Virus record (IMG/VR): IMGVR_UViG_3300045539_000179
Coordinates: 1 to 20,434 of that record
Strand: one strand, 5' to 3'
From: a virus
DNA length: 20,434 bases
In this document: positions 1-20,434 of the stretch, in pieces
How the letters are laid out: each line of letters opens with the position of its first letter
How positions within the stretch are numbered: position 1 is the stretch's first letter
Position numbers and translations under genes: made by a program
Notes under the pieces: generated by a model
The model's database searches: none
Told to the model about the DNA's origin: nothing
The model's input: only the letters and a program-made list of their open reading frames with translations

Positions 1-122
1 AAGGTTTAATAATATTGTCTGGATTAGGGACTAAGTCGGACATAAAACAAAAACGGTGTGAGGCGTTGCCATTAGGTGAGTCGATGAAACCCGAAGCTCC
101 GTACCCTTTAGGGTCGGAGTAG
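1..122 (+). CDS. tnpB: TnpB RNA-guided nuclease, C-terminal end (partial, 5' end outside window)
   Basis: The reading frame beginning at base 3 is open from the window edge to a TAG at 120-122 and encodes 39 residues. They include EALPLGESMKPEAP, a tail typical of IS200/IS605-family TnpB proteins, where the last codons overlap the guide-RNA scaffold at the right end of the element. TnpB is an RNA-guided DNA endonuclease with a RuvC fold that promotes retention and spread of its element. The RuvC catalytic residues would lie upstream of the window and cannot be checked, so activity is unknown. The stop codon sits directly after the right-end hairpin (97-119), as expected when coding sequence and non-coding RNA share DNA. 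The assignment rests on the tail and on the matching DNA end; confidence is good although only a fragment is visible. Confidence 0.8.
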   Translation, partial: GLIILSGLGTKSDIKQKRCEALPLGESMKPEAPYPLGSE

Positions 123-127
123 TTCAC
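1..127 (+). mobile_element. Right end of an IS200/IS605-family (tnpB) element
   Basis: The boundary is placed after TTCAC at 127 from the position of the conserved right-end hairpin. The left end, any tnpA transposase and the target-adjacent motif all lie outside the window. The sequence immediately outside continues an open coding frame (128-370), so the element appears to have inserted within a phage gene. A bare IS605-type element and an IStron (an element combined with a self-splicing group I intron) both fit what is visible. Confidence 0.7.
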
Positions 128-145
128 AGTGGTGAAAATATTATA
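30..145 (+). ncRNA. TnpB guide RNA (reRNA/omega RNA) scaffold and guide
   Basis: The segment has the look of an IS605-type right end. A hairpin pairs CTCCG (97-101) plus ACCC (103-106) with GGGT (111-114) plus CGGAG (115-119) around a TTTA loop, with one bulged T, and the end motif TTCAC follows at 123-127. In TnpB systems this end is transcribed as the scaffold, and the next 16-20 bases outside the element form the guide. Here the guide would begin at 128 with AGTGGTGAAAATATTATA. The 5' boundary of the RNA is not visible, so 30 is only a rough limit. The scaffold overlaps the tnpB coding end. Confidence 0.72.
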
Positions 146-370
146 AATTGTAAAAAAAATGAATCAGATATATTTGTACCATATTTTATTAATCCAGAAG
201 TATTCAATGAATATAATACTGAATATAATAAAATTAATAATGAAGATATTGAAGATTTAAAAATTTATAAAATTACAGAAGAAGAAGTTGTTAGTGCTGA
301 AAAAAATAATAAAATTACTAGTGAAGATTTACTAGTTTTACATCAAGTAGGTTACTATACATTCGATTAA
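128..370 (+). pseudogene. 3' fragment of a gene interrupted by the TnpB element (function unknown)
   Basis: From the element boundary an open frame runs SGENIINCKKNESD... to ...VLHQVGYYTFD and stops at TAA 368-370, about 80 codons. No in-frame ATG exists anywhere in it. Extended upstream, the frame runs through the scaffold region and meets a stop at 77-79. The composition (acidic and Asn/Lys-rich, like the rest of the genome) looks coding, and a terminator follows at 392-426. The simplest reading is the C-terminal part of a phage gene whose first part lies beyond the TnpB element. If the element is an IStron, splicing could restore the product and this would be a 3' exon rather than a broken gene. 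I do not recognise the protein family. Confidence 0.6.
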
Positions 371-391
371 TTTATTTTAATAATATTTTAT

Positions 392-426
392 AAAAAATAA
401 CCATCTATAATAGGTGGTTATTTTTA
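392..426 (+). terminator. Rho-independent terminator
   Basis: A 14-bp stem pairs AAAAATAACCATCT (393-406) with AGGTGGTTATTTTT (412-425), with one G-U pair and a five-base loop. The right arm ends in a T-run. It follows the interrupted gene ending at 370. Confidence 0.8.
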
Positions 427-459
427 TTTTAAAGCTATTTAATTGAAATGTTATGATTT

Positions 460-867
460 ATGTCAGTAGATAAAAGAGTTGGTAGTGATAATATAACTTG
501 GTCACAAATTGATAAATATATTTATTTAGGTACTATATTAATTGGTGTTTTTATGTATATATCAAGTATAAAAACCGATGTCGAAGTAATGAAAAATGAC
601 ATAAATAATATGAAAGATATGATTAAGGAATTACATAACCAACATATTAAAGAAAATGGACCAATAGGGTTTTATTATGATGTAAATAATGATTTAAAGA
701 AAAATTGTTTTATAAGTAGTGTTAGTAAGTTTACAAAGATACCGCCAATAAAAAATAAAGATAAAAAGGTTGAATCAAGATTTTTATGGATAGATAATAG
801 AAAAAAATTAATTGACGGAACAGATTATTATGATTTTTTTAATGACAAAAAACCGTTACAAAGTTAA
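460..867 (+). CDS. Small membrane-anchored protein with coiled coil, unknown function
   Basis: A 135-residue protein. A short polar N-terminus is followed by one hydrophobic segment at about residues 17-37 (IDKYIYLGTILIGVFMYISSI). Next comes a charged, heptad-like stretch at about 38-65 (VEVMKNDINNMKDMIKELHNQ) that suggests a coiled coil, and then a soluble domain of about 70 residues rich in Lys and Asp. There is no cleavable signal peptide. The topology would fit a membrane-tethered phage accessory or lysis-associated protein, but no motif proves that. The start at 460 was chosen because the alternative ATG at 453 is out of frame. It lies 33 bases after a terminator, so it probably has its own promoter. 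Its stop codon lies inside the loop of the terminator at 849-880. Confidence 0.65.
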   Translation: MSVDKRVGSDNITWSQIDKYIYLGTILIGVFMYISSIKTDVEVMKNDINNMKDMIKELHNQHIKENGPIGFYYDVNNDLKKNCFISSVSKFTKIPPIKNKDKKVESRFLWIDNRKKLIDGTDYYDFFNDKKPLQS

Positions 868-880
868 TTGCAACGGTTTT
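849..880. terminator. Bidirectional terminator between convergent genes
   Basis: AAAACCGTT (849-857) pairs with AACGGTTTT (872-880). A T-run follows on the + side, and an A-run precedes on the left, which reads as a T-run on the minus strand. It sits between the 135-residue + gene and the minus-strand helicase, whose 3' ends face each other, so one hairpin can end both transcripts. Confidence 0.75.
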
Positions 881-911
881 AAAGTAAAAAAGGTTACATT
901 ATATATTTAAT

Positions 912-2414
912 TTATTCAATTAAACTTAATTTATCTATAATAGTTGTATTTTTTTCAAATGAATCAATACTTTCTTCACTATTAATTTTTTTAAATGCAG
1001 AATCATCGATTTTAATATTATTATCTTCTTTAATAACTAAATCTTCATTAAAATTAGCATGATGTGAATCATCAATTTTAATATCTAATGTATCATTATT
1101 AAATAAAATATCTTCCCAAACCCATCCTGCTCTTGCAAAACGACATTTATTAATAACAATATTAATTTGGTTATTATTTAATTGATTAATATCTCTACCA
1201 AGTGAAATAACCATATGTGCTTTTTTCAATCTTTCAACTGAACCACCACAATGATTCATATCTAATAATCTAACATTATTAGCTTCTTTTTTTGCTTGAA
1301 TAGCAGCATACATAGCAATATCAAGTTCTTCACATAAAGATTCTACTTTCTTAACAACTTGTTCTTGTCCAAACCACTTGTCATTACCTCTATCATCAGG
1401 TTCAAGACAATCAATATAGTCAAGTACAACTAAATCAATTTTACCTCGCTTATCTTCTTCTTTTTTAATGAATTTCTTTAATTTTGTTGGTGTTGTATCA
1501 TCAGATAATCTAACAATTTTAAGTTTACCAACAACAGGACTTTTCTTTAAGTCTTCAATTCTGCTTTTAGCTTTTTCTTTTTGTTTAGATAATTGTGAAG
1601 ATGGAATACCAAGCACCTTTGCATAAATTTTTCTTCTAATATCGTTTTCTTTACCCTCTAATATGATATGTAAAACATTTTTACCTAACATATAATTATT
1701 TGCAGCAATTAAAGACAACATAGTTGATTTACCAATACCTGGCGATGCAAGTATTAATGCAAACTCACCTCTATCAATACCACCGTTAACCTTATTATCA
1801 ATTTCCTTTATACCAGTACCAATTGGTCTTCTTGAATCTTCTGATAATACCTCATCAATCGATTCAAAAATATCTTTACCATGTCTTTGTGGTTGTCCAA
1901 TATCAATAATAGCTTTATACCTTTCAGATAATGCAATAATAGTAGACTCATCAACAATTCCTTTTTCTAACTTTTCTGTTGATTCTCTATTCGCTTTTAA
2001 GAACTCTTGTTGTTTAACAAATGTTAATGCTTGTTCTTTAACAAACTTTCTATCTTCATTAATTTCACCTGACTTATACTTAACACCAAGATTTCTAATA
2101 CTAATTAATCTTGCTTCAATTTCTTTTTTCTCAATATCATTTGAAATCTCTGTTTCCGTTAGAGTATAGATATTATCTATATTTGGTATATTATTGTATT
2201 TCTTATAATAATCTTTTATTAAAACCATTATTCTCCTCATATCCATTGTTTCAAAATATGATGGTTCTAAATAACGTATAATTTCTTCAAAGAAGATATT
2301 TTTTGTATTTTCATTAATATTATTAGGTAATAATAATTCATAAACTAATTTTGTTTGATAGTTTAATCCTAATTTACCCATATGTTGTTTCACTATTTCA
2401 TTCTCAATAGACAT
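912..2414 (-). CDS. Replicative DNA helicase, DnaB/T4 gp41 type
   Basis: A 500-residue protein with the RecA-like ATPase core of hexameric 5'-3' replicative helicases. Walker A is ASPGIGKST (about 223-231). A region around 248-262 (HIILEGKENDIRRKIYAK) fits the segment after it. Walker B is DLVVLDYID (about 327-335), a sensor glutamine lies in AAIQAKKEA (about 370-378), and the late conserved segment is GGSVERLKKAH (390-400). Residues 1-170 form a helical N-terminal domain. Length is close to that of T4 gp41. It would unwind the parental duplex at the phage fork and work with primase, which is not in the window. The C-terminal 60 residues are acidic and low in complexity. The start is preceded by an A-rich leader without a Shine-Dalgarno sequence. 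A strong hairpin (2457-2487) separates it from the gene upstream, so it may rely on readthrough or on an unrecognised promoter. Confidence 0.9.
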   Translation of the reverse strand: MSIENEIVKQHMGKLGLNYQTKLVYELLLPNNINENTKNIFFEEIIRYLEPSYFETMDMRRIMVLIKDYYKKYNNIPNIDNIYTLTETEISNDIEKKEIEARLISIRNLGVKYKSGEINEDRKFVKEQALTFVKQQEFLKANRESTEKLEKGIVDESTIIALSERYKAIIDIGQPQRHGKDIFESIDEVLSEDSRRPIGTGIKEIDNKVNGGIDRGEFALILASPGIGKSTMLSLIAANNYMLGKNVLHIILEGKENDIRRKIYAKVLGIPSSQLSKQKEKAKSRIEDLKKSPVVGKLKIVRLSDDTTPTKLKKFIKKEEDKRGKIDLVVLDYIDCLEPDDRGNDKWFGQEQVVKKVESLCEELDIAMYAAIQAKKEANNVRLLDMNHCGGSVERLKKAHMVISLGRDINQLNNNQINIVINKCRFARAGWVWEDILFNNDTLDIKIDDSHHANFNEDLVIKEDNNIKIDDSAFKKINSEESIDSFEKNTTIIDKLSLIE

Positions 2415-2456
2415 CTTTTTATTTTTATTTTAGGTGGAATTTTTAACTTTAATTTA

Positions 2457-2487
2457 AATCTTGGACAGTATTATACTGTCCAAGATT
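2457..2487 (-). terminator. Strong hairpin between the 204-residue gene and the helicase gene
   Basis: A perfect 14-bp inverted repeat, AATCTTGGACAGTA / TACTGTCCAAGATT, with a three-base loop. It lies 13 bases after the stop of the upstream minus-strand gene. Read on the minus strand it is followed by TTTAAATT, not an unbroken T-run, so termination may be partial. Confidence 0.7.
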
Positions 2488-2500
2488 CACTAATATATTA

Positions 2501-3115
2501 CTATATAATTGGTTCTGCTGTCATTTTTTCCTTCTGTTCAGCATTGAATTGTCTGATTGTATCAATATCAAAACCATGACGATTTCTAATATTATATTCA
2601 CCCCACATAAAATCAGAATCTTTTTGTTTTATATGTGCTTCAATATATTGAACAATATCATCAAAATAATTTGTTAAATCCGATGAAAATCTAGCATTAG
2701 GATTATAATTCTTAATACAAAAATTTCTCTCAATAACATAATTATCATTATAATATAAAATGTATTTAAAATTTTCATCAGTATTTAAATAATATCCATT
2801 TGTATTATTTAAACTTTCTTGCTGAGAAGTTAAAGGAACTCTAACACTCTTGTCTTCACTATTTGTTAAACCAAAAAATTTAACACCATCTTTATAAGTT
2901 TTTAAATACTTATCAATAGTTAAATTACTATCCTTACTAGAAAGTATGTCTCTAAACCCTTTTATCATGTCATTAGCAACATCTTTTAAATTTAAAGTCC
3001 TAGACTTCACATTATAGACATCTGCTCTAAAAACCCTCTCTAATATAGGATTATCGTTTAAGTATAAACCAAATTTATATTGGTCTTTTACAAAAGAATT
3101 AATTTGTTCACTCAT
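2501..3115 (-). CDS. Conserved-looking phage protein of unknown function (204 aa)
   Basis: A 204-residue soluble protein with no signal peptide, membrane segment or nucleotide-binding motif. It is rich in Asn, Asp, Tyr and Lys, with mixed alpha/beta character and a charged C-terminus (FNAEQKEKMTAEPII). It lies between the flap nuclease and the helicase in a replication cluster, and its size is similar to T4 gp59, the helicase loader. That is only a positional hint; I do not see a gp59 signature. It has its own promoter (3151-3185) and is followed by a strong hairpin, so it can be expressed as a single-gene unit. Start at 3115 is preceded by an A-rich leader. Confidence 0.7.
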   Translation of the reverse strand: MSEQINSFVKDQYKFGLYLNDNPILERVFRADVYNVKSRTLNLKDVANDMIKGFRDILSSKDSNLTIDKYLKTYKDGVKFFGLTNSEDKSVRVPLTSQQESLNNTNGYYLNTDENFKYILYYNDNYVIERNFCIKNYNPNARFSSDLTNYFDDIVQYIEAHIKQKDSDFMWGEYNIRNRHGFDIDTIRQFNAEQKEKMTAEPII

Positions 3116-3150
3116 TTTTTAATTTTTAATGGTTGTTAATTTAATAATAT

Positions 3151-3185
3151 ACAATACTAATTATAATATTTCAATATTCCTAATA
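3151..3185 (-). promoter_or_regulatory. Two-box phage-type promoter upstream of the 204-residue gene
   Basis: Read on the minus strand, TATTAGGAA is followed after 13 bases by TAATTAGTATTGT. The same two boxes with the same spacing occur at 14926-14960, also just upstream of a minus-strand gene. The second box contains TAGTATTG, one base from the Bacteroidetes -7 element TANNTTTG. The start codon lies 36 bases downstream. Confidence 0.6.
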
Positions 3186-3197
3186 ATATTTATAATT

Positions 3198-4262
3198 TTA
3201 TTTATTGTTTTTAAGATATTCTTTTTCTTTTAATATTACTGGATAAAATGGTAAACAAAAATCATTTATATTACCATTCCAAACTTTCATAAAACCATCT
3301 TCTTTCATTAATCTTAATAAGTTTTTACTACCCCTATCTGAATCATCTAATTCTATTGTAGCAATATTCTCTAACTCATATTTTGCTTCCTTAGTAAGCA
3401 TTGGTTCTTTAAGATTTATTATTTCATAATTTATACTATAAAAATCTCTACCTAATTTTTTACCATCAATACCTCTACCATCTATAATTGCATCAAGAAC
3501 AAGTAAAGGTTTAAGTTTTTTATTTAAACTTCTTTCCTCTTTGATTAACTTTGCATTTTCAATAACTTCATCAATAAACATTTCTTCATTAATCGCCTTT
3601 GGAAATAATTTTAAAAAGGTTTTTTCCTGCAAACCACTTATACTAAAAATATTATCTGAAATATCACCGCAGAATGTTTTAATCAAAGCAATATTTTTAT
3701 AATGATGATTGAAATGAAGGAAATAATTATCTTTTGTTATAACTATTTTTTTATTTGCTAAATATAATTTAACAGTATCATATTGGATTAACTGACATAA
3801 ATCTCTATCATTAGTAAATATAGTAATATTTTCAGTTGTATGATATAACTTACAATAATAAGCAATTAAATCATCGGCTTCAATAAATTCAACACTCAAT
3901 TGGCGAATAAATAATTCTTCTAAATATTGTTGGATTCTTATCTTAGTCTTTAAAAGAGATTCTTTTGATTCTTGTTCTCTCTTCATTTCACCCTCAGATA
4001 AATTAATTTTATTGTACCATGATTTATTTTTTCTGTTAGCCTTATAGTTTTTACAAATGTTATATCTCATTTTTCCACCATTATCACCATCCCAACATAC
4101 TAATATTTTATTAATTTTTAATTCCTTAGTAAGTGTTCTTAATGTAAGAAAGAAATTAAATAATCCACTAATATTACCAAATTCATGTGTATAATAGTTT
4201 GATTTAACCAAAAATGAACGTTTTAATAAGTAATGTCCATCAACTAATAATGTGTTATTCAT
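3198..4262 (-). CDS. 5'-3' exonuclease / flap nuclease, T4 RNase H type
   Basis: A 354-residue member of the FEN/PIN-like 5' nuclease family. The expected acidic metal-binding motifs are visible in order: LLVDGHYLLKRSF with Asp8, CWDGD (about 56-60), IEADDLIAYYC (about 127-137), TNDRDLCQLI (150-159) and GDISDNI (199-205), followed by the helical DNA-binding segment SISGLQEKTFLKLF. In T4 this enzyme removes RNA primers and short 5' DNA from Okazaki fragments, acting with gp32 and the polymerase clamp. Residues about 80-110, between the first acidic motifs and EADD, are very basic and would form the arch. Length is slightly above T4 RNase H. It is the last gene of a compact operon that starts with the homing-type nuclease; the gap to the gene before it is three bases. 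Confidence 0.88.
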   Translation of the reverse strand: MNNTLLVDGHYLLKRSFLVKSNYYTHEFGNISGLFNFFLTLRTLTKELKINKILVCWDGDNGGKMRYNICKNYKANRKNKSWYNKINLSEGEMKREQESKESLLKTKIRIQQYLEELFIRQLSVEFIEADDLIAYYCKLYHTTENITIFTNDRDLCQLIQYDTVKLYLANKKIVITKDNYFLHFNHHYKNIALIKTFCGDISDNIFSISGLQEKTFLKLFPKAINEEMFIDEVIENAKLIKEERSLNKKLKPLLVLDAIIDGRGIDGKKLGRDFYSINYEIINLKEPMLTKEAKYELENIATIELDDSDRGSKNLLRLMKEDGFMKVWNGNINDFCLPFYPVILKEKEYLKNNK

Positions 4263-4265
4263 TTT

Positions 4266-4412
4266 TTAATGTATTAAATATAATAATATTGCTAATATAT
4301 TCATTGTTGCAAAAAATAAATCAAAACTTTCTTTTGTTTTAAAATATAATCCTACATGATATAACCCAAAAGTTATATTTAATGTTAATGTTATTATCCT
4401 AATTATTTCCAT
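4266..4412 (-). CDS. Small two-segment membrane protein (48 aa)
   Basis: Reading from ATG at 4412 to TAA at 4266-4268 gives MEIIRIITLTLNITFGLYHV... ending ...NILAILLYLIH. Two hydrophobic segments (about residues 3-20 and 33-48) flank a short charged turn (FKTKESFD). The start overlaps the end of the zinc-ribbon gene by 10 bases, and the stop is three bases from the flap nuclease start, so it fits the operon closely. Function is not recognised. Confidence 0.55.
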   Translation of the reverse strand: MEIIRIITLTLNITFGLYHVGLYFKTKESFDLFFATMNILAILLYLIH

Positions 4413-4552
4413 TTTAAATGTTTTTTAAGTAAATTTTTTAGTTTCTTTAAACTTTTTGTTATTGTTAAATCGCTATCAACACAATTAAAACAATAACCTA
4501 ATCTTGGATTAATTATATTTCCACAAGTTTTACATTTTATCTTAGAACCCAT
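4403..4552 (-). CDS. Zinc-ribbon microprotein B (49 aa)
   Basis: From ATG at 4552 to TAA at 4403-4405. Two Cys pairs, CKTC (residues 7-10) and CFNC (21-24), form a treble-clef/zinc-ribbon-like knuckle, followed by a Lys/Leu-rich amphipathic helix (SLKKLKNLLKKHLKWK). It closely resembles the protein encoded just upstream: both have K-CK-C-CG, then R-GYCFNC, then a Ser/Asp-rich turn. This indicates a tandem duplication. It overlaps the upstream paralogue by 16 bases and the downstream gene by 10. A nucleic-acid or RNA-polymerase binding role is plausible but not shown. Confidence 0.65.
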   Translation of the reverse strand: MGSKIKCKTCGNIINPRLGYCFNCVDSDLTITKSLKKLKNLLKKHLKWK

Positions 4553-4728
4553 CCTTTTTTAATTAAGAATTTTAATCTATCAAAATTAGTTTCTGTTGGT
4601 TTTTCCGTTCCATCAAAACCTTTATCATACATATCTAATCCAGTTGTAATAATTGATTCAGCGTCTGCACAATTAAAACAATAACCACCTCTTGTATCAC
4701 TAATACTACCACAACATTTACATTTCAT
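4537..4728 (-). CDS. Zinc-ribbon microprotein A (63 aa)
   Basis: A 63-residue protein starting MKCKCCGSISDTRGGYCFNC. Two Cys pairs (CKCC and CFNC, residues 3-6 and 17-20) predict one bound zinc ion. They are followed by an acidic turn (ADAES) and a C-terminal amphipathic region ending FLIKKGWVLR. It is the paralogue of the next gene downstream. Its start codon overlaps the stop of the small membrane protein gene upstream by four bases (ATGA), so the two are probably translationally coupled. No wider family is recognised. Confidence 0.7.
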   Translation of the reverse strand: MKCKCCGSISDTRGGYCFNCADAESIITTGLDMYDKGFDGTEKPTETNFDRLKFLIKKGWVLR

Positions 4729-4922
4729 GATTTATAATTTTTATTAAAATATTTATTGTAAATAACTACACCTAATATAAGTGTTATTATTAACCCCACT
4801 AACAAATATAATGGTAAAAATACATAAAACCAAGAAAAATATGTGTTTATTATAAGTTTATAGTAAATTAATATTAGTGTTAGTTGACCAAAGAAGAACG
4901 GAATATAGAATTGTAATTTCAT
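4725..4922 (-). CDS. Small two-segment membrane protein (65 aa)
   Basis: A 65-residue, very hydrophobic protein with two likely transmembrane helices (about residues 5-27 and 32-55) and a short basic tail (YNKYFNKNYKS). It overlaps the homing-type nuclease gene upstream and the zinc-ribbon gene downstream by four bases each, both ATGA arrangements. Function is unknown; size and topology alone do not separate a holin-like protein from an inner-membrane accessory factor. Confidence 0.65.
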   Translation of the reverse strand: MKLQFYIPFFFGQLTLILIYYKLIINTYFSWFYVFLPLYLLVGLIITLILGVVIYNKYFNKNYKS

Positions 4923-5971
4923 GAGGGTATGTATTTAGATTTAAACTTAGTTTCATATCTTTCAGTAAATTTTATATCACCAGAATTATATAATGATAAT
5001 ATTTCTTCGCTACTTAATTTTTCAGGTGTTATAATTTCAAATGTATAATTATTTTCTTTACAATATTTTTTTACACCTTCTATCTTATTTAATACTTTTG
5101 GGGAGTTAATTAAAGTTGAAGGTTTTATTTCAATAATTTTATTACCATTAATAACAAAATCAGGAAAATAATTTCTTTTTATACCTTCATAATCTACATA
5201 AGGTATTTTATATTTTTTTAATTCACCATTTTCCCATGAAAGATTTTCTTTTACGATAACATTAACCATGTAAGATAATTCAAATAAACTTCTAAAAAAC
5301 CAACCATTTGGAATATAGTGACCACTCCAACCGTTTCCTGAACCTTGTGGTGATGGTTTTCCAAACATTGGATTATTTTCGCCAGATGAATTATTTTTTT
5401 GAGTATTAATCCATTCTTCGTATTTAGTTGTACCAGACTCTACTCCGAATTTTTCAATCCATGTTTCTTTAAAACCACCAGTTCTACCGTAATTAGGGTT
5501 ATTTTCACCAGAAAATAGTGAACTTAATCTTTCTTTATTCTCATTTGATTTTAAATAATCAATATATTTTTGTTTCTTTTCACTAGGATTAGACCAGCTT
5601 TCTTTCATTTGTTTTTTTATCTCATCAGTATGTGTTTTACCAAAAAATGGATTATTTTCACCTTTAAATTTATTGCTATTATATAATTTTTTACATTCAA
5701 TACATGGAAAATTTTTACAATTATTAATACAAATTACACCTGCTTTTTCATATTTTTTTATTTCAAATTCTTTAATATAATTTTTTAAAGTAGTGTAGTT
5801 TCTAAGATTTTTAATTATTATATCAATTTCTTCATCATTATATCTTTTATTTTTATATCTTTTTGTTTTTAAAATTGTAATTATATTTTTTTCTTCTCTA
5901 ATACAATTGATACAAATATCTTTGGATTTATTTGAAATTATTATTTCATTACATTTTGTGCAGTTTTTCAT
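4919..5971 (-). CDS. Homing-type endonuclease: zinc ribbon, NUMOD3 repeats and PD-(D/E)XK nuclease domain
   Basis: A 350-residue modular protein. The N-terminus has a Cys4 knuckle (CTKC, CINC, residues 4-23), and a second Cys cluster lies at 81-93. Three NUMOD3-like DNA-binding repeats follow: GENNPFFGKTHT (about 104-115), GENNPNYGRTG (155-165) and GENNPMFGKPSPQGSG (197-212). The C-terminal part has FRSLFELSYM with Glu231, then YFPDFV with Asp271 and EIKPS with Glu281 and Lys283, the layout of a PD-(D/E)XK nuclease. NUMOD3 repeats are typical of phage homing endonucleases. The gene starts directly after the uvsX terminator and is coupled by a four-base overlap to the small genes behind it, which is unusual for a freestanding homing gene. 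Its exact target is unknown. Confidence 0.8.
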   Translation of the reverse strand: MKNCTKCNEIIISNKSKDICINCIREEKNIITILKTKRYKNKRYNDEEIDIIIKNLRNYTTLKNYIKEFEIKKYEKAGVICINNCKNFPCIECKKLYNSNKFKGENNPFFGKTHTDEIKKQMKESWSNPSEKKQKYIDYLKSNENKERLSSLFSGENNPNYGRTGGFKETWIEKFGVESGTTKYEEWINTQKNNSSGENNPMFGKPSPQGSGNGWSGHYIPNGWFFRSLFELSYMVNVIVKENLSWENGELKKYKIPYVDYEGIKRNYFPDFVINGNKIIEIKPSTLINSPKVLNKIEGVKKYCKENNYTFEIITPEKLSSEEILSLYNSGDIKFTERYETKFKSKYIPS

Positions 5972-5982
5972 ATTTAATATAT

Positions 5983-6006
5983 AAAAACCCCCAATTAAGG
6001 GGGTTT
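5983..6006 (-). terminator. Rho-independent terminator after uvsX
   Basis: AAACCCCC (5985-5992) pairs with GGGGGTTT (5999-6006) around a six-base loop. On the minus strand it ends in GGGGGTTTTT. It is the most GC-rich stem in the window. It lies just beyond the uvsX stop and just ahead of the homing-type nuclease start. Confidence 0.85.
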
Positions 6007-6012
6007 GTTTAT

Positions 6013-7158
6013 TTAATCTTCAACTTCATCTTTTGAAATAATTTCAGTTGTTTTTATTTCAACATCAGCATCTTCTGGAACACCTAATTTAGATAATAAA
6101 AATATTTTATTTTCTTTTTTATATTCCTCAACGCTATCAACTGAAATAAATTTATGTACAGTACTAATTATTTTATTTTCAGTGCTTACACCAGTAATAT
6201 GATTTTTAATACATTTAGCTTTTACTTCAATACCATATTGGTAACTATATTTTACACCTTTATATGTACATTCGGCATAAAGTTTTTTTGTACCATGTGT
6301 TAATTGTCCACCAAGCAAAAAAATTGCTCTTGCACTATAAAAAAAACTTTCACCACCCTTCATCTTAATACCACTGCCATTCATATTATCTAGCCAGATT
6401 TTATTCACAACTAGCACAGTATTAGTGTGTTGTCTATTCATTTTTCTAGATGCTGGTATTCTATAATTTAACATTGATTTAAATTGTGCTTCATAAGCAG
6501 CAGCAGCAAACATGTTATTTCTAGAACCTAATGCACTTTTTTCATCAGCAAGAACACCGATAGAATCTAATGCAAATAATAATGGATAATCTAAATTACC
6601 ATCTTCTTGTTCATCAAGTAAATGATTCATACAAGCAGCTAAACCTTCAATTGTTGGTTCTTTTAATTTATTATTACGTTTTTTATCATAATTATCTAAT
6701 ATATATTGTGAATTTATATATAAAAAAAATCCATCATAACCATTTATTTCACCAGTTTCTTCATCACAAATTTCTTCAAATTCCATACCCATTAATTTTG
6801 CACGTTCAAATGAAAAATTATTTTCAAGGTCAATAATTACAGGTAGTATACCTTTTTTTTGTGAACCAACAATTGCTTCCATCACTAATGTTGATTTTCC
6901 AACACTTGAAAACCCTGCTACAATAGAAACATAACCGATAGCTATCCCTAATCCTGTTGCTTCTTCAAATGCTGGTGAAACTCTAATATAATCTAATGAT
7001 TTATCTTTAACTTCATCATTTAAATTATTTTTTTGTTTAAAATCATTCAAACTAAATGTTTTTTTAGCCATTGGTGCTTTTCTTGTTGGAACATTCTTAT
7101 CTTCCACTGAATTTTCGATATTACTATCTACTGATTCTTTTATTACTGGTTTTTTCAT
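6013..7158 (-). CDS. uvsX: UvsX-like RecA-family recombinase
   Basis: A 381-residue RecA-fold ATPase. Walker A is GFSSVGKST (82-90), a conserved acidic segment is IIDLENNFSFERAKLMG (about 108-124), and Walker B is LLFALDSIGVLADEKSA (about 193-209). A basic loop region (ASRKMNRQHTNTVLVVNK) is followed by GGESFFYSARAIFLL (268-282), as in phage UvsX proteins. It would form filaments on single-stranded DNA, catalyse strand exchange and support recombination-dependent replication with the SSB and helicase encoded nearby. Length is close to T4 UvsX. A low-complexity N-terminus of about 50 residues precedes the core. It lies downstream of the SSB gene in the same direction, separated by two hairpins, and ends at a strong terminator. 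Confidence 0.88.
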   Translation of the reverse strand: MKKPVIKESVDSNIENSVEDKNVPTRKAPMAKKTFSLNDFKQKNNLNDEVKDKSLDYIRVSPAFEEATGLGIAIGYVSIVAGFSSVGKSTLVMEAIVGSQKKGILPVIIDLENNFSFERAKLMGMEFEEICDEETGEINGYDGFFLYINSQYILDNYDKKRNNKLKEPTIEGLAACMNHLLDEQEDGNLDYPLLFALDSIGVLADEKSALGSRNNMFAAAAYEAQFKSMLNYRIPASRKMNRQHTNTVLVVNKIWLDNMNGSGIKMKGGESFFYSARAIFLLGGQLTHGTKKLYAECTYKGVKYSYQYGIEVKAKCIKNHITGVSTENKIISTVHKFISVDSVEEYKKENKIFLLSKLGVPEDADVEIKTTEIISKDEVED

Positions 7159-7193
7159 TTTTATTTTTTTATTTAAAAGGTTTATTTTTTATT

Positions 7194-7219
7194 ATATTCC
7201 ATATTCCGATATGGAATAT
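7194..7219 (-). other. Perfect 11-bp hairpin between the SSB gene and uvsX
   Basis: ATATTCCATAT pairs perfectly with ATATGGAATAT around a four-base TCCG loop (+ strand reading). No T-run follows on the minus strand, so it does not look like a terminator. It may be an mRNA processing or stability element, or a protein-binding site ahead of uvsX. Confidence 0.6.
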
Positions 7220-7230
7220 TCTTAAAACTA

Positions 7231-7283
7231 TAAAGTCACCAAAACAATATAATCTTACAGGATTAAAAGTTAAGGTGACTTAT
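7231..7283 (-). terminator. Possible terminator or processing stem after the SSB gene
   Basis: AAGTCACC (7233-7240) pairs with GGTGACTT (7274-7281). The 33-base loop contains a minor stem, AATC/GATT. On the minus strand it is followed by TATAGTTTT. The long loop makes strong termination doubtful; partial termination would let SSB be made in excess over UvsX. Confidence 0.45.
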
Positions 7284-7296
7284 ATTTTTTATTTAT

Positions 7297-8202
7297 TTAG
7301 AATGGCATATCATCATCATCACCAATACTTGCAATTTTCTCTGCATTTGTTTTTGGTTTTGATGTTTTAGGCTCTTCTTTTGGAACGCCTACTTTTTTTG
7401 ACCATTCATCGTCACTTAAAATTTCTGGTTCAGAACCTTCTTCTTCATATACTACATTACTAGGTGTTGTTGTTGTTTGTTCAGATTGTGTTGGTAATTT
7501 GTAATTGATATTACCTAGATTTGGTAGAATATCTTTTTCAATTACATCTAAATAAAACTGTTGATGTTTTTTGTGGTTTTTAATTTCAACTTCTTCACCA
7601 TCAACAGTTTTCTTAATCATTGTTGGTGGAACATCAGTTTTGAAATCATATTTCCAAGATGCTTTTGTTTTATCTTCACCACCATCTTTTGGTGCTGCAA
7701 ATCTAAAAAAGTCTTTTGAACCACTAACCCAGTCTTTATCATGTCTTAATGTAAGATTGAAGTTAATTTCTGTTTTACCGTTTTTTTGTGATTCATTTTT
7801 AATAATAGATAGTTTAATTAAACCATATGTTTTAATATTAGCTAAACTATTTAACATTGTACTTACCATACTGTTTACTCTACCTTCATTGTTTGTAAAT
7901 GGTAATTGTAGTATATAATTTTCATTATCATCATCTGTAAATGAAAATTTAACATTTGGTGCTGGAATAATCTTTCCTGTTGAATCTTTGTAAGTTGCTT
8001 CCGTATCAACTTTAATATCAAGTAGATAACCATGAAATGGTAGTGGATAGTTAGTAGCATTTTTCATTAAGATAGGTACATATTTACCATCTATTTTTTC
8101 TGACAATTGGAAGAATTTTCCAAGGATAGTATCTCCTTGTTTTTCGGAGATAACTTTTAACCATTTTACTGGTTTTGCGGTGTTTTGTGTTTCAAATCCC
8201 AT
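7297..8202 (-). CDS. Single-stranded DNA-binding protein, gp32-like role
   Basis: A 301-residue protein with a beta-rich, OB-fold-like body (about residues 10-180), an aromatic and basic surface segment (TLRHDKDWVSGSKDFFRFAAP) and a disordered, acidic, Thr/Pro/Lys-rich C-terminus ending GDDDDMPF. The tail resembles the acidic hydrophobic tip of bacterial SSB proteins (DDDIPF), which recruits partner proteins. T4 gp32 has the same length and the same genomic company (uvsX, helicase), but the zinc-binding motif of T4 gp32 is not seen. It should coat single-stranded DNA at the fork and in recombination. A good Bacteroidetes-type promoter lies about 50 bases upstream (8253-8283). Start at 8202 is preceded by an A/T-rich leader without a Shine-Dalgarno sequence. 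Confidence 0.78.
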   Translation of the reverse strand: MGFETQNTAKPVKWLKVISEKQGDTILGKFFQLSEKIDGKYVPILMKNATNYPLPFHGYLLDIKVDTEATYKDSTGKIIPAPNVKFSFTDDDNENYILQLPFTNNEGRVNSMVSTMLNSLANIKTYGLIKLSIIKNESQKNGKTEINFNLTLRHDKDWVSGSKDFFRFAAPKDGGEDKTKASWKYDFKTDVPPTMIKKTVDGEEVEIKNHKKHQQFYLDVIEKDILPNLGNINYKLPTQSEQTTTTPSNVVYEEEGSEPEILSDDEWSKKVGVPKEEPKTSKPKTNAEKIASIGDDDDMPF

Positions 8203-8522
8203 AATTTTAATTTAATTTTGATTTATTTTTATTCACTATTAGTTTACTATAACAAAGGTAACGTTAAAATTAATATAAACAAATATTTTGTTTACTTATT
8301 TATTATAAATAGTCAAAAAATATTATTTAACTACATTCAATAATGAAAATTATACAAATGTAATAATAGCACTTAATAAAATAGAACATTTAAAAACAAT
8401 GAAAATTATTAATGATTTAGAAGAAATTATATTAAATGTAAGTAGTTATAAATTTATTTCAGATACAGAAATGAAAATTGAACTTTTATATGCAACTGTT
8501 GTTCCTAAATTTTTCATATTAT
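8203..8522. other. Intergenic region between DUF2828 and SSB genes
   Basis: These 320 bases hold the SSB promoter at the left side. On the + strand a frame without an ATG until 8399 is open from about 8308 to 8596 (LTTFNNENYTNVIIALNKIEHLKTMKIINDLEEIILN...). It looks partly coding, but it runs antisense into the DUF2828 gene and has no clear start or natural end, so it may be a gene remnant. I see no clear terminator for DUF2828 here. Confidence 0.3.
8253..8283 (-). promoter_or_regulatory. Bacteroidetes-type promoter for the SSB gene
   Basis: On the minus strand, TTTG (8283-8280) is followed after 19 bases by TACCTTTG (8260-8253), an exact match to the TTTG-N-TANNTTTG pattern used by the primary sigma factor of Bacteroidetes. 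The transcript would start near 8247, giving a leader of about 45 bases before the SSB start codon. Confidence 0.7.
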
Positions 8523-9914
8523 TTATTTTAAAATTTCACTTATTAAATTATATCTTTCATTATTTAATGTTGTTAACATTATTCCTTGTGGAGTGAAATC
8601 ACCACCAGATAACAAACTTTGTATTATTGAAGGTGATGCACCGCTAACCAATGCTACATCTTTTGATTTTGTTGTAGTTGGTATATTTCCTACTCTACCA
8701 TTAACATTCCAGAAACATAATTTAGGTGCAATATAACCTTTTTCATTAAACTTTATATTTATATCATCATAAATGAAATTATTTCTAGTACATTCATTAA
8801 ATTCCATATCTGAAATAATTAATAATGTTGTAGGTAAATCTTCTTGTTTTACATTTTGTGCGATAGCATAATCTAATATTAAATTATAAGTTTTTTCAAT
8901 ATCAGTTGAACCTCCCCAGTGTGCATTAATTAATGAATTAAATTTTTCTATAATATCACCTTTTAGATGTTCAATAGTTGGTGTTGTACTGAATGTTAAT
9001 ACAGTATCTTTAAAAGCACTATTATTACGTTCAGAAAGATATACTCCTAATGATATTGATATATCCATAGGTAAGCCGTTCATTGAACCAGATACATCAC
9101 ATACAGGTAGAAATGATTCTTTACTATCTTTAATGTAATTAGGTAAATTTTCCCATTGTACTTTAATGGCATCTAATTCATTAGTGTTATAATTACTTTC
9201 TTTATATTTTTGATATAATTGATATGGGAATATTGCTGATGCATTAACCTTTACTTCACCATTTTTAGCTGCTTCAATAAAAGCACTAAATCTTGTTTCA
9301 TCAAATTTATAGAATACTTTTGAGTTTCTTTTAAAAGAAAGTGATGGAACTTGTGAATAATTTATTGAATCAAAGTTTTTTGAACATATTTTTTGTTCAA
9401 TACCATTTTTTGATAATTCAACTAATATTTTTCTTAATTCCTTTGGGGTTGTAGATAATTCTTTAAATAAGTTATTAAATACAGGTCCTTTTCTTGGTAA
9501 CCATTTTGCTAATAATATATTTTTTTCGTCTATTAATTGTTTACGAATATATTTAAAATCAATATTTTTTAAATTTTCATCTTTAATATAATCTTTCCAA
9601 TAACCATATTCTGGTATTAGAACACTTATTTTTTTATATAAATCATTATTAATGATTGAAATGTGATTTAATATGATATTAAAAAATCTTCTTTCACCAA
9701 TACCACCTCTAATATCTCTTGACCAGAATAATAATTTCATCGCTAAAATATTATCAGATGCATAAGCTTCATCAAATAAATTTGTTATATCTCTTTCTGA
9801 GATGTTTCTAGATGCTCCTGCGATAAAAAATAAATCAACTAATTTATCAGTTGAAGATTTTAATGTTAAAGCACCGTTATTAGTTGTTGTAACGTTTGTA
9901 AGAAAATTTTTCAT
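8523..9914 (-). CDS. DUF2828 protein: helical repeat region plus von Willebrand A domain (TROVE/Ro60-like architecture)
   Basis: A 463-residue protein. The N-terminal region carries DUF2828 hallmarks: TTNNGALTLKSSTDKLVDLFF (about 10-30), the motif RDIRGGIGERRFF (66-78) and PEYGYWKDY (101-109). The C-terminal half is a von Willebrand A domain with a complete metal-ion site: DVSGS (273-277), Thr337 in HWGGSTD and Asp369 in IISDMEF. FWNVNGR and VALVSGASPSIIQSLLSGG follow near the end. Ro60/TROVE RNA-binding proteins share this layout of helical repeats followed by a vWA domain; a direct RNA-binding role here is inferred. The gene lies between the sigma factor and SSB genes and has a leader of more than 200 bases containing its own promoter and a structured RNA (9945-10118). 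The protein seems complete. Confidence 0.82.
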   Translation of the reverse strand: MKNFLTNVTTTNNGALTLKSSTDKLVDLFFIAGASRNISERDITNLFDEAYASDNILAMKLLFWSRDIRGGIGERRFFNIILNHISIINNDLYKKISVLIPEYGYWKDYIKDENLKNIDFKYIRKQLIDEKNILLAKWLPRKGPVFNNLFKELSTTPKELRKILVELSKNGIEQKICSKNFDSINYSQVPSLSFKRNSKVFYKFDETRFSAFIEAAKNGEVKVNASAIFPYQLYQKYKESNYNTNELDAIKVQWENLPNYIKDSKESFLPVCDVSGSMNGLPMDISISLGVYLSERNNSAFKDTVLTFSTTPTIEHLKGDIIEKFNSLINAHWGGSTDIEKTYNLILDYAIAQNVKQEDLPTTLLIISDMEFNECTRNNFIYDDINIKFNEKGYIAPKLCFWNVNGRVGNIPTTTKSKDVALVSGASPSIIQSLLSGGDFTPQGIMLTTLNNERYNLISEILK

Positions 9915-9944
9915 AATATATTTTTTTTTATAATTTTTTGTTAA

Positions 9945-10118
9945 ATAAAAAAATAAACTAACAACCAGGTTTCATTTTTTTTCTTAGCATAGAGAGTTTG
10001 ATTGCTGAAAAAACCTTTTGTTATTAGTTTATTTTACTTTTATATTAATTAACAGATTGTGGTTTATATATCCATTTATATGTTTGAGTTGCAGAATACA
10101 ACCTTTAATAATTAATAT
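9945..10118 (-). ncRNA. Two-module structured RNA upstream of the DUF2828 gene
   Basis: Module 1 is closed by a perfect 14-bp inverted repeat, 10109-10122 with 10038-10051. About four of these pairs lie upstream of the predicted RNA start. Its interior holds small stems such as GTTG/CAAC and ATATA/TATAT. Module 2 is closed by 14 bp (9952-9965 with 10020-10033, one G-U pair) stacked on 6 bp AGGTTT/AAACCT (9967-9972 with 10011-10016), with a short AGCA/TGCT stem inside. On the minus strand module 2 runs into a T-rich tract (9951-9943), so it can act as a terminator. A promoter at 10123-10154 would start the RNA inside the first stem. It may be a separate small RNA of about 175 bases or an attenuating leader of the DUF2828 mRNA. 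Confidence 0.55.
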
Positions 10119-10122
10119 AAAA

Positions 10123-10154
10123 CAAATGTAAATAATAAAATTAATAAATCCAAA
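10123..10154 (-). promoter_or_regulatory. Bacteroidetes-type promoter for the structured RNA / DUF2828 gene
   Basis: On the minus strand, TTTG (10154-10151) is followed after 20 bases by TACATTTG (10130-10123), matching the TTTG-N-TANNTTTG pattern. It starts about 20 bases after the sigma factor stop codon, and the predicted start (about 10118-10116) falls at the 5' arm of the first long stem. Confidence 0.62.
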
Positions 10155-10172
10155 TATATTTCATTATTTATT

Positions 10173-10964
10173 TTAACCTATAATATCTTTTTTAACCATA
10201 AAGTAAAGACTTTTAAATTTCATAATTGATTTTCTAATATCTTTTGTATCAAGTCTTGTTTGTTCTTTAAGAATATAGAATATTTTATTTTTGGTGTAAA
10301 TGTTTGATGTTTTTTGTTTTTTAAGTTTACCTCTTTTGGTGTACTCTAATTTTTCATCATTTTCTTCATAGAAGAAGTATTCATAATTCATTAAAATAAG
10401 TATTATTGATTCTGCTACTTTAACATCATCATCTCTTAATGATTTATTAGTTTTAATTTCCTTTTTAAGAGCCTCTACGGTGTTATTAACAATTTTATCT
10501 AGTACATCAGCTTCACTAAACATATTGTCGTCTATATACGCTTTATCTTTGATTTGTTGTTCAATATAATCTAAGTTATATTGTCCGATATCATCATTAA
10601 TAGATTCTTTTTTATTTGCTTGTAATGAATGTGTTTTGTAATAATTATTACAAATAGTACCTAGATATGAGAATGCTTTAACATTTTTACCATCCTTTCC
10701 TATTTTTGTATAGTCAAATCCTTGAATTGCATTATATACTTGTATGTATGCTCTTGCTTCTAATTCATCTATACCACAGCTACCTACGTATCTAGGATAT
10801 TTTTGAAGTAAACCTTTTACTAATTTTTCAATAGGTTCGTGAAGGTATTTTGTATATATGTAATTTTTTTCATCAGTATTTGTTGATGATAAATATTCGA
10901 TAACAGCTTTTTCTTCTTTTTCTCCGAAGTAATTTTCTTTATCAGGTTTTTTTGTTTTGGACAT
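10173..10964 (-). CDS. Late transcription sigma factor, T4 gp55-like
   Basis: A 263-residue basic protein. The segment GIDELEARAYIQVYNAIQGFDYTKIGKDGKNVKAFSYLGTICNNYYKTHSLQANKKE (in outline, residues 64-120) matches sigma region 2: a core-binding helix followed by the aromatic, basic stretch that melts the -10 region. The C-terminal half is helical and Lys-rich. No complete region 4 is evident, as in gp55, which relies on a sliding clamp and co-activator. It would direct host RNA polymerase to phage late promoters. The gene stands alone between long AT-rich intergenic regions. A divergent host-like group of sigma factors is the alternative, but phage context favours a late factor. Confidence 0.75.
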   Translation of the reverse strand: MSKTKKPDKENYFGEKEEKAVIEYLSSTNTDEKNYIYTKYLHEPIEKLVKGLLQKYPRYVGSCGIDELEARAYIQVYNAIQGFDYTKIGKDGKNVKAFSYLGTICNNYYKTHSLQANKKESINDDIGQYNLDYIEQQIKDKAYIDDNMFSEADVLDKIVNNTVEALKKEIKTNKSLRDDDVKVAESIILILMNYEYFFYEENDEKLEYTKRGKLKKQKTSNIYTKNKIFYILKEQTRLDTKDIRKSIMKFKSLYFMVKKDIIG

Positions 10965-11116
10965 TTATATAGTAATCATATAAAAAAAATTAGGTTAAAA
11001 AATACTTTAAAACTATATTTTATTTAAAATAATTTAAAAATATTTAAAAATGTTGAAACAATAATGTAAAATTAATTTAAAATAATTAAAAGTATTATTT
11101 TCTTTTTTAATGTATC

Positions 11117-11172
11117 TAAAAATAAGTAAAATAATTGAATAATCCTAATAATAATCCAATTATTTTACTTAT
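11117..11172 (-). terminator. Terminator after the glycosyltransferase operon
   Basis: A perfect 16-bp inverted repeat, 11122-11137 with 11157-11172 (ATAAGTAAAATAATTG and its complement), around a 19-base loop holding a direct repeat of AATAATCC. On the minus strand the stem is followed by TTTTTAG. It lies 11 bases past the last gene of the operon. Confidence 0.75.
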
Positions 11173-11182
11173 ATATTTATAT

Positions 11183-11980
11183 TTAACTTAAAACGTATTC
11201 TACTTTTCTTTCGTCAGTAAAATAATATTCATTTTTCGCTGTTTCATACCAGAATGTAACTTCTTCTTGTGTAATACCACGTTTATTTAGTGTATCTAAA
11301 TAAGAACCTTCTCTATTATTTCTATGTAGTAACCCAATTTTAGGTATTGTAAAAATAATTTGGTCATTAAATGTTGCTCTTAGTAAATATTCATATATAA
11401 AACTAATACTTAATGATTTTTTAAATCCATTAATAATATTAAAATCTTCTGTTTTGTACATACCACCTGTAACCATTAGTAATGTTAATTTATCTAACAT
11501 TTTATTTGTAATTACACCAATTTTACCATCTTGATAAAAACCTTTTGAGAATGGTTCTGTATCAGTAAATTTCATAAAATTATCTTTATTATCGGTCTCT
11601 ACAATAATAGGTAAAAATAATGATACATTTGTATACGCTTTTGAATATAAATTATAATTTTTTAAAGCATTATCACTTAATTCATCATCAAGTTCAAGTG
11701 GTATAAAATATTCTGTATCGCATTTTTCTTTTGCGAAGAAATTAATTTGTGAACTATAATCAGTATCACCTTTATTGATAATAACATTTAGGTTATATTT
11801 TTTTACTAAATCATTAATATCGTATTCTTTTAATTCTTTTGTGATAACAATATTAATTGAATTTGGTGCAAATTTATTTTTATCAATTGATTCTAATGCT
11901 TTTTCAAGAAAAACTTTATCATCTTTTGTAAGTTCATTAATTGGGATTACAATTGAGATATTTTCTAAAATTTCTTTCAT
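11183..11980 (-). CDS. Family 2-type glycosyltransferase (GT-A fold)
   Basis: A 265-residue protein. The N-terminus ISIVIPINELTKDDKVFLEKALESI (about 8-32) is the first beta-strand and helix of GT-A glycosyltransferases. FIPLELDDELSDNALKN (about 92-108) carries the acidic site in the DxD position, and TGGMYKTEDFNIINGF (about 171-186) is the typical acceptor-side segment. It would transfer a sugar from a nucleotide sugar to a phage or host acceptor. Next to it is a GT-B type enzyme transcribed in the same direction, so the two may act in sequence, for instance on virion proteins, cell-surface glycans or modified DNA bases; the sequence does not decide which. It is the last gene of the operon, 38 bases after the previous gene and just before a strong terminator. 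Confidence 0.75.
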   Translation of the reverse strand: MKEILENISIVIPINELTKDDKVFLEKALESIDKNKFAPNSINIVITKELKEYDINDLVKKYNLNVIINKGDTDYSSQINFFAKEKCDTEYFIPLELDDELSDNALKNYNLYSKAYTNVSLFLPIIVETDNKDNFMKFTDTEPFSKGFYQDGKIGVITNKMLDKLTLLMVTGGMYKTEDFNIINGFKKSLSISFIYEYLLRATFNDQIIFTIPKIGLLHRNNREGSYLDTLNKRGITQEEVTFWYETAKNEYYFTDERKVEYVLS

Positions 11981-12018
11981 TTTGTATATTTATTTTATTA
12001 TTTATTTTATTAGTTTTA

Positions 12019-13083
12019 TTATACAGTTTCAGTTGGTTTAACTGGTTCAAGGTATCTGTTAAACTCATTAACTCTTTTATTAAAAAAGTATTGATAAGTT
12101 TCTTCAATTGATTTGTTTGAATTTTCAATACTATATTTTGAAGCAGTTTGTTTCATTTCATCATAGAATGAATCTTCAATTTTATCTTGAATAAAATCTT
12201 CAACAAAATTTGCAATTAATGTTGGCATTTGAAGGATATCATTTGTCCAATAACCATTTTTTTCTGTAATATATTCTGGTCTTAAATCAGGAATAAACCC
12301 AATTGGTACTGAACCACATTTCATTGCTTCGATTGGGGTTGTACCAAGACTAGCAATTCTATCAATCCATAATGTTGCAGCTGATTTTGACATTTTCTCA
12401 GCAAATTCTGTTCTTTTTGTTGGTCTTAAATCTTCAAAAGAAACAAATCTATAATGTGGATATTTAAGATAGAACATTTTTAAAACCTTACTAGCTTCTT
12501 GTGGGTTTCTAGCAAGGAAAGAAATAATTAAATCTTTTGGTTTGTTAGAACTTTTGAAATATTCAGGGATACCTATTGTGTAATTTTTTACATCATAGTT
12601 TTGTGACATATTTGTTTTAACAAATTCAGTTAAATTTTCATTTGTTGTAATTACATTAACAATACCGTATTTATCACCCCATTGTTCACCAGGCATTAAA
12701 CCTTTTAATCCATTTTCATATGATTGTAATAAAACTACTTTACCACAATTTAATTGTGTAATTTGTTCCATTACATTTGTGAAAATTTCAGGGATAATTA
12801 AAAAATCTTCAACAGAAATATTGAAATTAGCTTTTGATGAAACATGTGGTAACACTTTTAAATCATCATCTAACCATTCTGGTACAGTATATTCATCGGT
12901 ATCGGTTAAAATTTTTGCATCATATCCTAAACCTTTAAGTACTTTAACATGGTTATAAATTTCAATAACAGATGCACAAGCAGCATCAGGTTGAATCATA
13001 AAGAACATTATTTTAAAATTTTTATTTAAAATATTTTCTTTTGATAATTTAATTTTTTCTAATTTTTCATTTAATTCACTCAT
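12019..13083 (-). CDS. Family 4-like glycosyltransferase (GT-B fold)
   Basis: A 354-residue protein with two Rossmann-like halves. The N-terminal half has FMIQPDAACASVIEIYNHVKVLKGLGYDAKILTD (about 28-61), and the C-terminal half has LIISFLARNPQEASKVLKMF (about 185-204). LGTTPIEAMKCGSVPIGF (about 246-263) is the family 4 donor-binding signature in which Glu of PIEAM contacts the nucleotide sugar. It probably acts with the GT-A enzyme encoded next. The first 20 residues are a charged helix. The gap to the gene upstream is seven bases, consistent with one transcript from the promoter at 14926-14960. Confidence 0.78.
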   Translation of the reverse strand: MSELNEKLEKIKLSKENILNKNFKIMFFMIQPDAACASVIEIYNHVKVLKGLGYDAKILTDTDEYTVPEWLDDDLKVLPHVSSKANFNISVEDFLIIPEIFTNVMEQITQLNCGKVVLLQSYENGLKGLMPGEQWGDKYGIVNVITTNENLTEFVKTNMSQNYDVKNYTIGIPEYFKSSNKPKDLIISFLARNPQEASKVLKMFYLKYPHYRFVSFEDLRPTKRTEFAEKMSKSAATLWIDRIASLGTTPIEAMKCGSVPIGFIPDLRPEYITEKNGYWTNDILQMPTLIANFVEDFIQDKIEDSFYDEMKQTASKYSIENSNKSIEETYQYFFNKRVNEFNRYLEPVKPTETV

Positions 13084-13090
13084 TTTTTAT

Positions 13091-13654
13091 TTATTTTAAT
13101 AATTTAATTATAATTTTAGGTAAATCTTTAATTTCTCTAATTGTGAAATCTGTAACAATATTTTTATTGTATTCCATATCTAATTTTACAACTACCATAC
13201 CATCTTTTTTAAGTGACAGTATTTCTGGATTACTTGATAACAATATAGAACAATTTTCTGTAATTTCCAAATTATTTTTAAAGAATTTTATTTCATCTGC
13301 CTGAATGACATGTTTTGCTAAAAAATATAAGGTTGTTGGTTGTGCTTTATGTTGTTCATTAGCACATAACCTTACAATATAACCTTCATTATTTAAGAAA
13401 TATTTAACTTTATTATAATCTTGTGAACATCCTTGATAACATTCTGTTGCCATACCTAGCAATTCAAATTGATTTTCTAGATGTAGAAATTCTTCTTCCT
13501 CTTTTTTATTAAAAAAATATTTACTAATATCATAAGGATTTAAATCAGTTATTTTATCTCTATCTGGATATGTTTGTTCATATAAAGATAAAAATGTATT
13601 TGAATAATCTCTTAATACATCATCAATACAAATATTAATTATTTTTTGTTCCAT
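13091..13654 (-). CDS. HAD-like protein with degenerate active site
   Basis: A 187-residue protein whose start, INICIDDVLRDY (residues 6-17), lines up with the DxDGVLxDF motif of 5'(3')-deoxyribonucleotidases of the HAD superfamily. The first, nucleophilic Asp is replaced by Cys9 while Asp11 is kept. The central segment YIVRLCANEQHKA has no clear motif-II Ser or Thr, and the expected late acidic pair appears as SSNPE in ILLSSNPEILSL. The fold looks HAD-like, but catalysis by the usual mechanism seems unlikely, so it may bind nucleotide or protein without hydrolysis. It is separated from PhoH by two bases and from the glycosyltransferase by seven. The family call is an inference from short motifs. 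Confidence 0.5.
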   Translation of the reverse strand: MEQKIINICIDDVLRDYSNTFLSLYEQTYPDRDKITDLNPYDISKYFFNKKEEEEFLHLENQFELLGMATECYQGCSQDYNKVKYFLNNEGYIVRLCANEQHKAQPTTLYFLAKHVIQADEIKFFKNNLEITENCSILLSSNPEILSLKKDGMVVVKLDMEYNKNIVTDFTIREIKDLPKIIIKLLK

Positions 13655-13656
13655 AT

Positions 13657-14484
13657 TTACCCTTTTAATATTTTTTTAGTTGAATGTTGATTATTTTTAC
13701 TACCATTATATAATGTTTCTTTATATTCTTCATATCTTTGTGTTAATTTTATTAAGAACGGTGAACGCATTATATCTTCAATTGTAAATTTAAAATTATA
13801 TGTATCACTTAAACCTTCAATCATTTCAATATATTCAAATAACCTAACATCCTGTCTTTTAATATCATGCTGTGAAATATCTCCACTAATAATTAAACGT
13901 GAATTTTTGCCCAATCTACATGTAACTAACATTAATCCTTGAACATCTAAGTTTTGTGCTTCATCTAATATAATTAATGAATTATCGAATGTAGAACCAC
14001 GCATAAAACTAATTGCTTTAAATTCAATTAATCCACTATTTTTTAAAAAATCAATAGTTTCTTTATCTAGTATTTTTTCAAAATTTTGATAAAATGAATC
14101 TAAAAATGGCATTATTTTATCGTCTAAACTCCCTTTTAAATAACCTAAGTCATTGGATGCTTGTACAATAGGTTTTGTTAAAATTATTTTATTAATTTTT
14201 CCATCAATCAACAATTTAAGTCCTGCATAAGCACTACAAATTGTTTTTGCCGTACCAGCTGGTCCTGTTATAGTTGTTAATATATTATTTTCAATAATTT
14301 TTATTAATTCTTCTTGTTTTTTTGTTAATTGAAAAGGTGATTTTTGTAAATCTTCTTTTGTAATTATTTGATTTATTTTTATTTCCTTATTATTTTTCTT
14401 TGTTGAAGAAAAATTTATTTCATTTTCTTCTTCAAGAATATATGTTGGTTTTTTAGTTCTACTTTTACTCGGTCTTGTACCCAT
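13657..14484 (-). CDS. phoH: PhoH-like ATPase
   Basis: A 275-residue PhoH-family protein. Walker A is GPAGTAKT (74-81), followed by LTKPIVQASNDLGYLKGSLDDKI (about 102-124). FKAISFMRGSTFDNSLIILDEAQN (about 155-178) holds Walker B with Asp174-Glu175, and RLIISGDISQHD (196-207) is the sensor segment. PhoH proteins are ATPases related to superfamily 1 helicases and are very common in marine and other T4-like phages; an RNA-related role is suspected for the family. A basic N-terminus (TRPSKSRTKK) precedes the core. It lies in an operon with two small genes upstream and a HAD-like protein downstream. Confidence 0.88.
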   Translation of the reverse strand: MGTRPSKSRTKKPTYILEEENEINFSSTKKNNKEIKINQIITKEDLQKSPFQLTKKQEELIKIIENNILTTITGPAGTAKTICSAYAGLKLLIDGKINKIILTKPIVQASNDLGYLKGSLDDKIMPFLDSFYQNFEKILDKETIDFLKNSGLIEFKAISFMRGSTFDNSLIILDEAQNLDVQGLMLVTCRLGKNSRLIISGDISQHDIKRQDVRLFEYIEMIEGLSDTYNFKFTIEDIMRSPFLIKLTQRYEEYKETLYNGSKNNQHSTKKILKG

Positions 14485-14511
14485 TTTATTTATTATAATA
14501 AAAATTAAAAA

Positions 14512-14682
14512 TTAGTTAATTACTTCTGCTGATGGTTGTTCTTCTATTCCCTGTTGTTGTTTTATGTAATTATCAATCATTGTTCTGAATTGTTTTTCTT
14601 GTTTTTTCTTTGCTTCAACAGTTTTTTGTCTGAAACTGGCTGCTTTTTTCGCATGGGATTTTCTATTTTTTGAGACTGGCAT
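14512..14682 (-). CDS. Small basic phage protein (56 aa)
   Basis: From ATG at 14682 to TAA at 14512-14514. The sequence MPVSKNRKSHAKKAASFRQK... is strongly basic and probably helical, with a Gln/Glu-rich C-terminus (YIKQQQGIEEQPSAEVIN). No known domain is seen. It starts one base after the stop of the gene upstream and lies 27 bases before PhoH, so it belongs to the same operon. A nucleic-acid binding role would fit the charge, but that is a guess. Confidence 0.65.
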   Translation of the reverse strand: MPVSKNRKSHAKKAASFRQKTVEAKKKQEKQFRTMIDNYIKQQQGIEEQPSAEVIN

Positions 14683-14683
14683 T

Positions 14684-14905
14684 TTATTTAATTGTTATTA
14701 TTTTATTCTTAATTAGTGTGTTAATCATTAGTGTTGTTGTGATAGGCATTTCATCATTATCATTAATATCTGTTTCATCAACAAAATTTTCATCATTTAA
14801 AACCATCATAATGATATTACTTAATATATCACTTGTTTTACCTGATGTATCAGTTGTCATTAATTCACTTTGTACCTTTGCTAATTGTTTTAAATTGATT
14901 TCCAT
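14684..14905 (-). CDS. Small acidic protein, unknown function (73 aa)
   Basis: A 73-residue protein, MEINLKQLAKVQSELMTT..., with a helical N-terminus, an acidic middle (NDENFVDETDINDNDE) and a hydrophobic C-terminal stretch (TTTLMINTLIKNKIITI). It is the first gene after the two-box promoter at 14926-14960, starting 21 bases downstream, and its stop is one base from the next start. A + strand open frame over the same bases (14670-14924) is judged a shadow because operon spacing and promoter support the minus strand. Confidence 0.6.
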   Translation of the reverse strand: MEINLKQLAKVQSELMTTDTSGKTSDILSNIIMMVLNDENFVDETDINDNDEMPITTTLMINTLIKNKIITIK

Positions 14906-14925
14906 AATAAAAATATTTATTTAAT

Positions 14926-14960
14926 ACAATACTAATTAAAAAAAATAACATTTCCTAATA
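14926..14960 (-). promoter_or_regulatory. Two-box phage-type promoter of the PhoH/glycosyltransferase operon
   Basis: On the minus strand TATTAGGAA (14960-14952) is followed after 13 bases by TAATTAGTATTGT (14938-14926). Both boxes and the spacing are identical to those at 3151-3185, while the spacer sequence differs. It would drive the six genes from 14905 down to 11183. Confidence 0.6.
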
Positions 14961-15036
14961 TAATCATATTTTTATTTTAATGTAATTTCACTATATCTAA
15001 ATGTATTTTTACATCTATTTAAGTATAAAGTATATT

Positions 15037-16389
15037 ATGTCAATTATTTCAGATAAAAAATCAGTTTTGGATTCAGTTGTATCGATAAATTCTTTATCTG
15101 ATAGTTTATCTACATTAAATAAATTAGATTTTTTAGATTCTTTTAATTCAGATGTTGATTTAAACACAAAAGATGTTATCCCTTTTTTTATATCATTATT
15201 AACTACATTGGAGGGTGTTGAAAATACTAAAAATTTAATTAATAATATTATTCAAAAAAGTAGTGTTGAGTTTAATAAAATTATAAAAGAACAATTAAAA
15301 AACCAAGTTTTATCTATTAATAATAGTAAATTAGAACCTATTACTATAAATATTTCTCAAATTGACCCAAATGGTAATTTAAAAATTAGGGATAATAATA
15401 ATATTGTTTTTACTGAAAATAAATTAATAGGTGGTCAAATATATAATTCTATTATTGATTTTTTAGATAATAATACAGCTAGTGATACTTTTTATAATTA
15501 TTCATTCACAGGTAGTACTGGTAATGTTTTATTAACACCTGTAATTAGCACTGATACACAAATTAATTTATTAAATAAAATTATTGATAATACTAATTTT
15601 ATTTCTAGTAAAATAATTGTTAGTGAGGTATTACAATTATTGTTTGGTAGTAATTATAAATTAATGGGTAGTACTCAAAATCAAATATTAAAAAATGAAA
15701 CTACTAATCTTATTTTAAATAAAGCTATTGATAATGAAGATATTAATAATGAAATATTTAATCTAAATGATAATGATTTAAAAAATTTACAATCATCTAT
15801 TGATAAAGCTAATAAAGGTAATTTGATTGATGTTGATTGTTCTTATGGTGAAGTTACTCTTTCAAAAGATGAAATTAATAATATAATCAACTCTACTAAT
15901 CCTATTGATTCAATTAGTACATCATTAAATAATAATATTAATGATTCTGATAATAATGTTAAATATAGTGATGATAGCAATAAACAAAAAAGACAAGAGT
16001 TTTTAAATAATAATAAAACTTTATCAAAGTTTAAGAATAAATCTGCTATGCAAAGTAAATTAACATCTGATATTGTTAAGTCTGTTAGTTTTATTATAGT
16101 TAAAAACTCAATACTATCATCACAATTCTTAATGATTCAAAATATTATTGATTGTTATAGTAAAGGTATTACTATTTCTTCATCACCTAACACTGACCAG
16201 GAGATTATTAAAAATAATAAAAATATATTGGTTTGTATTATTAAAGCTTTAAAAAATAAATTTACAACATTAATATATAACGAATTAATTAAATTAATTA
16301 AAAAGAAAATATTACCAGTAGTTACATCTATTGTTGCTGAAAAATTAAAAGCTTATGTTAATCAATTAACATCATTGGTTGGTTATTAA
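15037..16389 (+). CDS. Unknown protein, possibly a virion component (450 aa)
   Basis: A 450-residue protein from the second in-frame ATG (MSIISDKKSVLDSVVSIN...). The upstream ATG at 15001 would add 12 hydrophobic residues (MYFYIYLSIKYI) and looks less likely. It is rich in Asn, Ser, Ile and Leu, with several amphipathic helices at the N-terminus, a central region with repeated short hydrophobic patterns and a Lys-rich C-terminus (LIKKKILPVVTSIVAEKLKAYVNQLTSLVGY). No signal peptide or enzyme motif is seen. It is the only + strand gene between two long minus-strand blocks and converges on the tail-type operon, which hints at a structural or assembly role; this is inference from position. Its stop codon interlocks with the stop of the next gene on the other strand. 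Confidence 0.65.
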   Translation: MSIISDKKSVLDSVVSINSLSDSLSTLNKLDFLDSFNSDVDLNTKDVIPFFISLLTTLEGVENTKNLINNIIQKSSVEFNKIIKEQLKNQVLSINNSKLEPITINISQIDPNGNLKIRDNNNIVFTENKLIGGQIYNSIIDFLDNNTASDTFYNYSFTGSTGNVLLTPVISTDTQINLLNKIIDNTNFISSKIIVSEVLQLLFGSNYKLMGSTQNQILKNETTNLILNKAIDNEDINNEIFNLNDNDLKNLQSSIDKANKGNLIDVDCSYGEVTLSKDEINNIINSTNPIDSISTSLNNNINDSDNNVKYSDDSNKQKRQEFLNNNKTLSKFKNKSAMQSKLTSDIVKSVSFIIVKNSILSSQFLMIQNIIDCYSKGITISSSPNTDQEIIKNNKNILVCIIKALKNKFTTLIYNELIKLIKKKILPVVTSIVAEKLKAYVNQLTSLVGY

Positions 16390-16628
16390 TCAAAATAATA
16401 AATATTTTGATAATTAATTTTATTTGATTCAATATCAAGTTTACAATCAATTAATTTAATTATTTTGCTATCAAAAATAATGAAAATATATTCATAATTA
16501 TAACTAATAATTTCAAAACCGTAATTATTAATAATTGTAAAATTAAATAAATTATTATTAGGTAATTCACTAAAATTAATTTTGTAAATTAAATTATTGA
16601 CTAATATATTACCTGTTTTTAAACTCAT
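16386..16628 (-). CDS. Small protein, unknown function (80 aa)
   Basis: An 80-residue protein (MSLKTGNILVNNLIYKINFSELPNNN...) rich in Ile, Asn, Tyr and Phe with probable beta-strand character and no membrane segment. Its start overlaps the stop of the gene upstream by four bases (ATGA), so it is probably translated by coupling. It is the last gene of the minus-strand block that begins with the large tail-type protein. Its stop interlocks with the stop of the + strand gene at 16387-16389. Confidence 0.6.
   Translation of the reverse strand: MSLKTGNILVNNLIYKINFSELPNNNLFNFTIINNYGFEIISYNYEYIFIIFDSKIIKLIDCKLDIESNKINYQNIYYFD
16389..16411. terminator. Weak hairpin at the convergent gene ends
   Basis: ATCAAAATA (16389-16397) pairs with TATTTTGAT (16403-16411) around a five-base loop. 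It lies at the end of the 450-residue + gene and inside the last codons of the minus-strand 80-residue gene. No long T-run follows, so its role as a terminator is uncertain. Confidence 0.35.
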
Positions 16629-16783
16629 TTAATAATATTATCTCGTTTAATTATTTGTTCTATTAGAATATTAATTAATTCTTTTGCTGAACTATCAATA
16701 GTACCGAAATTTTCAATATCTTTAATTAATTTAGTTGTTGATATTAATTTAATTTCAGTACTATTTTTTAATTTAATTTTCAT
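16625..16783 (-). CDS. Small protein, unknown function (52 aa)
   Basis: From ATG at 16783 to TGA at 16625-16627. MKIKLKNSTEIKLISTTKLI... is a Lys/Ile-rich, probably helical protein ending EQIIKRDNIIK. It starts four bases after the stop of the large tail-type protein and overlaps the next gene by four bases, which supports a real gene in a tight operon. A small tail or baseplate accessory role is possible from context only. Confidence 0.6.
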   Translation of the reverse strand: MKIKLKNSTEIKLISTTKLIKDIENFGTIDSSAKELINILIEQIIKRDNIIK

Positions 16784-16787
16784 TTAA

Positions 16788-19700
16788 TTAAATAGGTATT
16801 TTAACCATACTATAATCACTGCTAGTAGTTACAGGAACTATTGTACCAGTTATTCCAGTAAAATATCTAGTGCTATCAACCATAATATTATATACATTGC
16901 CTAATGTTAATCCACTATATTGTAATGTATTAAAATCTACTGTTAAATCAAATATATTATCACCTGATATATAAGGTGTAGTACCACTAGCTAAAACATT
17001 TGTAAATGTTGTATCAGTTAAATCAGCAAATTTAAAAGTAAATATACCATTCTCATTAGGTATTTGTTTACCTATTGACCATTCAAAAGTAAATGGATTA
17101 GTTGTAATTGTATAAATTGCAGTTGTACTATTATCAACATAATAAGCTGTAATAATATCATTAGTTGTTATTATACTATTAATAATAATTTTATTACTTA
17201 CTAATGTTGATAAATTATAGTCAGTTGTTGGTGATAATATAATACCATTTAGTACAATTTGTACCCTACTTGTATCAACAATATTTGTATTATCTGAAAA
17301 GAAAACATATTTATTTATACTAGTATCATATAATATTTTTTCACCAGGTGTTTGTGTTGTACCTGTTGATATTGTGTAATTAATTATTTCACTTTCACTA
17401 ACCATTTCAGATGCTAAACTATTAATAACATAAGAAACAGTTATAATATCTGTTGTGATTGTTGGTACAGCAATATAATAAAATCTATCAGTTAATGTTG
17501 AAATAACATTTGTTACACCACTATATTCAACATCTTTAACTAGTGTAACACCATTTAATGCTAATGTAATATCACCATTGGGTATATATGTTAGTATTAT
17601 ATTACTATTAATATCTGGTGAAAATGTTTCACTAATATATGTACCTAATACACTTACATTACTATTAGGTGTTAAATTTAATAAAGAAGGTTTTTCAGGT
17701 GACTTAACAGTAACAAAATACCAATCTTCTGATGAATCATATATTTTATAAGGGAAATTTGATGAATTGTAATCTAATTCTGTTGAGTAAGTTGTACCAG
17801 TATAATTTTTATATAAACTATTATCATAATAAAACTCATATTTATCTTTATTTTTACTATAATCAATTAATGAAAATACATTATATGGTTCATTGTTAGT
17901 ATAAAAATCAATTGTTTCACCTGTTGTAGTGTTTTTATTATATGTATAATATGATTTAATTAAATATTCCGTATCACCAGTTAATGAACTGTTATTTATA
18001 ATATCAGTATATAAATTAGTTCCACCACTAAAATAAGTATGTGGTACAGTTTTATTATAAACTGATGTAGTATTAAATTCACTTGTATTATTATTATAAT
18101 TAAATAATTTATAATTAAAAATACCATAATCAGTAGTACCTGTTAATGATTCAGTATTCCCAGTAAAAATGAATGATAAAGTTTTGCCAGTTGTAGTTGT
18201 ATCGATATAATACACACTATTATTTGTAGGTAATGAACCTATTTTTGTTGCACCTGACATAGTAAATGAAGGTACATCAAAACTAAATAATGATGTTGTC
18301 CATCTATCTTTTGGTTTAATAGTTTGTGATACTTTTATTAATAAATTACTAGTATTTGTTGAAGCACCATCTGTACCAGTAAAATTAACAACACCTAATG
18401 ATTTAAATATATATGTTTTATTAACTATCGGTTCATTGAAGGTTATACCAATTTGTTTTACATTATTTAACGATGTTTCAGTAAAAATAGGTTGATTACT
18501 ACTAAATTCAGAACTATCATCAATACCATGTTTGTATGTAAATTTTTGTTCAGTAAATATAGTATTTCTAACTTTCATCCCATCCTCGGCAAGAATTGTT
18601 GTTGCAGGGATTAATTGAAACATAAAGTTTTGATATTGATTTTGAAATTTCTTTATATAATTAAATATCTTTCTAATATCATATTGTTTTGATAATAAAC
18701 CATTTTCAGTATAACTTCTTAATAAATAATCTTCATATAATTTATATAATGAAGGGTAATTTATACCATTACTAGCTTCAATAACTTTTCTATTTTGAAC
18801 ATTAACAAATTTAGTGTATATATCAAAAATATATTCATTAAATGTTAAATCAGATGCATTAAATATATTTGATAATCTATCTGGATATGGTGGTGTTGTT
18901 CTACCTGTTGAAGAAACTGGATAATTGTGTTTAAAGTTATAATCATAAACATCACATTCAATCGCTTTGATTGGGTCAACAAAAATACCGATTTCTTTTG
19001 TATTAATAATTAATTTACTACTATCAACACTATAATTTGTTTCAGTATTAGTAAAATCATCATAATGTGTTGTTTTTCCTGTTGAATATACCCAAGATTT
19101 TCTATTATCAATAGTTTTATGTATATTAAACCCTAATTTTCTATATACATCTAAATAACTTTGACCAAAATCTGTATCACCAGATATTTGGAAGTAATAA
19201 TTACTAATTTCATTTGATGCAACAGGATATCCTTCACTATCATATGGTAATGTAGTTAATTCTTCATTTAACGGATATATTAAATCAGGTAATGAAGTAT
19301 CATTAGGGTTTATTTTACCATCAACAGTATAAACGTACTCATTTACTTCAATAAAGCAGTCAGGTAGTCCTATTAATGCGAAAATCGCTTCAATTGCTTT
19401 TCTTGTACCTTTCGATTTAAATAAATAATTTGTATTTAATAATATTCTTCTCCAAAATTCAATATCTAACTCATTTGCTGATAAAGAATTGTTTACACCT
19501 TGTATATCTTTACTAAAAATAGAATTAAATAAATCATCAGTTTCTAATGTATTGAAAGTTTTCCAACCTAATGTTTGTGCTAAATTTTTTATAAATAAGT
19601 CAGGTGTATTTTCAACTTTATCATAAGAAATAGTATTAACAAAAGCTATACCATCAATAAATTTCTTGATTTCATCAACTTCTCTACCTAATATTCTACT

Positions 19701-20434
19701 TATTTGTTTTGATTTATTAAAGACTGTTGTATCAGTGTTTATAACTGATGTAGGTACTAACATTCTATAAATAATGTCAGTTTTAAAATCATCATATGTA
19801 GTTGATAATGAAGTTAAATCATTTAAATATGTTTTAAATGAACTATTATCAATATCAATATTATATCCATCACTTGTTGTCCATGTATAATTTTTTTCAT
19901 TATAAATTATAATATCTTCATCTTCATTAATAATAGGTACTTTTACTGAAATAGTAAATTTAGGTGTACTGTCACTATTAATTAAATATTTTTCAAAATC
20001 ATCTAATTTATTATAGAAATAAGCATATTGTGTTTCATTTGGTTTTATATGAAACGATGTTGATAATGTTCCACCAGATGCACTTGGAAATGGATTACCT
20101 TTAACAGTAAAATAAAGTGTAGTTTGATTACTATTCGTTAAACCAGTATAATTTAATACAGAATATTCAATATTTGTATCAATATTTAATAGATTATACT
20201 TTAAATATTGTTGAGATAGTAATTTAATATCATCAGTTATAGTATCACTAATAATATTATTAGTTAAATCTAATAAAAATTTGTTTTCAACTAAAAATAA
20301 TGGGATACTGAAACTAGTTATATCATCATATTTATTATAAACGTAATTATTTATTGTATTATAATTATTGCCGTTATTATATTTATTAATAAATAATGAA
20401 CCACACCAATTTAATATGATATTATCAACTGATG
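16788..20434 (-). CDS. Large tail/baseplate-type structural protein (partial, 5' end outside window)
   Basis: The frame ending at 16788 is open to the window edge, giving at least 1214 residues. The ATG at 19763 is internal: the frame continues upstream without a stop (…SFKTYLNDLTSLSTTYDDFKTDIIYRMLVPTSV…). A segment FWRRILLNTNYLFKSKGTRKAIEAIFALIGLP (19344-19457) resembles the helical core of phage tail protein I-like baseplate proteins. The C-terminal part is beta-rich, Thr/Ser/Asn-rich and contains two related units with the pattern LNG-x3-L-x-DY-x(n)-D-IIT-xY (17421-17570 and 17136-17273), typical of phage tail surface domains. It is followed by two small genes within a few bases. It would be expressed late and build the tail tip or baseplate. 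Confidence 0.72.
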   Translation of the reverse strand, partial: SVDNIILNWCGSLFINKYNNGNNYNTINNYVYNKYDDITSFSIPLFLVENKFLLDLTNNIISDTITDDIKLLSQQYLKYNLLNIDTNIEYSVLNYTGLTNSNQTTLYFTVKGNPFPSASGGTLSTSFHIKPNETQYAYFYNKLDDFEKYLINSDSTPKFTISVKVPIINEDEDIIIYNEKNYTWTTSDGYNIDIDNSSFKTYLNDLTSLSTTYDDFKTDIIYRMLVPTSVINTDTTVFNKSKQISRILGREVDEIKKFIDGIAFVNTISYDKVENTPDLFIKNLAQTLGWKTFNTLETDDLFNSIFSKDIQGVNNSLSANELDIEFWRRILLNTNYLFKSKGTRKAIEAIFALIGLPDCFIEVNEYVYTVDGKINPNDTSLPDLIYPLNEELTTLPYDSEGYPVASNEISNYYFQISGDTDFGQSYLDVYRKLGFNIHKTIDNRKSWVYSTGKTTHYDDFTNTETNYSVDSSKLIINTKEIGIFVDPIKAIECDVYDYNFKHNYPVSSTGRTTPPYPDRLSNIFNASDLTFNEYIFDIYTKFVNVQNRKVIEASNGINYPSLYKLYEDYLLRSYTENGLLSKQYDIRKIFNYIKKFQNQYQNFMFQLIPATTILAEDGMKVRNTIFTEQKFTYKHGIDDSSEFSSNQPIFTETSLNNVKQIGITFNEPIVNKTYIFKSLGVVNFTGTDGASTNTSNLLIKVSQTIKPKDRWTTSLFSFDVPSFTMSGATKIGSLPTNNSVYYIDTTTTGKTLSFIFTGNTESLTGTTDYGIFNYKLFNYNNNTSEFNTTSVYNKTVPHTYFSGGTNLYTDIINNSSLTGDTEYLIKSYYTYNKNTTTGETIDFYTNNEPYNVFSLIDYSKNKDKYEFYYDNSLYKNYTGTTYSTELDYNSSNFPYKIYDSSEDWYFVTVKSPEKPSLLNLTPNSNVSVLGTYISETFSPDINSNIILTYIPNGDITLALNGVTLVKDVEYSGVTNVISTLTDRFYYIAVPTITTDIITVSYVINSLASEMVSESEIINYTISTGTTQTPGEKILYDTSINKYVFFSDNTNIVDTSRVQIVLNGIILSPTTDYNLSTLVSNKIIINSIITTNDIITAYYVDNSTTAIYTITTNPFTFEWSIGKQIPNENGIFTFKFADLTDTTFTNVLASGTTPYISGDNIFDLTVDFNTLQYSGLTLGNVYNIMVDSTRYFTGITGTIVPVTTSSDYSMVKIPI

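What the first reader, a model, noticed from the sequence alone, without database searches (positions are those of the whole stretch)
1..147. TnpB and guide RNA carried by a phage, with readable guide
The TnpB tail, the overlapping scaffold hairpin and the TTCAC end are all visible, so the guide can be predicted as the bases from 128. Because the guide copies the flank of the insertion, the nuclease would cut phages that lack the element at this site, a homing-like advantage in mixed infections.
Basis: partly seen in the sequence, partly recalled or inferred. Interest (0 to 1): 0.7.

Follow-up and report, generated by a model that had tools for sequence, protein, structure and literature searches.

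The report
Phage IS605 element with guide-RNA nuclease
The left end of this phage contig is the tail end of a small jumping element that carries an RNA-guided DNA cutter and has landed in a dispensable phage gene; the kind of element is well known, but related phages let its target rule be read and make its possible spread between phages testable.

Summary
Observation confirmed. Window 1-127 is the right end of an IS200/IS605 element: the last 39 codons of tnpB, overlapping guide-RNA helices supported by covariation, and the TTCAC end; the guide starts at 128. An identical 127-base end in another virus record (L010) belongs to a whole element with Y1 tnpA and a 398-aa TnpB with its catalytic D/E/D. 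The overlap is exactly 127 bases, the largest k-mer of JGI assemblies, which suggests a multi-copy element. It interrupts an accessory 165-codon gene: whole in phage L005, absent in L006. The motif before the left end is TTTAT at all 6 sites where I could read it. For a decayed sister copy (L045), phage L006 shows the empty site: TTTAT plus 30 of 30 matching bases. The homing idea is only partly supported: at the window's own site the single uninterrupted allele found (L005) has TTCAT and 4 mismatches in 20, so that phage is probably not cut, and no exact empty allele turned up. TnpB-driven spread is already reported for plasmids. Of some interest: 11 of 22 close relatives lack tnpA, yet nearly all keep the nuclease triad. 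New member of a known kind.

The parts
3..122 (+). 3' end of tnpB: last 39 codons and the stop; the rest of the gene is cut off by the contig end
   Evidence: 127 of 127 bases identical to the end of the element in L010, whose TnpB is 398 aa
1..127 (+). visible part of the guide-RNA (reRNA/omegaRNA) scaffold, overlapping tnpB, ending with the element's right end
   Evidence: five helices, 16 of 32 pairs with changes on both sides in 18 aligned right ends
96..120 (+). terminal hairpin of the right end
   Evidence: stem sequence differs between relatives while pairing is kept
123..127 (+). TTCAC, last bases of the element
   Evidence: L010 ends exactly here; the same end in 18 of 22 close relatives (one, L030, ends in TTCAT)
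128..147 (+). predicted guide (first 16-20 bases of the right flank)
   Evidence: position relative to the boundary; in ISDra2 about 16 flank bases end the reRNA (PMC8612924, passage); no RNA data here
128..370 (+). 3' half (codons 86-165 and stop) of the interrupted accessory gene, no stop inside
   Evidence: whole 165-codon gene in L005; absent in L006

Best explanation
The first 127 bases are the right end of an IS200/IS605-type insertion sequence (left end, divergent Y1 tnpA, tnpB, right end) inserted into an accessory gene of an AT-rich phage that carries DnaB-type helicase, RecA-like and 5'-3' exonuclease genes. The element inserts after TTTAT. [quoted passage not shown] When TnpA peels the element out and leaves a donor joint (TTTAT plus flank), TnpB with its RNA cuts that joint, so that recombination with an element-bearing copy restores the insertion. 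The same reaction could act on a co-infecting phage with an empty TTTAT allele. Shown: anatomy, boundary, insertion inside a gene, intact TnpB in the record with the identical end, the TTTAT rule, one exactly matching empty allele at a sister site. Inferred: that the window's own copy is whole, transcription, cutting, restoration, and any spread between phages.
For: Identical 127-base end on a complete element with Y1 tnpA and tnpB; homology to ISDra2 TnpB at E 1e-77 with D/E/D aligned; covarying RNA helices; whole gene in L005 and precise continuation of homology at the boundary; TTTAT before the left end at 6 of 6 readable sites; empty site in L006 with TTTAT and 30 of 30 bases equal to L045's flank; ISDra2 model from PMC8612924 (passages).
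Against: Most of tnpB and the left flank are outside the window. The L005 allele has TTCAT and 4 mismatches in 20. No exact empty allele of the window's site or of the L015/L016 site was found. The left-end motif was readable in only 7 of 23 loci scanned. The L045 copy has TTCAC, not TTTAT, at the aligned distance before its left-end-like sequence (a TTTAT lies ten bases further out).
Confidence: 0.85

Rival explanations
1. The window's own copy is a decayed or internally deleted relic, like L045, with no nuclease of its own; only its last 127 bases look intact.
For: Only 127 bases are visible; L045, in the same phage group, is such a relic with the adjoining scaffold sequence 97% identical to the window.
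Against: 127 of 127 bases equal the end of a whole element in L010, terminal hairpin included, which L045 has lost; the contig break at one k-mer is what a copy identical to others over a longer stretch would give.
Confidence: 0.15
2. A chimeric join: a bacterial or other element end wrongly assembled onto a phage contig.
For: The element end is exactly one 127-mer at a contig end, where wrong joins are easiest.
Against: The join falls exactly at the element's last base and, on the phage side, directly after a TTCAT in the homologous gene of L005, one base from TTTAT; L010 is itself a virus record with the whole element; L045 is a copy in the same phage group; 20 close relatives in virus records against 2 in species genomes.
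Confidence: 0.04
3. A domesticated, nuclease-dead TnpB (TldR type) acting as an RNA-guided repressor in the phage.
For: Phage-encoded TldRs exist (PMC13418256, passages).
Against: D183, E267 and D349 are present in L010 and in 19 of 20 close viral loci in one frame; L010's copy has tnpA and both ends.
Confidence: 0.02

Closest known systems
ISDra2 (IS200/IS605) TnpB with its reRNA, Deinococcus radiodurans (PMC8612924, passages; PDB 8bf8, 8h1j)
   Same: TnpB fold family (E 1e-77), D/E/D triad, guide RNA from the 3' end of tnpB and right end, guide taken from the flank, motif at the left end, Y1 tnpA
   Different: TTTAT instead of TTGAT; carried by a phage; tnpA and tnpB divergent in L010
TnpB gene drive of IS200/605 in plasmids (PMC11870625, abstract and passages)
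   Different: Shown there experimentally for plasmids; here phages, and no experiment
TldR, nuclease-dead TnpB of phages (PMC13418256, passages)
   Same: TnpB relative with guide RNA carried by a phage
   Different: TldR has lost the nuclease; this family keeps it
Phage homing endonucleases (recalled; no call defines them)
   Same: Would also spread by cutting the empty allele
   Different: Protein recognition of a fixed site, whereas the guide here changes with each insertion

Membership tests
IS200/IS605 element with tnpB | Y1 (HUH) transposase tnpA in the element | tested here: met
   In L010, which has the identical right end: PF01797 Y1_Tnp, E 1.1e-33. Outside the window for the window's own copy.
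IS200/IS605 element with tnpB | TnpB with OrfB_IS605 and TNB domains | tested here: met
   L010 TnpB: PF01385 2.5e-26, PF07282 2.9e-22; window has the last 39 codons
IS200/IS605 element with tnpB | Subterminal hairpins at both ends and a short target motif left of the element | tested here: met
   Right-end hairpin 96-120 in the window; left-end hairpin in L010; TTTAT at 6 of 6 readable sites
TnpB-reRNA guided nuclease | Intact RuvC D/E/D | tested here: met
   L010: D183, E267, D349; not visible in the window itself
TnpB-reRNA guided nuclease | Guide matches the empty site next to the motif | tested here: inconclusive
   Met at the sister site L045/L006 (30 of 30 with TTTAT); at the window's site only L005, 16 of 20 with TTCAT
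TnpB-reRNA guided nuclease | Guide-RNA expression and DNA cleavage | not testable with these tools
   Needs RNA and enzyme work
Homing-like drive against element-free phages | Element-free alleles are cut and converted in mixed infection | not testable with these tools
   No population or infection data; analogy with PMC11870625 only
TldR (nuclease-dead TnpB) | Inactivated RuvC | tested here: not met
   D/E/D present

The most novel reading that the evidence does not exclude
A largely viral TnpB clade with a TTTAT motif has become, in several phages that lost tnpA, an RNA-guided homing nuclease: it is kept because it cuts element-free phage genomes in mixed infections, and its target is reset at each new site. 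The window's element would be a member of that clade in a T4-like phage.
Probability: 0.25. Interest if true: 0.68.

Novelty: new member of a known kind. Interest (0 to 1): 0.4.

Why it matters
It gives a natural phage system in which RNA-guided homing can be tested: a whole element, its motif, its guide, an uninterrupted relative with mismatches, and a sister site whose empty allele matches exactly. If TnpB drives phage elements as it does plasmid ones, it would join homing endonucleases as a force in phage-phage competition and would help explain why TnpB genes without a transposase persist in viruses.

Tried and rejected
Exact guide in all viral contigs: 4 hits, none with the motif, none homologous. 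With up to 3 mismatches in 11 records, the window matched itself and those same 4 records matched; the other 6 had none. Relatives of the interrupted gene: only L005's record, searched once with the L005 protein and once with the window's half. Relatives of the gene interrupted in L010, to read that copy's right flank: only L010's own record and three weak partial matches, so that flank stays unknown. Empty allele for the L015/L016 site: the only two hits are those two element-bearing records. Rfam: nothing for the guide RNA; one match below its gathering score elsewhere in L012 was taken as chance. Papers: eight answered searches, seven of them on TnpB; I saw no paper on TnpB homing between co-infecting phages in those listings, but the library lacks most subscription journals, and Meers et al. 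2023 is not held. PMC11437467, PMC11656645 and PMC11061315 were looked at in passages only and carry no weight here. I considered that L010 and the window are the two sides of one copy; L005's gene runs on in frame upstream of the site into 85 codons, and that stretch does not match L010's left flank, so I take them as two insertions, although recombination between two copies is not excluded.

Rows dropped: alignment A1 has 18 right ends; left out were L012 (same as the window), L014 (same flank as L013), and L021, L027, L029 and L031 (no right-end motif found). One search also listed chance TAGTTCA matches, which I ignored. In one search dN/dS was printed only for pairs with dS below 1.8.

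Full report
What is there. The window is a complete virus record of 20,434 bases. Its first 127 bases differ from the rest: G+C reaches 55% at 61-120, against 10-38% in the bins from 121 to 3000. Frame 3-119 with the stop at 120-122 is a TnpB C-terminus, a hairpin lies at 96-120, and TTCAC at 123-127. The finding's coordinates are right.

The whole element. An exact search of viral contigs for the last 23 bases gave one other record, L010. The first 127 bases of L010 are the reverse complement of window 1-127, all 127 identical. L010 holds the full element: tnpB 6-1202 (-), 398 aa, and a divergent tnpA 1283-1684 (+). Pfam gives OrfB_IS605, Cas12f1-like_TNB and HTH_OrfB_IS605 for the first and Y1_Tnp for the second. 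TnpB aligns with ISDra2 TnpB (PDB 8bf8, 8h1j) at E 1e-77, and D183, E267 and D349 fall in the catalytic columns. The L010 left end has a hairpin and is preceded by TTTAT.

Why the contigs break here. The overlap is exactly 127 bases, and L010 ends at the element's last base. JGI metaSPAdes assemblies use k up to 127 (PMC10604447, passage). One k-mer of element followed by flank is what a graph fork at the end of a repeated element leaves behind: at least two right flanks. This is inference, because I could not confirm that both records come from one assembly. A merely polymorphic insertion would break at the first flank base instead.

The interrupted gene. From the element's end on, the window matches L005 (IMGVR_UViG_3300034107_001273) at 89% over 4.4 kb. 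There the gene is whole, 165 codons, and the insertion point lies between codons 85 and 86. The 3' half left in the window has no stop inside. L006, also 89% alike over 4.2 kb, lacks the gene, so it is dispensable in this group.

The motif and the empty sites. In 7 of 23 loci scanned (6 distinct sites, L015 and L016 sharing one), the left end reads TTTAT, 8-9 bases, GCGTAAAACC. L045 is a decayed copy in the same phage group: tnpB mostly deleted and the terminal hairpin collapsed. L006 carries the empty allele of that site: TTTAT followed by 30 bases identical to L045's right flank, 92% over 400. So in this phage group the guide position is the flank and TTTAT is the adjacent motif. At the window's own site the L005 allele reads TTCAT and differs at guide positions 5, 13, 16 and 20. 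That phage is therefore a poor predicted target.

The guide RNA. Across 18 right ends (17 distinct), five helices give 96.3% standard pairs and 16 of 32 pairs change on both sides; 0 of 500 shuffles reach either value, and slid versions fall to 28-43% paired. Part of the region is also coding, which does not by itself create paired changes.

The family. TnpB relatives: 35 loci in viral contigs, 20 of them at 64-100% over most of the protein, one being L010's own record; 34 in the genome collection, 2 of them at 77% over most of the protein. One of those 2, L052, sits beside a terminase-like gene and has an HNH gene between its left end and tnpB; the other is a 3-kb contig. In annotated phages 388 of 50,697 records match, all below 60%. 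Of the 20 close viral loci, 19 keep D/E/D in one frame; L031 is split between two frames. A right end was found in 18 of 22 close loci. tnpA is absent from 11 of 22 close loci as fetched, and on a FastTree tree tnpA-less members are interleaved with tnpA-bearing ones. tnpB is under purifying selection (pairwise dN/dS 0.04-0.26 for pairs with dS under 1.8, one identical pair apart), though that cannot be dated to after the loss of tnpA, and TnpB-only elements mobilised in trans are an ordinary alternative (recalled).

How it most likely works. By the ISDra2 model (PMC8612924, passages), excision leaves TTTAT plus flank, TnpB with its RNA cuts it, and repair from an element-bearing copy restores the insertion. 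Replicating phage genomes in one cell are many copies, as with plasmids, where TnpB has been shown to act as a drive (PMC11870625, abstract and passages). Homing between phages is therefore plausible and not shown.

Verdict.

Noticed in passing
L052:3385-5211: A TnpB element (77% to L010's) with an HNH endonuclease gene (PF13395, at its cut-off) in the place of tnpA, next to a terminase-like gene, in a contig binned as Sedimentibacter.
   Followed up: partly
L013, L014, L017, L018, L023, L025, L027, L028, L029, L031, L052: 11 of 22 close TnpB loci have no tnpA within the fetched DNA; 10 of these 11 keep D/E/D in one frame, L031 being split.
   Followed up: partly
L010:5585-7822: The same record also carries an IS607-like pair: a resolvase-type recombinase and a second TnpB-like protein with a TNB domain.
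   Followed up: no
L045:1-400: A relic of the element with tnpB largely deleted but about 100 bases of guide-RNA scaffold kept at 97%; whether a guide RNA without the terminal hairpin is still used in trans is open.
   Followed up: partly
window 4919-5971 (-): NUMOD3 plus TnsA-like endonuclease protein, a homing-type gene beside the RecA-like gene; bases 5022-5678 have no match in L005, while L008 has the gene at 97%.
   Followed up: partly
window 8523-9914 (-): 463-aa protein matching DUF7788 and DUF2828 (E 2.6e-41 and 9.1e-27) with a weak vWA match, inside a phage replication region.
   Followed up: no

What the first reader, a model, noticed from the sequence alone, without database searches (positions are those of the whole stretch)
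9945..10154. Structured RNA with its own promoter next to a Ro60/TROVE-like (DUF2828) phage protein
Seen: a TTTG-N20-TACATTTG promoter followed at once by two modules, each closed by a 14-bp inverted repeat (the second with one G-U pair), the second ending in a T-rich tract, all within the 258-base gap upstream of the DUF2828 gene. Known: Ro60 (TROVE plus vWA) proteins bind Y RNAs, small RNAs with a long terminal stem often encoded beside the Ro gene in bacteria. Inference: DUF2828 has a comparable helical-plus-vWA layout, so this may be a phage protein-RNA pair with a Y-RNA-like partner. The alternative is an attenuating leader that controls DUF2828, perhaps autoregulated.
Basis: partly seen in the sequence, partly recalled or inferred. 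Interest (0 to 1): 0.85.

Follow-up and report, generated by a model that had tools for sequence, protein, structure and literature searches.

The report
Phage Ro-like protein's small RNA partners
Next to a phage gene for a protein shaped like Ro60, a ring that handles damaged RNA, lie two small structured RNAs of a family that accompanies this protein in phages and bacteria and looks almost identical to an unexplained RNA class of social amoebae, which makes that class's function testable.

Summary
The two stem-loop modules are real, on the minus strand, just upstream of a DUF2828 (Ro60-fold, vWA) gene. The informative part is not the long outer stems, which are peculiar to this phage, but a core inside each: a 6-bp stem with invariant 5' G, then UUCAGCAA (CUGCAA in module 1), a variable loop, the other strand, and UG. 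A covariance model built only from other phages finds both modules (32 and 31 bits; next best 14). The stem covaries strongly. The family accompanies DUF2828 genes: 16 of 17 phages with the gene carry copies (in seven, most or all copies 6-50 kb away), 0 of 6 without it. In three near relatives, RNAs and gene are missing together as one ~1.84-kb unit. In several phages one copy encloses the YrlA-type tRNA mimic of bacterial Y RNAs. So these are Y-RNA-like partners of a phage Ro-like protein, with a binding module unlike the classical Y-RNA element (GNCGAAN0-1G, absent here). The family is not in Rfam 15; its only near match there is the Dictyostelium Class I RNA (sub-threshold), which shares its architecture and motif. 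RNA binding and expression are not shown. Whether dictyostelids encode a DUF2828 protein could not be tested.

The parts
10123..10154 (-). Bacteroidota-type promoter-like sequence TTTG-N20-TACATTTG, ending just before module 1
   Evidence: exact pattern; frequency in the window is not above chance, position is suggestive
10038..10122 (-). RNA module 1: 14-bp outer stem (10122-10109 with 10051-10038) around one family core
   Evidence: z -2.8
10051..10107 (-). Core 1: stem GGUUGU (10103-10098) with ACAAUC (10060-10055), motif AUUCUGCAA up to 10089, UG at 10054-10053
   Evidence: R1 model (window not in it) 31.0 bits, E 1.2e-5; Rfam Dicty_Class_I_RNA 19.3 bits, sub-threshold
9950..10035 (-). RNA module 2: 16-bp outer stem with one G-U (10035-10020 with 9965-9950) around a second core; T-rich tract follows
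   Evidence: z -4.9
9964..10019 (-). Core 2: stem GGUUUU (10015-10010) with GAAACC (9973-9968, one G-U), UU, CAGCAA (10007-10002), UG at 9967-9966
   Evidence: R1 model 32.2 bits, E 6e-6; Rfam Dicty_Class_I_RNA 26.7 bits, sub-threshold
8523..9914 (-). Ro-like protein (DUF2828 + DUF7788 vWA, 463 aa; PHROG 850 'RNA-binding protein')
   Evidence: Pfam, PHROGs 3e-122, AF2 model pLDDT 90; three best PDB fold matches are Ro60 proteins
8323..10166 (-). Unit absent as a whole from three near-relative phages: both RNA modules plus the DUF2828 gene
   Evidence: alignment breaks at 10167 and 8318-8322 in L307-L309; 32-38 nt stand in its place

Best explanation
The 9945-10154 region encodes, on the minus strand, a transcript with two tandem copies of a small RNA family dedicated to the Ro-like DUF2828 protein encoded just downstream. 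Each copy presents the same protein-recognition core: a 6-bp stem starting with G, N2-3, C(A/U)GCAA, a variable loop, the second stem strand, and UG. The phage protein most likely binds this core as Ro60 binds Y RNAs, giving an RNP expressed during infection. The variable loop, which in other phages holds a YrlA-type tRNA mimic, would gate the ring or tether a partner such as an exoribonuclease or damaged tRNA. Shown by computation: structure, covariation, family membership, co-occurrence and joint absence with the gene, Ro60-like fold of the protein. Inferred: transcription as a discrete RNA, binding, and the gate/tether role.
For: A model made only from other phages ranks the two modules first and second in the window (32.2 and 31.0 bits; next 14.4). 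Five of six stem pairs covary, 100% of cells paired, covariation score 0.95 against 0.23 shuffled. In a test that did not select for pairing, 106 of 353 CAGCAA sites on the gene strand have an exact partner, against 4.6 (max 9) with stems swapped between loci, and 2 against 1.7 on the other strand. Strict copies: 101 on the gene strand, 1 on the other, 0.85 in shuffles. Copies occur in 15 of 16 named DUF2828+ phages plus KVP40, and in none of six phages without the gene. Twelve of the thirteen DUF2828+ phages that contributed nothing to the model have copies. Reverse test: contigs of 20 kb or more with a paired motif hold DUF2828 in 12 of 14 cases, with an unpaired motif in 5 of 28. RNA and gene are missing together in three relatives. 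Fold matches: Ro autoantigen 1yvr, Thermus phage phiLo Ro60 9l5y, Rsr 2nvo. YrlA-like modules sit inside the same frame.
Against: No binding or expression data for this phage. The classical Ro-binding element is absent. No tRNA-like domain in the window. The protein has no TROVE match in Pfam by sequence, and global TM-scores to Ro60 are moderate (0.37-0.49). Prevotella phage Lak-A2, with a divergent DUF2828 match, has no detected copy, and 8 of 33 viral contigs, some fragments, also have none. Module 1 has CUGCAA instead of CAGCAA.
Confidence: 0.78

Rival explanations
1. The modules are a cis-acting 5' leader of the DUF2828 mRNA: the protein binds the cores in its own leader and represses translation, or the last hairpin attenuates transcription.
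For: The second module ends about 36 nt before the start codon and is followed by a T-rich tract. 58 copies lie upstream of the gene in viral loci, 43 of them within 400 nt of the match start. Not exclusive with the main explanation: a partner RNA can also autoregulate.
Against: 26 copies lie downstream of the gene, some between tRNA genes (L093). In seven phages most or all copies are 6-50 kb from the gene. Some copies hold tRNA mimics. No intrinsic terminator found in the window.
Confidence: 0.12
2. The hairpins are incidental structure (terminator-like or promoter palindromes) in a very A+T-rich gap.
For: The gap is 17% G+C and 2 of 300 shuffles contain a 14-bp inverted repeat; the promoter pattern is at chance frequency.
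Against: Both modules match the independent covariance model with E about 1e-5 while nothing else in the window does; the family covaries strongly.
Confidence: 0.02
3. The RNAs are decoys or guides unrelated to Ro-type RNA handling; for example small RNAs that are packaged into the virion together with the DUF2828 protein.
For: The DUF2828 protein CKA15_055 of Listeria phage CKA15 was found in purified particles (20 peptides, 57% coverage; PMC12282133).
Against: YrlA-type tRNA mimics inside the same frame and the Ro60-like fold point to Ro/Y-type RNA handling; packaging of the RNA is untested.
Confidence: 0.08

Closest known systems
Bacterial Y RNAs / YrlA (Rfam RF02553; Chen et al. 2014, known here by citation and memory, full text not held)
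   Same: Small structured RNAs encoded beside a Ro-like protein; in several DUF2828 phages one copy holds a YrlA-type T-arm/D-arm module.
   Different: The protein-side module is a 6-bp stem with C(A/U)GCAA and UG, not the GNCGAAN0-1G helix (absent in the window, 3 of 101 copies). All matches are below the YrlA cut-off.
Dictyostelid Class I RNAs (Rfam RF01414; PMC7919456)
   Same: Same length, 6-bp end stem with invariant 5' G, motif UUACAGCAA next to the 5' strand, variable loop, AAG at the start and CUG(U) at the end. RF01414 hits the same places as the phage model.
   Different: Scores stay below the gathering cut-off (best 37.1 against 41.5). Amoebal genes carry a DUSE promoter and the one proven binder is the RRM protein Rnp1A; no Ro-like partner is known there. 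The authors reported the class as unique to dictyostelids.
Ro60 / Rsr / TROVE proteins, including Thermus phage phiLo Ro60 (PDB 9l5y)
   Same: Helical ring plus vWA layout by fold comparison; MIDAS-type residues invariant.
   Different: Filed as DUF2828/DUF7788 by sequence, no TROVE match; about 10-16% identity.
Listeria phage CKA15 Rsr-like protein and putative Y RNAs (PMC12282133)
   Same: Same protein family and the same idea of Y RNAs, raised by the authors in 2025; this phage carries three copies of the family just upstream of the gene.
   Different: The most transcribed region that they discuss (26,236-26,727) coincides by position with a ROOL RNA, not with the copies found here.

Membership tests
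DUF2828-associated CAGCAA-stem RNAs (family defined here) | Core matched by a covariance model built without the window | tested here: met
   32.2 and 31.0 bits, E 6e-6 and 1.2e-5
Bacterial Y RNA | Encoded beside a Ro60-like protein | tested here: met
   Adjacent DUF2828 protein with Ro60 fold
Bacterial Y RNA | Ro-binding element GNCGAAN0-1G in the terminal helix | tested here: not met
   Absent from the gap
Bacterial Y RNA | tRNA-like domain in at least one RNA of the set | tested here: inconclusive
   None in this 20-kb fragment; present in the same frame in several related phages
Bacterial Y RNA | Bound by the Ro protein in cells | not testable with these tools
   Needs pull-down or binding assay
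YrlA (RF02553) | Score over Rfam gathering cut-off | tested here: not met
   No match in the window; best phage match 49.9 against 69
Dictyostelid Class I RNA (RF01414) | 6-bp end stem with 5' G, C(A)GCAA motif, CUG end, 42-65 nt | tested here: met
   Module 2 fully, module 1 with CUGCAA
Dictyostelid Class I RNA (RF01414) | Score over Rfam gathering cut-off (41.5 bits) | tested here: not met
   26.7 and 19.3 bits
Dictyostelid Class I RNA (RF01414) | DUSE promoter about 60 nt upstream; dictyostelid genome | tested here: not met
   Phage DNA; promoter-like sequence is of bacterial type; DUSE itself was not scanned for
Ro60/TROVE protein | TROVE domain by sequence (Pfam) | tested here: not met
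   Only DUF2828, DUF7788 and a weak vWA match
Ro60/TROVE protein | Ro60 fold: helical ring plus vWA | tested here: met
   Top three PDB matches are Ro60 proteins, E 7e-7 to 4e-5; TM 0.37-0.49
Ro60/TROVE protein | MIDAS residues of the vWA domain | tested here: met
   D273, S275, S277, T337, D369 invariant in 43 proteins
cis-acting leader/attenuator | Terminator or start-codon sequestering structure before the gene | tested here: inconclusive
   16-bp stem plus T-rich tract, but no terminator by scan

The most novel reading that the evidence does not exclude
Phage DUF2828-associated RNAs and dictyostelid Class I RNAs are one recognition family: both carry the same AAAG / 6-bp stem / UUACAGCAA / CUG core because both are bound by DUF2828-type Ro-like proteins. 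Class I RNAs, unexplained and linked to multicellular development, would then be Y-RNA-like RNAs whose proper partner has been overlooked.
Probability: 0.4. Interest if true: 0.93.

Novelty: new variant of a known kind. Interest (0 to 1): 0.83.

Why it matters
DUF2828 proteins occur in 681 of 50,697 phage records and in many bacteria, with no tested RNA partner found in the papers searched. The recurring core gives every one of them a defined candidate ligand that can be tested by mutating six bases. It also separates the protein-binding module of phage Y-like RNAs from that of classical Y RNAs while keeping the same tRNA mimic. It connects an orphan RNA class of social amoebae, reported as unique to them, to a protein family with a known fold, so the question of what Class I RNAs do becomes directly testable.

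Tried and rejected
Long outer stems as the conserved Y-like feature: over 102 copies only the two window modules have long ones, with a weak general excess. Classical Y-RNA element: absent. Incidental A+T-rich structure: rejected by the independent model. Default-filter search of the window with R1 gave nothing because the speed filters drop these A+T-rich copies; full scoring found both. DNA similarity of the gap to phages: only chance matches. Single-sequence protein search of viral contigs: too strict. PDB search by sequence profile: TROVE proteins only at E 0.9, hence the fold search. Listeria CKA15 RNA-seq as proof of expression: not usable, because the strongest region coincides with a ROOL RNA by position. 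Chen 2014, the Sim and Wolin reviews and Avesson 2011 are not held, so what they say about phage Y RNAs could not be checked. Defence-system library: no match. No paper held mentions Dictyostelium, Class I RNA and Y RNA together.

Full report
WHAT IS THERE. The window is a 20.4-kb IMG/VR phage fragment. Nearly all its large genes are on the minus strand and include a DnaB-like helicase, a UvsX-like recombinase and PhoH. The modules fold better than shuffled sequence (z -2.8 and -4.9). In this 17% G+C gap the inverted repeats alone are only moderately unusual (2 of 300 shuffles), and the promoter pattern is at chance frequency. Comparison with other phages is therefore what decides.

THE CONSERVED CORE. 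DUF2828 relatives were found in 681 of 50,697 phage records, in more than 500 viral-contig stretches and in more than 500 stretches of bacterial or archaeal genome contigs. Reading the gaps around them showed a recurring element: AAAG, a 6-bp stem starting with G, two or three bases, CAGCAA, a variable loop, the second stem strand, and UG (AG in mycobacteriophage). Strict copies number 101 on the gene strand, 1 on the other strand and 0.85 in shuffles. Those copies were chosen for pairing, so pairing was also tested without selection: 106 of 353 CAGCAA sites on the gene strand have an exact partner for the 6 bases upstream, against 4.6 on average (maximum 9) when stems are swapped between loci; the other strand gives 2 against 1.7. 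In a 34-sequence alignment five of six pairs change on both sides and the covariation score is 0.95 against 0.23 in shuffles.

THE WINDOW BELONGS TO IT. A covariance model R1 built from those 34 copies, without the window, finds the two modules as its first and second matches under full scoring: 9964-10019 at 32.2 bits and 10051-10107 at 31.0 bits, with the next match at 14.4. Default filters miss them. Module 2 has GGUUUU-UU-CAGCAA...GAAACC-UG; module 1 has GGUUGU-AUU-CUGCAA...ACAAUC-UG.

LINK TO THE PROTEIN. First, co-occurrence: 15 of 16 named DUF2828+ phages carry copies. So does KVP40, which was picked as a control and turned out to encode the protein. Six phages without the gene (T4, phiKZ, SPO1, K, rV5, S-PM2) have none. 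Of the 13 DUF2828+ phages that contributed nothing to the model, 12 have copies; the exception, Lak-A2, has the most divergent protein match. In seven phages (vB_SmaS-DLP_6, Ci1, vB_OspM_OC, EniLVp02, F86, Aeh1, KVP40) most or all copies lie about 6-50 kb from the gene, so linkage alone does not explain the association. Second, the reverse test: viral contigs of 20 kb or more found by a DNA pattern alone hold DUF2828 in 12 of 14 cases when the stem partner is present and in 5 of 28 when it is not. Several of the 12 positive contigs had also been met earlier through the protein. Third, a natural deletion: three contigs whose neighbour gene is 95-96% identical align to the window on both sides but lack 8323-10166, which is both RNA modules plus the DUF2828 gene; 32-38 nt stand in its place, and neither RNA nor gene is found elsewhere in those fragments. 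Fourth, bacterial contigs: R1 finds 41 places near DUF2828 genes, all 41 on the gene strand, including Ruminococcus flavefaciens and Butyrivibrio.

THE PROTEIN IS RO-LIKE. Sequence families give DUF2828/DUF7788 and PHROG 850 'RNA-binding protein', with no TROVE match. The predicted structure (pLDDT 90) has as its three best PDB matches the Ro autoantigen, a Thermus phage Ro60 and Deinococcus Rsr (E 7e-7 to 4e-5, TM 0.37-0.49). The DxSxS, T and D of a MIDAS site are invariant in 43 relatives.

RELATION TO Y RNAs. In L089, mycobacteriophage Lumos, two copies in contig G028, one in G007 and one in KVP40, the loop of a CAGCAA-framed copy encloses T-arm and/or D-arm sequences in the order of YrlA. 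The four best YrlA matches among the DUF2828+ phages searched all lie inside such a frame. YrlA model scores below about 30 bits also occur in phages without DUF2828 and in control genomes, so weak ones mean little. The classical element GNCGAAN0-1G is absent from the window and seen near 3 of 101 copies. The RNAs therefore work like Y RNAs by inference, share the tRNA mimic in some members, and differ in the protein-side module. Phage Y RNAs were reported before (Chen 2014, cited in PMC12282133; full text not held), and the Listeria CKA15 paper proposed Y RNAs for its Rsr-like protein. That phage carries three copies about 70-340 nt upstream of the gene, and its close relative P100plus has a strong sigma-A-type promoter in front of them. 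The RNA-seq peak named in that paper (26,236-26,727) maps by position to a ROOL RNA, so it does not prove expression of the copies.

RELATION TO DICTYOSTELID CLASS I RNAs. Across all Rfam searches the family that aligned end to end with the short copies was RF01414, always below its cut-off: 26.7 and 19.3 bits in the window, up to 37.1 in phages against a cut-off of 41.5. Of the 31 matches, most coincide with R1 places in DUF2828+ phages; T4 gives one 24-bit match and four unrelated control genomes also ring, so single weak matches carry little weight. The feature list is nevertheless the same: AAG start, 6-bp stem with invariant 5' G, motif CCUUACAGCAA with its conserved positions, variable loop, CUGU end, 42-65 nt (PMC7919456; Rfam consensus printed). 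Those authors found the class in no other organism they searched, which included one bacterium and, by their description, no phages. Shared recognition by DUF2828-type proteins is my inference. Whether dictyostelids have such a protein could not be tested here.

MECHANISM. Most likely the phage protein binds the core on the outside of its ring, as Ro60 binds Y RNA (established for Ro60; inferred here), and the loop decides what the particle does: tether an exonuclease as in the Deinococcus Rsr-PNPase particle, mimic tRNA, or gate the cavity. Frequent neighbourhood to tRNA clusters (L006, L007, L089, L092, L093, L096) fits a role in tRNA or RNA upkeep during infection. Autoregulation through the same cores is possible in this phage, where they sit about 36 nt before the start codon.

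LIMITS. No expression or binding data were available. Controls without DUF2828 number only six. The window is a fragment, so further copies, for example one with a tRNA mimic, could lie outside it.

Noticed in passing
L092 2435-2986; Listeria phage CKA15 26,236-26,727: The most transcribed region of phage CKA15, unexplained by its authors, coincides by position with a ROOL RNA (Rfam 86 bits, E 8e-16, just under the cut-off).
   Followed up: partly
L013, L015, L016, L018, L020 (last copy before the DUF2828 gene): By eye, part of the loop of the last copy is complementary to sequence after the copy (for example GGGAAGGT with ACCTTCCC), a possible conserved pseudoknot between the RNA and the start of the gene.
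   Followed up: no
L271 3615-3674, L283 3542-3599, L286 3859-3918, L273 3886-3957: The RNA family also lies upstream of DUF2828 genes on contigs of Ruminococcus flavefaciens and Butyrivibrio genomes, so it is not restricted to phage records.
   Followed up: partly
Listeria phage CKA15 protein CKA15_055 (PMC12282133): The DUF2828 protein was detected in purified virions (20 peptides, 57% coverage); whether its RNAs are packaged too is unknown.
   Followed up: no
L018 2443-2508: A pistol ribozyme (51 bits, above cut-off) lies about 130 nt upstream of the tandem RNA copies in this phage.
   Followed up: no
L011 1883-1944: A freshwater-1 RNA (74 bits, above cut-off) lies in the tRNA cluster upstream of the DUF2828 gene.
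   Followed up: no
window 8253-8283 (-): A second TTTG-N19-TACCTTTG promoter-like site precedes the gene at 7297-8202; its TACCTTTGTTATAGT part is kept in the three relatives that lack the RNA-DUF2828 unit.
   Followed up: partly
window 4919-5971 (-): Protein with repeated GENNPxFGK/GRT motifs, resembling the repeats of homing endonucleases; no family match in NCBIfam, Pfam not run on it.
   Followed up: no
T4 (NC_000866) 132052-132103 (-): A 24-bit match to the dictyostelid Class I RNA model in a phage without DUF2828; R1 does not find it, probably chance.
   Followed up: no
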